Shown in pieces: positions 1-64,000 of a DNA stretch of 64,000 nt. The stretch spans positions 1,519,053-1,583,052 of the forward strand of contig CP092079.1 in NCBI GenBank assembly GCA_022226955.1, in the 5' to 3' direction. The DNA is from Nitrospira sp. Lineage in GTDB: Bacteria; Nitrospirota; Nitrospiria; Nitrospirales; Nitrospiraceae. Under the pieces are notes generated by a model that saw nothing but the letters and a program-made list of their open reading frames with translations, ran no database searches and was not told where the DNA came from. Positions within the stretch are counted from its first letter, which is position 1; every line of letters starts with the position of its first letter. The translations under genes and the position numbers were made by a program.

Positions 1-392
1 TCGATGGGCAATCCTCCGCCTAACATCAGAATTTGCTCGTTCATATCCCGCAATGCCTGCATCGCCGGCATCCGGCTTATGAGGTCGGCCAATTCGCTCG
101 TCGCACGGCGCAGACTCACGGCGGTATAGGCCTTCTTTCGGCTGCTGTCGACCGTATGCGGCCCCGCGCCATCGGCGCGGCCCATCGCGCGCAATAACCC
201 CGCGCGATCGACGACCGACACGCTCACGCGATACCCATCCTTCTTGCACGCCTCAATGGCAGCTTGAGTGGCTCGTTGAGCAAGACTCAACGGCAAGACC
301 GACTCCTTCGGCATCTCCTGAGCGACAGCCATTGTGGACCCGAGCATCACACTTCCAACGAGAACAGCATATCGCAATGCCACTGTATCCAT
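1..392 (-). CDS. GlcG/HbpS-type heme-binding family protein (DUF336), exported, C-terminus cut by window edge
   Basis: The frame reads from an ATG at 392 without a stop to base 1, giving about 130 residues. The first ~25 residues are a hydrophobic signal peptide ending near AVAQE. It continues with LSLAQRATQAAIEACKKDG, then a SVVDRAG strand and a KKAYTAVSLRRATSEL segment. This order is typical of the GlcG/HbpS (DUF336) fold, which binds heme or small cofactors outside the cytoplasm. An AGGAG ribosome site lies 6 bases upstream (399-403). The last GGGLPI resembles the usual C-terminal third of the family, so only ~20-30 residues are probably missing. The substrate is unknown. The family call is fairly secure; the role is inferred. 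Confidence 0.8.
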   Translation of the reverse strand, partial: MDTVALRYAVLVGSVMLGSTMAVAQEMPKESVLPLSLAQRATQAAIEACKKDGYRVSVSVVDRAGLLRAMGRADGAGPHTVDSSRKKAYTAVSLRRATSELADLISRMPAMQALRDMNEQILMLGGGLPI

Positions 393-585
393 ACAACACT
401 CCTTTGTGTGCGAACAATGAGAGCACGAGAAAATCGCTACGGAGAGTAGTAAGGCGGCCGAAGACTGTCAAGTCTGTATCATTCCGTGAAACGGCTTCGG
501 ACGTCTGAAGTGGAGACCTCTCGTGAATGCGGTTGGAGGGAAATTCTTCGGCTGGGAGGAAAAGAAGAACGGAAAGCGCGCACTG

Positions 586-771
586 CTACATCCAAACAAC
601 ACGTTCCTGGTTAAGAAGATAGTCGATCACCTCGATGCTCTCACGCATCTGGGTCTGAGCCTTATCGGACATTGGGAGAACGGCGCCAACGAGCTTTCCC
701 GACTCCATGTCTTCCAGGGAGGGAATTCCATCGCCGGATCTGGAGTCGAAGTCTGGTCGAAAGCTGGCCAA
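586..771 (-). CDS. possible small protein, 61 aa, unknown function
   Basis: A 61-codon frame starts at TTG 771, with a perfect AGGAGG ribosome site six bases upstream. It has no signal peptide or membrane segment. The second half, from MSDKAQTQMRESIEVIDYLL to the end, looks like an amphipathic helix, which is more protein-like than the overlapping frames here. It lies alone in the 523-base gap between the DUF336 gene and the beta-helix gene, on the same strand as both. I do not recognise the family. The ribosome site and residue composition are the only support, so it could be a chance frame. Confidence 0.45.
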   Translation of the reverse strand: MASFRPDFDSRSGDGIPSLEDMESGKLVGAVLPMSDKAQTQMRESIEVIDYLLNQERVVWM

Positions 772-915
772 TGGGAACCTCCTGATACATGCTTATCGGC
801 TCTGCCCCCAGTTTCTTGAGAGGCCTGCGATCGGGGGAGCAAAACAGTAGAAAAAGCATACCACACGGTTTCAATCTGTCAGGGACGCAGCCCATCGCGT
901 GAGGTTTCAACGACT

Positions 916-1938
916 TTAGCGATTCGAGGACAGCTTTTGAACGGGAGGAAGCGCGCCGAGAAACGGAAACTGCCCTCTATTGAGAGCCCGACTATCCGAC
1001 CGAAGCCGGAAATCGTCGTGGTCCGCATCGACAAAATGAGGATCGCCCACCACATCGGAGTCTTGCTTCAAATCGGGCGCAGGGGTATTCGGAGATCCCG
1101 CCCGCAGATAGTCGCCTTCACTGTTAAACAACGCATTGAACGAGGTCGTGACCCGGCTGGACGGGGCAATCAAAAAACCGATCTTATTTAGACCAATAAC
1201 ATTCCCGGAAGCATCGCTCTGAGACGCGCCGAGAAAAGCCGCTCCCCCGCCGTTCTTCACCAGAGTGTTGCTGACCAGCGACGCTTTCGCCTTATCGTTC
1301 ACGACCACGGCTTCGAACAAACTCCGGAGAATGACGTTCCGCTCTAATCGCACCTCGGACTTGCCGGCGACATTCACCCCATGGTCGTTATCATGAATCA
1401 CATTGCCGACTAACAGCGCCTGCGAGTCGGAAAATTGCACTCCCGTCGTCTCGCTGCCGCCGATCACACAGTCCTCGATGCGCACATCCTGCACCTGCTG
1501 CCCGAAGAGCATCCCCTTCACCCGAAGATTGCGCAACGTGATGCCCGTGCCGTTAAAAATCCCGAGCGCATGCCCGCCATGCTCATTGATCGTCAACCCG
1601 CTGATCTCAATATTCGTCGCCCCATACGGCCACTTGCCCACATGCAACACACCCACCAGGTCTTCGCGGCCCAACATCGTGACCTTATCCACTCCAGCCC
1701 CGATTAACTTGATCCGATCCTTGCTATGAATCGTGAGGTCCTGGGGGTAGGCCCCAGGTTTCAAAAAGACGGTGTCGCCTTTCTTGGCGGCATCCACGGC
1801 CTCTTGAATCGACGTAAAATCGCCCGTGCCGTCGAGCGCAACCGTAAGGGTGCGAGGCGCCGCCGCCGGAGGCTCTTCAGCCCAAGAGATCCCGCTCAGC
1901 CCCGCCACACACGCTATGATGAACAGCCAGTTACGCAT
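916..1938 (-). CDS. exported right-handed parallel beta-helix repeat protein
   Basis: 340 residues with a signal peptide (about residues 1-20, ending ISWA before EE). The mature start, LTVALDGTGDFTSIQEAVDA, is the classic opening of pectin-esterase/NosD-type right-handed beta-helices. It is followed by repeated coils with short N-G and I-x-N-x-G turns (NIEISGLTI, GITLRNLRVKG, VRIEDCVIGG, LVGNVIHDN, VRLERNVIL, LVSNTLVKN). Such solenoids bind or cleave polysaccharide in the periplasm or at the cell surface. No catalytic set is obvious, so a carbohydrate-binding or structural role is as likely as lyase or esterase activity. It is divergent from coaE downstream on the plus strand. Confidence 0.82.
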   Translation of the reverse strand: MRNWLFIIACVAGLSGISWAEEPPAAAPRTLTVALDGTGDFTSIQEAVDAAKKGDTVFLKPGAYPQDLTIHSKDRIKLIGAGVDKVTMLGREDLVGVLHVGKWPYGATNIEISGLTINEHGGHALGIFNGTGITLRNLRVKGMLFGQQVQDVRIEDCVIGGSETTGVQFSDSQALLVGNVIHDNDHGVNVAGKSEVRLERNVILRSLFEAVVVNDKAKASLVSNTLVKNGGGAAFLGASQSDASGNVIGLNKIGFLIAPSSRVTTSFNALFNSEGDYLRAGSPNTPAPDLKQDSDVVGDPHFVDADHDDFRLRSDSRALNRGQFPFLGALPPVQKLSSNR

Positions 1939-2029
1939 GCGCTAGGTATTACAGGCGGGAAAGGCGGCCTGTCAACCGGCGTTCCGGTTTTCTTGTGAGC
2001 CTCACACTCTCATGATAAGCTCCGCCGCC

Positions 2030-2632
2030 ATGATTCTGGTCGGACTCACAGGCGGCATCGCCACCGGCAAGAGTACCGTTGCCGGCCTGTTCAAGCGATG
2101 CGGCGCCACGATTATCGACGCCGATGCGCTGGCGCGGAAAGTCGTTGAACCAAGCAAACCCGCCTGGCGGGAAATCGTGCGCCTATTCGGAAAGACCGTG
2201 CTCCATCCCGATCGCACCCTCAATCGGCAAACCCTCGGCGCAAAGGTCTTTGGGCATCCGGCCAAGCTGCGCCAACTAGAGCGCATCATTCACCCTCGGG
2301 TGGCGCGCGAGCAACTCCGACTGACCAAACAAGCGGCCGGAAAAGATCCGCGGGCTATTGTGATCTATGATGTTCCACTCCTCTTTGAAGCTCGCATCGA
2401 CCGGCGCGTGGACCGCATCGTCGTCGTCACCGCCGATCGAGGAACCCAAATCTCCCGGCTGCGGAAACGCAATGGTCTCACCAGAGCCGAAGCCCTTCGG
2501 CGAATCAAGAGCCAAATGCCGCTGGCCGAGAAACGGAACCGCGCCGACTACGTGCTCGATGGAACGAGCCCTCTGCCTCAACTCAAGAAGCAAGTCCGGT
2601 CGTTGCACCAATTGCTGCGTACCTTGGCCTGA
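2030..2632 (+). CDS. coaE: dephospho-CoA kinase
   Basis: Phosphorylates the 3'-hydroxyl of dephospho-CoA, the last step of coenzyme A synthesis, in the cytoplasm. The N-terminal P-loop GLTGGIATGKST is diagnostic. It is followed by IDADALARKV (substrate-binding DAD region), the LERIIHPRV motif and DVPLLFEA, all conserved in CoaE. From ATG 2030 the protein is 200 aa, the usual family length, with the P-loop at residues 4-15. An in-frame ATG at 2012 would add six residues, and neither start has a strong ribosome site. It stands alone, 57 bases ahead of trxB. Confidence 0.93.
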   Translation: MILVGLTGGIATGKSTVAGLFKRCGATIIDADALARKVVEPSKPAWREIVRLFGKTVLHPDRTLNRQTLGAKVFGHPAKLRQLERIIHPRVAREQLRLTKQAAGKDPRAIVIYDVPLLFEARIDRRVDRIVVVTADRGTQISRLRKRNGLTRAEALRRIKSQMPLAEKRNRADYVLDGTSPLPQLKKQVRSLHQLLRTLA

Positions 2633-2689
2633 CGCCCATCCTCATGCTCCCCATGCATTCTCTTTTCTTCCTGTGTTAGATTCCTGCCT

Positions 2690-3607
2690 ATGCACAACGT
2701 TGTCATCATCGGCTCAGGACCGGCCGGATTGACCGCCGCGATCTACGCCGCGCGCGCGAATCTCTCGCCGCTCCTCATTGAAGGCTGGCAATCCGGCGGT
2801 CAGCTCACCACGACGACCGAGGTTGAGAATTATCCCGGCTTTGCCAACGGCATTATGGGCCCTCAGTTAATGAAAGACATGCGCGCGCAGGCGGAACGTT
2901 TCGGCGCCGAATTCCTGACCGGCGACGTGACCGCCGTGAACCTCACCGCGCGGCCATTTACCATCACCGTCGATGGCGAACGAACGATCCACGCCCAAAC
3001 CGCCATCATTGCCACCGGCGCCTCGGCCATTCCGATCGGCCTCAAGAATGAAGCCTGCCTCACCGGCCACGGCGTCTCCACCTGCGCAACCTGCGACGGG
3101 TTCTTCTTCAGAGGAAAGGAACTGCTCGTCGTCGGCGGCGGCGACAGTGCAATAGAGGAGGCCATCTTCCTCACAAAATTTGCGACGCGGGTCTCGGTCG
3201 TTCACCGGCGGGACAAACTGCGGGCGTCAAAGATCATGCAAGACCGGGCCATGCACAACGAAAAAGTCGCCTTCATCTGGAATTCAGTGATCGAGGATAT
3301 CCTGGGCACGGATATCGTCACCGGTGCGCGAATCAAGAACCTGGTCACCGGGAAACTCACCGACGTGCCCTGCGCCGGGATCTTTATCGCCATCGGCCAT
3401 CGGCCTAATACCTCGCTCTTTACGGGGCAAATCGAACTGGACGAGTCCGGCTATATCCAGACACGTGACGGAACCGCCACCAATATTCCCGGGGTCTTCG
3501 CCGCCGGCGACGTACAGGATTCGACCTATCGTCAAGCGATCACCGCCGCCGGATCCGGCTGCATGGCCGCCATCGACGCCGAGCGTTTTCTAGAAAGCCA
3601 ACACTAA
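2690..3607 (+). CDS. trxB: thioredoxin-disulfide reductase
   Basis: An FAD enzyme that passes electrons from NADPH to thioredoxin. Its 305 residues carry the FAD fingerprint GSGPAGLTAAIYAAR at the N-terminus, the redox-active CATCDG pair near residue 140 and the NADPH loop GGGDSA. The C-terminal FAD motif is GVFAAGDVQDSTYRQAITAA. Length and motif order match low-molecular-weight bacterial TrxB. The start ATG directly precedes the HNVVIIGSGPAG strand, so little N-terminal freedom exists. No thioredoxin gene is adjacent. Confidence 0.96.
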   Translation: MHNVVIIGSGPAGLTAAIYAARANLSPLLIEGWQSGGQLTTTTEVENYPGFANGIMGPQLMKDMRAQAERFGAEFLTGDVTAVNLTARPFTITVDGERTIHAQTAIIATGASAIPIGLKNEACLTGHGVSTCATCDGFFFRGKELLVVGGGDSAIEEAIFLTKFATRVSVVHRRDKLRASKIMQDRAMHNEKVAFIWNSVIEDILGTDIVTGARIKNLVTGKLTDVPCAGIFIAIGHRPNTSLFTGQIELDESGYIQTRDGTATNIPGVFAAGDVQDSTYRQAITAAGSGCMAAIDAERFLESQH

Positions 3608-3647
3608 AATACGCCATCAACATTCGGCTATCAACCAACCTTAAGGA

Positions 3648-3675
3648 CTGACCGCTGAAAGCTGACCGCTGAAAG
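3648..3675 (+). repeat. 14-bp tandem repeat, two copies
   Basis: CTGACCGCTGAAAG occurs twice head to tail directly upstream of thiI, ending six bases before the start codon. It replaces a recognisable ribosome site there. It looks like a short intergenic simple repeat, and I see no protein-coding sense in it. Confidence 0.6.
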
Positions 3676-3681
3676 CCACGA

Positions 3682-4860
3682 ATGCGCTGCGCCATTGTCC
3701 ACTACCACGAGTTAGCCCTCAAAGGCCGCAATCGCGACTACTTTGAAGATCGCTTGGTTCGCAATATTCAGTTGGCGCTGAGCGACCTTGGAGTCCGGCA
3801 GGTTGAAAATCTCCGCAGCCGCATCCGGGTCATCTTTCCCTCGGACGCCAAGAGCGAGATTATTCGCCAGCGGCTGTCTCGCGTCTGCGGCATTGCGAAT
3901 TTTTCCCTGGCCGACTCCGTGCCGCTCGACTTAGCCAATCCTAACTTCGAGGCACTCAATGCAGCGGTCATCGATGAACTGCGAACGAAATCCTATTCGA
4001 CCTTCCGCGTGACGGCAAAACGCGCCGATAAACGCCTGCCGTTGACCTCGATGGACGCGGAGCGCATGGTCGGCGCCGCGATTCACGAACAGACCGGCAA
4101 AGCCGTCAACCTCAGAGACCCCGACCTCACCGTCTATCTTGAAATGCTGTCCCGCGACATCTATTTTTCCGTCGAAAAGATTCCGGGCCCCGGAGGCATG
4201 CCGGTGGGAGTCAGCGGCAAAGTCGCCTGCCTCATCTCCGGCGGAATCGACTCGCCGGTCGCCTCCTATCGCATGATTAAACGCGGCTGCCGCGCCCTCT
4301 TCGTCCACTTCTCTGGCCGGCCGCTCGTCAGCCGCGACTCGGAAGATAAAGTCCGCGATCTCGTGCAGACGCTCACGGCTTACCTGCACAAAACCCGTCT
4401 CTACGTGATCCCCTTCGGGGAAATTCAGCGCGAGATCGTACTGAATACCCCCGCGCCGTTTCGTGTCGTACTCTACCGCCGCATGATGCTCAGGATCGCG
4501 GAAACCCTCGCGAGGCGAGAAGACTGCTGGGGGCTCGTGACCGGCGACAGCTTGGGCCAGGTGGCCTCTCAAACGCCGGAAAACCTGTCTGTTGTCGAAG
4601 AGGCCGCGTCGCTGCCAATTTTGCGGCCACTCATTGGAATGGATAAACTGGAAATCACCGACGACGCCAAGCGCATCGGCACCTATGAGACCTCGATTGA
4701 GCCGGATCAGGACTGCTGCAAGCTCTTCACGCCGCCCCATCCGAGCACCAAAACGCGGCTGGAAGAACTCTTGACTGTGGAACGCGCGCTGGATATCCCA
4801 CGCCTGGTGAAACAAGGGGTCGAGAAAGCCGAGCTGTCTGAATTCATCTTCCCTGGGTAA
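3682..4860 (+). CDS. thiI: tRNA 4-thiouridine synthase ThiI, short form without rhodanese domain
   Basis: Transfers sulfur to U8 of tRNA and in many bacteria also helps thiazole synthesis. The 392 residues comprise an N-terminal ferredoxin-like part starting YHELALKGRNRDYFED, a THUMP domain and a PP-loop ATPase with SGGIDSPVASY near residue 190. The conserved DCCKLFTPPHP segment lies near the C-terminus. The E. coli protein has an extra rhodanese domain of about 90 residues; here the chain ends before it, as in many ThiI proteins, so a separate persulfide carrier is expected. The 3' end overlaps the convergent SRPBCC gene by 17 bases. Confidence 0.93.
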   Translation: MRCAIVHYHELALKGRNRDYFEDRLVRNIQLALSDLGVRQVENLRSRIRVIFPSDAKSEIIRQRLSRVCGIANFSLADSVPLDLANPNFEALNAAVIDELRTKSYSTFRVTAKRADKRLPLTSMDAERMVGAAIHEQTGKAVNLRDPDLTVYLEMLSRDIYFSVEKIPGPGGMPVGVSGKVACLISGGIDSPVASYRMIKRGCRALFVHFSGRPLVSRDSEDKVRDLVQTLTAYLHKTRLYVIPFGEIQREIVLNTPAPFRVVLYRRMMLRIAETLARREDCWGLVTGDSLGQVASQTPENLSVVEEAASLPILRPLIGMDKLEITDDAKRIGTYETSIEPDQDCCKLFTPPHPSTKTRLEELLTVERALDIPRLVKQGVEKAELSEFIFPG

Positions 4861-5401
4861 CCCGCGCCAGCGCCTTTTCCTTGACGATCCGAAAGTGGGC
4901 TTCCAATTCCTGCCGCATGGCCACGGCAACTACCCAATCCGGCACCACCGTATCGACTTCCACCAATAATTCAAACTCCGCGGTCGTCTGCCTGCCCCCC
5001 TCTGCGGGAATCAAAGTCCAGACACGACGGTATTGTTTGAAATCCCCGCCTCTCAGCTCCGTGAGCAACCCGCCTCCCGGAAGCGTGCGAGACTCGCAGA
5101 TCAACCGCCGTTCACTCGGCAATAACGCATGATCGATGCGAAGATCCGTATAGACCGTGCCGTTCTGCTCCCGCAGTTCAGCAATCCGCATGCGCACGTC
5201 CACCAATTCAGGCCAATGGGCATAGTCCGTCAGCAACTGTTGAATAATCCTCGGCTCGACAGGGAAGCGCAGTGTCGCTGTGGCCTTCACTCCGCCGGCC
5301 GGCTGCGTCTTCACGTCGAGCGAGCCAGCATCGCCGGCCCAGCACCAGATCGGACTCACCACACAGATCGCGGCAATCCATGCAACCAGTCGTGTACACA
5401 T
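4844..5401 (-). CDS. exported SRPBCC (START/polyketide cyclase-like) protein
   Basis: From ATG 5401 the protein has 185 residues and begins with a signal peptide (VAWIAAICVVSPIWCWAG). A longer frame to 5467 would bury this signal, so I chose the shorter start. The mature part has the SRPBCC pattern: a strand pair, a helix IIQQLLTDYAHWPELVDV, then antiparallel strands (YTDLRIDHALLPSERRLICES, YRRVWTLIPAEGG). A long C-terminal helix follows (AVAMRQELEAHFRIVKEKAL). These cavities bind lipids or other hydrophobic ligands; the ligand here is unknown. It converges on thiI with a 17-base overlap. Confidence 0.78.
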   Translation of the reverse strand: MCTRLVAWIAAICVVSPIWCWAGDAGSLDVKTQPAGGVKATATLRFPVEPRIIQQLLTDYAHWPELVDVRMRIAELREQNGTVYTDLRIDHALLPSERRLICESRTLPGGGLLTELRGGDFKQYRRVWTLIPAEGGRQTTAEFELLVEVDTVVPDWVVAVAMRQELEAHFRIVKEKALARVTQGR

Positions 5402-5485
5402 GGCGCAATTATACTGGCTGGTCCCATCGCCCGCGAGCAAGAATCGCAATTGACCGGGGCAAATCACTCTGTGCTAGGATGCGCC

Positions 5486-5860
5486 ATGCTCCGCATGCGT
5501 TTACTCTTACTGCTCTTGTTCGCGCTGACCGGATTCCAACTCTGCCAGGTCGACACTGCTTCCGCTCAGCTCATACAGGAATCGACTGCCACTACAGAAC
5601 AGTCCTGCAGCTTCGGCATGGACAAAGGAGAACCGGCGCACAGTTGCGCAGTGCCGTTCCCCCCCGGATGCCGCGTCGCCCAAGCGCCCGGCTCCTCCAA
5701 GCCCTGGACGACGATCTCGACCGGCGGCCGGCTGCTCTGCCGGTTCGACGACAAGCAAACGGACTGGAAGACCAAGATCACCGGAGTCTGCAATCGCTGC
5801 CAATCCGGCCATTGCTCCGCCCAGTTCAGCGTCCGCTACGATTGTTCTCCCCAACAGTAA
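5486..5860 (+). CDS. small cysteine-rich exported protein, unknown function
   Basis: 124 residues from ATG 5486, with AGGA seven bases upstream. A signal peptide (LLLLLLFALTGFQLCQV) is followed by a mature domain rich in cysteines in pairs (SCSFG, SCAVPFPPGC, CNRCQSGHC, YDC). This suggests a disulfide-stabilised periplasmic protein. The longer upstream frame has no signal logic and overlaps the opposite-strand SRPBCC gene. The stop is five bases before queG, so co-transcription is likely. I do not recognise the family. Confidence 0.7.
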   Translation: MLRMRLLLLLLFALTGFQLCQVDTASAQLIQESTATTEQSCSFGMDKGEPAHSCAVPFPPGCRVAQAPGSSKPWTTISTGGRLLCRFDDKQTDWKTKITGVCNRCQSGHCSAQFSVRYDCSPQQ

Positions 5861-5864
5861 CGCT

Positions 5865-6809
5865 ATGGCCCTCACCGGGGCGATCAAACAAGCCGCACTC
5901 GCCCTGGGATTCGACGCCGTCGGAATCGTCCGCGTCGATCGCGCATCCGCGCCACAACCGGCGCTCGCCACGCGACTGACCCAATGGCTCGCACGCGGCT
6001 ACCATGCCACCATGGCCTGGATGGAGCGCATGCCGGAGAAGCGGGCCGACCCGCGCCTCGTCCTGCCAGGCTGTCGCTCCATTATTTGCGTGGGCCTGAA
6101 CTACCTGACCGATGAACGCGCCGATGAACGGCCGGGGCATGGCCGCATTGCTCGCTATGCCTGGGGGCAGGACTACCACGACGTGCTCGGCGCAAAACTC
6201 AAACGGTTTGAACAGACCATTGCCGCACTGGCCCCTCAGGCGATCACCAAATCCTACGTCGATACCGGGCCGATCATGGAAAAAGCCTGGGCCGAACAGG
6301 CCGGGCTAGGCTGGATCGGCAAACACTCCAATCTCGTGTCGTCCGAACACGGCTCATGGCTGTTGCTGGGCGAGATTCTCACGACATTGGAACTGGAGGC
6401 CGACGAACCGGCGACTGACCTCTGCGGAAGCTGCACTCTCTGCATTCAGGCCTGTCCGACAGGGGCCATCGCTGAACCCTACGTTGTGGACGCGAATCGC
6501 TGCCTCTCCTATCTGACCATCGAACATCGCGGAGACGCCAACACCATCCCAAATGACCTGCAGCGTCAATTCGGCAATCATATTTTCGGCTGCGACGATT
6601 GTCTCGACGTCTGTCCCTTTAATTTGCGAGCGGGTTTCACCAGCGAACCGGCCTTCACTCCGTCACCCCTCACGCTGGCCCCTTCTCTGGAAATGCTGGC
6701 CGGTATGGATGAGGCGGCCTTTCGCGCATCTTTTCAACAGAGTCCTATCCGTCGCGCCAAATTAGCGGGACTCCAGCGGAATGCCGCCATCGCCCGCACG
6801 AACCCCTAG
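5865..6809 (+). CDS. queG: epoxyqueuosine reductase
   Basis: Reduces epoxyqueuosine to queuosine in tRNA using cobalamin and two [4Fe-4S] clusters. The 314 residues include the N-terminal DUF1730 region with GYHATMAWMERMPEKRADP, the YVDTGPIMEKAWAEQAGLGWIGKH block and the ferredoxin motifs CGSCTLCIQACPTGA and CDDCLDVCPFN. It starts five bases after the small Cys-rich gene. The length is slightly shorter than E. coli QueG, which carries an additional C-terminal HEAT-like region that is reduced here. Confidence 0.94.
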   Translation: MALTGAIKQAALALGFDAVGIVRVDRASAPQPALATRLTQWLARGYHATMAWMERMPEKRADPRLVLPGCRSIICVGLNYLTDERADERPGHGRIARYAWGQDYHDVLGAKLKRFEQTIAALAPQAITKSYVDTGPIMEKAWAEQAGLGWIGKHSNLVSSEHGSWLLLGEILTTLELEADEPATDLCGSCTLCIQACPTGAIAEPYVVDANRCLSYLTIEHRGDANTIPNDLQRQFGNHIFGCDDCLDVCPFNLRAGFTSEPAFTPSPLTLAPSLEMLAGMDEAAFRASFQQSPIRRAKLAGLQRNAAIARTNP

Positions 6810-6927
6810 CCCAGCTGCTCCCGCCGCACCCACACTGAGGCGCCCCTTTTATTCCGCCAGCCGCAGGAGTAGGCTATAGCTAGTCGACCGGCGGTTCGCC
6901 AGGAGTCCGAACAAAGGAGCTCTCCGA

Positions 6928-8271
6928 ATGAACCCTACGACCATTCTGCTGATCTCCCGTGCCCCCCATATACAGCGTGCTCTTGAACAAGTCGTCCCCG
7001 CTCATACCACCATTCTCAGCGTACCCGATGTAGCGGCGGGACTGCGAGAACTCCATCACGCGAGTCTTGCGCTCATTCTGTGCGACAGCACCCCGGAAGC
7101 CAGCAAACCGCTACTAGCCCACAGCGCGCTGCGTCCGGAACTTCCTTCCGTCATTCTCATCGGACCGCGTGATTCGGCGCGAGATGCGGTCGATGCCATG
7201 CGAGCTGGCGCCGCCGACTATTTGACCGCACCCGTGACGGCGGCCGACCTCGATGCCGCCGTTCGCCGCGCCTTGTCCTTGCCGAACCAGGCACTTGCTC
7301 CCAAGCAACCAGCAGACCGCTTCGATCTTATTGTCAGCCGATCCCCGCAAATGCAACTGATCAAGCAGCTCGCGCGCGAAGTGGCCTCGACTGACGCAAC
7401 CGTGTTGATCACCGGAGAAAGCGGCACGGGTAAAGAGCTCTTTGCGCAGGCCATTCACGGCGCCAGCCTCCGATCCTCCGGCCCGCTCATCGCGCTGAAC
7501 TGCGCCGGCATCCCGGAACAGTTGCTCGAATCGGAACTCTTCGGTTATCACCAGGGCGCCTTCACCGACGCCAAGCACACGAAGCCCGGGCGGTTCCAGC
7601 TCGCCGAAGGCGGCACCCTCTTCCTGGATGAAATCGGTGAGATGAGCGCGTCGGCACAGGCCAAATTGCTGCGAGTGCTCGAAGATCATCGTGTCGATCC
7701 GCTCGGCGACACCCATAGTCATACGGTCAACATCCGCGTCGTCGCCGCCACGAACGAAGACCTCCCGGCTCATATCAAGACCGGGCGCTTCCGTCTCGAT
7801 CTCTACTACCGGCTGAATGTGTACCAGCTCCGCATTCCCCCGCTGCGCGAACGGCTGGAGGACATCGAACCGCTCCTGCATCACTTTCTGGCGCAGGCGC
7901 GCCGCGACCGCGGCTGCCGGATCGCCGGCATCAGCCCGGAGGCCTTAACCTCGCTCCACCGTCATCATTGGCCAGGCAACGTCAGAGAACTGCACAATGT
8001 CGCCGAGTGGCTCACGATTACCTGCAAAACCAGTCGGATCGAGATCCAGCATCTCCCGGCCTCCATCAAGACCGGGAAAATAGCCGAACGGCCGAGCCCC
8101 GAACTCAAGCCGTCTCTGCTCGCCTTCGGTCTGTCGTTTCAAGATATGGAGAAAAAGATGCTGGAGGAAGCCCTGCACCAATCGGGCGGGAATGTCTCAG
8201 AAGCCAGCCGGCTTCTGAAAATCACCCGGAACACCTTGCGCTACCGCATGGCCAAACACCACATTCAATAG
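6928..8271 (+). CDS. NtrC-type sigma54-dependent regulator with degenerate receiver
   Basis: 447 residues. Residues 1-115 form a receiver-like domain, about 140-370 a sigma54 AAA+ domain (GESGTGKE Walker A, ESELFGYHQGAFTDA loop, GGTLFLDEIGEM Walker B, LYYRLNVYQLRIPPLRER), and the C-terminus is a Fis-type HTH (NVSEASRLLKITRNTLRYRM). The receiver lacks the N-terminal acidic pair (LLISRAPH where IVDDE is usual) and the conserved lysine (TAPV for TKPF), although an aspartate remains in ILCDSTPE. Phosphorylation by a partner kinase is therefore doubtful. The sigma54-contacting loop reads GAFTDA instead of GAFTGA, a variant seen in functional family members. No kinase is adjacent. GGAG precedes the start. 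Confidence 0.9.
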   Translation: MNPTTILLISRAPHIQRALEQVVPAHTTILSVPDVAAGLRELHHASLALILCDSTPEASKPLLAHSALRPELPSVILIGPRDSARDAVDAMRAGAADYLTAPVTAADLDAAVRRALSLPNQALAPKQPADRFDLIVSRSPQMQLIKQLAREVASTDATVLITGESGTGKELFAQAIHGASLRSSGPLIALNCAGIPEQLLESELFGYHQGAFTDAKHTKPGRFQLAEGGTLFLDEIGEMSASAQAKLLRVLEDHRVDPLGDTHSHTVNIRVVAATNEDLPAHIKTGRFRLDLYYRLNVYQLRIPPLRERLEDIEPLLHHFLAQARRDRGCRIAGISPEALTSLHRHHWPGNVRELHNVAEWLTITCKTSRIEIQHLPASIKTGKIAERPSPELKPSLLAFGLSFQDMEKKMLEEALHQSGGNVSEASRLLKITRNTLRYRMAKHHIQ

Positions 8272-8285
8272 GCCTTCAATAGACT

Positions 8286-10700
8286 TCACCGCACCGTGAC
8301 GACCGTCACCCCATCGCCCCCTTCTGCCCGGTCGCCAGGCCTGGCATGCGCGACATACGGCGAGGCTTTCAAATAGACACGCAGCGAGGCTTTCAGCTTT
8401 CCGGTCCCATGTCCATGAATGATGCGCAAGAACGGCGCGCCGTCCAGCGTCGCCCGATCCAATGCGGCCACAACGCGATCGAGCGCTTCGTCGGCGGCCT
8501 GCCCCCGCACATCGACGACCGTCTGTTCGTCGAGACCGAGCCCGCCACCGGTCGAAAACCGTTGAGGGGTCGGCACAGGCGATCGTTTCAACGGCATCGA
8601 TGTCGCCTCTTCCGATGCAACACCGATAAGATTGGCCACCGTAGCCAGCACTTCCCCCTCCCCCACTTTCACGCGAACGCGCTTCTTTCCCTGCGGATCT
8701 TCGAGCAGACTGCCGGTCATGCCCAGCCCGGCGATTTCCACTTGGTCGCCGACCCGAAGCCGCTCGACGGGAATCGACTCGCCGGCAGGCTCCAGTTCTT
8801 GCCTGGCTTGACTCTCTAGCTCACTAAGCCGTTGCGTCGTCTCTTTCGCTTTGAGAAGTTTCTGTTCGCGCTTAAGCGCATCGACAGTGGCCTGCACCTC
8901 CGCCCGCGCCCGTTGAAACTGCTCGCCCATTTTCTTCTTCAACCCCTTGCGCGCGTCCAGCTCCGCTTCCTCCAGGCGAGCCTGCAACGCCTTCGCTTCA
9001 ACGGCGGCCTGTTCGGCTTCGGCTCGCGCCTGCGCTGCTCGCTCTACATCGCCGGCTAGCTGCCGCTGTTTCTGCTGGAGGTCGGCCATGAGGTCTTCCA
9101 ACCGCCGATCATCCTCGGGCAAGCGCCGGCGCGCATCGTCCAAAATCTTCGCATCCATCCCCAGACGGCCGGCGATCTCCAATGCCGACGAACCGCCGGG
9201 CACGCCGAGAAACAAGCGGTACGTCGGCGCCAAACGCGTCACGTCGAACTCGACGCTGGCATTCGCAAATCCCGGCATCGTTTGAGCCAATTCTTTCAGC
9301 GGTCCATAATGGGTCGTCGCCACAACCTTCATATTCAGCGAGGCCAAGTGACACAAGAGCGCTTCCGCCAGCGCCGCACCCTCTTGCGGATCGGTGGATG
9401 TCACCGGCTCATCCAGCAACACCAGCGACTGTCCGGGGGCTTCCCCAAGGCTCAGCGACCGCGCCGACTCGGCCAGCAATTGCACCATCTGCGACATGTG
9501 GGCGGAGAAACTGGAGAGGTCTCGGCTCAGATCCTGCGCGTCCCCGATGTCGGTATAGAGCTTGGGAAAGATCGCCATCTCCGACTCCGGCGCACAAGGC
9601 AGATGCAACCCCGCTCGCACCATCAATGAAAACAATCCGACAATTTTCAGCGTGACGGTCTTCCCGCCGGTATTGGGACCAGAAATAACCAGAACCCGAA
9701 TGGATTCATCGAGCACAATATCGTTCGCGACGACATCGTCCTTCGCCAGCATCAACAACGGATGGCGCGCCTGTTTGAGCAGGACTCGCCCCTGGTCATT
9801 CAACGCCACCGGGCTGCCCATGAGCCGCCGGCTGAGCGCTGCCTTTGCCTGCACGGAGTCCAGTTCCGTCAGCGCCTCGGCCCCAGCCTGCAACGCATCC
9901 GCTTGCCCCGCGACCAGCAACGTGAGCTCTCGCAGAATCCGCCGCACTTCACGCTCGATCTCCAGGTCGGCAACCTTGATCGAGTTATTCAATTCCACCA
10001 GCTCGCGCGGTTCGAGAAAAACCGTCGCGCCGCTGGCCGAGACATCGTGCACAATTCCCGGTATGCGCCCGCGCATGTCCGCTTTCACCGGCAGCACATA
10101 GCGGCCTTCCCGTTGGGCGAAATACGATTCCTGAAGCACCTCTTCATACCGGCTGGAGTGCAGCATCCGATCCAGCTGCTCCCGCATGCGCTGCTTAAGC
10201 TCCTGCGCGGCATGCGTCAGCCGACGCAGCTCCGGCGTGGCCGACTCTTTAATTGCCCCATCGGGCTGGATCGCGGCATCGAGCGCCCGTGCGACTGACT
10301 GGCGCTCCCGAGTCGGTTGCAGGCAATCGGCCATGGCCGCCACCGTCGGAGCCTCGTGGGCATGGCGGGCGCAAAAGCGCGCCACCTCGTCCATCCGCGC
10401 CAGCACGAGTCCGCAGTCCCGCAGCTCCAACGCCTCAAGCACGCCCCCTTTGCTGGCCCGCTCGACCGGCTCACGGGTATCCGGAAACGACAATGCCGGG
10501 GCAGGGTCGCTCCCGTCGCTCAACCGCAACCACTCCGTCGTCTCCTGCTGACGCCTGACCAGTCCCTCTAAATCGTTCGCCAGCATCAGCGCCCGGCAAC
10601 GCGCAGCCCCCAACGTAGAATGCGCCACCCGCGCCAGAGCCTCCAGGACTTTGGGCCATTCCAACGCCTGCGCCGCTTTTTCCGACAACGAATCCGCCAT
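8286..10700 (-). CDS. mutS2: MutS2 family endonuclease / ribosome rescue ATPase
   Basis: 804 residues. A core and lever region is followed by the MutS ATPase (Walker A GPNTGGKTVT at 341-350, SSFSAHMSQM signature, Walker B LVLLDE), a long coiled coil (about 540-640), a KOW-like segment and a C-terminal Smr domain with VDVRGQAADEALDRV and IHGHGTGKLKASL. Homologues suppress recombination and/or split collided ribosomes. The stretch after Walker B reads PVTSTDP where the family normally has LGxGTDP, a notable change in the D-loop neighbourhood. It converges with the sigma54 regulator 14 bases away. Its start is divergent from gap. Confidence 0.94.
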   Translation of the reverse strand: MADSLSEKAAQALEWPKVLEALARVAHSTLGAARCRALMLANDLEGLVRRQQETTEWLRLSDGSDPAPALSFPDTREPVERASKGGVLEALELRDCGLVLARMDEVARFCARHAHEAPTVAAMADCLQPTRERQSVARALDAAIQPDGAIKESATPELRRLTHAAQELKQRMREQLDRMLHSSRYEEVLQESYFAQREGRYVLPVKADMRGRIPGIVHDVSASGATVFLEPRELVELNNSIKVADLEIEREVRRILRELTLLVAGQADALQAGAEALTELDSVQAKAALSRRLMGSPVALNDQGRVLLKQARHPLLMLAKDDVVANDIVLDESIRVLVISGPNTGGKTVTLKIVGLFSLMVRAGLHLPCAPESEMAIFPKLYTDIGDAQDLSRDLSSFSAHMSQMVQLLAESARSLSLGEAPGQSLVLLDEPVTSTDPQEGAALAEALLCHLASLNMKVVATTHYGPLKELAQTMPGFANASVEFDVTRLAPTYRLFLGVPGGSSALEIAGRLGMDAKILDDARRRLPEDDRRLEDLMADLQQKQRQLAGDVERAAQARAEAEQAAVEAKALQARLEEAELDARKGLKKKMGEQFQRARAEVQATVDALKREQKLLKAKETTQRLSELESQARQELEPAGESIPVERLRVGDQVEIAGLGMTGSLLEDPQGKKRVRVKVGEGEVLATVANLIGVASEEATSMPLKRSPVPTPQRFSTGGGLGLDEQTVVDVRGQAADEALDRVVAALDRATLDGAPFLRIIHGHGTGKLKASLRVYLKASPYVAHARPGDRAEGGDGVTVVTVR

Positions 10701-10879
10701 CCGTTCCCCGCCTTCCCACCCGCACGCTTTTCGATCGGAACTCTAGCGAAGAGGGATCGGCAGAAGCAAGGCAAGCGGCCGATTCCTGCCGTATCGGACG
10801 CATCCCGCCCACATGAGCGGCACGCCTCAAAACGCTTCAAATACTGCGGTTCGGACAGGTATTCCTACCTTCGTATAAC

Positions 10880-10908
10880 TTGACAAGGGTACAGGGCGTC
10901 GATACTAT
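10880..10908 (+). promoter_or_regulatory. sigma70-type promoter of the gap-pgk-tpiA-secG operon
   Basis: TTGACA at 10880-10885, a 17-base spacer and TACTAT at 10903-10908, about 60 bases ahead of the gap start codon. It is near consensus at both boxes and lies in the divergent mutS2-gap gap. Confidence 0.75.
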
Positions 10909-10929
10909 CCCCGACACGATTGCCGGTGA

Positions 10930-11982
<1,053 letters not shown>

Positions 11983-12028
11983 CCTTTGCGTGAGCGCCAC
12001 CCGCGGCAAGGCCAGTGAAGGAGTAGTC

Positions 12029-13228
12029 ATGAACTTGCGAAAGCAAACCATCGACGACGTGAAGCTGCGCGGGAAGCGCGTGATCATCCGCGCCGACTTC
12101 AATGTCCCCCTCGATGAATCGCTCCAAATCACCGATGACACTCGCATCCGTTCCACGCTGCCGACCATCAACCGCGTCGTCGACGAAGGCGCCATGGTCA
12201 TCCTCTGCTCGCACCTAGGGCGCCCCAAGGGCGCCTTCGACCCCAAATACAGCCTGGCCCCGATCGCAAAGCGGCTGAGCCGGTTGCTTGGGAAAGATGT
12301 GGTGTTCGCCCCGGATTGCATCGGGCCCGCGGTCGAGAAGCTGGTCGCCAAAATGAACCCTGGCGACGTAATGCTCCTGGAGAATCTTCGCTTTCATCCG
12401 GGCGAAGAAAAAAACGACGATGCCTTCGCGAAAGCGCTCGCGTCACTAGGCGATGTCTTCGTGAACGACGCCTTCGGTGCCGCGCACCGGGCGCATGCCT
12501 CGACCGTCGGCATCACGAAATTCATCAAGGCCTCGGCGGCCGGAGCCCTGCTCAAGAAGGAAATCGAATACCTGGAAGGCGCCGTGGAAAACCCGGTGCG
12601 CCCGTTCGCCGCCATCCTCGGCGGCGCAAAAGTCTCGGGGAAAATCGGCGTCATCGAGAATCTCGGCAAGCGCGTCGACAAGGTCATCATCGGCGGCGGC
12701 ATGGCCTTCACCTTTTTGAAAGCCAAAGGCCTGGAGATCGGCAACTCGCTCGTTGAAAAAGACATGCTCGACTTCGCGCGAGGCATTGAGGACCACGCCC
12801 TCTCGCGAGGAGTGAAGTTCTACCTGCCTGTCGATTGCGTGGTCGCCGCCAGCCGTGAACCAGGCGCTGAAACCAAGATCGTGCCCGTCCAAGAAATTCC
12901 CAAAGGCTGGTACGGCCTGGACATCGGGCCGGCCTCCGTAAAACTATTCAGCGAAGCGCTGCAGGACGCCAAAACGATTCTGTGGAACGGCCCGATGGGA
13001 ATGTTTGAAATCGATGCCTTCGCTCGCGGCACATTGTCCGTCGCCCATGCGGTCGGCAACGCCTATGCGCTGACGATCGTCGGTGGCGGCGAAACGGCCA
13101 TGGCCATTCACCGGGCAGGCGAATCGGACAACATCTCCTTCATTTCAACCGGTGGTGGCGCGGCCCTCGAATTGCTGGAAGGCAAACAACTCCCCGGCCT
13201 GGTTGCGTTACCGGACCGGGCGCTCTAG
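12029..13228 (+). CDS. pgk: phosphoglycerate kinase
   Basis: Transfers phosphate between 1,3-bisphosphoglycerate and ADP. 399 residues from ATG 12029, with GAAGGAG six bases upstream. Visible signatures are VIIRADFNVPLD (N-domain substrate loop), LCSHLGRPKG, LLENLRFHPGEEKND, the AILGGAKVSGKI hinge, WNGPMGMFE and the C-domain glycine loop TIVGGGETA. The family-typical length and its place between gap and tpiA leave little doubt. Confidence 0.97.
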   Translation: MNLRKQTIDDVKLRGKRVIIRADFNVPLDESLQITDDTRIRSTLPTINRVVDEGAMVILCSHLGRPKGAFDPKYSLAPIAKRLSRLLGKDVVFAPDCIGPAVEKLVAKMNPGDVMLLENLRFHPGEEKNDDAFAKALASLGDVFVNDAFGAAHRAHASTVGITKFIKASAAGALLKKEIEYLEGAVENPVRPFAAILGGAKVSGKIGVIENLGKRVDKVIIGGGMAFTFLKAKGLEIGNSLVEKDMLDFARGIEDHALSRGVKFYLPVDCVVAASREPGAETKIVPVQEIPKGWYGLDIGPASVKLFSEALQDAKTILWNGPMGMFEIDAFARGTLSVAHAVGNAYALTIVGGGETAMAIHRAGESDNISFISTGGGAALELLEGKQLPGLVALPDRAL

Positions 13229-13263
13229 CCATCTTGCCCCTCTCAGGCAGGCCAAAGGACACC

Positions 13264-14037
13264 GTGCGCAGATCTCTGATCGCCGGCAATTGGAAAATGA
13301 ATAAGACCGCCTCGGAGGCGGCAACGTTTATCCATGAGTTGAGTCAACGGGAACTAGCCTCTTCCGCCGTCGAGATCGTTATCGCTCCACCATTTACCGC
13401 GCTGGACTCCGTTCGCCGCGCACTCGGCACGAAATCTTCCATCGGTCTAGCCGGCCAAAATATGCACGGGGAAGATTCCGGCGCGTATACCGGCGAAATA
13501 TCGGCGCCGATGCTGAAGGATCTTGGCTGCCAGTATGTCATTCTTGGGCATTCCGAACGCCGGGCCCTCTTTGGCGAAACCGATGCGGTCATTCAAAAGA
13601 AACTGACTGCGGCCTTTCGTCATGGGCTCAATCCGATTCTCTGTGTCGGCGAGTCGTTAGCCCAGCGCGAAGCCGGACAGACCACGCAAGTCATCACCCA
13701 ACAGTTGCGCGGATGCCTGGGAGGATTTACTCCGGCACACCTGGCAACGCTGACAATCGCCTACGAACCGGTCTGGGCCATTGGAACGGGAAAAGCGGCA
13801 TCTCCGGAACAAGCGGTCCCGGTTCACCAGACGATCAGGCTGTTTTTGCAAAACGAATGGTCATCCGACATAGCGCAAAAGACAAGAGTTCTGTATGGTG
13901 GGAGCGTCACGCCGCAAAACGTATCGAATTTTCTCGCCTCGGAAGAAATCGACGGGGCATTGGTTGGTGGGGCTTGCCTCCAGGTTGAGTCCTTTGCTAC
14001 TATCGCCGCTCTCGCGCAAAAACGAACGGGGCATTAA
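13264..14037 (+). CDS. tpiA: triose-phosphate isomerase
   Basis: Interconverts dihydroxyacetone phosphate and glyceraldehyde-3-phosphate. From GTG 13264 the protein is 257 residues and starts RRSLIAGNWKMNK; AAAGGA is four bases upstream. The upstream ATG at 13234 overlaps less sensible sequence. Catalytic blocks: GNWKMN (Lys), LGHSERR (His), YEPVWAIGTGKAAS (Glu) and the phosphate loop VLYGGSVTPQNV. It follows pgk by 35 bases and ends three bases before secG. Confidence 0.95.
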   Translation: MRRSLIAGNWKMNKTASEAATFIHELSQRELASSAVEIVIAPPFTALDSVRRALGTKSSIGLAGQNMHGEDSGAYTGEISAPMLKDLGCQYVILGHSERRALFGETDAVIQKKLTAAFRHGLNPILCVGESLAQREAGQTTQVITQQLRGCLGGFTPAHLATLTIAYEPVWAIGTGKAASPEQAVPVHQTIRLFLQNEWSSDIAQKTRVLYGGSVTPQNVSNFLASEEIDGALVGGACLQVESFATIAALAQKRTGH

Positions 14038-14040
14038 GTT

Positions 14041-14394
14041 ATGCTGTATACGCTGATTGTGATTGTTCATGTATTTGTCTGCTTCCTGATGATCGGGGCG
14101 ATCCTGTTGCAATCGGGGAAGGGAGCCGAAATCGGCGCATCCTTCGGCGGATCGAGCCAAACCGTTTTCGGAAGCCGCGGTCCCGCGAATTTCCTGAGCA
14201 AATTAACCGTGGGTGTGGCCGCCGTCTTCATGCTGACCTCTTTCAGCCTGGCCATTCTCGCTAAGCAGCGAAACTTTTCATCGACCGTGATTGACCTCAA
14301 CCAATCCAAAGAAACGACGTCAGCCCCTGCGACACCGCCAGCACCCGCGACCGAGTCGCACCCGGCTGGAGACGCTCCGGCAGCGGCCCACTAA
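14041..14394 (+). CDS. secG: preprotein translocase subunit SecG
   Basis: Accessory SecYEG subunit in the inner membrane. 117 residues: a first membrane helix (LIVIVHVFVCFLMIGAILLQ), the characteristic GKGAEIGASFGGSSQTVFGSRG loop, a second helix (VGVAAVFMLTSFSLAIL) and a Pro/Ala-rich C-terminal tail common in SecG. The start codon lies three bases after the tpiA stop, so the two are very likely co-translated. A strong hairpin terminator follows. Confidence 0.95.
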   Translation: MLYTLIVIVHVFVCFLMIGAILLQSGKGAEIGASFGGSSQTVFGSRGPANFLSKLTVGVAAVFMLTSFSLAILAKQRNFSSTVIDLNQSKETTSAPATPPAPATESHPAGDAPAAAH

Positions 14395-14444
14395 ATCGCA
14401 GCTTCCGTTGCATAAACTCGTTTCTCGGACAATTTTGATTTGAT

Positions 14445-14486
14445 GCACAGAGGCCCCCGGAGAATCTTCTCCGGGGGCCTCTGTGC
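14445..14486. terminator. 20-bp perfect stem, bidirectional terminator between secG and ilvE
   Basis: Arms 14445-14464 and 14467-14486 are perfect reverse complements of 20 bases around a very short loop, with the GC-rich centre GGCCCCCGGAG. Convergent secG and ilvE both end here. The T-run after the stem is weak on the plus strand; on the minus strand A/T-rich sequence follows. Confidence 0.8.
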
Positions 14487-14516
14487 GTTTGCCGGCTATG
14501 TCTTGGAATAACGCCG

Positions 14517-15431
14517 CTAGACGCGAGTGATCCAGGATTCGTGAGCAGGATCTTCCCCGCGCACAATAGCGAAGAACGCCTTCTGCAACGCAAGGGTGAT
14601 CGGCCCTGGCTTTCCCGCTCCGATGCGCCGATTATCGATTTCCCGCACCGGCGTCAGCTCGGCCGCCGTACCAGTCACGAATACTTCATCGGCCAGATAC
14701 ATTTCATCGCGGGTAAACCGCTCTTCTGTGACCGGGATATTGCGCTCGCGCGCGATATCGAGAATGGAATTGCGCGTGATCCCTTCAAGAATCGACGTCA
14801 GAGGCGTCGTTTTTATTTTCCCGCGACGGATAATAAAAATGTTCTCGCCCGTGCCTTCGGCCACATAGCCCTCAGGGTCGAGCATGATCGCTTCATCGTA
14901 TCCATCCGCTTTAGCTTCGCGTTTGGCAAGAATCGAATTCACATAGTACCCGGAGATTTTCCCCCGCGTCATCGACACATTCACATGATGCCGCGTAAAG
15001 GAAGACACCCGCGCGCGCATCCCATTGGCCAAGGCCTCGTCCCCAAGATAGGCCCCCCACCGCCAGGCCGCCACCGCCACTCTGATCGGATTACTGCCAG
15101 GATGCACCCCCATGGCTCCATACCCAATGTAGACCAACGGTCTGATGTAGCAGGCGTCGAGCCGGTTCGCCCGCACGGTTTCAACAATCGCTTCAGCGAT
15201 CTGCTTGCGATCGTACGGCATCTCCATCATCCCGATATGCGCAGAGTCGAACAGCCGGTCGACATGTTCTTGGAGCCGGAAGATCGCGGAGCCCGACTTG
15301 CCCTTATAGCAGCGAATGCCTTCGAACGCCGCCAATCCATAGTGCAGCGAATGGGTCAGGACATGGACGTTGGCCTCGGCCCACGGAACCAACTTGCCAT
15401 CCATCCAAATCTTCTCAACCGGTTCCAACAT
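14517..15431 (-). CDS. ilvE: branched-chain amino acid aminotransferase
   Basis: PLP-dependent class IV transaminase that makes leucine, isoleucine and valine from their 2-oxo acids. 304 residues from ATG 15431, behind GAGGAG. The start at 15479 adds 16 residues without homology. Key parts: HSLHYGLAAFEGIRCY, the PLP lysine in RGKISGYYVNS, EGTGENIFI, the phosphate loop GITRNSILDIA and ADEVFVTGTAAELTPVREID. It stands alone and converges on secG. Confidence 0.95.
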   Translation of the reverse strand: MLEPVEKIWMDGKLVPWAEANVHVLTHSLHYGLAAFEGIRCYKGKSGSAIFRLQEHVDRLFDSAHIGMMEMPYDRKQIAEAIVETVRANRLDACYIRPLVYIGYGAMGVHPGSNPIRVAVAAWRWGAYLGDEALANGMRARVSSFTRHHVNVSMTRGKISGYYVNSILAKREAKADGYDEAIMLDPEGYVAEGTGENIFIIRRGKIKTTPLTSILEGITRNSILDIARERNIPVTEERFTRDEMYLADEVFVTGTAAELTPVREIDNRRIGAGKPGPITLALQKAFFAIVRGEDPAHESWITRV

Positions 15432-15580
15432 TGACGCACACTCCTCTGTATTCGAACCACCACTTATGATCGCAGTCATAGCGAAAACACCCGCAGACTA
15501 TAGCCTGGGGCTGAAGAGGGGTCAAGCAAGCCCGCCTTGCATAAACAATAATGAGAACGCAGAAAGGACGGCACGGAAAG

Positions 15581-15925
15581 CTATGACGAGGCGCAATACG
15601 ACCGCAACCGGGCACTCAAAAAACTCCCGACCCGTTCTTCTCCTTCTGGAGCCAGCGTCACGATCTTCGCGCCGAAGAGCAACCCGCGAACCCATCGGAC
15701 GACCACCCGCTGAATCTCCACCGGCTCATCTTTATCGGGAAGCGATAAGCGCAGCACGAGTTCCATGCCGGGCACCACCTGATGATCCCCCAGCACACGC
15801 ATCCCATTCCGGGACATGTTCACCACGGTCCCCTTGCCAAGAAACTCCCCTCCCATGTAATAGAGAAGGCATCGGACCGGAATTCGATGATAGGTTCGAA
15901 TCACAAACCGCGTCGCTTGGGGCAT
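15581..15925 (-). CDS. PilZ domain protein (putative c-di-GMP binding)
   Basis: 114 residues from ATG 15925, with AGGTGAG five bases upstream; an earlier start at 16000 is possible. The PilZ pattern is visible: an arginine-rich N-terminal switch (RTYHRIPVRC) and VNMSRNGMRVL, corresponding to the D/NxSxxG turn, then a beta barrel (MELVLRLSLPDKDEPVEIQRVVVRWVRG is the middle of it). Such single-domain proteins sense c-di-GMP and act on motility, secretion or exopolysaccharide. The partner is unknown. Confidence 0.83.
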   Translation of the reverse strand: MPQATRFVIRTYHRIPVRCLLYYMGGEFLGKGTVVNMSRNGMRVLGDHQVVPGMELVLRLSLPDKDEPVEIQRVVVRWVRGLLFGAKIVTLAPEGEERVGSFLSARLRSYCASS

Positions 15926-16095
15926 TCCACTCACCTCGCCAAGTAAAATTCCGGCATACACAACCATCGCCGCCTGTCGGAAGTGTGAGAATACTGCCAA
16001 TGCTCGACGCCATCCTAGCCCACGAAAGAGGGGAGGAGAAAAACTGCACCGGTGACAACAAGGGACAGCGACTCACAGAAGTCCGAGGCATTCGC

Positions 16096-16124
16096 TTGAC
16101 ACCCGACTGATCCCAATGTTATAT
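16096..16124 (+). promoter_or_regulatory. sigma70-type promoter upstream of rplU
   Basis: TTGACA at 16096-16101, 17-base spacer, TTATAT at 16119-16124, about 30 bases ahead of the rplU start. It probably drives rplU-rpmA and perhaps the genes beyond. Confidence 0.7.
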
Positions 16125-16155
16125 GAGCCGTTCTGCTTTGGAGGAGACATAGGAC

Positions 16156-16470
16156 ATGTACGCGATTATTGAAACAGGCGGGAAACAGTATCGAGTCGAG
16201 TCTGGGTCGCTGTTGCAGGTGGCCACGCTTGAAGGCGATGTGGGATCAACCATTGAACTCGACCAGGTTCACCTCGTGCACGGAGATGGCGGAGTGGTCG
16301 TGGGACAGCCCCTGGTGAAGGGCGCGAAGGTCACAGCGGAAATCGTCCGGCATGGACGCACCCGCTCGATCACTGTGTTCAAGAAAAAGCGGCGAAAAAA
16401 CTACCGGCGGACCCGCGGGCATCGGCAAGGCTTTACCAGCCTGCGTATCACCGGCATTGCAACGGCATAA
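16156..16470 (+). CDS. rplU: 50S ribosomal protein L21
   Basis: 104 residues starting YAIIETGGKQYRVE, the invariant L21 opening. They end with the basic KKKRRKNYRRTRGHRQ loop and the TSLRITGI tail that contact 23S rRNA. GGAGGAG precedes the ATG. It is followed 24 bases later by rpmA, the usual rplU-rpmA-obgE order. Confidence 0.97.
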   Translation: MYAIIETGGKQYRVESGSLLQVATLEGDVGSTIELDQVHLVHGDGGVVVGQPLVKGAKVTAEIVRHGRTRSITVFKKKRRKNYRRTRGHRQGFTSLRITGIATA

Positions 16471-16494
16471 GCACTTTATTGAGAAGGACCTGCC

Positions 16495-16758
16495 ATGGCA
16501 ACAAACAAAGGCGGCGGATCGTCACGAAACGGGCGGGATAGCAGCCCACAGTATTTGGGCGTCAAGGCATATGGCGGACAAACCGTCACAGCCGGGAGCA
16601 TTATCGTCCGTCAGCGTGGAACCAAGTTTTTCCCTGGGTTCAATGTCGATCTCGGACGGGATCACACATTGTTCGCACGAGTGACCGGCGTGGTGAAGTT
16701 CGAAGGCGGCGACAACCGGCGGAAAGTCAGCGTCTACCCTGCCCCTGCCAAATCCTAA
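16495..16758 (+). CDS. rpmA: 50S ribosomal protein L27
   Basis: 87 residues beginning [15 protein letters not shown] with [20 protein letters not shown], the L27 signature; its flexible N-terminus reaches the peptidyl transferase centre. There is no N-terminal cleavage extension of the kind seen in Firmicutes. GAAGGA lies upstream. Confidence 0.97.
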
Positions 16759-16800
16759 CTTCCTGTTTCGTTCGCACTCACTGCCAGATCAAAAACCAGC

Positions 16801-16830
16801 CTGACCCTCCCCTATCGGGGGCAGGGTCAG
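16801..16830 (+). other. stem-loop in the rpmA-obgE gap
   Basis: CTGACCCT with four following C residues pairs with GGGG and AGGGTCAG around a TATC loop. It lies 42 bases after the rpmA stop and just before obgE. No U-run follows, so it may attenuate or stabilise the transcript rather than end it. Confidence 0.4.
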
Positions 16831-16861
16831 GTATACTCTCGACTCTGAACGGGGACATGCG

Positions 16862-17887
16862 ATGTTTGTCGATGAAGTACAGGTCTTTGTAAAAGCCGGG
16901 CGCGGCGGAGACGGATCGGGCAGCTTCCGACGCGAGATGTTTGTGCCTCGTGGCGGGCCGGACGGCGGCGACGGCGGAAACGGCGGCGATGTCGTTTTCA
17001 CCGCTTCCCACCGACTGACGACGCTGCTCGATCTTCGCTATCAAAAACATTATGAGGCAGAAGACGGCCGGCACGGCGGGGCCTCCCATTGCAGCGGCCG
17101 GCGCGGCAAGCCGGTCACCGTTGCCCTCCCCGTCGGCACCGTAATTTACGATCAGGAGACCGGCGAAGTCTTGGCTGATCTGGTAGCCAACGGAGAGAGT
17201 GTCGTCATTGCCCACGGCGGACGCGGCGGACGCGGCAACAGCCATTTCGCAACACCAACAAACCGCGTGCCGACGCACTTCGAACATGGCACGGAAGGCG
17301 AGGAAAAACATCTGCGCCTGGAACTCAAGCTCCTCGCTGACGTCGGACTCGTCGGCTTCCCAAATGCCGGCAAATCGACCCTCATCGCCGCCATTTCATC
17401 CGCGCGTCCGAAAATCGCAGACTATCCTTTTACGACATTGATCCCCAACCTCGGGGTCGTCCGCTGGGGGAAGGATCGCAGCTTTGTCGTTGCGGATATT
17501 CCCGGCTTAATCGAAGGTGCCTCCGAGGGCAAGGGCCTCGGCTTTCAGTTTCTCCGCCACATCGAGCGCACCGCGCTTATCCTCCACCTGGTCGACGTAT
17601 CCGAATGGGCTCCGGAAGAGCCGATTGCGAGCCTTGAAGTCATGCGCCAGGAATTAGATGCCTACGACGAATCGCTGAACCAGCGCCCCTGTGCAATCGT
17701 CGCCACCAAAATCGATATCGGCGGCGCATCCGACCGCGCGAACCAGCTCCAGGCCTACTGCAAGAAACACAAATACCAATACTTTCCCCTGTCAGCCGCT
17801 ACTCGGGAAGGGCTCGCCGAACTCATTGCCTATGTCGGAAAGCAAGTCGATGCCCTCAGGACAACGCCGTGCGAGACGAACTCCTAA
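16862..17887 (+). CDS. obgE: GTPase Obg
   Basis: Ribosome-associated GTPase involved in 50S assembly and stringent-type control. 341 residues: the glycine-rich Obg fold (residues 1-155, starting FVDEVQVFVKAGRGGDGS and including GGDGGNGGDVVF), then the G domain with G1 GFPNAGKST, G3 DIPGLIEGA and G4 TKID. The G4 aspartate is kept but the usual asparagine is threonine, a tolerated variant. It overlaps proB by 19 bases. Confidence 0.96.
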   Translation: MFVDEVQVFVKAGRGGDGSGSFRREMFVPRGGPDGGDGGNGGDVVFTASHRLTTLLDLRYQKHYEAEDGRHGGASHCSGRRGKPVTVALPVGTVIYDQETGEVLADLVANGESVVIAHGGRGGRGNSHFATPTNRVPTHFEHGTEGEEKHLRLELKLLADVGLVGFPNAGKSTLIAAISSARPKIADYPFTTLIPNLGVVRWGKDRSFVVADIPGLIEGASEGKGLGFQFLRHIERTALILHLVDVSEWAPEEPIASLEVMRQELDAYDESLNQRPCAIVATKIDIGGASDRANQLQAYCKKHKYQYFPLSAATREGLAELIAYVGKQVDALRTTPCETNS

Positions 17888-18990
17888 AGCAAGCCACACG
17901 CATTGTCGTGAAAATCGGAAGCAGCCTGATTGCCTCTCGAAACACCGGGCTGCGTCCGGATCAGATCGAGCGACTGGCCGGTGAAATCGCCGCACTGCGA
18001 GCAGGCGGCCGGGAAGTGCTGGTCGTCTCGTCCGGCGCCATCGTCTCTGGCATCAAGAAGCTGCAGCTCAAGGAATATCCGAAAAACCTTCCCATCAAGC
18101 AAGCTGCCGCCGCAGTCGGGCAGAGCCGGCTGATGTGGGCCTACGAAAAAGCCTTTGAGCCGCTCGGCATTCAGGTTGCCCAAATTCTCCTCACGCACGC
18201 CGATCTCGCCGACCGCCGCCGCTTCCTCAATGCCCGTTACACCCTCACGGCCCTCATCGGATTTGGCGTGCTGCCGATCATCAACGAAAACGATACCGTT
18301 GCCGTCGAAGAGATCCGTGTCGGAGACAACGACACGCTCGCCGCGCAAGTGGCCCAGCTGGTCGACGCCGACCTACTCGTCATTCTGTCGGACGTCGACG
18401 GCATGTTCACAGACGATCCGCGGAAAAACCCCGAAGCCACGCTGATCCCACTCATTTCTGAGATCACTGAAGAAGTCGAACGGAAAGCCGGCGCCTCCGG
18501 CACCTTTGAAGGCACCGGCGGCATGGCCACGAAAGTGCGCGCGGCCAAGAAAGTGGGCGAGTACGGCGTCGCAACATTGATCGTCAACGGCCAACAGCCC
18601 GGCCTGCTCCCTAAAGTGCTGACCGGCGAGCCTGGAGGAAGCTTATTCCTCGCGAAAGGACGCCGTCTCAACAGCCGCAAACACTGGATTGCCTTTACCC
18701 TCCGCCCGCGCGGCCACATACGAGTCGACCAAGGGGCTGTCGAAGCACTGACCCTGCGCGGGAAGAGCCTGCTGGCATCCGGGATAATCGAGATCGCCGG
18801 TTCGTTCGATCCAGGCGATCCGGTAAGCTGCATCGACCAGGACGGAAAAGAGTTTGCCAGGGGCCTCGTGAATTTCTCATCGGAACTATTGGGCCGCATG
18901 AAAGGATTGAAGACGCAGGACATCCAGCAGCAGATCGGTCCGCAGGAGTATGAAGAAGTGATCCACCGAGACAACCTGGTCGTTCTCTAG
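17869..18990 (+). CDS. proB: glutamate 5-kinase
   Basis: First step of proline synthesis, ATP-dependent phosphorylation of glutamate. 373 residues from GTG 17869, inside the end of obgE. The amino acid kinase domain has VVKIGSSLIA, SSGAIVSGIKKL, INENDTVAVEEIRVGDNDTLAAQVA and GTGGMATKVRAAK. A C-terminal PUA domain (from about residue 275, GHIRVDQGAVEAL) completes the long ProB form. The 19-base overlap with obgE suggests translational coupling. Confidence 0.95.
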   Translation: MRDELLKQATRIVVKIGSSLIASRNTGLRPDQIERLAGEIAALRAGGREVLVVSSGAIVSGIKKLQLKEYPKNLPIKQAAAAVGQSRLMWAYEKAFEPLGIQVAQILLTHADLADRRRFLNARYTLTALIGFGVLPIINENDTVAVEEIRVGDNDTLAAQVAQLVDADLLVILSDVDGMFTDDPRKNPEATLIPLISEITEEVERKAGASGTFEGTGGMATKVRAAKKVGEYGVATLIVNGQQPGLLPKVLTGEPGGSLFLAKGRRLNSRKHWIAFTLRPRGHIRVDQGAVEALTLRGKSLLASGIIEIAGSFDPGDPVSCIDQDGKEFARGLVNFSSELLGRMKGLKTQDIQQQIGPQEYEEVIHRDNLVVL

Positions 18991-19012
18991 TACTGGGCCT
19001 GAGTACTGATAT

Positions 19013-19777
19013 ATGCGCTCATCCGATTCAGCACTCAGCCCCGCAACACCCAACACTCAGCACGCCACGCAACCTACGCGGCTGGGCCTCTTTGGCGGCA
19101 GCTTCAACCCGATCCATCATGGCCATCTAGCCATCGCCCGGCAGGCCCATGAAATTCTGGCGCTCGACCGCACTCTGTTCATTCCGACCGGAGATCCTCC
19201 TCATAAGCGGGATGGAGCCCTCGCCCCGGCCCAGCACCGGTATGAGATGGTGCGGCTAGCCATCGCCGGAATGCCCGCATTCGAACTCTCCGACATCGAA
19301 ATCGCACGCCAAGGAAAATCCTACTCCATCGATACCGTCCGCGAACTCCAGCGGCGATACGGACCGGCCACCAGGCTGTTCTTTCTAATCGGCCTGGATG
19401 CTTTTCTCGATCTTCCCAACTGGCGGGAGCCTGACGCGCTGCTGGCGGCCTGCTCCTTCGTCGTCATCTCCAGGCCGGGACAATCGTTCGCCGCCTTACC
19501 CTCACTGCCTTTTCTCTCAACCGTTACCGCCGAGCAGCTTGCGCCGTTGGATGCCGGAACGGTCAACCGGCTCGACCTCCCGTTTCCGTCCCGGCCCACG
19601 ATTATCTGCCTGGCTCTTCCGCCCTCTCCCATTTCCGCATCCGACATTCGGCAACGCATTCAACACGGCGCCATGCTGGCAAATTTGTTGCCGCCCTCCG
19701 TGGAATCTTATATACTTCGCACACAGTTATATCGGGAGGATCAGCATCGCACGCATATCGAAGGTCACCGCGCTTGA
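19013..19777 (+). CDS. nadD: nicotinate-nucleotide adenylyltransferase
   Basis: Adenylates nicotinate mononucleotide in NAD synthesis. The conserved part begins GLFGGSFNPIHHGHLAIARQ (HxGH nucleotidyltransferase motif) and ends with ISASDIRQRI. It is preceded by about 22 residues encoded by simple-repeat-like DNA (repeated ACACTCAGC units). ATG 19013 is the only usable start before the motif, so this odd leader is probably translated. There is no clear ribosome site. The 3' end overlaps rsfS. It matches the nadA gene elsewhere in the window at pathway level. Confidence 0.9.
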   Translation: MRSSDSALSPATPNTQHATQPTRLGLFGGSFNPIHHGHLAIARQAHEILALDRTLFIPTGDPPHKRDGALAPAQHRYEMVRLAIAGMPAFELSDIEIARQGKSYSIDTVRELQRRYGPATRLFFLIGLDAFLDLPNWREPDALLAACSFVVISRPGQSFAALPSLPFLSTVTAEQLAPLDAGTVNRLDLPFPSRPTIICLALPPSPISASDIRQRIQHGAMLANLLPPSVESYILRTQLYREDQHRTHIEGHRA

Positions 19778-20180
19778 TGTCGGCCGAGCGATGCTCGACA
19801 AGAAGGCCCTGGATGTCCAGATCCTCCATGTCGGTCCATTAACCTCGATCGCAGATTACCTCGTCATTGGATCCGCGGAGTCGGACCGGCAAACGCGCGC
19901 CATCGCCGATCATGTCGGCGACAGCCTGACCGGCAAAGGCGACCGGCCTATCAGCGTCGAAGGCACCACGTCGGGCCAGTGGGTCCTGATAGATTTCGGC
20001 GATGTCGTCGCACACATTTTCAGACAGGACGCCCGCCAGCATTATGCGCTGGAGCGTCTCTGGAGCGATGCCAAGCCTCTGAGCATTTCGGAAGAGAAGC
20101 CGGAAGAAAAACCGGCTGCGCCCGCCACACCCAAGCGGCGCATTATCGTCAAGGCCCTCAAAGCGCGAAAATCGGTTTAG
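19746..20180 (+). CDS. rsfS: ribosomal silencing factor RsfS, apparent AUC start
   Basis: Binds L14 and blocks subunit joining in starvation. Family features: DKKALDVQILHV, LTSIADYLVIGSAESDRQTRAIADHV, EGTTSGQWVLIDFGDVVAHIF and YALERLWSDA. The first ordinary start, ATG 19791, has a poor ribosome site and removes the first helix. The frame upstream still encodes that helix (SKVTALDVGRAML), and GGGAGG at 19734-19739 sits six bases before an ATC at 19746. From there the N-terminus has the same length as E. coli RsfS. I therefore place the start at ATC, with ATG 19791 (129 aa) as the alternative. It overlaps nadD by 32 bases. Confidence 0.85.
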   Translation: MARISKVTALDVGRAMLDKKALDVQILHVGPLTSIADYLVIGSAESDRQTRAIADHVGDSLTGKGDRPISVEGTTSGQWVLIDFGDVVAHIFRQDARQHYALERLWSDAKPLSISEEKPEEKPAAPATPKRRIIVKALKARKSV

Positions 20181-20183
20181 ACC

Positions 20184-21584
20184 ATGTTCAGACTGCTGCT
20201 CACCATCTTCCTCATCAGCGCCGGCGTGTTCATCTACAGCTATTTCCGCGAGCTGAACCCCGGCATGGTGACGGTCCGCACCAGCTCTGCCATGGAATTC
20301 GAACTCAGCCCGGTCACGCTGGTGCTCATTTCGATGGCACTCGGCGCCGTGGTCGTAACCTTCGTCGTGGGCCTGCAACAGACCGCGCATGCCATCCTCA
20401 CCTGGCAAAGCAGCCGCCTGGCGCGACGGAAAGAAAAAGTGGACGCTCTGCACCGCGAAGGCACCCACGCCTTCATGTCCAAGCGCACCGTCGAAGCCAT
20501 GAGCCTTTTCGAGAAAGCGCTGGCCATGGATCCGAACCGCGTCGACTCCCTGCTGTGGCTCGGCAATATCTATCGCTCCGAACACAACTTCGCGGAAGCC
20601 ATCCGGCTGCACCAGCATGCCCACCGCGTCGACGACCGGAATATCGAAGTCCTGCTGGAATTGGGGAAAGACCTCGAAGGCGCGAAGCGCTATGAAGACG
20701 CGCTGCAAGCCTTGCAGAAGATCCTCAAGATCGAACCGGATAATCTGACCGCCTTGATCCGGAAACGCGACCTCTTGATTCGTTTGGAAAAGTGGAGCGA
20801 CGCGCTGGAAATTCAGCATCGCCTCTTAAAAGCCAATTTGCCGGAATCGGAAAAGCAGGCCGAAGCAGATCTTCTGGTTGGCTGCATGTATGAAGTCGGC
20901 CGCCAGTTGCTGGAGCGAGGGCATCCCGACAAGGCACGCCGCTATTTCCGCGGCGCCATCAAGAAAGACCGCAGCTTCCTGCCCGCCTACATCGGCATCG
21001 GCGAAATCCTCATCCATGAGGGCAAGACGAAGGACGCCGTCGAGATTCTGAAGAAGGTGTACAGCCGAACCAGAAGCGTCATCCTCCTTCATCGCTTGGA
21101 GGAGCTGTTCCTGGATCAAGGCGAGCCGAGCGAGATCATCCGCGTCTACATGGAAGCGCTGCAGCAGAATCCTCAGAACCCCGTGCTCCAGTTCTATCTG
21201 GGCAAGCTCTACTACCGGCTTGAAATGATCGACGAAGCCTTCGACGTGCTCTCCACCGTCGAAGGACCGCAAGACCATCTGCTGGACTATCACAAGATCA
21301 TGGCCAATCTGTACCTGCGCAAACAGCACTTCGAGCAGGCCATCGTGGAGCTCAAGAAAGCGCTCAGCTTCAAGAAGCGCGTGGTCGTGCCCTACATCTG
21401 CACCCAGTGCCAGCAGGAATCGGTGGAGTGGTCCGGACGCTGCCGCCGTTGCGCGCGCTGGAACACCCTCACCGCACTCCCTTGGCTGGAAGCCGCCCAA
21501 CCGGCCGCAGACCAAGAGAACGAGCCCTCCACCGTCCGCGCCATCCCCTACCGAGGCATTGCTTCTCCGTTTGAAACCGTGTAG
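20184..21584 (+). CDS. LapB/YciM-like TPR protein with C-terminal rubredoxin-type zinc ribbon
   Basis: 466 residues. Hydrophobic segments at about 3-17 and 44-66 anchor the N-terminus in the inner membrane; nine or more TPR-like helix pairs follow (for example EAMSLFEKALAMDPNRVDSL). The end carries a metal knuckle (YICTQCQQESVEWSGRCRRC). E. coli LapB, with the same plan, adjusts LpxC turnover and so LPS synthesis. This protein is about 75 residues longer and has an extra hydrophobic segment, so orthology is likely but not certain. It starts three bases after rsfS. Confidence 0.82.
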   Translation: MFRLLLTIFLISAGVFIYSYFRELNPGMVTVRTSSAMEFELSPVTLVLISMALGAVVVTFVVGLQQTAHAILTWQSSRLARRKEKVDALHREGTHAFMSKRTVEAMSLFEKALAMDPNRVDSLLWLGNIYRSEHNFAEAIRLHQHAHRVDDRNIEVLLELGKDLEGAKRYEDALQALQKILKIEPDNLTALIRKRDLLIRLEKWSDALEIQHRLLKANLPESEKQAEADLLVGCMYEVGRQLLERGHPDKARRYFRGAIKKDRSFLPAYIGIGEILIHEGKTKDAVEILKKVYSRTRSVILLHRLEELFLDQGEPSEIIRVYMEALQQNPQNPVLQFYLGKLYYRLEMIDEAFDVLSTVEGPQDHLLDYHKIMANLYLRKQHFEQAIVELKKALSFKKRVVVPYICTQCQQESVEWSGRCRRCARWNTLTALPWLEAAQPAADQENEPSTVRAIPYRGIASPFETV

Positions 21585-21660
21585 GTTTTCTCCCTCTCGA
21601 TATCGTACAATCCGCGTGAGTTGAATCCATTTCCTTGCTTGCGACTGAAAGGCGTCCGTT

Positions 21661-22656
21661 ATGACCGACTACATGCACCTGGCGAACAAAGCGCTCAACG
21701 ATGAGCCTCTCACGAGAGCGGAATCGCTGTCCGTCTTGAACGCGCCGGACGACGACCTGCTCACGCTCCTGCATGCCGCCTTTCAAGTCCGCTCAAAATA
21801 CTTCGGCCGCACCGTTCGCCTCCAGATGCTGCAAAACGCCAAGAGCGGCGCCTGCATGGAAGACTGCCACTATTGCTCGCAATCCGCCGTCTCGAACGCG
21901 CCGATTGAACGCTATAACTTATTGCCGCAGAAACAGATGATCGAAGGCGCACGCCAAGCCGCCGCCTCGAAAGCCCAGCGCTACTGCATCGTCATCAGCG
22001 GACGCAGTCCGTTGGATCGGGAAATCGACGAGATCGCCGGAGCCGTCCGGTCAATCAAGCAGGAAATCCCGATACAGATCTGCTGTTCGCTCGGTTTGAT
22101 GAATGACGAACAGGCGAAACGCCTGAAAGCCGCCGGCGTCGATCGCGTGAACCACAACTTGAACACCAGCGAGGCCTACCACGAGTCGATTTGCACAACG
22201 CACACATTCCAAGACCGCCTGGCAACGATCAAGAACGCCCGCGCCGCAGGCTTGGAAATCTGCTCCGGCGGCATCGTGGGGATGGGAGAAAGCAACGAAG
22301 ATCTCATCGACCTCGCCACCGCTTTGCGCGACGTGAAGCCGGACTCGATTCCGTTGAACATGCTCAATCCGGTGGAAGGCACGCCGCTGGAGAACATCGA
22401 CGCCCTCACGCCGCAGCGCTGCCTCAAAGTCCTCTGCCTGTTCAGATTCCTGCATCCGCGCACAGAAATCCGCATCGCCGGCGGCCGCGAGCACAACCTC
22501 CGCAGTCTCCAGCCCCTCTCCCTCTATCCAGCTGATTCAGTTTTCGTGAACAACTACCTGACGACCCCCGGCTCCCCAGCGCCGGAAGTCTGGAGCATGA
22601 TCGAAGACCTGGGATTCAAGATTGAAGTGGACTATCAGCAGCCGGTGGCGAGCTAG
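21661..22656 (+). CDS. bioB: biotin synthase
   Basis: Radical SAM enzyme that inserts sulfur into dethiobiotin. 331 residues with CMEDCHYCSQS (CxxxCxxC cluster site), YCIVISGRSP, CCSLGLMNDEQA, HNLNTSEAYHESIC and GGIVGMGESNEDLIDLA. The conserved arginine region is IRIAGGREHNLRSLQ. The last 34 codons (22554-22656) are repeated at about 80% identity at 23364-23466, after the zeta-toxin-like genes, so this gene's 3' end may have been exchanged during insertion. Other bio genes are not in the window. Confidence 0.95.
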   Translation: MTDYMHLANKALNDEPLTRAESLSVLNAPDDDLLTLLHAAFQVRSKYFGRTVRLQMLQNAKSGACMEDCHYCSQSAVSNAPIERYNLLPQKQMIEGARQAAASKAQRYCIVISGRSPLDREIDEIAGAVRSIKQEIPIQICCSLGLMNDEQAKRLKAAGVDRVNHNLNTSEAYHESICTTHTFQDRLATIKNARAAGLEICSGGIVGMGESNEDLIDLATALRDVKPDSIPLNMLNPVEGTPLENIDALTPQRCLKVLCLFRFLHPRTEIRIAGGREHNLRSLQPLSLYPADSVFVNNYLTTPGSPAPEVWSMIEDLGFKIEVDYQQPVAS

Positions 22657-22664
22657 CCACGACG

Positions 22665-23195
22665 GTGGGCAACCGAAGGCTTCGAGACCCTCGTTGCATT
22701 ATTATCGCTGGTCCAAACGGTGCCGGAAAAACCACATTCGCTAGAGAGTTTCTCCTTCGCGAGACCGGAGTGATTCGTTTTGTGAATGCCGACTTGATCG
22801 CTGGTGGCTTATCGCCTCTACGACCAGAATTGGCAGCGCGGCAAGCAGGCCGACTTGTCCTGACCGAACTCTCCCGATTGGCTAAAGCCCGGAAAGACTT
22901 TGCCTTTGAAAGCACCTTGAGCGGCCGGACGTATCTTCAGCTTTTGAAGCGCTGGCAGACTGCTGGATACCGGATCGAGATCGTGTTCTTGTCGCTGCCG
23001 TCCGTGCAACTTGCGCTTCAACGAATCGCCGCGCGAGTCCATCAAGGCGGTCACAACGTCCCTCGTGCCGATGTCATCAGGCGGTTTAAGCGTAGTTGGG
23101 ACAACTTCAAGAAACTCTATCGCCCACTTGCCGAAAAGTGGTCCGTGTACGACAATTCAGGAGGAGCGCCTCAATTGGTGGAGGAGAACCCATGA
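22665..23195 (+). CDS. zeta-toxin-like P-loop kinase
   Basis: 176 residues from GTG 22665, eight bases after bioB. The P-loop IIIAGPNGAGKTTFAREF is followed by FVNADLIAGGLSP and FAFESTLSGRTYL, the order seen in zeta/PezT-type kinases, which phosphorylate UDP-activated sugars or other small molecules. Arginines in a late helix (RADVIRRFKRSWDNF) fit the lid region. The stop overlaps the next small gene by four bases (ATGA). Toxicity is inferred from family and from pairing with a small basic protein. Homologues of this short form are often annotated only as zeta toxin family ATPases. Confidence 0.8.
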   Translation: MGNRRLRDPRCIIIAGPNGAGKTTFAREFLLRETGVIRFVNADLIAGGLSPLRPELAARQAGRLVLTELSRLAKARKDFAFESTLSGRTYLQLLKRWQTAGYRIEIVFLSLPSVQLALQRIAARVHQGGHNVPRADVIRRFKRSWDNFKKLYRPLAEKWSVYDNSGGAPQLVEENP

Positions 23196-23350
23196 AGACG
23201 GTTCAAAAAAAGAAAACTCCGAGTGCTTTCTCTCAAGCCGTCTGTCGTGCACTCCGCAGAGCCGCCAAAGTCGCCCGCAAGACTGCCCGGATGCACGGGA
23301 CCCCAATCTATGTGTGGGAAAACGGCAAGGTCGTAGCGAAGAAGCCATGA
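23192..23350 (+). CDS. small basic protein paired with zeta-like gene, candidate antitoxin
   Basis: 52 residues from ATG 23192, which lies in the ATGA overlap with the stop of the zeta-like gene, after GGAGAA. The N-terminal half is a lysine/arginine-rich helix (SQAVCRALRRAAKVARKTAR). The end, GTPIYVWENGKVVAKKP, resembles a two-strand motif found in many short proteins encoded beside toxins. Function is unproven; the tight coupling suggests it neutralises or assists the kinase. Its own stop overlaps the ATG of the bioB tail copy, again by four bases. Confidence 0.65.
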   Translation: MKTVQKKKTPSAFSQAVCRALRRAAKVARKTARMHGTPIYVWENGKVVAKKP

Positions 23351-23466
23351 AGGTCGACGATCCCTACCTGACAACCATCAACTCATCACCACCGGAAGTC
23401 TGGAGCATGATCAAAAACCTCGGCTTCAAGATCGAAGTAGATTACCAGCAGCCGGTGGCGAGCTGA
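23347..23466 (+). pseudogene. displaced copy of the bioB 3' end, still an open 39-codon frame
   Basis: Bases 23364-23466 match the last 103 bases of bioB (22554-22656) with about 20 differences, ending in the same PEVWSMI and GFKIEVDYQQPVAS residues. In the last 20 codons most differences are silent, so both copies diverged as coding sequence. An ATG at 23347 overlaps the stop of the preceding small gene, so a 39-residue peptide could be made. The reading most consistent with this is a remnant of the resident bioB end (or of a donor bioB) left by insertion of the two genes between. Confidence 0.85.
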
Positions 23467-23601
23467 TCCGATTTGTTTCAGCCTCTCCGCTTCTAAAGCT
23501 TAAAATCCTCATCCTGTTTCCGCTACCGTACCGTCGACTTTTCTGGGATCGGCCTATCTTTCTAACGGTCCAAAAACAAATGTTAAAAATCAGGAGGGCC
23601 T

Positions 23602-24204
23602 ATGGAAAATTCATCCTTAGCCGAGAAGATCTTCTCCTCTCTAACACGTCTCGGATGCGACTTTCGGACAAAACCCTTTCGATATCTTACAGAAGCTGAC
23701 CTGCAAGCCACCTTATTTGATCTCCTGAAAAAAGAGATACCCGAGGAGATTGAAGTTCCAGTCAACAACAAAACATATAAGATGCCCCTGGTCCATTCCG
23801 AGTATCACAGCAAGGTAGACCTGGCATGTTTAGATCGTGAAAGATCTGAACAAATGATAAGAGACAACCAGGGCAAGCCATGTGACAAATTTCTATGGAC
23901 GCTTCCTCTTTTTATCGGAATCGAATTAAAGCTGCTGAGATATGAGTACAAGAACTACAGGGGCTTTTTTAAATCGTGCCTAAAGGACATGGAGAAGCTG
24001 GGAAAGATATCTCAGTCTAAAGATTCTAAACATTGGCTCGCCCTAGCGTTCATTCAAAATAGCGAATCAGTGGGAAGGGTTCTTGAGCAGGCAGACAACC
24101 AGCCCGAAAATGTCACAACAATTGACCAACTCGACCGCATTTATCTTATCTCCCCTAGCGGCATTCTTAGACTCCCGCAACATCCAGTGCTAAAGAGGCC
24201 CTAA
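23602..24204 (+). CDS. putative PD-(D/E)XK-type nuclease-like protein, AT-rich, unknown role
   Basis: 200 residues from ATG 23602 behind CAGGAGG. The sequence is visibly richer in A and T than its neighbours and uses AAA, AGA and ATA freely, which suggests transfer. A possible nuclease core can be seen: an acidic residue in the early helix (YLTEADLQATLFDLLKKE), then SKVDLACLD and LFIGIELKLL (E-x-K), the pattern of the PD-(D/E)XK fold. No family is recognised. It sits in the accessory patch after the bioB tail copy and may be a defence or mobile-element gene. About 160 bases without a gene follow. Confidence 0.6.
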   Translation: MENSSLAEKIFSSLTRLGCDFRTKPFRYLTEADLQATLFDLLKKEIPEEIEVPVNNKTYKMPLVHSEYHSKVDLACLDRERSEQMIRDNQGKPCDKFLWTLPLFIGIELKLLRYEYKNYRGFFKSCLKDMEKLGKISQSKDSKHWLALAFIQNSESVGRVLEQADNQPENVTTIDQLDRIYLISPSGILRLPQHPVLKRP

Positions 24205-24365
24205 CAAAAAATGGGACCAATAGGAGTTATTTGTAAGCCAGCAGTTGCAAGGAGCACAAACAGAAGAGAAATGGGTCGTTGTCGACCTGGCACTACTGCG
24301 CTAAGCCTTTCCGTAAAAATAGTGGCATGGATTGCCCCCAGGAGCACAAGAGCAATAGAGTGAAC

Positions 24366-26978
24366 TCACTCCTCCCTCAACCCCTCCACCACTGGCTGTC
24401 TTGCGGCCCAGCGGGCGGGGAAGTAGCCAGCTACTAGAGTTGCTGCCGCTGCCAGGCCGACGGCTTGAATAAGTGCGCCGATGGGCAGGATCATCTGAAT
24501 CGTCCAGCCGAAGGATTGTTTATTGATCACTTTGATGAGCAGCAACGATAGCAGTCCGCCGCCGACTAGGCCCAGCGCAATACCGACTACGCCGAGGTAA
24601 GCCGCTTCCCACAGAACCAGTTGTCGAATCTGGCCCTCACTGCCGCCGATGGCGCGCAGCGTTGCGAATTCTCTGCGCCGCTCCAGCACGGACGTCACTA
24701 GCGTGTTCACAATGCCCAGCATCGCGATAATCACCGCGATGGCTTCGAGCACATAGGTCAGCAGAAACGTCCGGTCGAAGATATCGAGGATTTCTTTGCG
24801 CAGTTCGGCATTGCTGATGATGAGCGGCGGCAACCTTCCGCTGTCCAATGCACGCAACCTATCCGCCACCCTGCGCCTAACCTCGTCCATTTGCGCGCCT
24901 GCACTCAGATAGAGCGGGAACACCGTCACCGAGTCGTCCTGCCAGAGGGCTTGGTACAGCCCACGATCCATCACCAGCTTTCCACCGTCGGTCGCGTAGT
25001 CATAAAAGACCGCTACAACCGGAAACGATTTGGCGCCTTGCGGCGTCATGATCTCCAGTGCTTGACCTTCGCGAACATTGAGTCGATTGGCCAGCACTTC
25101 GGATACAATGATGCCGCCATGATCGGCGGCTTCATTCAGTAACTCGGTGGAATCTCCCTGGCGAACAAGATACTGACTCCGCTGAGCATGCATCCGCAGA
25201 TCGCGCGACACAATGGCCACGCGCTGCCCCTTCACCTCAACGCGCACATCGCGATAGGTGTCTACCGCCGCGACGCCAGGAATCGCGGCCAGCGCGTCGC
25301 GCCAACCGGCCGGCAGATTTTTCGCGCCGCTGCCGCTGTTCGCTTCGCGCAGCCAGGTTGAGGGCGCGACGACGATATCGGCGATTACCGTCTCGTTGAT
25401 CCACAGCTCGACCGTGTGCCGAAAACTGCGCACCATGATGAGCACGCCGATCATGATCGCCAACCCAACCATCAACGCCGACACGGTCACGCCATTCCGC
25501 CCAGGATTTCTCGCCGCATGTTCCGCGGCGATCGTACGCATAACACCCTGCACTCCAGCAAGAGGCTCGCGCTGAAGCGAACGCTTCTTCCATCCGGTAA
25601 TGCAGAACGGCGCGAGGCACGATAGCCCGGCCAACAAACAGAACGTCGCGAGATACCCGAGAATCGGCACGCCGCCCAGCGGCCCCGCAAAAGCCAGCAG
25701 CCCCGCCAGGACCAGCAAGCCCATTCCGCCAATTGCCAAGCCTCCCACGCGCACCTGCCGACTGCTTTCATAATCGCCGGGAGCCAATGCCCGAACCGTC
25801 GCGGTGCGACTGGCATCGAGACTGGGGCCAATCGCGCCGACCATGGAGACAAGACAGCCAATCAGAATACCTTCAACCGACGCCTGCCAGAGTTCGGCAG
25901 AATCGAACCAGGATACGGCTCCCTGACTGACCGGCGTATAAAGATCCGAGATGGTTCGGCTGACCAGCGACACCAGTTTCTGCGCCAGCAGAATACCGCC
26001 TACACTTCCGACAATCCCGCCCAGCAGCCCGAACAAGGCGGCTTCAGCCAAAAAGAGCCCGGCGACGCGAGACTGCGTCATGCCGATTGCCCGATAGATG
26101 CCGATCTCGCGCCGGCGCTGCGCCACGGCGAACGCCATTGTGTTGTAGATGAGGAACATCCCGACCAGGAGCCCGACCCAGCTCAACACCGTGAGATTCA
26201 ACCGGAACGCCCGCACCATTTGCTCGACCTGTTGCGTTCGGCTCGCCGGCCGCTCCACTGAAAGATGCGGAGGCAGGACCGCGCGCACGGCCTGCGCAGC
26301 TTCTTCAATCGCCACCTCAGGGCCAGTCACCAGATCGATCCGGTCCAGTTTTCCGACCATGTCGAAAAGCACTTGGGCGGCGGCAATGTCCATGATCGCC
26401 ACCCGATCCCAAGACGAAACCCGGTCGGATCGGTCCTGGATCACACCGGCCACTCGCGCCTGCACCTGCCGCGTCCCGACTTGGAGCTGGATCGGACTTC
26501 CCTTCGTCAGGTGCCATTCCTCGGCCAATGTTCTCCCAAGATACAGGCTGTCGGCTTTCAGCAAGTCCGTGAGCGGATTGCCGCCTTCTCCCTGTGTCAC
26601 CCGAAACCCGCGAGACTCGAATTCGGCCAGCAAATCCAGTCCAATAACTTGGAGCGCCGCGCCAGGTTTCCCGCTATCGAGCTTCACAGCGGTCTGCACA
26701 ATCGCCGGAGACACGGAGGAAAGACCCGGCACCTCCCGCACCTTGGCAATCAGTTGCTCATCCAGCCCGAAGTCTCCGCCCGACACCTCCAAGGTGGTTG
26801 GACCAGCGACGGTCAGCACCGCCTGCTCGAACGAATGCAGCACCTCCACATTGGCCGTCCGCACCGCCACCGACGCCGACACGCCCAGCGCCACACCCAC
26901 CACCGTCAGGATTGTACGGAATGGCCGTTGAGTCAGGTGAGAAAGGAGCAGGAGCGCGACGACTTTCAACCACGCCAT
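24366..26978 (-). CDS. large FtsX/LolCE-family ABC transporter permease
   Basis: 870 residues with two MacB/FtsX units. Each has a membrane helix, a periplasmic domain and a three-helix FtsX bundle (first bundle about residues 265-395, second about 745-865). The opening SHLTQRPFRTILTVVGVALGVSAS and the QRRREIGIYRAIGMTQSRV and ERRREFATLRAIGGSEGQIRQL loops are typical; these loops couple to the ATPase. This duplicated form resembles LolC/LolE-like lipoprotein or lipid exporters. The likely ATPase is the LolD-like gene at 28343-29041 on the same strand, separated by pyrD and an HTH gene. Confidence 0.88.
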   Translation of the reverse strand: MAWLKVVALLLLSHLTQRPFRTILTVVGVALGVSASVAVRTANVEVLHSFEQAVLTVAGPTTLEVSGGDFGLDEQLIAKVREVPGLSSVSPAIVQTAVKLDSGKPGAALQVIGLDLLAEFESRGFRVTQGEGGNPLTDLLKADSLYLGRTLAEEWHLTKGSPIQLQVGTRQVQARVAGVIQDRSDRVSSWDRVAIMDIAAAQVLFDMVGKLDRIDLVTGPEVAIEEAAQAVRAVLPPHLSVERPASRTQQVEQMVRAFRLNLTVLSWVGLLVGMFLIYNTMAFAVAQRRREIGIYRAIGMTQSRVAGLFLAEAALFGLLGGIVGSVGGILLAQKLVSLVSRTISDLYTPVSQGAVSWFDSAELWQASVEGILIGCLVSMVGAIGPSLDASRTATVRALAPGDYESSRQVRVGGLAIGGMGLLVLAGLLAFAGPLGGVPILGYLATFCLLAGLSCLAPFCITGWKKRSLQREPLAGVQGVMRTIAAEHAARNPGRNGVTVSALMVGLAIMIGVLIMVRSFRHTVELWINETVIADIVVAPSTWLREANSGSGAKNLPAGWRDALAAIPGVAAVDTYRDVRVEVKGQRVAIVSRDLRMHAQRSQYLVRQGDSTELLNEAADHGGIIVSEVLANRLNVREGQALEIMTPQGAKSFPVVAVFYDYATDGGKLVMDRGLYQALWQDDSVTVFPLYLSAGAQMDEVRRRVADRLRALDSGRLPPLIISNAELRKEILDIFDRTFLLTYVLEAIAVIIAMLGIVNTLVTSVLERRREFATLRAIGGSEGQIRQLVLWEAAYLGVVGIALGLVGGGLLSLLLIKVINKQSFGWTIQMILPIGALIQAVGLAAAATLVAGYFPARWAARQPVVEGLREE

Positions 26979-27144
26979 GGGGCAGATCCCGGTAATACAG
27001 CGACTGTTACCACTTACGTAAAACCATGACGATAGAATCCCTCTGCACGCACGAAGAATTTACGGGCTGCACAGAATAGCCGTTTCGTTTACAGGCCGCC
27101 GACCCTTTGTTAGATTGATAAGAACCATTTGATCGGGAGTACAC

Positions 27145-27414
27145 ATGGCACGAAGTCGAGGGAACAACGCACTTCAGATGGACCGGAGCCCGAAGGCCGA
27201 GTTCTCGATCACGCCCCGTCAACGGGAAATTCTCAAGATGGTCGCCCTGGGCCATACCAATCGGGAAATTGGAGAGGCCCTGGCCATCAGCATCCGCACC
27301 GTCGAGGTGCATCGCTTTAATCTGATGCGGCGCTTGAATGTCCGGAACGTCGCGCAATTGCTGAGGCAAGGGCTTCAGCACGGATTACTGCCAAGAAACT
27401 TCGGCTTGAAGTAA
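27145..27414 (+). CDS. short LuxR-type HTH protein
   Basis: 89 residues, essentially one GerE/LuxR DNA-binding domain: ITPRQREILKMVALGHTNREI and TVEVHRFNLMRRLNVRNVAQL. There is no receiver or ligand domain. GGGAG is six bases ahead of ATG 27145. It sits on the plus strand between two minus-strand genes of an apparent transporter group, and its stop is two bases from the pyrD stop. Targets are unknown; control of the adjacent permease is a guess. Confidence 0.85.
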   Translation: MARSRGNNALQMDRSPKAEFSITPRQREILKMVALGHTNREIGEALAISIRTVEVHRFNLMRRLNVRNVAQLLRQGLQHGLLPRNFGLK

Positions 27415-27416
27415 CC

Positions 27417-28342
27417 TCAGAGTTCTTTGACCTTCCCCCGGCAATCCGCCACCGACCCATAGCCCTTCTTCTTCAACTGCGCCGCTAATTCCGTCTCCAG
27501 CTGTCCGAAGGCGCCAAGTCCCCCTTCAACCAGGATCGTCCCGACCTGCACCGCCGACGCGCCGCAGAGAAAATGCTCAAACGCATCGACACCATTCATC
27601 ACGCCGCCCGTCCCGATGATGGGAATCTTTCCTTGAAAGATTTTATAGAAAGCCCGCACATTCGCCAGCGCGACCGCCTTGATGATTGTGCCTCCCAATC
27701 CGCCGAAGCCGCCCTTCGGCTTGATCACAACTTCCTCCCGCTCCGGATCGACCACGAGGCCGTTCCCGACGGAGTTAATCATGTTCAGAAAGTCCACCCC
27801 GCACCGGCCGATCACTTTTCCCATCGCCTCATGATGCGCCGGATCGAAGTAAGGCGGCAGCTTCACGCCCATCGGCACCGTAATGACCTTGCGCACCCGC
27901 TTGAGCAAACGCTCGGACGCCTCCGGATCATAGCCGATCTGCGGCTTGCCGGGAATATTCGGGCAGGAGAGATTCACTTCGATCAAATCGGGCTTCGCCG
28001 CGTTAATGGTGGCAGCGATTGTCGGGAAATCGTCTTCGCACAGTCCCGCCACACTGGCGATCACTGGCTTGCCGAACTGCTTCAGTTCAGGAATGAGTTC
28101 GGCATAGGCTCGATAGCCAAGATTGGGCAACCCCATCGAATTGATCGACCCGCCGGGGAACCCGTAATACCGCGGCTCCGGATTGCCCTGCCGCGCTTCG
28201 ATGGTCATGGATTTGGTGACAATGGCTCCCGCGCGGGACTTGCCCAGCGCCATCAATTCGTCCCGCGTGACGCAGAGCGCCCCGGCCGCGTTCATGAAAC
28301 AGCTGGGAAACGTCACGCCGGCAATCGTCGTCGAAAGATCTG

Positions 28343-28346
<4 letters not shown>
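27417..28346 (-). CDS. pyrD: class 1A (fumarate-type) dihydroorotate dehydrogenase
   Basis: Oxidises dihydroorotate to orotate in pyrimidine synthesis. From ATG 28346 it has 309 residues, and its motifs match Lactococcus PyrDA closely: NLSCPNIPGKPQ with the catalytic cysteine, MGVKLPPYFD, NSVGNGLVVDPE, VIKPKGGFGGLGG, IIGTGGVMNGVDAFEHFLCGA and a GYGSVADCRGK tail. Such soluble enzymes usually pass electrons to fumarate instead of quinone. Its ATG overlaps the stop of the upstream ABC ATPase by four bases. A longer start at 28409 is less likely. Confidence 0.9.
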
Positions 28347-29041
<695 letters not shown>

Positions 29042-29185
29042 ACCCACAATAGGTCTCAGCTTCTGTCATTTCTTACATAGCGATCATCCTCGTATAACAC
29101 AACCATTTAGAGCCCCACAACCTTGACAGCCGATCGCTCTTCACCCTACAACCACAGGTACCTCCCCATCATCTGAGGATTACTC

Positions 29186-30004
29186 ATGATGGCATCCTGG
29201 CCTCAGAAAGTGCCCGGTCTGTTACGGCACACGGTCCGGTTTTTCCTGCCCGCCGACTGCGCCGCTTGCGGCCTGCCGCTCACGACCGATCCCGTGCCGC
29301 TGTTTTGCACGGCCTGCTGGGATACGATCGCTCCGCTCAAGCTCGCTCGCTGCTCGCAATGCGATCGTCCACTACCCTCGCCTGTCGCACTCACCTATAG
29401 TCCCACGCATCGATGCCACCACTGCACGGTCCGCCCGCCCGCCTATGAGAAAGCCTGGACCCTGTATCCCTATCTGCCGCCCTTGCAAGACGCCATCTGC
29501 CTGTTCAAGTACCGGGGAAAAGTGTCGCTGTCCAAACCGCTGGGACGCTTACTGCTTCACGCCATTCCTCCCTCATTGGATGTGGATCTCATTATTCCTG
29601 TCCCGCTGCATCCAGCCCGTTTGAGAGAGCGAGAATTCAACCAATCGCTCCTGCTCGCCGATCAGATCGCCACACACACAGCCCGTCCGATCTCATTCAC
29701 CAACCTCGTGCGAACTGTTCCGTCAGAGCCGCAAAGCACGTTGTCGCGTAAAGAACGGATGAAGAATCTGCGCCGGGCCTTCGCCGTTCGACAGCCTGAA
29801 AAGATTACGCAGAAACGCATCCTCTTGATCGACGATGTCTTGACGACTGGGACCACGGTGAACGAATGTGCCAAGGTGCTCAGAAAAGCCGGTGCCGGAG
29901 CCGTCTTCGTTCTCACGCTGGCGCGCACAATTGAATCGAGTGTCGTGCCGGATCGAATTCTGGCTCAACGAGACACCGGGCCGCTTGAACTGTTCAAGGG
30001 GTAA
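29186..30004 (+). CDS. comF: ComF family phosphoribosyltransferase-like protein
   Basis: 272 residues. An N-terminal double zinc ribbon (CAACGLPL, CTACWD, CSQCDRPL, CHHC) precedes a PRTase domain with LIIPVPLHPARLREREFNQS and the PRPP loop ILLIDDVLTTGTTVNECAKVL. ComF proteins act in DNA uptake or DNA handling; in non-competent bacteria the role is unclear. GAGGA lies seven bases upstream. The stop is three bases before the fmdB-type gene, and the end of the gene supplies that gene's ribosome site. Confidence 0.9.
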   Translation: MMASWPQKVPGLLRHTVRFFLPADCAACGLPLTTDPVPLFCTACWDTIAPLKLARCSQCDRPLPSPVALTYSPTHRCHHCTVRPPAYEKAWTLYPYLPPLQDAICLFKYRGKVSLSKPLGRLLLHAIPPSLDVDLIIPVPLHPARLREREFNQSLLLADQIATHTARPISFTNLVRTVPSEPQSTLSRKERMKNLRRAFAVRQPEKITQKRILLIDDVLTTGTTVNECAKVLRKAGAGAVFVLTLARTIESSVVPDRILAQRDTGPLELFKG

Positions 30005-30007
30005 GTC

Positions 30008-30352
30008 ATACCGATCTACGAATATCTCTGCCGCGATTGCCGAACGTGGAGCGCGTTGCTCCTGCTCAATCTGGCCAATTCGACAGCCCCTGCCTGCAAG
30101 CAATGCGGCAGCCAGTCCGTTGACCGCCTTATGTCCCGCTTCTCTTCCCCAAAGTCTGAAGAAGCGAGACTTGCGTCATTGGCGGATCCAGACAAGCTCG
30201 ACAGGTTGGACGAACACGATCCAGAATCCATGTCCCATTTCATGAAACAGGTGGGGGATGAGATGGGGGAAGATGTCGGAGAGGAAGTCGAGGCGATGAT
30301 GGATTCGACCGATACCAGCTTGTCAGCGGACGGTAGCACTGACAGCCTATGA
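30008..30352 (+). CDS. FmdB-type zinc ribbon protein, apparent AUA start
   Basis: 114 residues. The first codons read ATA CCG ATC TAC GAA TAT, that is (M)PIYEYLCRDC, the universal opening of the FmdB/CxxC regulatory family, except that the start codon is ATA. An in-frame TAA stands six bases upstream, and AAGGGG lies six bases before the ATA, so no other start can include the first CxxC. The second pair is CKQC. Starting at TTG 30056 would delete the first half of the zinc site. The tail is acidic (DEHDPESM, GEDVGEEVEAMMD). Family members are small, and their function is poorly defined. Confidence 0.8.
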   Translation: MPIYEYLCRDCRTWSALLLLNLANSTAPACKQCGSQSVDRLMSRFSSPKSEEARLASLADPDKLDRLDEHDPESMSHFMKQVGDEMGEDVGEEVEAMMDSTDTSLSADGSTDSL

Positions 30353-30366
30353 CATACATTGTCATA
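30348..30366. promoter_or_regulatory. 19-bp perfect palindrome, candidate operator
   Basis: TATGACATACATTGTCATA is a perfect inverted repeat (7-base arms, 5-base centre). It overlaps the fmdB stop and lies nine bases upstream of the -35 box of the next promoter. This is the expected size and position of a dimeric regulator site for the HTH-mraZ unit. Confidence 0.5.
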
Positions 30367-30375
30367 TATTAATGC

Positions 30376-30403
30376 TTGACAATTCTCCCGCACTCACTAA
30401 AAT
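30376..30403 (+). promoter_or_regulatory. sigma70-type promoter upstream of the HTH-mraZ-rusA genes
   Basis: TTGACA at 30376-30381, 16-base spacer, TAAAAT at 30398-30403. It lies about 55 bases before the HTH start and directly after the palindrome at 30348. Confidence 0.7.
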
Positions 30404-30459
30404 AGCCCTTACCTTCTGGAGTCTTATGAAAAATAGACCTTCTCAGAACAGGTGGGACG

Positions 30460-30657
30460 ATGGGGACAGCCCCGAAGAGCGAATTGATGACGGTGTCGGA
30501 GACCTGCCACTACCTGAAGATTACGACCCGCACCCTCTATCGCTATATACAGAACAGACAGATCCCAGCCTTCAAGCTTGGGAAAGAATGGCGATTCGTA
30601 CGTTCGGATCTGGAACAGTGGATCCGCGACCGGACCAGAACCGCCCTCCCCTCATAA
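30460..30657 (+). CDS. excisionase/MerR-type HTH DNA-binding protein
   Basis: 65 residues: MTVSETCHYLKITTRTLYRY, then RQIPAFKLGKEWRFVRSDLEQW, the winged-helix pattern of excisionase-family (helix-turn-helix 17) proteins. AGGTGG precedes ATG 30460; the internal ATG at residue 10 is possible. It lies 14 bases before mraZ, so both are probably one transcript. It could recognise the palindrome upstream, but that is inference. Confidence 0.85.
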   Translation: MGTAPKSELMTVSETCHYLKITTRTLYRYIQNRQIPAFKLGKEWRFVRSDLEQWIRDRTRTALPS

Positions 30658-30671
30658 ACTAGGATCGGTCT

Positions 30672-31112
30672 ATGTTCGCTGGCGAATATCTCTGCAAAGT
30701 GGATGAGAAAGGGCGCTTTATCGTGCCCTCGCCCATCCGCGAACAGATCGAAGCCGACGGCCAGGCGGTCACCTTCCTCAAAGGACCGGAACAATCGCTC
30801 CTCGTCTATTCGTTGAAAGAATGGGAGAAGGTCTTGGACCGCACGAAGACCACGCTAGACGAAGATCAAAGCCGTCTGTTCATGCATTTTGTCGTCTCCG
30901 AAGCTGGCACCTCGGACATCGACAAAACTGGTCGCATCCTCATTCCCGGCCGTTTGCGAAAGCTGATTCCATTGGATGAAGAGCTCGAAATTATTCTGGT
31001 CGGAATGTATCACCGGCTGGAAGTCTGGAATCCCAGTGAATGGCGTCGCTTTATTGCCCGCACTGAGGACCGCTACGAACAGAACATGTCGAAGATCCAG
31101 AACCTTCTGTAA
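30672..31112 (+). CDS. mraZ: MraZ transcriptional regulator, outside a dcw cluster
   Basis: 146 residues with two SpoVT/AbrB-like swapped-hairpin repeats: GEYLCKVDEKGRFIVPSPIRE and, in the second half, DIDKTGRILIPGRLRKLI. Length and both DxxGR motifs fit MraZ, which binds repeated GTG-containing boxes before its own gene. Normally mraZ heads the division/cell wall cluster with mraW (rsmH). Here it is followed by rusA, so it has been separated or is a second copy. Confidence 0.88.
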   Translation: MFAGEYLCKVDEKGRFIVPSPIREQIEADGQAVTFLKGPEQSLLVYSLKEWEKVLDRTKTTLDEDQSRLFMHFVVSEAGTSDIDKTGRILIPGRLRKLIPLDEELEIILVGMYHRLEVWNPSEWRRFIARTEDRYEQNMSKIQNLL

Positions 31113-31120
31113 GTCGCGCC

Positions 31121-31693
31121 ATGCCTGCCGAACGGCGTCGCACAAACCCTCTTCCTTTAAAAACCGCCATCCACGTCGTCTCCTATCGACCGGCGGCCAA
31201 GTCTGAACCGGCATCGACGCGCCCAGCGGTTGTCAATTTACACTCGCCCGGCCGGCCGCGTCGCTCGAGAACATCGCTGCATATCCCCGCGCCCGCTGCA
31301 ATCGTTACCGCTGAATCCATCGAGATCACGCTGCCGGTCCCACCCAGCATCAATCATCAATACGCCACGGTGCAGGGCCGCCGGGTGCTGTCTTCAGCTG
31401 GCCGAATCTACAAGCAGCAGGCGGGACAACAGCTCTGGCTGGCGCTATCCCAATCCCCTCACAAGCAGGCCTTGATGCATCGGCTTCGCTCTGAGCCGCT
31501 CGCGCTTTCTATCCGCTTCTATTTCACCTCGCCACTCCGCCGCGATGTCGATGGCGGCCTCAAAATCGCTCAAGACGCCCTCTGCGAAGGGATCGGCCTC
31601 AACGACAACCGTATTGCCGAAACGCATCTCTACAAAGATGTGGATCGAACCGCCCCTCGTATCCGGATTTCCCTCTCTCTGGCCGCCCAATAG
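31121..31693 (+). CDS. RusA-family Holliday junction resolvase
   Basis: 190 residues. About 65 N-terminal residues are basic and poorly ordered. The RusA core then starts IEITLPVPPSINHQYATVQG, and the acidic metal site is seen in SPLRRDVDGGLKIAQDALCEGIGLNDNRI (residues split over about 30 positions: D-x-D and later D). The family resolves four-way DNA junctions as a dimer and is often phage-derived. The start lies eight bases after mraZ, so the two are probably co-transcribed. Confidence 0.85.
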   Translation: MPAERRRTNPLPLKTAIHVVSYRPAAKSEPASTRPAVVNLHSPGRPRRSRTSLHIPAPAAIVTAESIEITLPVPPSINHQYATVQGRRVLSSAGRIYKQQAGQQLWLALSQSPHKQALMHRLRSEPLALSIRFYFTSPLRRDVDGGLKIAQDALCEGIGLNDNRIAETHLYKDVDRTAPRIRISLSLAAQ

Positions 31694-31752
31694 CCATCTC
31701 TCACGCTATCGAATAGCTCCCTTTAGATTTCGCAAAATCGACCGATAAGGAT

Positions 31753-33033
31753 ATGAAATTATTCAATTCATTATCCCTCCGTCGCATGGCCACAAAGACG
31801 ATTTCAATCGATCAACTCCGCGTCGGGATGTACGTCGCTACAATCGACTTATCCTGGTTCCAGTCGCCCTTTCTCCGCCATGCCCGGCTCATCGAACATA
31901 GGGAACAGATTCAGAAGCTGCGCCGCGCCGGAGCCAAGCAGATCGTCATCGATTTATCTCGCGGGGATGATGTCGAGCCATCGCGCCCCCTCGACGCACT
32001 CCCCTCCTCGCAAGAGATCGCACCGGCACCCGACAAACTCACACCAAAACCGATTCCCAAACCGCTGGATCAACTGAACGAAGAATACGCGCAAGCGCTG
32101 GTTGCCAGGAAACAACTGGAACGCTTTGTTCACGCCGTCTTCTCGTCGATTTCAGAACAGGGCTCCGTCGATCCTCGGCTGGCAGCAGAAGCCATCCAAG
32201 AAGTCTCGATTGTCGCGAGAACCCTTTCCAACTCAGCCATTTTCATGGCGCTTAGCCAGCAGCGAGCCGGCGATGCGTCGCTCAGCCGGCATGCCCTATC
32301 CACCTGCACCTTAGCGCTCGTGGTAGGACAGTCCTTCGGCTACAATCCCTTGGAGCTGCAGGAACTGGCCACTGCGGCGCTGCTTCACGATATCGGCTTA
32401 GTCCAGATTCCAGACGCAATCATTCAGCGAAGCGCCAACACGTCCGACCCACTGTCCGCGCATGACCGGCAGCTGCTTGAGTCCCATCCACGCGCGGGCA
32501 TTCTCGCACTCGAGCGGCAGGGAGGATTCGAGACTAAGGTCTTGCAGATGATCGCAGAGCACCACATTCGCCTCGATGATTCCGGCTATCCCCAGGGAGC
32601 CAAAGGAGAGTTTACGTCGGAACGCTCGCGCATCCTGATGATCGCCGATTACTACGACGAGCTCATTACCGGATTCGGCGGGGCCTCGCCGCTCGCGCCC
32701 CATCAGGCGCTCCAGCGCCTCTTTCGTGAATCTCGGGAAGGGGCCTTCGATCAGACCGTTCTCTCACGGTTCATCAAGTTGATCGGCATCTATCCGATCC
32801 ACAGCCGCGTGCAGCTCAACACCAAGGAGCAGGCCGTCGTCACCGAACTGAACCCTTCGACGCTCCACCAACCGGTCGTGGCCATTACGCACACCCCGTC
32901 AGGAAGCGAGACTCCTGCCCCTCTCGTCATCGACCTGTCGGATCAACAGGATGCCGCGCCGACACGAATCATCGACAAGGTGCTGGATTCCCCGGGACAG
33001 GCTCATTCTGCCTCCTCCTCACAAGCCGCCTAA
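31753..33033 (+). CDS. HD-GYP domain c-di-GMP phosphodiesterase with N-terminal DUF3391
   Basis: 426 residues. The N-terminus (ISIDQLRVGMYVATIDLSWFQSPF) matches DUF3391. The HD-GYP part carries LLHDIGLVQIPD, then ESHPRAGILALER and EHHIRLDDSGYPQG, with the GYP triplet intact. ILMIADYYDELI follows. Metal ligands are present, so hydrolysis of c-di-GMP is likely. AAGGA precedes the start. It complements the PilZ proteins implied elsewhere in the window. The last ~60 residues are low-complexity. Confidence 0.92.
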   Translation: MKLFNSLSLRRMATKTISIDQLRVGMYVATIDLSWFQSPFLRHARLIEHREQIQKLRRAGAKQIVIDLSRGDDVEPSRPLDALPSSQEIAPAPDKLTPKPIPKPLDQLNEEYAQALVARKQLERFVHAVFSSISEQGSVDPRLAAEAIQEVSIVARTLSNSAIFMALSQQRAGDASLSRHALSTCTLALVVGQSFGYNPLELQELATAALLHDIGLVQIPDAIIQRSANTSDPLSAHDRQLLESHPRAGILALERQGGFETKVLQMIAEHHIRLDDSGYPQGAKGEFTSERSRILMIADYYDELITGFGGASPLAPHQALQRLFRESREGAFDQTVLSRFIKLIGIYPIHSRVQLNTKEQAVVTELNPSTLHQPVVAITHTPSGSETPAPLVIDLSDQQDAAPTRIIDKVLDSPGQAHSASSSQAA

Positions 33034-33100
33034 CGCTCAAGACAGCTCACGTCATCCGCAGCGCGAACGCGCGACAGAACCATATGTTTGGGAGCGTCTG

Positions 33101-34336
33101 CTACTCGTAACGTAATGCGTCAATCGGATTGAGGCGTGCCGCTTTGTGGGCAGGATACAGACCAAAGAAAAGCCCGACCGCGAGCGAAAATAGAAACGCA
33201 GCGACAACAGTATCGCCGGAAATAATCGTGGGCCACCCTGCGATGACCGTCGTCAGCCTGGCGCCCACCACCCCAACGACAATGCCAAGCGTCCCGCCGA
33301 CGACACTCAAGGTCATGGCCTCGATCAAGAACTGCGCGAGGATATGCCGCCGCTTCGCCCCCACCGCCATCCGAACGCCGATCTCCCGCGTGCGTTCGGT
33401 CACCGATACTAGCAAAATATTCATAATGCCGATGCCGCCGACCAGCAGCGAGACCGCTGCAATGGAGAGCAGCATGACCGTCAACGTCTGACTCGTGCCC
33501 TCCTGCACTTTCCCGATATCGACCTGCGTGCGGATCGTAAAGTCGTCGCCCTGCTCGGCCTGAAGCCGGTGCCGGGCCCGCAAGAACTCACGAATCTGAT
33601 CGACGGCGGCAACCAAATCTTCCTGCCGATCCGTGGCGGCAAACAGCGCGCCGACCGATCCGATAAATTGTGTGCCGAAGACTTTCCGCTCCGCTGTGCT
33701 GAACGGAATGAAGATGACGTCGTCCTGATCCGATCCCTGGGCCGATTGCCCCTTCGGCGCCAGCACCCCGATCACGCGAAACGGCACATTCTTGATTCGA
33801 ATAACGGACCCGACTGGCTCCTCGCCCGGCTCAAACAGATTCTCCGCCACCGTCTGCCCGACCAAGGCCACACGCGCCGCCGCATCCAAATCCGCTTGAA
33901 TAAACGGCCCCCCACTCGTAAACGACCAGTCTCGAATGGTCAGATAGCTGGGGGAAATGCCATTCACCGACCCATTCCAATTCTTGTTCCCATTCACAAT
34001 CTGCATGACATCCCGCTTCGCCCACCCCGTCTCTTGCAGCAACGGAATGCGCTTTTTCATCTCCAGCGCATCGGACACATTCAGTGTAACCGCCCCTCCC
34101 TGCCCACCCCGAACGCCGCCGACCGTCGTGGATCCCGGCAGCACGATAATGACATTGGTGCCCATGCTGGCAACTTGCGCCTGGACCGCCGCTTTGGCCC
34201 CCTCCCCGATGCTGACCATCGCAATCACAGCCCCAACACCGATGACAATCCCTAACATCGTCAGTCCGGCCCGGAGGCGGTTTCGACTCAGCACTCTGAT
34301 CGCCGTCATGAGAGTGAGGAAAAGAAAGGTAGGCAT
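33101..34336 (-). CDS. MacB-type ABC transporter permease
   Basis: 411 residues: an N-terminal membrane helix (RAGLTMLGIVIGVGAVIAM), a periplasmic MacB_PCD domain and three C-terminal FtsX helices with VTERTREIGVRMAVGAKRRHI. It ends GLYPAHKAARLNPIDALRYE, the MacB signature. The ATPase is a separate gene upstream with a one-base overlap, and the adaptor precedes that, so the three encode a MacAB-like efflux unit. No outer-membrane TolC is adjacent. Confidence 0.92.
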   Translation of the reverse strand: MPTFLFLTLMTAIRVLSRNRLRAGLTMLGIVIGVGAVIAMVSIGEGAKAAVQAQVASMGTNVIIVLPGSTTVGGVRGGQGGAVTLNVSDALEMKKRIPLLQETGWAKRDVMQIVNGNKNWNGSVNGISPSYLTIRDWSFTSGGPFIQADLDAAARVALVGQTVAENLFEPGEEPVGSVIRIKNVPFRVIGVLAPKGQSAQGSDQDDVIFIPFSTAERKVFGTQFIGSVGALFAATDRQEDLVAAVDQIREFLRARHRLQAEQGDDFTIRTQVDIGKVQEGTSQTLTVMLLSIAAVSLLVGGIGIMNILLVSVTERTREIGVRMAVGAKRRHILAQFLIEAMTLSVVGGTLGIVVGVVGARLTTVIAGWPTIISGDTVVAAFLFSLAVGLFFGLYPAHKAARLNPIDALRYE

Positions 34337-35076
34337 CAGGCCCCCGCCAGAGGAGACCGATACTCAGGCTTGGTCTGCCGGTCAGTGAGGACCCGGCCAT
34401 CTTTGATCACAATCTCGCGATCGGCATAGGCCGCGATGTCGGGTTCATGCGTCACGAGAATAATGGTGATCCCTGCTTCTTTATTCAGCCGGTCGAGAAT
34501 GGCCATGATGTCCCGGCTCGATTCCGTATCGAGATTCCCGGTCGGTTCGTCGGCCAGCAACAGCGACGGCGTCGTGACCAGTGCGCGGGCAATGGCCACC
34601 CGTTGCTGCTGGCCGCCGGACAATTGCGTCGGATAATGCTGCTCCCGTCCCTTTAGCCCAACACGCTCCAAGGCCGCCGCTGCCAGCGCCCGCTGTTCGC
34701 GAAGCGGGAGGCCTCGATAGAAAAGCGGAAGTTGCGCATTTTCCAGCGCGCTAGTACGGGGGATGAGATTGAAGCTTTGAAAGACGAATCCGATCTGTCG
34801 ATTCCTGATTTCGGCTAGGTCGTCGGCCTGAAGCGCCGCCACATCAATGCCATTCAACCGATACTGGCCTTTGGTCGGCTGGTCAAGACAACCCAGCACG
34901 TTCATGAGAGTCGATTTCCCCGACCCCGACGAACCCATGACCGCGATAAACTCGCCTTGTCCAATGGAAAGATCCAACCCGCGAAGGGCCTGCACCTCCA
35001 CGTCGCCAAGGCGGTACACTTTCCACAGATCTTCACATTGAATCAGCGAGACCGCCTGGCCAGGTCCACTATCCAT
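34336..35076 (-). CDS. MacB-type ABC transporter ATPase
   Basis: 246 residues. Walker A GSSGSGKSTLMNVLGCLD, Q-loop GFVFQSFNLIPRTSALENAQ, signature [15 protein letters not shown], Walker [13 protein letters not shown] and H-loop VTHEPDIAAYAD are complete. GCLDQPTKGQY is typical for macrolide/lipoprotein exporters. Middle gene of the adaptor-ATPase-permease set. Confidence 0.93.
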   Translation of the reverse strand: MDSGPGQAVSLIQCEDLWKVYRLGDVEVQALRGLDLSIGQGEFIAVMGSSGSGKSTLMNVLGCLDQPTKGQYRLNGIDVAALQADDLAEIRNRQIGFVFQSFNLIPRTSALENAQLPLFYRGLPLREQRALAAAALERVGLKGREQHYPTQLSGGQQQRVAIARALVTTPSLLLADEPTGNLDTESSRDIMAILDRLNKEAGITIILVTHEPDIAAYADREIVIKDGRVLTDRQTKPEYRSPLAGA

Positions 35077-35145
35077 GAAGGGCTTGCCTTGTCAGCAGCA
35101 TTCGGGTGCACATGGCATGCAGTGAGTCCTGCTCATTAGACTTCT

Positions 35146-36405
35146 CTATCGATCGCGCGTGCGGCGTTGGCCACCACCGCTGAAACCAGGCGGCAACTCA
35201 CTCCCTTGACGGTTCGCTCGCGGCACATCGAGTCCCACAATCACCAGGTCTTGCTCATCAAGCGATCCGCCGACAATCTCCGTCGCCACGCCATCGGAAA
35301 TCCCTGTCTGAACCGGCACGGAGGTCAGTTCGCCAGACTCGTCTTGCATCCACACCTTGCGGGAAGGAAGGCCGGATTCTGCGGAACCAGACGCTGATCG
35401 ACCTTCAGCCTTCGCAGATTTCCCCGCCGCGCCACCCTCCACGCGATCGCTCTTGGGAGGCGAGAAGCGCAACGCCGCATTCGGCACCTTGAGCACCTGC
35501 TCTTTTTGCGCCACGACAATGGACACGTTCGCCGTCATCCCAGGTTTCAGACGCAAGTCCTGATTATCGACGGCCACCACGACGTTGTACGTCACCACAT
35601 TTTGCACATTGATCGGAGCCAGCCGCACCTGGCGGATCGATCCAGAAAACCGCACGCCGGGATACGCATCCACGGAAAATGTGGCATCCTTTCCCTCGCC
35701 GATCCCGCCGATGTCCGACTCGCTCACATTGGTATCCACCTGCATTTTCGTCAGGTCGAGCGCGATCAAAAACAGGTTCGGCGTGGCGAAGCTAGCCGCG
35801 ACAGTCTGGCCGACTTCGATATTCCTGGCCACCACAATGCCGTCGACCGGCGAGCGAATCGTCGTGTATTTCAATTCCAACTCAGCCGAGTTCACCGCCG
35901 CGTCCGCCTGCCGGACTTGCGCTTCGGCCACACGCACTTGCGCGTCCGCGCCCTGCGCGTTAGTCACAGCCACATCGACATCGTTCTGCGAGACAAAGTT
36001 CTGATCGACCAGGGAGCGGACCCGCGCAAGCTCTCGTTGACGCTGCGCGCTGTCTGTCTTGGCGCGGGCGACATTCGCCCTTGCCATTTCCAGATTGCTC
36101 GCAGCCTGATCTCGCCGGGCCTTGAACGGTTCCGGATCGATCACCGCCACAATGTCGCCGGCCTTGACCCGCGAATTGAAATCCGCATGGAGGCTCTTAA
36201 TCATCCCGGAGACTTGGGTGCCGACCTGCACCGACACCACCGGATTAATGGTGCCCGTCGCACTCACGATGGAGACAACGGAACCCCGCTCGACGACGGC
36301 AGTCCGATACCGCACCGGCGCCTTGCGTTCCCCGGTGAAGAACACGTACCCACCGATGGCAAGCCCCACCGCCACAATTCCAAGAACGATCCCGAACCGT
36401 CGCAT
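35146..36405 (-). CDS. MacA-like periplasmic adaptor (HlyD/RND-type membrane fusion protein)
   Basis: 419 residues from ATG 36405. A single membrane anchor (FGIVLGIVAVGLAIGGYVFF) is followed by the barrel-sandwich halves (GTINPVVSVQVGTQVSGMI and YTTIRSPVDGIVVARNIEVGQTVAA), a long coiled hairpin between them and the beta-barrel domain. The hairpin is of MacA length. The C-terminal region has a low-complexity Ser/Ala insert and a Gly/Arg-rich tail. It heads the operon with ATPase and permease. Confidence 0.92.
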   Translation of the reverse strand: MRRFGIVLGIVAVGLAIGGYVFFTGERKAPVRYRTAVVERGSVVSIVSATGTINPVVSVQVGTQVSGMIKSLHADFNSRVKAGDIVAVIDPEPFKARRDQAASNLEMARANVARAKTDSAQRQRELARVRSLVDQNFVSQNDVDVAVTNAQGADAQVRVAEAQVRQADAAVNSAELELKYTTIRSPVDGIVVARNIEVGQTVAASFATPNLFLIALDLTKMQVDTNVSESDIGGIGEGKDATFSVDAYPGVRFSGSIRQVRLAPINVQNVVTYNVVVAVDNQDLRLKPGMTANVSIVVAQKEQVLKVPNAALRFSPPKSDRVEGGAAGKSAKAEGRSASGSAESGLPSRKVWMQDESGELTSVPVQTGISDGVATEIVGGSLDEQDLVIVGLDVPRANRQGSELPPGFSGGGQRRTRDR

Positions 36406-36505
36406 TGCGCAACCCTTACCTTGCCACAAGAACCGTTATCATATCAGGAAGCCGCAAGACGAGGCGAACCGTCTCGCCCCCGCCCGCGACAGCCCTCGAA
36501 AACAT

Positions 36506-36539
36506 GAGAGCCGTTCCTCCTTGCAGAGGAACGGCTCTC
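36506..36539 (-). terminator. 14-bp perfect stem terminator after the coiled-coil lipoprotein gene
   Basis: Arms 36506-36519 and 36526-36539 are perfect complements with a six-base loop. On the minus strand a TTTT run follows. It ends transcription from 36568-37284 before the macA-like gene. Confidence 0.72.
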
Positions 36540-36567
36540 GTTCACCATCTTATCGCTCTACCGACAG

Positions 36568-37284
36568 TTACGGACTGACGGAAATACGATCCTTGATGAG
36601 GTCGAACGTCTCTTTGGGGACCACGTTCTTCGCCACCAATTCGCCCTTCACACGGTAGGGACGGTTCGTGACGATTCGGTCGGCTTCGTCCTTCTTCAAC
36701 CCCAGGAACAGCACCATATCGCTTGCGGACGCCTTATTCACATTCATCGCCGCCGAACCGGCAGCAGGAACACTCGGCGCCGGAACCGGAGCCGGAGCCT
36801 CCGCGGAGGCTCCTGGAAGCGGAGGAAGCGGCGCGGACGGCGTCAGCGAACCGGCCACCGAACGGGAACGGTCCTTGAGTTCTTTCTGATACCGGGCCAC
36901 CAGCGATTTCAGCGTTTCATTGTGACGCTTCACATCTTCATATTCCGCCCGCACATTCCGGTTCTGCGAAGACACCGACTTCAACTTATCTTCCAGCTCC
37001 TTCGTGCGCGTATCGATCGCGCCGCGCTCTTTATCCCGTCCATGCTCAATGCGCTGCAATTCGTCGCGCGCCGCTTGCGCCTCGCCGCCGAATTTCACAT
37101 TCAGCTCCTTCAGCGTCTTCACCTGCTGCTCCATCGCATTCTTCTGCTGCCGCGTCTTTTCCAGCTCCATCTTTGCGCTATCCGCGTCCGCCAGCGCATC
37201 CTGGTATTTCTTGTTCGAGACCACGCATCCGCTGGTCATCATGGCGACAACCACCAGCACCGACAAGATCCACTCACGTCTCAT
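36568..37284 (-). CDS. lipoprotein with long coiled coil and C-terminal helix-hairpin-helix
   Basis: 238 residues. The signal ends in lipobox MTSGC (lipidated Cys at about 20). Residues ~25-145 are a heptad-rich coiled coil (KKYQDALADADSAKMELEK onwards), followed by a Pro/Ala linker (~148-180). The end is a ComEA-like HhH domain (MNVNKASASDMVLFLGLKKDEADRIVTNRPY). HhH domains of this type normally bind DNA, so a lipid-anchored periplasmic DNA-binding or scaffolding role is conceivable. I know no named family with this exact order. Confidence 0.8.
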   Translation of the reverse strand: MRREWILSVLVVVAMMTSGCVVSNKKYQDALADADSAKMELEKTRQQKNAMEQQVKTLKELNVKFGGEAQAARDELQRIEHGRDKERGAIDTRTKELEDKLKSVSSQNRNVRAEYEDVKRHNETLKSLVARYQKELKDRSRSVAGSLTPSAPLPPLPGASAEAPAPVPAPSVPAAGSAAMNVNKASASDMVLFLGLKKDEADRIVTNRPYRVKGELVAKNVVPKETFDLIKDRISVSP

Positions 37285-37560
37285 ACGAACCTCCCCCTCT
37301 TACGATAAGCTACGCATTAGTGAGACCGCGCGCACGCCGCACCCGGCGCGCACCCTCTGCCCCTCCTCCTGCTGTCCTTGTCCAATTTGTGTGTATTCCA
37401 TCAGTCCTTCTTTGTCAACATATTTGCAGTAGGCTCCGTGGATCCACATCGCTTGGAAGCAATCCGCAAGAAGCACCGCAAACTTGACGGCAGCGGATGG
37501 CTCTGTGATGATCGCACACAACATCGTCGCCACGCGCAAACTTTTCACTACAGGAACGTC

Positions 37561-38436
37561 ATGGCTGAATGGGGACCTGCACTCGCGGTTATTCTTGGCA
37601 TTGTGGAAGGGCTGACGGAATTTCTGCCCGTCTCTTCAACAGGGCATCTCATTCTCGTGGGCCATGCGCTCGGCTTCACGGGCGAGGCTGCGGCCAATGC
37701 GGAAATCTCGATCCAGCTCGGGGCCATCCTCGCCGTCATCGTGTTTGAACGGGACAAAATCCGCCGCTTGCTCACCGGCGCATGGCAGGAACAAGCTTCG
37801 TTGCAGACCATGCGGCAAACCGGCCAGCATCCCACCTGGAGCGCGCTGATTCGGGCCTCTCTTCAAGCCCACCCTCACTTGTGGTTCGTGCTTGGGTTAG
37901 GCCTCGCCTTCCTCCCCGCCGCAAGCGTCGGCTTTCTCGCGCACGGATGGATCAAGTCTACGCTCTTTACGCCCCAGACCGTCGCCGCCACGTCGATCCT
38001 CGGCGGGATCATCATTCTACTCGTTGAAGCCCGGCAGCCACGCGTCCATACGACTCAACTCGACCGCGTGTCTATCAAATCCGCCTTCTGGGTCGGCGTC
38101 GCGCAATGCGCCTCGTTGATCCCCGGCATGTCCCGATCCGGCTCGACCATCATCGGCGGCTTGCTCGCCGGGCTCGACCGGAAAGTGGCCACCGAGTATT
38201 CGTTCTTTCTCGCCTTGCCGACGATCATCGCCGCCACCGCCTATCAAATGCTCAAAGCGAAGGCGACCTTCGACCAAGCGGACTACCTGGCGCTCGGCAT
38301 CGGCATGATCGTCTCGTTCCTGGTCGCCTGGGCCGTCATCGCGGCATTTCTGACGTACGTGCAACGGCACACGTTGCGGGTCTTCGCCTACTATCGAATT
38401 GCTCTCGGCATTCTCGTCTTTATCGTCGTACGGTAG
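37561..38436 (+). CDS. uppP: undecaprenyl-diphosphatase
   Basis: Recycles the lipid carrier of cell-wall synthesis by removing one phosphate, in the inner membrane. 291 residues from ATG 37561, with AGGA upstream. The catalytic blocks EGLTEFLPVSSTGHLIL (residues ~15-31) and LIPGMSRSGSTIIGGLLAG are intact, with seven to eight membrane helices. The longer upstream frame is non-homologous. The 276 bases upstream (37285-37560) hold no gene I can support. Confidence 0.95.
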   Translation: MAEWGPALAVILGIVEGLTEFLPVSSTGHLILVGHALGFTGEAAANAEISIQLGAILAVIVFERDKIRRLLTGAWQEQASLQTMRQTGQHPTWSALIRASLQAHPHLWFVLGLGLAFLPAASVGFLAHGWIKSTLFTPQTVAATSILGGIIILLVEARQPRVHTTQLDRVSIKSAFWVGVAQCASLIPGMSRSGSTIIGGLLAGLDRKVATEYSFFLALPTIIAATAYQMLKAKATFDQADYLALGIGMIVSFLVAWAVIAAFLTYVQRHTLRVFAYYRIALGILVFIVVR

Positions 38437-38490
38437 GATGGCGTGACAACGCCGCCAGCAATGGAGAACCTTGGAGAGCCTTCGATGGAA

Positions 38491-39027
38491 TTACGGAGCA
38501 GGCGGGTGCGCTGAAGGATGCTCGGAGGCAGCAGGCGGGACGTCCGGCTTTTCAAACATAAAATGAATGATCAGGAAGATCACGCCGACCGTGATCGCGG
38601 AATCCGCAATATTGAATGCCGGCCAGTGGTAGTTGCCAACATAGACGTCCAAAAAATCGATCACTTCGCCGAACCGCATCCGGTCGATGAGATTCCCGAC
38701 CGCGCCGCCGAGAATCGCCGAGACGCTCAGCCTCCCCATCCACTCCCGCTCAGGCATGCGATAGAGAATGGTCCCCAGCAACACCAGCGCAAAAATCGAG
38801 GTCAGCCCGAAAAACACCATCCGGAACGCATTGCTGCTTTCGGCCAGCAAACCGAACGCCGCGCCCGGATTGCGGATATAGGTGAAGCTGAACAGATTGG
38901 GAATGATCGGAATCGACTCATGCAAGCGCATCGTCTGCACGATATGCAGCTTCGACAGCTGATCGGTCACGATCACCGCTCCCGTCAGCGACGCCAGCGC
39001 CAGATTGCGAAGCAGCGGCCCGTTCAA
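38491..39027 (-). CDS. lspA: lipoprotein signal peptidase
   Basis: Cleaves prolipoproteins after lipidation. 178 residues from TTG 39027, which overlaps the ileS stop; GGAGG lies seven bases upstream, inside ileS. Four membrane helices are visible, and the catalytic aspartates are in [21 protein letters not shown] and [11 protein letters not shown]. Starting further upstream would run through the ileS zinc-finger region in another frame. The ileS-lspA pairing is the common bacterial order. Confidence 0.93.
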
Positions 39028-41837
39028 CGAATCGCCTCCAGGCACCGGTCGCAGAGCGTCGGATGCGCCGCATCCTTCCCGACCGCCTCGCGATAATTCC
39101 AACAACGCTCGCATTTGGCGGCCGACGACTTCGCCACCGCGATCTGAATCCCCACCTGTCCATCGGAGCGCGGCGCAAGCGTCACGTGTGAGACGATGAA
39201 GATCGCACCAAGATTCTTCTCGTATGGCTTCAGAAATCGATAGGCCGTCTCGTCCGCTTCAATCCGGACATGCGCCTCAAGCGAGGATCCGATGACCTTG
39301 TCGCGGCGGCTCGTTTCAAGCACCCCTTGCACCTGGCTGCGATACTCCAACAAGGTCTCCCAGCGTTCCGCAAGCTTCGCATCCCGCCACTGAGGGTCAG
39401 CTTCCGGGAATTGCGTCAAATGCACGCTGACCGGACCGATCGCCTCACCCATCTGAACTCTGAGCGTCCGCCAGATTTCCTCCGCCGTGAAACTCAACAC
39501 CGGGGCCATCAGTTTCGTCATCGCCAGAAGAATATCGTACAACACCGTCTGCGAGCTGCGCCGCTCGTGCGCGTCTTTATGGAAGGTATAGAGCCGGTCT
39601 TTCAGAATATCCAGATAGACGGCGCTCATATCGACCGAGCAAAAATTATTCAGCGCATGGAAGATCGCGTGAAACTCGCTGTCGTCGTAGGCCGTCCGCA
39701 CGCGCGGGATCAGTTCTCCCACCCGCATCAACGCCCAGCGATCCAGTTCAGGCAACTGCGCGTAGGGCACGCGATGTTTCGCCGGATCGAAATCGTAGAG
39801 ATTGCTCAGCAGGAACCGGCTCGTGTTTCGGATCTTGCGATAGGCTTCGATCAGATGATTCAGAATCTCCTGCGAAATGCGGAGATCCTCTCGATAATCT
39901 TGCGCCGATACCCAGAGCCGGAGAATTTCCGCGCCGGACTGTTTGATGACATCCTGCGGCGCCACGACATTGCCGGCCGACTTGGACATTTTCTTGCCCT
40001 GGCCATCGACCACGAACCCATGCGTCAGCACGGCCTTATAGGGGGCGCGATGATCGGTCGTCACTCCGGCCAGCAGCGCGCTATGGAACCAGCCCCGATG
40101 CTGGTCGGACCCTTCCAGATAGAGATCGGCAGGCCACCACTTGCGAGGCTTCAGCACCGCGGCGAAACTCACACCGGACTCGAACCAGACATCCAGAATA
40201 TCCCGTTCCTTCTCAAAGGTCGTCCCGCCGCACTTGGCGCAAGCCGTCCCATTCGGAAGCAACTCGGCGGCCGATCGCTCGAACCAGACATCCGCACCCT
40301 TCGTCTCCATAAGATCGGCGATATGATCGATAATAGCCGGACTCGCAAGAACAGTTCGGCAAGCCGTACAGGTAAACCCTGGAATCGGCACGCCCCACAC
40401 CCGCTGGCGCGAGAGACACCAATCGGGACGGTTTTGAATCATCCCGTTGATCCGGTCTCGGCCATACGCCGGAATCCATCGCACTCGCTCAATCTCCGCC
40501 AGCGCCTCCTTGCGCAACTCATTCGTGTCCATCGACACGAACCATTGTTCGGTGGCCCGGAAGATGACCGGACTCTTGCAGCGCCAGCAATGTGGATAGG
40601 AGTGCTTCAGCGACCCCTGCCCGAGCAGCCGCCCATTGGCTTGCAAAAACTCCACAATCTTCGGATTCGCCTTGAACACATGCTGCCCGGCAAATTCTTT
40701 GACGACATCCGTAAACCGCCCGCCATTATCGACCGGCGCCAGGATCTCCAGCTTCTCGCCGGCCGACGCAGTCGCGTTATAGTTGAGCACCAGGATATAG
40801 TCTTCCATCCCGTGGCCCGGCGCGATATGCACGCAGCCAGTTCCCTGCTCCAGCGTCACAAAATCTCCAAGCAGAATCGGGGACAAGCCGGTCGTCAGCG
40901 GCCGCTGCGTTTCCAGACCTTCAAAGCCCTCTCCGCCCTTCTTCACGCCGACGACACGATAGTCTTCGAGCTTGCATTCCTTCGCCACGTTCTCCAAAAG
41001 CTTTTCGGCAACGACCAGCAGTTCGTTGCCGACCTGCACAAAGGCGTAGTCGAAATCGCGATGGAGGCAGACCGCTTGATTGGCCGGAAGCGTCCAGGGG
41101 GTGGTCGTCCAGATCACGACCGACACCGACGTGATGCCCTCAGGGAATGCGATGCCAGGGAAGGTCTTGCTGAGCACCGCCGGCGACGTGACAATCGGAA
41201 ACTTCACATAGACCCATGGCGAGGTGTGGTTGTCGTACTCGACTTCCGCTTCCGCCAGCGCGGTTTGATCCTGCGTACACCACAACACCGGCTTGAGGCC
41301 TTTATAAACTCCGCCGCGCTCCACGAACTTGCCGAACTCGCGCACAATCGCCGCTTCGTAGGCCGACGTCATGGTGCGATAGGGCCGGTGCCATTCACCA
41401 AACACCCCGAGCCGCTGAAACTCCTCGCGCTGAATCTCGACATACTTCTCGGCGTAGTCGCGGCAGAGTTTGCGGATGGCCGGCGTGTCCAAATCCTTTT
41501 TCTTGTCGCCCAACTCCTTCATCACTTGATGTTCAATCGGCAGGCCATGGCAATCCCAGCCCGGCACATAGGGGGCTTGAAACCCCGCCATCGTCTTGGA
41601 CTTCACAATGATGTCTTTGAGAATTTTATTCAGCGCGTGGCCGATATGAATACGGCCGTTCGCATAGGGCGGACCATCGTGCAACACATAGCGCGGACGC
41701 CCCTGGCCGGCCGCCTGAATTTGCTCATACAGCTTCTCCTCCGCCCACCAGGCGAGCATCTCCGGCTCCCGCTGCGGCAAATTCGCCTTCATCGGGAAAT
41801 CAGTCTTCGGCAGATTCAGTGTGGCCTTATAATCCAT
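39024..41837 (-). CDS. ileS: isoleucyl-tRNA synthetase
   Basis: 937 residues. The HIGH motif is [11 protein letters not shown] near residue 62, the CP1 editing domain has [11 protein letters not shown], and the KMSKS motif is [11 protein letters not shown] near residue 605. The C-terminal zinc finger is [12 protein letters not shown] then LCDRCLEAI. This is the bacterial (mupirocin-sensitive type) layout. The stop overlaps the TTG start of lspA. A long frame on the opposite strand is only a shadow. Confidence 0.97.
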
Positions 41838-41922
41838 GGACGTACCGCGCTTTCGAAAAAAGAAAATTGACGGGTGAATATACCGGAATGGCGAGCGAGG
41901 TACTAGCCCTTGAGCCTGAGAG

Positions 41923-42041
41923 GATCGTCAAAAACATCTTCCAGCAAGGCCGCAGGGAGCGCGGCGACTGAGGCGTACCCTCTGGGTACGTCGCAAGAAG
42001 ACGCACGACCAAGAACGCCGCTGGAAGTGTTTTTCACGATC
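41923..42041 (+). repeat. inverted-repeat element, copy 1 (ileS-nadA gap)
   Basis: 119 bases with outer arms 41923-41945 and 42020-42041, near-perfect complements. The central hairpin is GCGTACCCTCTGGGTACGT, and the AAGGCCGCAGGGAG block follows the left arm. It has the same layout as the copies at 45424 and 46388, but its arm sequence differs. It lies seven bases beyond the nadA stop. Confidence 0.8.
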
Positions 42042-42047
42042 CGACGA

Positions 42048-43151
42048 TTAACTGACGGACATCATGCGATCAAGCGCAATCTTCGCCCAACGCTTCTCTT
42101 CGTCGGGCACCACGATGTGGTTCACCACATGACCGTCGACGAGATTTTCCATGGCCCAGCAGAGATGCGCGCCGTCGATGCGAAACATGGTGGCGCATTG
42201 GCAGACCGTCGAGGAAAGAAAGAACACCTTCTTGTCTGTCAGGTCGCGCTTCAACCGGTTGACCAGATTCAGTTCGGTGCCCACCGCCCAGGCGGTACCG
42301 GCTGGCGCCGCCGTTACGGTCTTGATGATGAACTCGGTCGAGCCGGAAAGGTCCGCCTTATTGACGACATTCTCATGGCACTCCGGATGCACGATCACCC
42401 GGCCGTCCGGAAACTGCTTCTTGAAATTGTCGATGTGGACCGGCTGAAACATCTGATGCACGCTGCAGTGCCCCTTCCAGAGAATCAGCTTCGCGCGCTG
42501 GATGGCCTCGCGCGTATTACCACCGTTCGGTTGGAACGGGTCCCAGACAATCATCTGCTCGCGGGGCACTCCCATCTTGTTCGCCGTATTGCGGCCCAAA
42601 TGCTCGTCAGGGAAAAAAAGAATCTTCTCGCGCCTAGCCCAGCACCATTCAATAACGGCCTTCGCGTTGGATGACGTGCAAGTAATGCCACCATGCTCGC
42701 CGCAAAAGGCCTTGAGAACGGCCGCACTATTCACATAGACCGCCGGTATAACCGTCTCTTCAACCGGCAGGATGCGCCCCAGCGTCTCCCAACATTGATC
42801 CACCTGCTCGATGGCCGCCATATCCGCCATGGAACAACCGGCCGCCATGTCAGGCAAAATTACCGTTTGCTTCGACCGGCTCAGAATATCCGCGGTCTCC
42901 GCCATAAAGTGAACGCCGCAGAACACAATATAGGGACGCTCTGACCGCTCCGCCGCCAGCTTCGACAGCAACAGCGAGTCGCCCCGAAAATCCGCATGCT
43001 CAATAACTTCATCCCGCTGATAGTTATGCCCCAGGATCATGACCCGATCCCCGAGCGCGCGCTTCGCTTCGGCCGTCCGGCGAAAAAGTTCCTCGGGCGA
43101 CAAGCCCTGATAATCGGTAATCGGTCTAGGTTCAGTCGCAGTCGTTTTCAC
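42048..43151 (-). CDS. nadA: quinolinate synthase
   Basis: Condenses iminoaspartate with dihydroxyacetone phosphate to quinolinate for NAD synthesis, using a [4Fe-4S] cluster. 367 residues with ILGHNYQRDEVIEHADFRGDS, VFCGVHFMAETADIL, DMAAGCSMADMA (cluster Cys), VYVNSAAVLKAFCGEHGGITC and HPECHENV. TVCQCATM (cluster Cys) also matches. nadD lies elsewhere in the window; nadB and nadC do not. Confidence 0.96.
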   Translation of the reverse strand: MKTTATEPRPITDYQGLSPEELFRRTAEAKRALGDRVMILGHNYQRDEVIEHADFRGDSLLLSKLAAERSERPYIVFCGVHFMAETADILSRSKQTVILPDMAAGCSMADMAAIEQVDQCWETLGRILPVEETVIPAVYVNSAAVLKAFCGEHGGITCTSSNAKAVIEWCWARREKILFFPDEHLGRNTANKMGVPREQMIVWDPFQPNGGNTREAIQRAKLILWKGHCSVHQMFQPVHIDNFKKQFPDGRVIVHPECHENVVNKADLSGSTEFIIKTVTAAPAGTAWAVGTELNLVNRLKRDLTDKKVFFLSSTVCQCATMFRIDGAHLCWAMENLVDGHVVNHIVVPDEEKRWAKIALDRMMSVS

Positions 43152-43272
43152 AGAGCCCTCAGCAATATTTCCGAGAAGAGAATTCTACGTTAGCCCCATC
43201 CCACAATCAATGAACCTTCCACGATCCTTCTTCGTGAAGAAGGCCTAGCGGCCCGGTAGGCCTATTAGCCCG

Positions 43273-43301
43273 TTGACAACGACGGAGGCCGAGCATACGA
43301 T
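43273..43301 (+). promoter_or_regulatory. promoter of the thiC-thi4 transcript
   Basis: TTGACA at 43273-43278, exactly 17 bases, TACGAT at 43296-43301. Transcription would begin about 10 bases before the riboswitch. Confidence 0.75.
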
Positions 43302-43312
43302 CTTGGCATAAT

Positions 43313-45423
<2,111 letters not shown>

Positions 45424-45543
45424 GGCTGCTCAAAATGGTCCTCCGGCGAGGCCGCAGGAGAGACCAACCCGGAGGCGTACCCTCCGGGGTACGTTGAGGA
45501 TTGGGCGAGCCGAGAACGAAGCCAGAGGCCATTTTCAGCAGCC
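45424..45543 (+). repeat. inverted-repeat element, copy 2 (thiC-thi4 gap)
   Basis: 120 bases starting directly after the thiC stop. Outer arms 45424-45447 and 45521-45543; central hairpin GCGTACCCTCCGGGGTACGT; GCGAGGCCGCAGGAG after the left arm and CGAGAACGAAGCC before the right arm. Arm sequence differs from copies 1 and 3 but is still complementary. Confidence 0.85.
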
Positions 45544-45561
45544 GTCGAGGGAGAAGAAGTC

Positions 45562-46362
45562 ATGGCAAAGCCAACACCAGCGCCCTTGCGCGAGCGCGAT
45601 ATTACTCGACAAATTGCCCGTGAATATTACAAAGAGTTCGATTCGCTTATCGAGAGCGACGTCATCATCGTCGGCGCCGGCCCTTCCGGGCTAATTTGCG
45701 CTCACGACCTGGCGAAGATGGGTTTCCGCACGCTCGTTGTCGAACAGAGCCTCGCGCTCGGCGGCGGCTTCTGGCATGGCGGCTATCTGATGAATAAAGC
45801 CACCATCTGTGAACCGGCCAATGAAATCCTCGAAGAGATCGGCGTCCCCTGCAAGAAGATCAATGAGTGCGACGGAATGTATATGGTCGATCCCCCGCAT
45901 GCGACCGGCGCGCTGGTCGCCGCCGCCTATCGCGGTGGCGCCAAAGTTTTGAATCTCACCCGAGTCGTCGATCTGATTTTGAGAAAAGACGGCATCCTCG
46001 AAGGGATCGTCGTCAACAACACCACTGCCGAAATGGCCGGCCACGATATCATTCACGTCGACCCTATCGCCTTGGAAAGCAAGATCGTCGTAGATGCCAC
46101 TGGGCACGATGCCATCGTCGTGGATCTGCTTCACAAGCGCGGCCTTTACAAACCCGTGCCGGGCAACGGCGCCATGTGGGTCTCGCGATCCGAGCAGGAA
46201 GTGATGGATCGAACCGGTGAAGTCTATCCGAATTGCTTCGTCATCGGACTAGCCGTCGCCGCCGTGTACGGCACCCCGCGCATGGGCCCAGCCTTCGGCT
46301 CCATGCTGCTCTCAGGCCGCTACGGAGCAGAACTGATCAAGAAGAAGCTGAAGCAGGAATAG
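45562..46362 (+). CDS. thi4: Thi4-family thiazole synthase, histidine (sulfide-dependent) type
   Basis: Makes the thiazole half of thiamine from NAD and glycine. 266 residues: dinucleotide fold DVIIVGAGPSGLICAHDLAK, then LALGGGFWHGGYLMNK, VDATGHDA and the C-terminal GMAVAAVYG-like IGLAVAAVYGTPRMGP. At the site of the yeast sulfur-donor cysteine (just before the x-D-P) this protein has histidine (IIHVDPIALESK), as in archaeal Thi4 that use free sulfide and turn over many times. It shares the riboswitch transcript with thiC. GGGAG precedes the start. Confidence 0.93.
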   Translation: MAKPTPAPLRERDITRQIAREYYKEFDSLIESDVIIVGAGPSGLICAHDLAKMGFRTLVVEQSLALGGGFWHGGYLMNKATICEPANEILEEIGVPCKKINECDGMYMVDPPHATGALVAAAYRGGAKVLNLTRVVDLILRKDGILEGIVVNNTTAEMAGHDIIHVDPIALESKIVVDATGHDAIVVDLLHKRGLYKPVPGNGAMWVSRSEQEVMDRTGEVYPNCFVIGLAVAAVYGTPRMGPAFGSMLLSGRYGAELIKKKLKQE

Positions 46363-46387
46363 TACTGGGCGAGTCCTCTGCAAATTT

Positions 46388-46510
46388 CAGGCTGATCAAA
46401 AAGGTCGGCCAGCGAGGCCGCAGAGAGTGCAAACCCGCAGGCGTACTTCTCAGTACATTGAGGAGTTTGCACGAACGAGAACGAAGCTGGAGGCCTTTTT
46501 CATCAGCCTG
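46388..46510 (+). repeat. inverted-repeat element, copy 3 (thi4-TPR gap)
   Basis: 123 bases, outer arms 46388-46413 and 46486-46510. An inner pair, GTGCAAAC with GTTTGCAC, flanks the hairpin GCGTACTTCTCAGTAC. GCGAGGCCGCAGAGAG and CGAGAACGAAGC are shared with copy 2. The TPR gene starts seven bases after the element, without a separate ribosome site. Confidence 0.85.
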
Positions 46511-46516
46511 ACCACC

Positions 46517-47032
46517 ATGGACGTACAAGACTTTTTAGAACAAGGCCAAGGCCGCGAAGAAGATAAGCGAGAAGCGTGGCATCTTTTTCAACAGGCCTAT
46601 GAACGCCAGATGAAGGGCGACCTGGAAGAGGCCGTCAATCTCTACAAGCAATCGCTGGCCATTCACCCCACGGCCGAGGCCTATACGTTTCTCGGCTGGA
46701 CCTACAGCTTCATGGGACGGCTCGACGACGCCATCGACGAGTGCCACAAAGCCATCGCGCAGGACCCCGACTTCGGCAACCCCTACAACGACATCGGGGC
46801 CTATTTGATTGAAAAAGGGGATTTCGACGAAGCGATCATTTGGTTTCAGAAGGCCATGCAGGCCAGACGCTACGAAAGTCCAGCGTTCCCGCATTTGAAC
46901 ATCGGCCGGGTCTACGAGAAGCAAGGCCGCTGGACCGAAGCCATCGAGGCTTACAAGAAGGCACTCACGCTCAACCCCAACTACGCGCTCGCGAAGAAAT
47001 CGCTGGGCCGGCTAATCAGCTCATTGAACTAG
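46517..47032 (+). CDS. TPR repeat protein, soluble
   Basis: 171 residues from ATG 46517; the frame upstream runs through repeat copy 3 and is discarded. About four TPR units (AEAYTFLGWTYSFMGRLDDA, GNPYNDIGAYLIEKGDFDEA, PHLNIGRVYEKQGRWTEA) occupy most of the chain. No signal peptide or membrane segment. It probably mediates protein contacts; the partner is unknown. It is followed by a receiver-like gene six bases later and ygfZ, forming a likely co-transcribed trio. Confidence 0.87.
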   Translation: MDVQDFLEQGQGREEDKREAWHLFQQAYERQMKGDLEEAVNLYKQSLAIHPTAEAYTFLGWTYSFMGRLDDAIDECHKAIAQDPDFGNPYNDIGAYLIEKGDFDEAIIWFQKAMQARRYESPAFPHLNIGRVYEKQGRWTEAIEAYKKALTLNPNYALAKKSLGRLISSLN

Positions 47033-47038
47033 GAATGC

Positions 47039-47422
47039 ATGGACCAGGCTGAACGCACCATTCTCGTCGCCGTCACCGATATCTTCTTCTATACCAAAGT
47101 ACGCGATGCCTTGCGCACCGGCGGCTACCGCATCGAGAAGGCCAGGGCGCAGCAAGAGATCGCGGAGAAATCCGCCACCGCATCGCCGGTCGCTGTGATT
47201 CTGGATATGAACGATCTGACCCTGAATGCCTTTCAGGCCATCGAAACCCTGAAAGCCGACCCTCGATTGACATCCATTCCCATTCTTGCCTATGCCAATC
47301 ATGAAGAAGTCGAGACCTGGAATAGGGCCAAAGCCTTGGGCGTCACAAAGATTGTGTCTCGCAACGAATTCTCGGCTCGCACCAAAGATCTGGTCGATGA
47401 AGTACAGAAGGGCACCCGATGA
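47039..47422 (+). CDS. stand-alone receiver-like protein, degenerate
   Basis: 127 residues with a CheY-like pattern: TILVAVTDIFFYTKVRDALR, PVAVILDMNDLTLNAFQAI and IPILAYANHEEVETWNRAKALG. The central aspartate (ILDMND) remains. The acidic pair after strand 1 is reduced to one Asp (VAVTD), and the conserved lysine is doubtful, so phosphotransfer is uncertain. The last four bases overlap ygfZ (ATGA). Confidence 0.75.
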   Translation: MDQAERTILVAVTDIFFYTKVRDALRTGGYRIEKARAQQEIAEKSATASPVAVILDMNDLTLNAFQAIETLKADPRLTSIPILAYANHEEVETWNRAKALGVTKIVSRNEFSARTKDLVDEVQKGTR

Positions 47423-48510
47423 AACAATCCCGTCTGCATGCGCAACAGGTTCAACTAGGGGCAACGTTTGAAGAGGTCGCCGGCTGGGAGGTGCCCGTCC
47501 ACTATGGGGACTGGCGCACTGAGTACGATGCGGTCCGTCAAGCCGTCGGCCTATCGGACCTTTCTCACCGCGGCAAGATCAGAGTCACCGGCGACGACCG
47601 GGTGAAGTGGCTGCAGAGCGTGATCAGCAACGACATCCTGCCGCTTCAACCAGGCCAGGGCCGCTATTCCAGCTTCCTGACGCATAAAGGGAAGATGCTG
47701 ACCTATTTCCGCTGCTACGTACTGACCGACGCCGTCATGCTGGAAGACGTCGGGGAAATCGGCGACCACACATTCACCGCCCTGCGCAAGTTTCTGCTCT
47801 ACGGCACCAAAGCAAAAATGGAGAGCTGCGCGGAGAGCTGGGGCTTGCTCCTCGTCAGCGGACCCAAGGCGGCGCAGACCGTGAAATCCGCCTTCGGCGT
47901 CGATTGCAGCGATGTGCAGCCGATAAACTTCGTCACGGCCCAGATCGGCGGACAGCAAGCCCTCGTAATCCGGACAGAAGAAACCGGCGAAGTCGATCTC
48001 GAGATTCTGCTTCCTGCGGAGGCGGTCGCCACAGCCTGGACCGGCCTCATGCAAGCCGGTGCGGCAAGCGGCATCAAGGCCGTCGGCAGCCAAGCCCGCG
48101 AAGTATTGCGCATGGAAGCCGGCATCCCTAAAGCGGGATCCGAATTGAACGAAGAAATCGTCCCACCTGAAGCCAATCTGGAAAGCAAGGCCTTCAGCCT
48201 GAACAAAGGCTGCTATCCAGGGCAAGAAGTCGTCGCCAGGATGGATACCTACGGCAACGTCCGTCGGCACTTGGTCGGGCTCGTGCTAAAGGATACCATC
48301 GTCCCGCCCAAAGGCTCTAAACTGTTCAGTGGCGATCGCGAAGTGGGCTGGGTCAGCAGCGCGACATTCTCACCGCAGCAAAACGCCGTCATCGCCTTCG
48401 GCTTCCCCTTGCGGGACTTCAGCAAGGCCGGAACGGCCTTATCGATTGAAGTAGAAGGCGCGCGGCACGACGCGACGGTGAAAGACCTTCCTTTCTACCG
48501 CCGCGCGTAG
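47419..48510 (+). CDS. ygfZ: YgfZ/GcvT folate-binding protein
   Basis: 363 residues. The YgfZ motif KGCYPGQEVVARMDTYG (cysteine for Fe-S cluster work) is present. The N-terminal GcvT-like part has FEEVAGWEVPVHYGDWRTEY and LSDLSHRGKIRVTGDDRVKWLQSVISNDI in pieces. YgfZ helps assemble or repair Fe-S clusters in enzymes such as MiaB with tetrahydrofolate; GcvT itself would be part of a glycine cleavage operon, which is absent. It overlaps the receiver gene by four bases. Confidence 0.88.
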   Translation: MKQSRLHAQQVQLGATFEEVAGWEVPVHYGDWRTEYDAVRQAVGLSDLSHRGKIRVTGDDRVKWLQSVISNDILPLQPGQGRYSSFLTHKGKMLTYFRCYVLTDAVMLEDVGEIGDHTFTALRKFLLYGTKAKMESCAESWGLLLVSGPKAAQTVKSAFGVDCSDVQPINFVTAQIGGQQALVIRTEETGEVDLEILLPAEAVATAWTGLMQAGAASGIKAVGSQAREVLRMEAGIPKAGSELNEEIVPPEANLESKAFSLNKGCYPGQEVVARMDTYGNVRRHLVGLVLKDTIVPPKGSKLFSGDREVGWVSSATFSPQQNAVIAFGFPLRDFSKAGTALSIEVEGARHDATVKDLPFYRRA

Positions 48511-48635
48511 GCATAAAGAGCCTTACCTACAGAACATCAGGGCAAGTCTCCCACGATTATTGCCCACCCCCAAGGCCAGTGTTATAGTGCAACTGATGAA
48601 CCGCGCAACACTCCGAGGGATAGGACTCATTGTTT

Positions 48636-48872
48636 ATGAACACCGATCTTCTTCAGCGCATCACGATTGAACCAGGCAAATGCGGCGGCCGCCCGTGCAT
48701 CCGTGGCATGCGTATCCGTGTTCAGGACGTTCTGGACATGCTGGCCGCCGGTACTCCTGAAGAGGAGATCCTTCGCGACTACCCATACCTAGAGCATGAC
48801 GATATTCGCGCTACCCTCACCTATGCTGCCGCATACATGGATCATACGATCGTCTCCGCACAGCCCAGATGA
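48636..48872 (+). CDS. DUF433 family protein, likely antitoxin
   Basis: 78 residues from ATG 48636: RITIEPGKCGGRPCIRGMRI, VQDVLDMLAAGTPEEEIL and YPYLEHDDIRATLTYAAAY. This is the DUF433 winged-HTH pattern common in antitoxins. Its stop overlaps the start of the DUF5615 gene by four bases, the standard arrangement of this toxin-antitoxin type. Confidence 0.88.
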   Translation: MNTDLLQRITIEPGKCGGRPCIRGMRIRVQDVLDMLAAGTPEEEILRDYPYLEHDDIRATLTYAAAYMDHTIVSAQPR

Positions 48873-49198
48873 AATTTCTGGTTGATGCCAACCTTCCGCC
48901 CGGTCTTGCCACTTGGCTTCGCGAGCACTCACACGAAGCCACCCATGTATACGAGCAACCCGGCTTGTCGCTCGATGATCGAGCCATCTTCGAATTCTCG
49001 CGAGCACACGGATATACCATCGTCACAAAAGATGAGGACTTCGCAGCCCTCGTCATTCTCGACAAAAACCCAGCAGCAGTCGTATGGGTGCGATTCGGTA
49101 ACGCCACGAATGCCATGCTGAGAAACTGGCTTGAACCGCTTCTTCCTGAGATCGTGCAACGCCTAGCGGCCGGGGAAACGTTGATTGAAGTGGTCTAA
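48869..49198 (+). CDS. DUF5615 PIN-like protein, likely toxin
   Basis: 109 residues: MKFLVDANLPPGLATWLREHS, then LDDRAIFEFSRAHGYTIVTKDEDFA and VVWVRFGNATN. These match PIN-like DUF5615 proteins, whose conserved aspartates (VDANLP, TKDEDF) suggest RNase activity. Partner of the DUF433 gene. A decayed IS3 element follows directly on the other strand. Confidence 0.88.
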   Translation: MKFLVDANLPPGLATWLREHSHEATHVYEQPGLSLDDRAIFEFSRAHGYTIVTKDEDFAALVILDKNPAAVVWVRFGNATNAMLRNWLEPLLPEIVQRLAAGETLIEVV

Positions 49199-49199
49199 A

Positions 49200-49890
49200 G
49201 CCTCGAGAAGATTTCCCGAAACGTTCTGATACTCTTGTCGCATCAAGTGAATACGGATTGTTGAAATTGAGGCTGTCCTTCCCAACCTTTTGCGGACACG
49301 TTGCGCCCGGTTCGATACGGCTTCAAATGTCTCTGGTCTGACTCCGCTCAGATCGCTGTGTCGACGAATACGGTTATAGAAAGTCTCCGTATAGTCGGCG
49401 ATCTCAGCCGTCACGAGCTCCCGAGTTTGGGCATCAATGCACTTCTTGATCCACTTCTTCTCAAGTTACTAAAAAATGATCCGCCACGGCATTATCTCAA
49501 CGGTTGCCACATCGACTCCTGCAGGGCTCAAGGGGATGCGCTCGACAGAAGCTCCGCCACGCATCGCTGCCAAGTTGGGAACCTTGATCGGAATAAATCA
49601 GGCCATGCCGAGACTTTCGTTATCGCACAGCCATGAGGAGCGCATCCAGCACGAGGGCTTGAGCCAACATGGTCTTTGGTGGACCAGCCGACGATACGGC
49701 GCAAGCACAAGTCCATCACGACGGCCCAATATGGCCAACCTTCCCACATACGCGCGTAGGTAAGGTCGGTAACCCAGACGTGGGTGAACGGTAAACCCGC
49801 GTTGCAGTGTATGAGGGATGAACGGAGTGGAGGCACCGTATAGGCTATGCGGATCAGGTCAAGCACCCACTGATATCTTCCCACGCTCGA
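49200..49890 (-). mobile_element. decayed IS3-family transposase (orfB-like) remnant
   Basis: Read on the minus strand, pieces in different frames line up with the integrase core: VWVTDLTYARMWEGWPYWAV (first Asp), AQALVLDALLMA, RHGLIYSDQGSQLGSDAWRS (second Asp), then DNAVADHF where the catalytic Glu-SFF is expected, and finally YTETFYNRIRRHSDLSGVRPETFEA. Several frameshifts and stops interrupt it, and the third catalytic residue is lost. The N-terminal part and orfA are missing, so it is inactive. I could not define terminal inverted repeats. Exact ends are uncertain by tens of bases. Confidence 0.85.
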
Positions 49891-49952
49891 TCGGCAAGTA
49901 TTACAGGGTGCGCGGGGAAATGGGGTCTGACATCTCTCGAAGTTTTAGATTG

Positions 49953-50345
49953 CTAGATGGGTAATCGTAAGACTTCTTGATTAATCTTAAGTACACAACG
50001 ACGGTATTCTTCGAGATCATCACCATAAGGATCCTCAATATTCCAGGTCAGTAGCTTGGCTACTCGGACATTCGCAAGCTTTCTCGCCACATGTTTGTCT
50101 AACGCCACTACCAGGTCAAAATCCTGAAGATTCAGACCTTCGAGACCAGAAGGGACATGCCGAGAAATCGAGACGTCAAAGTGGGCTTTCAAGGTTTCCA
50201 GAGCATTCACAGCATCTTCCGGTGTTCCAGGTTTTAGTCCACAGGATTTTACGATAATGCTTTCTCCATGCCGCCTTCTTGTCAGCGCTTCTGCCATCAC
50301 GCTTCGACAAGTATTGCCGGTACAAACAAATAAGATCGAGGTCAT
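49953..50345 (-). CDS. low-molecular-weight protein-tyrosine phosphatase family protein
   Basis: 130 residues. The P-loop CTGNTCRS (C-x5-R-S) is at residues ~8-15 and the general acid loop EDPYGDDLEEY near residue 105, both needed for catalysis. VKSCGLKPGTPEDAVNALE fits LMW-PTP rather than arsenate reductase. Possible substrates include tyrosine-phosphorylated kinases of exopolysaccharide export or protein-arginine phosphate. The 247 bases upstream (50346-50592) hold no gene I can support. Confidence 0.9.
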   Translation of the reverse strand: MTSILFVCTGNTCRSVMAEALTRRRHGESIIVKSCGLKPGTPEDAVNALETLKAHFDVSISRHVPSGLEGLNLQDFDLVVALDKHVARKLANVRVAKLLTWNIEDPYGDDLEEYRRCVLKINQEVLRLPI

Positions 50346-50560
50346 GGCTAGTGCGGAGAGAGCGTTTTCACGTTAAATCTACTTGCATCTTCAAATGGCA
50401 AAGTTGGGGCCGGAAAAAGACAGCCCCGTGCCGCGAACGGTGTGGCTGCCAGATCTGGCCCTATCCTCTTTGCAGACGCAACGATTGAATCCAAAATGCA
50501 TCGAGCTATTCGGCTGAAGTCGTCACCACAACTTACTACTCATGCCTAAGCTGACTGGAT

Positions 50561-50590
50561 TTCCCCTTTCCCGCCGGATAGAGAGGGGAA
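50561..50590 (-). terminator. possible terminator hairpin after the 160-residue gene
   Basis: TTCCCCTTTC and GAGAGGGGAA pair with one mismatch around ten bases, directly at the stop codon. No U-run follows on the minus strand, so support is weak. Confidence 0.35.
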
Positions 50591-50592
50591 AA

Positions 50593-51075
50593 CTACTTTT
50601 CCGGGTTTCTCGCCGCCGATACGGCTTTCGCGAACGCCAGCAGGCTCGCCCGTTCTGCATCGTCCAACGCCAGCAACAGATGCGCTTCTTCGCCATGCAT
50701 CAGGCGCAGGCTCAAGAACGGCTCTTCGCGACGTTTTTCCTTGTTGTCCCACATCGCATCGATCACCTGGACTTTGTCCAACTGCCCGACCGACACCACG
50801 TCGTACCGGAAGTAGGAATCGCCGATGACCATATCGAAGACGACATTGCCGGCGGTAAGCAACACAAGATTGAACCGGCCCTGATCTTCGTATCCTTCAG
50901 GCAAAAATTTATTGATGTGGAACAACGCCACTTTGCGATCGCCCAAGGCGGCGCGGAATTTTTCCTTCAACGCCTGATAATCGATCTGCAGCGCTTTTTC
51001 ATCCGGGTTCGTCGCCGCCGCCGCTGCATCTTCCGCTCTTTGATACACTTCATCTGCTGACATCAACCCTGCCAT
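50593..51075 (-). CDS. conserved hypothetical cytoplasmic protein, 160 aa
   Basis: From ATG 51075 (GGGGGAG eight bases upstream). No signal or membrane helix. An acidic helical N-terminus (SADEVYQRAEDAAAAATNPD) leads to a mixed domain: KVALFHINKFLPEGYEDQGRF, VVFDMVIGDSYFRYDVVSVG and HLLLALDDAERASLLAFAKA. The composition is clearly coding. I do not recognise a family. It may share a transcript with the small membrane protein upstream, 66 bases away. Confidence 0.75.
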   Translation of the reverse strand: MAGLMSADEVYQRAEDAAAAATNPDEKALQIDYQALKEKFRAALGDRKVALFHINKFLPEGYEDQGRFNLVLLTAGNVVFDMVIGDSYFRYDVVSVGQLDKVQVIDAMWDNKEKRREEPFLSLRLMHGEEAHLLLALDDAERASLLAFAKAVSAARNPEK

Positions 51076-51141
51076 GACGTGATCTCCCCCCATGTGCCGT
51101 ACGCAGAAGGCGTACGATTGTGTCGTGCTATCCGACGTGAT

Positions 51142-51396
51142 TTATAAGACTGCTGCTATTTTCCGTGCCTTAACCGCCCGTACCACCCCGATGAGCCCGA
51201 GCCCGGCCCAGGCAAACTCCAACACAATAAATCCCACTCGCTGATCCTCGATCGCCACCACACCCAAGAGCAGCGATCCGATGATGTTCAGCGCCAGATA
51301 CCCTGCATCCAATTCACGCCAGATCCCGCTTTGGATGAGCGCATAGGCGGTCAGCACCATGAGCGCGCCCATCACCGACAACACCTGGAACAGCAT
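51142..51396 (-). CDS. small membrane protein, 84 aa, CBU_0592-like
   Basis: Three hydrophobic segments: LFQVLSVMGALMVLTAYALI, AGYLALNIIGSLLLGVVAI and GFIVLEFAWAGLGLIGVVRA. The order resembles small CBU_0592-type membrane proteins with a GW-A-L-N-GS motif. Function is unknown. The short cytoplasmic tail is basic (KARK). Confidence 0.72.
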   Translation of the reverse strand: MLFQVLSVMGALMVLTAYALIQSGIWRELDAGYLALNIIGSLLLGVVAIEDQRVGFIVLEFAWAGLGLIGVVRAVKARKIAAVL

Positions 51397-51491
51397 AGAG
51401 GGAACACCTCTGATAGCCGGCCTGAATCGAGTTGGTACGGTAACCGGCCGCTGGGCATGAATGCAAGAGGGTTGACGAGAAGGCAGGCGGT

Positions 51492-52970
51492 TTACCGGGC
51501 CGTCAGTCGATACGAAAAACGCGTCTTCCCGGCATCGTCGACGACCGTCAGATCAAACGTTGTCTTGGTAATGCGGACCAGGCCGAAATTGTCGTACCCG
51601 CCTTCGTTAATCAGCCGGGTGGGGTGCAGCGTTTCACTTGCCGCGGTCACCCGGCCGTGACGAGCCGAGAGCGGCCCTGCGATGAACTCGTGAAAATCGA
51701 TGACACCGTCTTGATCGGGGTCATAGGCGTTCGCCTGCACCCAATGCACATCGCCGCCAAGGAACACGACATTCTTGAGTTTCTGTCCGAGAATCGCATC
51801 GACGATCACCTGTCGTTCGCGCTCGAACCCCGTGCCATCCGGTCCACCGGCCCAGCCGTCATAGCCCGGCACGCTGGCGCCGCCGCCTTTGGGAATCGAC
51901 AGCGGCACCGACGTCGCGACGACTTTCCAGGTGGCCGTGGAATGCGCTAATCCCTCAAGCAACCAGCTCAATTGCACTGCCCCCAGCATCGTCTTGGCCG
52001 GACCATCCTGATCCGCATTCCGGCTGCGATATTGCCGCGTGTCCAGAATGAACAGTTCAAGATCGGCCCCATACCGCACTGAGCGATACATTCGGCTCGG
52101 ATCACCGGACGGCGACGCAATCGGCCAATACTCACGCAACGCCTGCCGCCCTGCCGGCATCTGGTCGTCGAACGGCCCGGCAAAATTATTGCGCACCTCA
52201 TGATCGTCCCAGATCGCATACACCGGCACCGTTTCCAAAAACCGCCGCAGCGACTCGGCCCCGCGCTGATAGCGATGGCGCGTCCGATACTCCGTAAGCG
52301 TGGAGGCTTTGAAATCCGCCCCCGGTTCGTTGGGCGGCGAGGCACAAGTATCGTCGCTATAGATCGTGTCACCCAAAAACAGGAAAAAATCGGGGTCCTG
52401 ATTCCGCATGACATCGAAGATGGAATAGCCACCGAAGCCCTGCCGACAACGCTGCTGGCCGCCTAAGTCGCCGCTCCAGGCAAAAACCACCGGCACTGAA
52501 TGCTGCGCCGCCGGCAACGTCGTGAATTCACCCCGCGCCGCCACCCGTGCATCAACCGGAATAACCCCATCGACGATTGGCCCCACCAATACATAATAGC
52601 GATAGCGCGTCTCCGGAACCGCTCCTTCCAAGGGAATCGTCACCGTAAAATCTGTCTCTGGGCCGGTCATCATGCGAGCCGTTCTTGCCACTGGCGATAC
52701 CGCCGACGCCATCTTCGAAGCCGCCTCCCAGACCGACGGTGGGGCCCATTCCACCTGCACGAGCGCTGGCCCTTCGGTACGCACCCAAAGCAACGCGCCC
52801 TGCGCGGTCACATCTCCTACCGTAACCCCCTGTGGAAGCACTTCCGGCGTCACCACACCCGCTACGCGAAACGGACTGCTCGGAGGAAGCCCCTCGCGCG
52901 AAGCAGACGTGCAGCTAACCGAGACAAGCGCCAGCAGGATTGCGGGAACAAGAAAGACGAGGTGTCGCAT
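51492..52970 (-). CDS. PhoD-like alkaline phosphatase, lipoprotein
   Basis: 492 residues. The signal ends in a lipobox (LVSVSC), so it is probably membrane-anchored in the periplasm. An N-terminal Fn3-like PhoD_N domain (VTVGDVTAQGALLWVRTEGP) precedes the metallophosphatase: FLFLGDTIYSDD, AIWDDHEVRNNFAG, ATSVPLSIPKGG and VVFLGGDVHWVQANA carry the metal ligands. PhoD enzymes hydrolyse phosphodiesters and teichoic or phospholipid substrates with calcium and iron. It is not a Tat signal, unlike Bacillus PhoD. Confidence 0.9.
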   Translation of the reverse strand: MRHLVFLVPAILLALVSVSCTSASREGLPPSSPFRVAGVVTPEVLPQGVTVGDVTAQGALLWVRTEGPALVQVEWAPPSVWEAASKMASAVSPVARTARMMTGPETDFTVTIPLEGAVPETRYRYYVLVGPIVDGVIPVDARVAARGEFTTLPAAQHSVPVVFAWSGDLGGQQRCRQGFGGYSIFDVMRNQDPDFFLFLGDTIYSDDTCASPPNEPGADFKASTLTEYRTRHRYQRGAESLRRFLETVPVYAIWDDHEVRNNFAGPFDDQMPAGRQALREYWPIASPSGDPSRMYRSVRYGADLELFILDTRQYRSRNADQDGPAKTMLGAVQLSWLLEGLAHSTATWKVVATSVPLSIPKGGGASVPGYDGWAGGPDGTGFERERQVIVDAILGQKLKNVVFLGGDVHWVQANAYDPDQDGVIDFHEFIAGPLSARHGRVTAASETLHPTRLINEGGYDNFGLVRITKTTFDLTVVDDAGKTRFSYRLTAR

Positions 52971-53096
52971 GGAGCATGTCCTATCCTAGGCAACTCAAAG
53001 GATCAAATCAGGCCTAGCTATCAAATCTTAGAGCCCTGGGGACCTTGAAAACTGGATAGGCGGCCCGGCATACTGGGACCTCACACGAGGCACACC

Positions 53097-53333
53097 ATGC
53101 ACGACATCAACTGTTGCGTTCAGAATTGCCAAGCCACTCCCTACGCGCCGGCCGGCACCAAATCGGTCTGCAAGGACCACTTCATCAACTTCCTGACCTG
53201 GCGCCGCCGCCGAGGGCCGCAGATGTTCATGAAGTATGCCGCTATGACCATGGGCGAACGCGACACCGTCTCCGCCGAGTGGCAAAAGACCATCCAAGTC
53301 GACGAAGTCCCCTCCAACGCGCCGAAGAGCTAG
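53097..53333 (+). CDS. small conserved hypothetical protein, 78 aa
   Basis: 78 residues from ATG 53097. Cys/His near the start (CCVQNCQATPYAPAGTKSVC with KDHF) could form a zinc site. A basic WRRRRGP segment and an acidic-neutral helix with MGERDTVSAEWQKTI follow. No signal peptide. I do not recognise the family. It is isolated between the PhoD-like gene and the FRG gene. Confidence 0.68.
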   Translation: MHDINCCVQNCQATPYAPAGTKSVCKDHFINFLTWRRRRGPQMFMKYAAMTMGERDTVSAEWQKTIQVDEVPSNAPKS

Positions 53334-53370
53334 AGATAAGAACGGCGCTATTTTTGCTAGTCCTTTTCGC

Positions 53371-54174
53371 TTAGAGCCGTCCTTTCTCGCGCTTTTCTAT
53401 TTCTCTATATGCCAATGTCTCCATCAAAGATTCTTCATTGCCAAAGAGCGAGTACGCATTAACGTTCATCCTGTCGAGCTTTTCAAGAACCTTATCTCGC
53501 TCACTCGCAGATATAAGATATTTCACCAGCACATCCTGCGCTCCCTTGCTCACTTCAATGGCATCCTCGTGACTACAATACAACCATGCGCTGTTATCCC
53601 GTTTTTTGCATATCGTATATTCACACTGCTGAACATGATGTCTTCTATGTGCCGCAACATAAGACCCGCAACCAACAATAGTTGGAGCGCCAACTTGACC
53701 ACCTTTCCCACCCTCGACATACTCTCTAAAGATGTAGATTGCGACATTCTCTGCATCACGACGAGCATTTTGAAAAGCAAAAAATGCCGCGACATACGGT
53801 GATCGCGTCCAATCTAACAATGGCGAGGGAAATCCATGGTGCCTAAGATAGATCATGAATTCATACCCTGGAGGGGGCATAGGAATTCCATTCTCCTCTC
53901 TTTCCAATTCACCAAGACGAGGTGCGCTGGGGCTAAGCGTTAGCACGGATGGCTCAACCGCCCGCAATAGTTGAGAATACTCATTCACGGCATACGGACG
54001 CGGGGAAAACCGTTCTAATGTGGTGACAAGTTGCCACGAATCATTTGCCTGGCCTCGAAAAAGTGGAGATGAAACATAGTGCTCATTTTCTGTTTTGGCT
54101 GCGCGAACAACAGAAAAAACGTTCTCCACTTCAGCTTCAAAATCTTCCCATGTTGAGATCTGCTTCACCTTCAT
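53371..54174 (-). CDS. FRG domain protein, possible defence gene
   Basis: 267 residues with an FRG domain at the N-terminal half: SSPLFRGQANDSWQLVTTLER and FMIYLRHHGFPSPLLDWTRS followed by PYVAAFFAF, which matches the family consensus. The DNA is more AT-rich than its surroundings, suggesting transfer. FRG proteins are of unknown activity and are often found near phage-defence or mobile genes. The C-terminal half has no recognised domain. It lies next to the parDE-like module and the SnoaL tail remnant. Confidence 0.85.
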   Translation of the reverse strand: MKVKQISTWEDFEAEVENVFSVVRAAKTENEHYVSSPLFRGQANDSWQLVTTLERFSPRPYAVNEYSQLLRAVEPSVLTLSPSAPRLGELEREENGIPMPPPGYEFMIYLRHHGFPSPLLDWTRSPYVAAFFAFQNARRDAENVAIYIFREYVEGGKGGQVGAPTIVGCGSYVAAHRRHHVQQCEYTICKKRDNSAWLYCSHEDAIEVSKGAQDVLVKYLISASERDKVLEKLDRMNVNAYSLFGNEESLMETLAYREIEKREKGRL

Positions 54175-54261
54175 AAATGGACCTTAAACATTGGGGACCT
54201 GTGCTGCATCGATACTCGCTAAACGACAACCATGTCTAGGGAAACTCCACAAGGCCACAAC

Positions 54262-54357
54262 TCAGCCCACTATCACCGACGCATGGTGATGAATCAGCAG
54301 CCACTCGTCGCCGATGAGTTCGAAGAGATGCGCGATGCAATCGACCTCAGTCCATGC
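54262..54357 (-). pseudogene. remnant of the 3' end of a SnoaL-like gene
   Basis: Bases 54262-54357 keep an open frame ending HLFELIGDEWLLIHHHASVIVG, parallel to NLFERIGDEWLLIHHHGSAVMG at the end of the intact gene 55109-55501. Nine consecutive codons are identical. The remnant begins within five bases of the ParE-like stop. It has no start and is not a gene on its own. Confidence 0.82.
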
Positions 54358-54361
54358 CTAA

Positions 54362-54655
54362 TCACTCTCGGCCAACCCAATACATCGGTCGGCGCTTTAG
54401 GTTCATAACCGCAAGCACTCGCACGCGATCAGGTTTGACGGAATAGAGAAGTGCGTAAGGAAACCGGAGCACAAGTCGGCGGCGGATCGTCCCGGTGATC
54501 AATGGAGCGGCCTCAGGAAAATTCACGATGGCGTGAGTGCAGCGCTCGACCTCGTCAAGAAATGCGGCCCCGAGCCCGGGACTTTCTGACTCGTAGTACT
54601 GTGCGGCTTCGTTCAACTCACGGCGGGCTAACAGATGGTAGGAGACTCGCCCCAT
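54362..54655 (-). CDS. ParE/RelE-family toxin
   Basis: 97 residues: YHLLARRELNEAAQYYESES, LGAAFLDEVERCTHAIVNFPE, RRRLVLRFPYALLYSVKPDRV, VLAVMNLKRRPMYW. This is the ParE/RelE toxin fold in the HigB/ParE-like branch (gyrase poison or ribosome-dependent RNase). Its ATG directly abuts the stop of the antitoxin gene, so coupling is expected. Confidence 0.9.
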   Translation of the reverse strand: MGRVSYHLLARRELNEAAQYYESESPGLGAAFLDEVERCTHAIVNFPEAAPLITGTIRRRLVLRFPYALLYSVKPDRVRVLAVMNLKRRPMYWVGRE

Positions 54656-54880
54656 TCACTTCAGCTTGGCCCGTGCTTCGCGGAACACCTTCGCGGCCGG
54701 TATGCCGGCGTCAGAATCGGTATCCATGTCCGCATCTCTGCGCTGAGCCTCCTCGGCCCAGATTCTGGCATTTTCCTCTTCGGAAAGATTTTCCAAGCTC
54801 TCCAAGAGCTTCCCCGCCAAGCGCGCGCGTGCCTTTGGATCAAGCTTCAAAGCCTCAGCTTCAAGTTCCTTAATACTCAT
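54656..54880 (-). CDS. addiction-module antitoxin
   Basis: 74 residues: MSIKELEAEALKLDPKARAR, LAGKLLESLENLSEEENARI and a C-terminal acidic then basic tail. This opening is characteristic of the addiction-module component family that partners ParE/RelE-type toxins. TAAAAT lies about 8 bases before the ATG on this strand and could be a -10 box, giving a very short leader. Confidence 0.88.
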   Translation of the reverse strand: MSIKELEAEALKLDPKARARLAGKLLESLENLSEEENARIWAEEAQRRDADMDTDSDAGIPAAKVFREARAKLK

Positions 54881-54983
54881 GGGCGCATTTTACACCAAAC
54901 GACTGGATTCTTGAACTAGCCAACATCTCGATCACGGCACGCCTTGGACGAGCGCTTCCCACTCTTCCCCTCACCCCTCCCAG

Positions 54984-55101
54984 GCGGGCGACGGGGTGGT
55001 GTTCCCCTGCGCGCATTCACCGAGCATCGCCCACAATTGGGGGATACGATTGAGTCCCGCATGCGCGGGGAGCGAGCACGGAACACCACCTCGCCGCCCG
55101 C
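54984..55101. repeat. 118-bp imperfect palindrome after the SnoaL-like gene
   Basis: Arms 54984-55005 and 55080-55101 match in 20 of 22 bases (GGTGGTGTTCC / GGAACACCACC at the inner ends), with further pairing inside (CCCCTGCGCGCAT with ATGCGCGGGG). It begins eight bases beyond the SnoaL stop. It may be a terminator or a palindromic mobile element. Its sequence differs from the elements near thiC. Confidence 0.7.
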
Positions 55102-55108
55102 ACTCTCC

Positions 55109-55501
55109 CTACCCCATCACCGCCGACCCATGATGATGAATCAGCAGCCACTCGTCGCCGATGCGCTCGAAGAGATTCGTGGCGAGCACCTTGGCCTGCT
55201 GTGGTTCATCGGATTGTTGATTGACGATACTCTCGACACAGATTACCCAAGCCATATCCCCGGCCACCTGGATCATGACCTCGGACAATTCAAATTTCAT
55301 GGAGAACGTGTTGTTGAAAATCAATACCCAAGAATCCCGCACATCGGGCCAGTCCGACCGAAGCGTCCAGCCGGGATGAATGCAGGTGACATATTCCTGG
55401 TGCGCCCAGATGCGATCCATCTTGGCAATATCGAGGCTTTCGAACGCCTCGTAGAACGCTTGGTTGGCTTTCGTCACTTCATCAATGCGTTGTTCCAGCA
55501 T
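55109..55501 (-). CDS. SnoaL/NTF2-like domain protein
   Basis: 130 residues: RIDEVTKANQAFYEAFESLD, MDRIWAHQEYVTCIHPGW, VRDSWVLIFNNTF, VMIQVAGDMAWVICVESI, ATNLFERIGDEWLLIHHHGS. This is the cone-shaped NTF2 fold of the SnoaL-like/DUF4440 group; substrates vary widely and are unknown here. The last ~22 codons recur as a remnant at 54262-54357, with the ParDE-like genes between. Confidence 0.86.
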   Translation of the reverse strand: MLEQRIDEVTKANQAFYEAFESLDIAKMDRIWAHQEYVTCIHPGWTLRSDWPDVRDSWVLIFNNTFSMKFELSEVMIQVAGDMAWVICVESIVNQQSDEPQQAKVLATNLFERIGDEWLLIHHHGSAVMG

Positions 55502-55589
55502 GCGGCCTCCTCCGTGAGAGGAGCATCATACTGCAATCACCATCAGGAGGGCGAGGAGGGAATCACGATAGAGGCCGAACGATGGCCCC

Positions 55590-56000
55590 TCAAATGGCAA
55601 GTCTGGCGCGGGCAACTTCCTGAATCAGCAACGGAAACTGCTCCCGCAGATGGTACTTATCGATCGCCTTATCGACCGTCGTCATCCTTCGCGCAATGGC
55701 GAGATGAACTTCATTGAAAGACATAATGACCACTCGAACGGAAGGATTCCATCGCTTGATCGGTTCGACCGCTTCCAATCCTCCCATTACAGGCATATTG
55801 GCATCAAGCAACACCAGATCGGGCTGCCGTTCAGAGAGACATCCGAGAGCTGCTCTCGCCGACACAAAAACCCCGACCACTTCAACCAATGGCACTCCGC
55901 GCAACCAGTCCTCCAAAGCGCCGAGAAGGATCTGGTGATCGTCGATCACCAGCACCCGAATCGCGCATCCCACTGAATGTCGGCTAGTGCCCTGGCGCAT
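55590..56000 (-). CDS. receiver-only response regulator
   Basis: 136 residues from ATG 56000. VLVIDDHQILLGALEDWL (acidic pair), DLVLLDANMPVMGGLEAV (phospho-acceptor Asp), VVIMSFNE (Thr/Ser position) and DKYHLREQFPLL (Lys) are present, so phosphotransfer is possible. No output domain. It overlaps the preceding 87-residue gene by 17 bases. It probably belongs with the nearby NarL-type system. Confidence 0.86.
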   Translation of the reverse strand: MRQGTSRHSVGCAIRVLVIDDHQILLGALEDWLRGVPLVEVVGVFVSARAALGCLSERQPDLVLLDANMPVMGGLEAVEPIKRWNPSVRVVIMSFNEVHLAIARRMTTVDKAIDKYHLREQFPLLIQEVARARLAI

Positions 56001-56247
56001 CTTGATTGGGTCCCTGAGGCGGCCAAGGCACTCCGACACCGAACTGTCTTGCTAGTTTATAGACTCCGATCATGGCCTCCGCGCGCAAACGGGCCTCCGC
56101 GTCCGTCGATAGATTGGTCAAGACCCATCCTTGCGGCTCGCGCAGAAAGATCCGAAACGGCGTGGGGCCATCGCCAATCTCGGACTCGCCTGTGACTAAA
56201 TACTCTTCCCCATGAGGCCCCTTCACCAAGAGTCCAATGACAACCAT
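55984..56247 (-). CDS. small conserved hypothetical protein, 87 aa
   Basis: 87 residues from ATG 56247 (start at 56265 possible). It has a beta-rich pattern: GLLVKGPHGEEYLVTGESEI, FRIFLREPQGWVLTNLSTD, then a helix EARLRAEAMIGVYKLARQFG. No membrane segment or signal. Its end overlaps the receiver gene start, suggesting they are made together. I do not recognise it. Confidence 0.62.
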   Translation of the reverse strand: MVVIGLLVKGPHGEEYLVTGESEIGDGPTPFRIFLREPQGWVLTNLSTDAEARLRAEAMIGVYKLARQFGVGVPWPPQGPNQDAPGH

Positions 56248-56383
56248 CGTTTCCCCGCATGACACATCAATGGACGGCCCCCTCTTAGGTAGAGAGTCTT
56301 ACCAGAGACTTCCACTCCTAACTAGTGAGGAAATTCCTGATGCCCGAGTGTGAACAAACGCCCTGACCAGAGGACGGCCACGC

Positions 56384-57043
56384 CTATATGAACGAAGAGG
56401 GATCGACTAACCCGACCTGGATCGCAAACCGGACGAGACTGGCGACGTCATGGATCTCCAATCGCTCCATCAGTTGAGAGCGATGCGTCTCCACCGTTTT
56501 GGCGCTGAGGCTCAAGCGGAAGGCAATCTCTTTGGTCGAATGGCCTTCGGCGATGAGCTGTAAAATCTCCCGCTGGCGCGGGCTGAGCCGATCGAGTGGA
56601 TTGAGCGGACGGGCCCCTTCATGCTGATAGGCCTCAATCGCATACCGGGCCACCGAAGGAGTCAGATAGGGCTCGCCCTTGCTGACTGTTCTGATGGCCA
56701 GCTCCAATTCCTGAATATCGGCGCCTTTTAATAAATATCCCGTGACCCCAGCCTTCAAGGCCTGGTGCAGATACTCTTCGTTGGCATGCATCGATAAGAT
56801 GATAACCTTGACCTTCGGCCAATTTTTCGTAATCCGGCTGGCGGCTTCTAATCCGTTCAATCCAGGCATCGCAATGTCCATTAGCACCAGATCGGGCTGA
56901 TGCAGTTCCACCGCCTTCACTGCGGCCTGCCCATCGCTGACCTCCGCCACCACCGAGACGCCGTCCATCTTATCCAGCAGCGCATGAATCCCGGCTCTGA
57001 CGAGCTGATGATCTTCGGCCAACAGCACGCTGACCTGCATCAT
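56384..57043 (-). CDS. NarL/FixJ-type response regulator with LuxR HTH
   Basis: 219 residues. Receiver: VSVLLAEDHQLVRAGIHALL, DLVLMDIAMPGLNGLEA, IILSMHANEEYLHQALKAG, YLLKGADIQEL, all key residues intact. LuxR/GerE HTH: LSPRQREILQLIAEGHSTKE and LSLSAKTVETHRSQLMERL. Its ATG overlaps the kinase stop (ATGA at 57043-57040), so it is the cognate regulator of that kinase. Targets are unknown. Confidence 0.93.
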   Translation of the reverse strand: MMQVSVLLAEDHQLVRAGIHALLDKMDGVSVVAEVSDGQAAVKAVELHQPDLVLMDIAMPGLNGLEAASRITKNWPKVKVIILSMHANEEYLHQALKAGVTGYLLKGADIQELELAIRTVSKGEPYLTPSVARYAIEAYQHEGARPLNPLDRLSPRQREILQLIAEGHSTKEIAFRLSLSAKTVETHRSQLMERLEIHDVASLVRFAIQVGLVDPSSFI

Positions 57044-58872
57044 AGCGATACCGCCTCCTGCTGCGGCTCGGTGAGCGGGACGGAGAATATTAAGGACGTT
57101 CGCTGCCCAGCCGTCGACTGGATCGTCATGGTGCCTCCGACAAGGCTGACGCGCTCCTCCATTCCCAGCATCCCAAGGCTTAACCCCTGCTGGGCTCGGA
57201 CACGCATGGCCATCACGTCGAACCCGCACCCGTCATCCTGCACCACCACACGCACCTCTTCGGACGCCACCACAAGGGAGAGCGCCACCGATGTCGCCTT
57301 GGCATGACGCGCGATATTGGTCATCGCCTCCTGCACGACGCGGAAACAGGCAATATTTCGAGAGCTCGTCAATGTCAGCGGCGCTTCGTCCAAATGCAGC
57401 TGCAACTTCCAACCAGCTCGCTCCGCCTGTCTGGTCGCATACCAACGGAGCGCCGGCACCAGGCCCAAATCGTCCAAGAGCGACGGCCGCAAGTCTAACG
57501 CCAGGTTCCGAACCCTGGCCAAAAGTTGATCGCTGATCTCGATGCTCTCGTTCAGCTCCATCGAGGATTCCATCTCTCGCCCATCGCGCTGCACTTGCTG
57601 CAAATTCAATTTGAGCGCCGTCAGAACCTGGCCGATTTCATCATGAAGATCCTGGGCCACAGCGCGCCGCTCCGCTTCCTGCACATCGAAGAGACGTTGA
57701 GCCAGCGTCCGAGCCCGCACGGTCGCACTGCCAAGCTCAGCCGTGCGCTCGGCGACGCGCGCCTCCAAGGTCGCATGCGCTTCCCGCAATAGATCCTCAG
57801 TCTTTCGCCATTCCGTCACATCGTCCATAATGAAGGAGCAGCGCACGGCCCCGCTCGCTCCGTTATCGATCAACGAGACCGTCGCCAACAACGAGCGCCG
57901 GTCGACTTTGCCTCCGTGCAGGGTGCGATGCTCATATTCAAACCGCACCGGCGACTGATCATTAATGCAGAGACGATAGTGATTCAGCCACATGTTGGTC
58001 ACTTCCCGAGACATGCCCAGTTCAGAGGCGGTTCGACCGCGCATCGCCTCCTGCGTCGTGCCCATAAAATTGGCCATCGCCCGGTTGACCGATAAATTGC
58101 GGATGTCGTTATCAAGAATTTCCACCACGCCCATCATGAGCGATGCGCTTTCAAAGAACGCCTGAAGCGTGACTTCGCTATGCTTGTACGACGCCTCCGC
58201 TTTCAGCTTCGCCGTGATATCGTGCGCGATCGTGGACAGGCCCACGACTGCCCCAAACTGATTTCGAATCGGCGACCGGCTCAGCGACAACGCAATCGCC
58301 GATCCATCGCAGTGCCGCCATACCGTGTCATACGGAAGCACCGCTTCTCCGGATACGAGTTGCCTGATTTTTACGGCCTCTTCGCGCGCCTGCTCCGAGG
58401 CCATTATCGCGCGCAAGGGATGGCCGATCCGTTCAGAGGCACCATAGCCAAACAAACGCTCCGCCGCCCCATTCCAGCTCGTGATCGTTCCATTGACATC
58501 CTGACTGATGATCGCATCCACCGATGAATCGACCAGCGCCGCCAATTGCCTGGCATTTCGATCCAGGATGGCTGCACGGCTTCGGTTCACCAACATCGCC
58601 ACAACCCAGAAAAACGCGCCACTGAGCGTGCGGTTCAGAAAGGCCACGTCCGCCGGAATGCCGGCTGGAGAGAGAACCCATCCGGCATAGGTTAAGAACG
58701 TAGCCAGCGCCGCGACAAGGTAGACCGCCCACAGCTGCTCTAGCCACAGGGTTAGGACAATCGGCACCGCATAAAACAGAAACTCCTGATATCCAAGCGG
58801 TGTGAAGCCATCAAGGAGGAATGTCCCCGCCAGGATCAGTCCGATCGCGATAGGGATTCGACGTGTCGTCAT
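57040..58872 (-). CDS. membrane-bound PAS sensor histidine kinase (HisKA_3 / NarX-like)
   Basis: 610 residues from ATG 58872 (longer starts possible). Three to four membrane helices occupy residues ~5-95. PAS domain 1 (~107-225, VDAIISQDVNGTITSWNGAA) and PAS 2 (~235-365) follow. HisKA_3 has the phosphorylated His in ERRAVAQDLHDEIGQVLTAL near residue 410, and the HATPase carries VVQEAMTNIARHAKATSVAL, DDGCGFD and LGMLGMEERV. The signal is unknown. It is translationally coupled to the NarL-type regulator. Confidence 0.92.
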   Translation of the reverse strand: MTTRRIPIAIGLILAGTFLLDGFTPLGYQEFLFYAVPIVLTLWLEQLWAVYLVAALATFLTYAGWVLSPAGIPADVAFLNRTLSGAFFWVVAMLVNRSRAAILDRNARQLAALVDSSVDAIISQDVNGTITSWNGAAERLFGYGASERIGHPLRAIMASEQAREEAVKIRQLVSGEAVLPYDTVWRHCDGSAIALSLSRSPIRNQFGAVVGLSTIAHDITAKLKAEASYKHSEVTLQAFFESASLMMGVVEILDNDIRNLSVNRAMANFMGTTQEAMRGRTASELGMSREVTNMWLNHYRLCINDQSPVRFEYEHRTLHGGKVDRRSLLATVSLIDNGASGAVRCSFIMDDVTEWRKTEDLLREAHATLEARVAERTAELGSATVRARTLAQRLFDVQEAERRAVAQDLHDEIGQVLTALKLNLQQVQRDGREMESSMELNESIEISDQLLARVRNLALDLRPSLLDDLGLVPALRWYATRQAERAGWKLQLHLDEAPLTLTSSRNIACFRVVQEAMTNIARHAKATSVALSLVVASEEVRVVVQDDGCGFDVMAMRVRAQQGLSLGMLGMEERVSLVGGTMTIQSTAGQRTSLIFSVPLTEPQQEAVSL

Positions 58873-59156
58873 CGGTAGAGAATTAGGCAATGATGACACC
58901 ACCGCTCCCACAGAGAGGCCCCGCCACCGCATGCGACGAATCGCACCCGAACGTCTCTTTGCGTGCATTCCCTGCAATGGAACAGCAGCGCGTGAAGCCC
59001 AGCCGATCAACCTTGAAATGGCGAAAAAAATGAGAGGCCTGCTCTGTGCGGCATAAATAAACGCGCATGAATGGGAGGCATCCTACAGGAAAGGCCCTAG
59101 CAGAAGCAGCTCTAGGGATAGCATAGTCCATCAGGAATTTCCTGATGGTGAATACC

Positions 59157-60077
59157 CTAATTTCTTGAGCGCTCTGAATCGATCGGCATCGTCGTGGAGC
59201 GATCGACTAGCCAGACACCGGCGAGGATCAGCACAATCCCACTGATTTCCACTAAACCGACCGACTCATGCAGAATGAGCGCCGAGAGGGCAACTGCTGC
59301 CACCGGCGTGAGATTACCGAGAATCGATGCCCGAGAGGGCCCGATGCCTTGCACCCCAAACAACCAGGCCTGCTGAGCCACAGCCGTTGCGAAGATCACA
59401 AGATACCCGAGCGCCAGCCAATCCGGCATCGTCACCGAAGCCACACCGGCATCAAGCATTTTACGATCCGTCCACAGGAGGGGAATCTGCAGCACGGTCG
59501 CCACCAACACGGTGGTCCAATTCACGGTGAGTGGCGAGATTCGATCCATCACTGCACGACTGCCGACACTATAGAACGCCCAACTGACGACGCCGAGAAA
59601 CACCAGCAGACCGCCTAACAACGGATGTTCGCCAGCCGACTGAAATCCGGCAATCGACACGAGCGCAACGCCGGCGCAAGACAGCAACCCTCCGGCCCAC
59701 ACTGATCGAAACGGCACATCCTGGATCATCACCGCCGACAGCAGCGCCGTCACGACCGGAGCGGATCCGATGATGACGCCCGCCACCGCGCCGCTCACAT
59801 ACTTGAGCCCCATCATAATCAATAGATGATTGCCCAACACCCCAAGTCCGAGCAGAAAAAGCGTCCGCAAATCGGATGCCGTAAATGTGGCAAGCTTGCC
59901 CTCCTGCCACCACCAGGTGGCGAACAAAATCGCCAACCCACCGATATCGCGCAACACCGACGCTTCGACGGCAGAGAAGGCTCCCAGCGCCAGCTTTTGA
60001 GCGACAATCGACCCACCCCATAGCACGGCGGCAAGCACAAGGGCTCCGTAGGCCGCGCGGCTGGACGACGGGATCAC
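59157..60077 (-). CDS. EamA/DMT-superfamily transporter
   Basis: 306 residues with about ten membrane helices in two EamA repeats (first starts ALVLAAVLWGGSIVAQKLAL, second GVVSWAFYSVGSRAVMDRIS). APVVTALLSAVMIQDVPFRS and NLTPVAAVALSALILHESVG are the repeat ends with conserved prolines. Members export amino acids or other metabolites; the substrate is unknown. Its ATG overlaps the stop of the methyltransferase gene (ATGA). Confidence 0.9.
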   Translation of the reverse strand: MIPSSSRAAYGALVLAAVLWGGSIVAQKLALGAFSAVEASVLRDIGGLAILFATWWWQEGKLATFTASDLRTLFLLGLGVLGNHLLIMMGLKYVSGAVAGVIIGSAPVVTALLSAVMIQDVPFRSVWAGGLLSCAGVALVSIAGFQSAGEHPLLGGLLVFLGVVSWAFYSVGSRAVMDRISPLTVNWTTVLVATVLQIPLLWTDRKMLDAGVASVTMPDWLALGYLVIFATAVAQQAWLFGVQGIGPSRASILGNLTPVAAVALSALILHESVGLVEISGIVLILAGVWLVDRSTTMPIDSERSRN

Positions 60078-60727
60078 GACACCTCCCCCTTCTTCCGAAT
60101 CACCAAGACACCGTCGCGGATCGTCACCAATACAGAGGTCACGCGCGGATCGCCGGCCACCGTCCGATTGAGTTCCTGAATCGCCGCCGTCTTCTCATCG
60201 GGCGGCGGCTGCAGCAGCACATCGCCGTCCCACAACACATTGTCGATCAGCATCACGCCGGTGGGCGACAGCAGATCGAGCGCCCGGCGATAATAGTTCA
60301 GGTAATTCCCCTTGTCGGCATCGATGAAGATGACATCGAATGGACCGGCCAGCGCTCGCATGGTCTCCAACGCCGGACCGAGACGGATCTCGATCTTCTT
60401 GCCATGGACGCTGTTGGCGAAATGCTTCCGCCCCAGCGCCGCAGAAGATGCGTCGATTTCGCAGGTAATCACCTGACCATCGTCGGGCAGAGCCTCCGCG
60501 AAACAGAGCGCACTGTAGCCGGTGAACATGCCGATCTCCAGCACGCGCCTCGCGCCCACCAACTGCGCCATCATCTTGAGAAAAGCCCCTTCCAACGGCC
60601 CAACCAGCATCTGGGCATACGCCATCGTCCGCTGCGTTTCTTCGCGGAGCGCGCGAGCCACGTCGGACTCGGGCATGGACTGCGCCTGCGCATAGGCTTC
60701 GATTTCAGGAGCAACGAGAGTCTTCAT
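60074..60727 (-). CDS. O-methyltransferase (class I SAM, catechol OMT-like)
   Basis: 217 residues from ATG 60727. SAM motif RRVLEIGMFTGYSALCFAEAL, acidic GQVITCEID, then FDVIFIDADKGNYLNYYRRA (metal-binding Asp pair) and GVMLIDNVLWDG. This matches the bacterial OMT_3 family that methylates catechol-type hydroxyls with a divalent metal. The acceptor is unknown. Coupled by a four-base overlap to the downstream EamA transporter, which may export its product; that link is inference. Confidence 0.9.
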   Translation of the reverse strand: MKTLVAPEIEAYAQAQSMPESDVARALREETQRTMAYAQMLVGPLEGAFLKMMAQLVGARRVLEIGMFTGYSALCFAEALPDDGQVITCEIDASSAALGRKHFANSVHGKKIEIRLGPALETMRALAGPFDVIFIDADKGNYLNYYRRALDLLSPTGVMLIDNVLWDGDVLLQPPPDEKTAAIQELNRTVAGDPRVTSVLVTIRDGVLVIRKKGEVS

Positions 60728-60819
60728 CCGCCACCCTTCGACATTATTTGAAAATCGCCGCACGCATTGCGTAGACTGGCCAAAGAATTGGGATCTTAGC
60801 ATACGCGAGGAGGCAAGAC

Positions 60820-62352
60820 GTGAAGACCATCGCAGCCCTTGAACCCCTGACCTCGAAGCTGTTGGAAATTACCCGGATCAACAGCGCGGCGGCGGTCTTG
60901 TCTTGGGATCAGGAAACGTATATGCCCGCCGGGGGCGGCGAAGCCCGCGCGGAACAGATCGCCGTACTGCAAGGCATCGCTCACGACAAACTCGTCGCCC
61001 CGGACATCGAACGGTTTCTCGCCGCCACGGTCGATCCGGCAACCGGGCAGGCCATCGATCAACCCGGCGATCTGTGGGACGAACCCTCGCGCTCGTTGCT
61101 TCGCGAAAGCTGGCGGGATTTCAGCCGCGCCAAAAAGCTTCCCTCCGATTTTGTAATCAGACTCAGCCGGGAAACCTCCCTGGCGCAGCAGGTCTGGGCC
61201 GAAGCGAAAGAACGGAATAACTTCCGTCAATTTCTCCCCAACCTCCGCACCGTGCTGAAGCTTAAACGGGAAGAGGCTGAATACCTCGGCTATCGGACCT
61301 CCCCCTACGATGCCTTGCTGGACACCTACGAACCTGGGTCCACCATCGCCACGCTCCGGCCCTTGTTTGCCCAGATGAAAGCGCGTCTCGTGCCGCTGCT
61401 CAAGCGCGTGACCCAGAGCCCGAATCAGATCGACGACAGCATTCTCCGGCATTCGTACGATCAAGCCCGGCAACTGGAATTCGGCCGGCTCGTCCTCATC
61501 GCCATGGGCTACGATTTCGAGCGCGGCAGGCTGGATCTCTCCGCCCACCCATTCACGACGTCGTTTCACCCCACCGACGTGCGCGTAACCACCCGCATTC
61601 ATGAGCGCGAACTGCAATCCTGCCTCTTCAGTTGCATTCACGAAGGCGGCCACGGCCTCTACGATCAAGGGCTCGATCAGCGCTACTTCGGCACGCCGCT
61701 CGGCGAATCCGTGTCGCTCGGCATCCACGAAAGCCAGTCGCGCATGTGGGAAAACTGCGTGGGCCGTTCACGGGCGTTCTGGCAGTTTTTTTACCCAGTC
61801 CTGCAACAGACGTTTCACCACCAATTACGCGGCATCGACCTGGAACATTTCTATGCCGCAATCAATTGCGTGAAGCCCTCCCTCATCCGTGTCGAAGCCG
61901 ACGAACTGACCTACAATCTGCACATCATGCTGCGCTTCGAAATCGAGCAGGATCTTATCGAAGGCCGCACACAACCGGACGATTTGCCGGGCATCTGGAA
62001 TCAGAAAATGCAGGACTATCTCGGCATCACGCCCAAAACGGATGCCGAAGGCGTGCTGCAGGATGTTCACTGGTCGTTCGGCGCCTTCGGCTATTTCCCG
62101 ACCTATACGCTGGGCAATCTCTATTCGGTCCAGTTCTTCGAGCAAGCCAAGCTGGAGATCCCCAACCTGGACGATGAGATCGCAGCCGGCCAACTGTTAG
62201 GACTGCGCCGCTGGCTGGAACAAAAGATCCATCGCTGGGGCCGCATGTTCACCCCGGACCACCTCGCTCAGCGTGTGACGGGAAAAAGCATCGATCCGGA
62301 ACCCTTCTTGACCTATCTGGAAAGGAAATATAGCGAGCTCTACCACGTATAA
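60820..62352 (+). CDS. M32 family carboxypeptidase (Taq type)
   Basis: 510 residues from GTG 60820 behind GAGGAGG. The zinc site is SCIHEGGHGLYDQG (HExxH) and the second ligand is in LGIHESQSRMWENCVGRS. The family-specific RVEADELTYNLHIMLRFE and HWSFGAFGYFPTYTLGN follow. The enzyme removes C-terminal residues from peptides in the cytoplasm. The start region SWDQETYMPAGGGEARAEQI is conserved. Divergent from the methyltransferase gene. Confidence 0.95.
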   Translation: MKTIAALEPLTSKLLEITRINSAAAVLSWDQETYMPAGGGEARAEQIAVLQGIAHDKLVAPDIERFLAATVDPATGQAIDQPGDLWDEPSRSLLRESWRDFSRAKKLPSDFVIRLSRETSLAQQVWAEAKERNNFRQFLPNLRTVLKLKREEAEYLGYRTSPYDALLDTYEPGSTIATLRPLFAQMKARLVPLLKRVTQSPNQIDDSILRHSYDQARQLEFGRLVLIAMGYDFERGRLDLSAHPFTTSFHPTDVRVTTRIHERELQSCLFSCIHEGGHGLYDQGLDQRYFGTPLGESVSLGIHESQSRMWENCVGRSRAFWQFFYPVLQQTFHHQLRGIDLEHFYAAINCVKPSLIRVEADELTYNLHIMLRFEIEQDLIEGRTQPDDLPGIWNQKMQDYLGITPKTDAEGVLQDVHWSFGAFGYFPTYTLGNLYSVQFFEQAKLEIPNLDDEIAAGQLLGLRRWLEQKIHRWGRMFTPDHLAQRVTGKSIDPEPFLTYLERKYSELYHV

Positions 62353-62539
62353 AAGATACCCGCCTACCGCTGTAATGACGACTAAAGACTCTCGATTTTC
62401 CGTTATACGGCTCTATCTCAAAATCTATTAATTCGCTATCCTTACACAATAACGACTAGACCGGATGCGATCGCCACCGCATGCCGGCCTGATCGACATA
62501 GCCGTCGCCGCCCCTCACCGAATAAGCAGGAGCAATCCC

Positions 62540-62953
62540 ATGCCCACCATTTTGCTTATTAGTGACGACACCCTGCTCCGAGATTCCATCCGGCAGTCCA
62601 TCAAAAGATGCGGAACTACTGTGCTGGGTGTCCCGAATACTCGAGAGATTTTGTACCAACCCGGAGCGCGACAGGTATTCGGATATGATCTTATCGTCGC
62701 GGAAGTGCGTTCCGGAGATCATGACGGGCTCTCGCGGCTCGTGCTATTTCGCAACCTACATCCCAATACGCCCTTCATCGCGGTGACTCGTGAAAACGAG
62801 GAAGCCGGGCTGGCATATGGCGGATCTGCGGCTCGCGCCCTGCGCGCCTGGCTCGTTCCCGTCACTTCCGATTGCCTGTCAGGATTAACCGATACGGCTA
62901 TGCGCGCATTGACCGGCGAATGGCCTCCGCTGCCGGAAGCGCACGCGCGCTGA
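62540..62953 (+). CDS. receiver-like protein lacking the phospho-acceptor
   Basis: 137 residues from ATG 62540 (GCAGGAG upstream). It starts PTILLISDDTLLRDSIRQSI, with the acidic pair kept, but the acceptor position reads LIVAEVRSGDHDG, with Glu instead of the expected Asp. PFIAVTREN follows, and the conserved lysine region is altered (RAWLVPV). It may act as a constitutive or protein-protein module. No output domain. Confidence 0.75.
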   Translation: MPTILLISDDTLLRDSIRQSIKRCGTTVLGVPNTREILYQPGARQVFGYDLIVAEVRSGDHDGLSRLVLFRNLHPNTPFIAVTRENEEAGLAYGGSAARALRAWLVPVTSDCLSGLTDTAMRALTGEWPPLPEAHAR

Positions 62954-62963
62954 GGCCGCCGCG

Positions 62964-63527
62964 TTAATACCCCATCGCAATGTTGAGCTTGGAAAGAACC
63001 GCTGGCGAGAGCGTGAATTCCGCCTGGGCTTCAATGCGATGCGGAACCAGCAGCGTCGTGTGGAAGACAATGTCGCGGATGGGAATCTTGAACTCGGGAT
63101 CTTGAGGCGTGCTCAGCTCGACCGCTTCAACGGAATTCGTGATAGCCCCGCTGTCCTGCGGGCCATAGGTGGCCATCACCGCGTCGATGATCTCCTTCAC
63201 CTTTTCATTGGGCTCTACGCCCTCGATGTTCTTCAGCAAAAGAGGGATGACTTCTTCTTTGGCCTGATCCGAGAGGGTGAAGTTTTCAATCCGCTCTTTC
63301 CGGCGCAGGGACATCAAATCGTTATCGAGGTCCTTGCTAAAAGCACCATAGGCAAACCTGAAAAACTCGAAATGAAACCCCTTGAAGCCCTTCCCGAACG
63401 TTTGCAGCTCGCACAGAAAGCCCAATTGCTGTAACTTGACGTCGCTCAACAGACCGTGCGGTTCGGCAAGATAGAGCACATAGAGCAAGAGCGCGCGGTC
63501 GACCGTAATCTGATTGGGCTTTCTCAT
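62964..63527 (-). CDS. hypothetical protein, possibly Panacea/DUF4065-like
   Basis: 187 residues. The N-terminal ~75 residues (ALLLYVLYLAEPHGLLSDVK, LQQLGFLCELQTFGKGFKGF, HFEFFRFAYGAFSKDLDNDL) have the helix-rich layout with KLQxL and Y/F-G-x-F/V seen in Panacea (SocA-like) domains, often antitoxins. The C-terminal half (IPIRDIVFHTTLLVPHRIEA) is unassigned. No toxin gene is adjacent. The Panacea link is tentative; the coding call is firm. Confidence 0.78.
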   Translation of the reverse strand: MRKPNQITVDRALLLYVLYLAEPHGLLSDVKLQQLGFLCELQTFGKGFKGFHFEFFRFAYGAFSKDLDNDLMSLRRKERIENFTLSDQAKEEVIPLLLKNIEGVEPNEKVKEIIDAVMATYGPQDSGAITNSVEAVELSTPQDPEFKIPIRDIVFHTTLLVPHRIEAQAEFTLSPAVLSKLNIAMGY

Positions 63528-63614
63528 CCAACCTCTCCAACGATTTCAGCAAACGGCAAACTATAGACAGCCGGTACGCGCATCGTCAAATCCATCCGCC
63601 GGCGATTTCCCCTC

Positions 63615-63643
63615 TTGACCCTCCGCCGACTTTGGTTTTTAAT
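63615..63643 (+). promoter_or_regulatory. promoter of the fur-family gene
   Basis: TTGACC at 63615-63620, 17-base spacer, TTTAAT at 63638-63643, about 30 bases before the start codon. Confidence 0.65.
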
Positions 63644-63673
63644 GTCGTCCGGACAATAGGATCGACAGACGCT

Positions 63674-64000
63674 ATGCCCAAGCATGTAAAAGAGATGGAA
63701 GCGCTCAAAGCGCATCTCGGCAAACATCAGCTGAAATACACCCGCCAGCGCGAGCTCATTCTCGAGGCCTTTCTCCAGCAGGAACATATCACCGCTGAAG
63801 AGATGTACCATCAGCTGGCGAAAAAGGACCCGCATCTGGGGCTTGCGACCATCTATCGCACGCTCAACCTGTTTTGCGAAGCCGGCCTGGCGCAGGCGCG
63901 CCATTTCGGCACGCAAACGCAATACGACAACATCTCCCACAAAGGCCACCACGACCATCTGATCTGCACCGACTGCGGCAAGATCGTGGAATTCGAAAAC
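63674..64000 (+). CDS. Fur-family metalloregulator, 3' end cut by window edge
   Basis: 109 residues from ATG 63674 to the window end. Winged-helix part: KYTRQRELILEAFLQQEHIT, AEEMYHQLAKKDPHLGLATI and YRTLNLFCEAGLAQ. The dimerisation part begins with KGHHDHLICTDCGKIVEFEN, which carries the Fur HHDH metal ligands and the first Cys pair. The wording fits Fur (iron) rather than Zur or PerR, but the C-terminus is missing, so the exact subtype is open. Confidence 0.92.
   Translation, partial: MPKHVKEMEALKAHLGKHQLKYTRQRELILEAFLQQEHITAEEMYHQLAKKDPHLGLATIYRTLNLFCEAGLAQARHFGTQTQYDNISHKGHHDHLICTDCGKIVEFEN

What the first reader, a model, noticed from the sequence alone, without database searches (positions are those of the whole stretch)
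54262..55501. SnoaL-like gene, ParDE-like module, then a remnant of the SnoaL 3' end
The intact gene (55109-55501, minus strand) is followed by a palindrome, antitoxin and toxin. Within five bases of the toxin stop comes a remnant of the same gene end: GDEWLLIHHH with nine identical codons, stop included, at 54262-54357. Displacement is about 850 bp. It is the same gene, toxin-antitoxin pair, gene-tail order as at bioB but with unrelated genes.
Basis: partly seen in the sequence, partly recalled or inferred. Interest (0 to 1): 0.76.

Follow-up and report, generated by a model that had tools for sequence, protein, structure and literature searches.

The report
Toxin–antitoxin modules bracketed by gene tails
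In Nitrospira bacteria, small self-preserving toxin–antitoxin gene pairs repeatedly sit just behind ordinary core genes, followed by a second copy of that gene's last stretch that seems to come from another strain, which suggests they move by borrowing neighbouring gene ends as recombination handles rather than by using a transposase.

Summary
A SnoaL-like gene (55109-55501, minus) is followed by an inverted repeat, an Unstab_antitox/ParE pair and a second SnoaL tail (54262-54332). Two details need correction: the stops differ (TAG/TGA), and homology starts 29 bases after the toxin gene. It is one case of a genus-wide pattern. In this Nitrospira genome 7 of 26 other blindly found TA loci have flanking direct repeats (53 of 3000 random controls), as do 10 of 27 BrnT loci in relatives (6-7 clear gene tails). 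Tails duplicated around TA modules include bioB, polA, mtnA, uvrA, ppx/gppA, pilT and a cytochrome gene, plus planctomycete tilS. Unrelated TA families (Zeta, HicAB, BrnT, PIN, AbiEii, ParE, RelE-like) occupy the same slots in different genomes. A sibling genome, G076, has no insert at bioB or SnoaL; at bioB its gene end continues straight into the sequence downstream of the displaced tail. Differences between the two tails fall mostly on third codon positions (53:33:159), so the tails diverged as working genes in separate lineages. That argues against simple target duplication. Best explanation: homology-anchored one-ended (HFIR-like) recombination imports the TA with a foreign gene end. The mechanism is inferred, not shown.

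The parts
55109..55501 (-). SnoaL_3 (SnoaL-like) gene, intact, 130 aa, stop TAG
   Evidence: orthologues in most Nitrospira genomes searched
54976..55108 (.). imperfect inverted repeat after the SnoaL stop (arms 54984-55005 and 55080-55101); member of a dispersed intergenic repeat family; brackets the TA at this locus in other genomes
54656..54880 (-). antitoxin, PF09720 Unstab_antitox
54362..54655 (-). ParE-type toxin, PF05016
54262..54332 (-). second SnoaL 3' tail (last ~23 codons, stop TGA), ELIG/TGA type seen in another SnoaL clade
53371..54174 (-). FRG-domain gene inside the same segment that sibling G076 lacks (53333-54995)
53097..53333 (+). conserved flanking gene (no Pfam hit) that directly follows SnoaL and the inverted repeat in empty-site genomes
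21661..22656 (+). bioB, intact, stop TAG
22665..23195 (+). Zeta toxin (PF06414)
23192..23350 (+). small ORF next to Zeta, putative antitoxin, conserved with Zeta behind bioB in many relatives
23364..23466 (+). second bioB 3' tail (stop TGA), continuing into the same downstream sequence as bioB of sibling G076

Best explanation
Each gene / TA / gene-tail block is the scar of a TA module imported together with DNA of a core gene's 3' end from another Nitrospira. The shared core gene acts as the homologous anchor; the other end of the incoming fragment is joined without long homology close to the resident gene's end (homology-facilitated illegitimate recombination, or an equivalent one-ended or circular exchange). 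The core gene stays intact, the TA module lands behind it, and one of the two tails, native or foreign, is left on the far side. Once a module is bracketed by copies of a core gene's tail, ordinary RecA recombination could exchange, lose or pass on the cassette at that gene without any transposase, so the same slot carries different TA families in different genomes. Shown: the architecture, its recurrence, empty sites, slot swapping, and divergence of the tails as coding sequence before they were joined. Inferred: the recombination route, RecA dependence, and retention through addiction or defence.
For: Enrichment: 7 of 26 other TA loci of this genome, found blindly by Pfam family, have flanking repeats of at least 45 bits against 53/3000 random positions (Fisher p=4e-7); 10 of 27 BrnT loci in relatives (p=5e-11). 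Unbiased repeat scan of 1.66 Mb: of 14 inspected pairs plus the bioB and SnoaL pairs, six enclose TA modules. Empty sites: G076 bioB runs straight into the sequence downstream of the remnant, with 83 nt of overlap; G076, G095 and G065 lack any insert at SnoaL. Foreign tails: codon-position differences 53:33:159; polA 0:0:7, cytochrome gene L017 0:0:13, pilT L297 1:2:17. Polarity: HicAB-linked polA genes mostly end TAG like the G000 gene, while the remnant ends TAA like most HicAB-free near relatives; the mtnA remnant has the canonical end KPGELAGRFQS, the gene KPTDISTRFR. Slot swapping: polA carries HicAB, BrnT, PIN_2 or a Phd-like antitoxin; bioB Zeta or RelE-like; mtnA AbiEii, NTase_sub_bind or PIN. 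No recombinase gene seen in these short inserts.
Against: No transfer was observed and no donor haplotype identical to the incoming DNA was found. For SnoaL the tail is only about 23 codons, so its foreign origin rests on a few sites, and in first-51-nt identity G076 is equally close to both copies (49/51). Junction microhomology could not be resolved. Other relatives with a second bioB tail (G029, G077) allow that G076's empty bioB site arose by precise excision rather than being ancestral. About two thirds of TA loci show no detectable repeat. Some tail repeats enclose other cargo (a putative lipoprotein gene at SnoaL in G032, a small membrane-type ORF at polA in G017), so the process is not TA-exclusive. 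Several BrnT cases share a site by descent, so the p-values overstate independence.
Confidence: 0.66

Rival explanations
1. Insertion with long target duplication, as described for restriction-modification systems: the module inserts into the gene end and duplicates about 50-230 bp of its target, and one copy then decays.
For: Repeat length, variable size and lack of terminal repeats fit; a precise empty site exists at bioB; mtnA carries its canonical end on the displaced copy. Reported for RM systems (PMC3874152, PMC3031569).
Against: Copies that start identical and then decay should not differ mainly at third codon positions (159 of 245; polA 7/7, L017 13/13) nor carry a different intact stop codon. 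Against an assumed 44% third-position share, p=4e-11.
Confidence: 0.17
2. Circular cassette: a TA-plus-tail circle, released by recombination between tail repeats in one strain, integrates at the same gene of another strain by a single RecA crossover (Campbell type).
For: Explains tails from two lineages, unchanged cargo, and spread at one gene across genomes. The repeats are long enough for homologous exchange.
Against: Needs a first event to create the tail-TA fusion, so it cannot be the origin; no circle was observed. Reverse arrangements such as polA - X - polA tail - HicAB in G017 need extra steps.
Confidence: 0.12
3. The remnant is the end of a former tandem SnoaL paralogue deleted independently of the TA.
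For: G032 has a decayed SnoaL tail without any TA.
Against: No SnoaL paralogue found; sibling G076 has one SnoaL and no remnant; the same architecture recurs at single-copy genes bioB, polA, mtnA, uvrA and pilT.
Confidence: 0.02
4. Relic of an integrase-driven element that targets gene 3' ends, the tails being attL and attR.
For: Gene 3' ends as targets; the genome also has a tRNA 3'-end repeat of 50 nt, 100% identical, bracketing 2.5 kb.
Against: No integrase in any of the inspected short inserts; many unrelated target genes and variable repeat lengths of 36-234 nt; one case lies at a gene's 5' part (cstA, L035).
Confidence: 0.03

Closest known systems
Restriction-modification systems inserted with long target duplication (Nobusato et al. 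2000; reviewed in PMC3874152, PMC3031569)
   Same: Selfish 'addiction' cargo, no transposase, flanking direct repeats of the order of 100 bp and variable length, empty sites in related genomes
   Different: Cargo is type II and other TA modules of many families; the repeats are mostly core-gene 3' ends; the two copies diverged as coding sequence in different lineages, so this is not simple duplication
Sequential displacement of T6SS effector-immunity modules by homology-facilitated illegitimate recombination (PMC5361080)
   Same: Poison-antidote modules added behind a conserved homologous anchor, with displaced 3' ends and mixed arrays left behind
   Different: There the anchor is part of the effector locus; here unrelated housekeeping genes serve as anchors and stay intact, and the cargo is intracellular TA modules
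Homology-facilitated illegitimate recombination (Acinetobacter, Streptococcus, Pseudomonas stutzeri; E. coli conjugation, PMC3240628)
   Same: One homologous end, one illegitimate end, trapping foreign DNA next to a shared gene
   Different: Known from laboratory transformation or conjugation; here inferred as a recurrent natural route for TA modules, with no experiment
Type II TA families PF09720/PF05016, HicAB, BrnT, VapBC, Zeta, AbiEii
   Same: The cargo proteins are recognisable members
   Different: The novelty is in how they are placed and exchanged, not in the proteins

Membership tests
Type II toxin-antitoxin module (PF09720 / PF05016) | Adjacent antitoxin and toxin genes matching curated families above cut-off | tested here: met
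   37.6 and 28.1 bits against cut-offs 23.3 and 23
Type II toxin-antitoxin module (PF09720 / PF05016) | Toxin inhibits growth and antitoxin neutralises it | not testable with these tools
   no experiment
Insertion with long target duplication | Long, variable flanking direct repeats and an empty site in a relative | tested here: met
   (36-234 nt); empty bioB site in G076
Insertion with long target duplication | The two copies derive from one target sequence, so later differences are not concentrated at third codon positions | tested here: not met
   53:33:159 over 16 copy pairs
Homology-facilitated illegitimate recombination | Homologous anchor shared with the donor, tails from two lineages | tested here: met
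Homology-facilitated illegitimate recombination | Non-homologous or microhomology junction at the other end | tested here: inconclusive
   bioB junction lies within about 16 nt of the antitoxin stop in G000 and G029, but donor flanks are too diverged to define it
Homology-facilitated illegitimate recombination | RecA dependence | not testable with these tools
   needs experiment
Integrase-type genomic island at gene 3' ends | Encodes a site-specific recombinase | tested here: not met
   short inserts hold TA genes or small ORFs, no recombinase seen
Insertion sequence / transposon | Terminal inverted repeats bracketing a transposase | tested here: not met
   the inverted repeat lies only on the gene side of the TA in G000 and is a dispersed intergenic family; no transposase

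The most novel reading that the evidence does not exclude
The 3' ends of core genes work as interchangeable docking slots for toxin-antitoxin modules across Nitrospira, and in at least one planctomycete: the duplicated gene tail functions as an attachment site for ordinary homologous recombination, giving lone TA modules a recombinase-free cassette-like mobility and explaining their scattered distribution.
Probability: 0.45. Interest if true: 0.85.

Novelty: new variant of a known kind. Interest (0 to 1): 0.75.

Why it matters
How lone chromosomal TA modules move without transposase or integrase is a long-standing question. Here the scars are common, datable and tied to named core genes, so the route can be tested directly: compare young and old scars, find donors, and rebuild the event in a competent laboratory strain. 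It would also mean that the ends of housekeeping genes are replaced by foreign versions as a by-product, and that gene-tail fragments near TA modules can be used to detect TA transfer in any genome.

Tried and rejected
Deleted paralogue: no second SnoaL. Transposon: no transposase and no bracketing inverted repeats in G000. Integrase att sites: no integrase in the inspected inserts. Simple long target duplication: rejected for most cases by codon-position bias. The idea that the TA family itself targets gene ends: rejected, since unrelated TA families share slots. The idea that the remnant is always the native end: supported at bioB, polA and mtnA, but the SnoaL remnant carries features of another clade. 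Comparing G000 with G076 over about 315 kb gave 11 insertions of 0.3-5 kb in G000, of which five carry TA-type genes by my reading (ParE, Zeta, DUF433/DUF5615, Unstab_antitox/ParE, a nucleotidyltransferase/HepT-like pair read by eye) and only the bioB one shows tail overlap.

Full report
Setting. The window lies at 1519053-1583052 of a single-contig 3.64-Mb genome. Its TA family is found mainly in Nitrospira genomes, and the genome is treated here as Nitrospira.

Observation. On the minus strand, an intact SnoaL_3 gene (55109-55501) is followed by an imperfect inverted repeat (arms 54984-55005 and 55080-55101), a PF09720 antitoxin (54656-54880), a PF05016 ParE toxin (54362-54655) and a second copy of the SnoaL 3' end. 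The repeat is 67 nt at 87%; its core of 57 nt at 91% has E about 5e-18 within the locus. The stops differ (TAG, TGA) and homology starts 29 nt after the toxin gene. At bioB the same order holds: bioB, Zeta toxin, small ORF, then a 101-nt bioB tail at 83%.

It recurs. The same TA family in other genomes sits behind other genes with their tails copied: a 438-aa protein gene (L016, 154 nt, 93.5%), a multihaem-type cytochrome gene (L017, 167 nt; L018, 75 nt), and tilS in a planctomycete (L057, 211 nt, 83%). An unbiased repeat scan of 1.66 Mb of the genome gave 69 near direct-repeat pairs; I looked in detail at 14 of them plus the two already known from the window. Six of these enclose TA modules: polA/HicAB, a VapBC pair upstream of dnaE, a PIN toxin at 1218 kb, mtnA/AbiEii-type, bioB/Zeta and SnoaL/ParE. 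The rest are a tRNA-end repeat, paralogues, IS-like, repetitive or unclear. Starting from TA families instead (ParE, PIN, HicA, Unstab_antitox), 7 of 26 other loci have flanking repeats of at least 45 bits, against 53 of 3000 random positions (p=4e-7); uvrA and ppx/gppA tails are among them. For BrnT, one locus per genome in 27 relatives, 10 have such repeats (p=5e-11), six or seven being clear gene tails (pilT, a putative methyltransferase, polA and a small envelope-type gene); several share a site by descent, so the p-value is optimistic.

Empty sites and slot swapping. Sibling G076 (about 90% identical) is collinear with window 16924-59550 except for three segments: the bioB module, a DUF433/DUF5615 TA segment (48511-50591) and the SnoaL module with an FRG gene (53333-54995). 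At bioB, G076 runs from the gene directly into the sequence that in G000 follows the remnant, both with TGA. At SnoaL, G076, G095 and G065 have SnoaL, the inverted repeat and the next gene with no module; G029 and G024 have a different TA between two copies of the inverted repeat; G093 has an antitoxin with a truncated toxin followed by the window's TA type; G021 has the other TA followed by a SnoaL tail; G032 has a decayed SnoaL tail and no TA. A second polA tail lies downstream in 12 of 27 genomes, a second mtnA tail in 5 of 30 and a second bioB tail in 3 of 30 (G000 included in each); the cargo differs (HicAB, BrnT, PIN_2, Phd-like; AbiEii, NTase_sub_bind, PIN; Zeta, RelE-like).

Where the tails come from. 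If a tail were duplicated at insertion and then left to decay, differences should be spread over codon positions. Over 16 copy pairs they are 53:33:159, with polA 0:0:7 and the L017 cytochrome gene 0:0:13, and remnants keep the protein sequence even where a later frameshift has occurred. The two tails therefore evolved as working genes in separate lineages. At polA the gene ends TAG like nearly all HicAB-linked polA genes, and the remnant ends TAA like most HicAB-free near relatives. At mtnA the remnant has the canonical end and the gene an unusual one. At SnoaL the remnant carries ELIG and TGA, seen in another clade; this rests on few sites.

Mechanism. The simplest account is one-ended homologous capture: a fragment with a foreign core-gene end plus TA pairs with the resident gene, and the other end is joined illegitimately near the gene's end. 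This is the process known as homology-facilitated illegitimate recombination (PMC3240628; discussed for small variable segments in PMC2884548) and proposed for T6SS effector-immunity modules (PMC5361080). Repeats then allow exchange or loss by ordinary recombination. Restriction-modification systems are reported to insert with long target duplications (PMC3874152, PMC3031569); the architecture matches, the origin of the tails does not. No held paper combined 'toxin-antitoxin' with 'homology-facilitated', a limited library search.

Limits. Transfer was not observed; junction microhomology is unresolved; excision could produce some empty sites; other cargo exists; most relatives are draft or metagenome-assembled genomes; the random control is from one genome only; the 44% third-position expectation used for one test is my assumption; the toxicity of the pair is untested.

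Noticed in passing
window 48511-50591: A 2-kb segment absent from sibling G076 carries a DUF433/DUF5615 (PIN-like) TA-type pair, a fragment that looks like a transposase relic, and a low-molecular-weight phosphatase-like gene; no flanking repeat seen.
   Followed up: partly
window 53371-54174: An FRG-domain gene sits in the same G000-specific segment as the SnoaL TA module, between the SnoaL tail and the next conserved gene.
   Followed up: partly
window 54976-55108: The inverted repeat after SnoaL belongs to a dispersed intergenic family in Nitrospira, with a second copy at 2480097 in this genome; at SnoaL in G029, G024, L051 and L052 two copies of it bracket a TA pair.
   Followed up: partly
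L072:14345-14394 and L072:16914-16963 (G000:C1:134345-136963): A tRNA 3' end is repeated exactly (50 nt) around 2.5 kb holding one 560-aa gene: a classic attachment-site pattern without a visible integrase.
   Followed up: no
L205 (bioB region of G099): A nucleotidyltransferase-type pair and the Zeta module lie in series behind bioB, suggesting repeated TA additions at one gene.
   Followed up: partly
L271 (bioB region of G077): A gene resembling a type I restriction-modification methylase follows the second bioB tail behind a RelE-like TA pair.
   Followed up: no
G000:C1:1598589-1612994: A 14.4-kb segment absent from sibling G076; content not examined.
   Followed up: no
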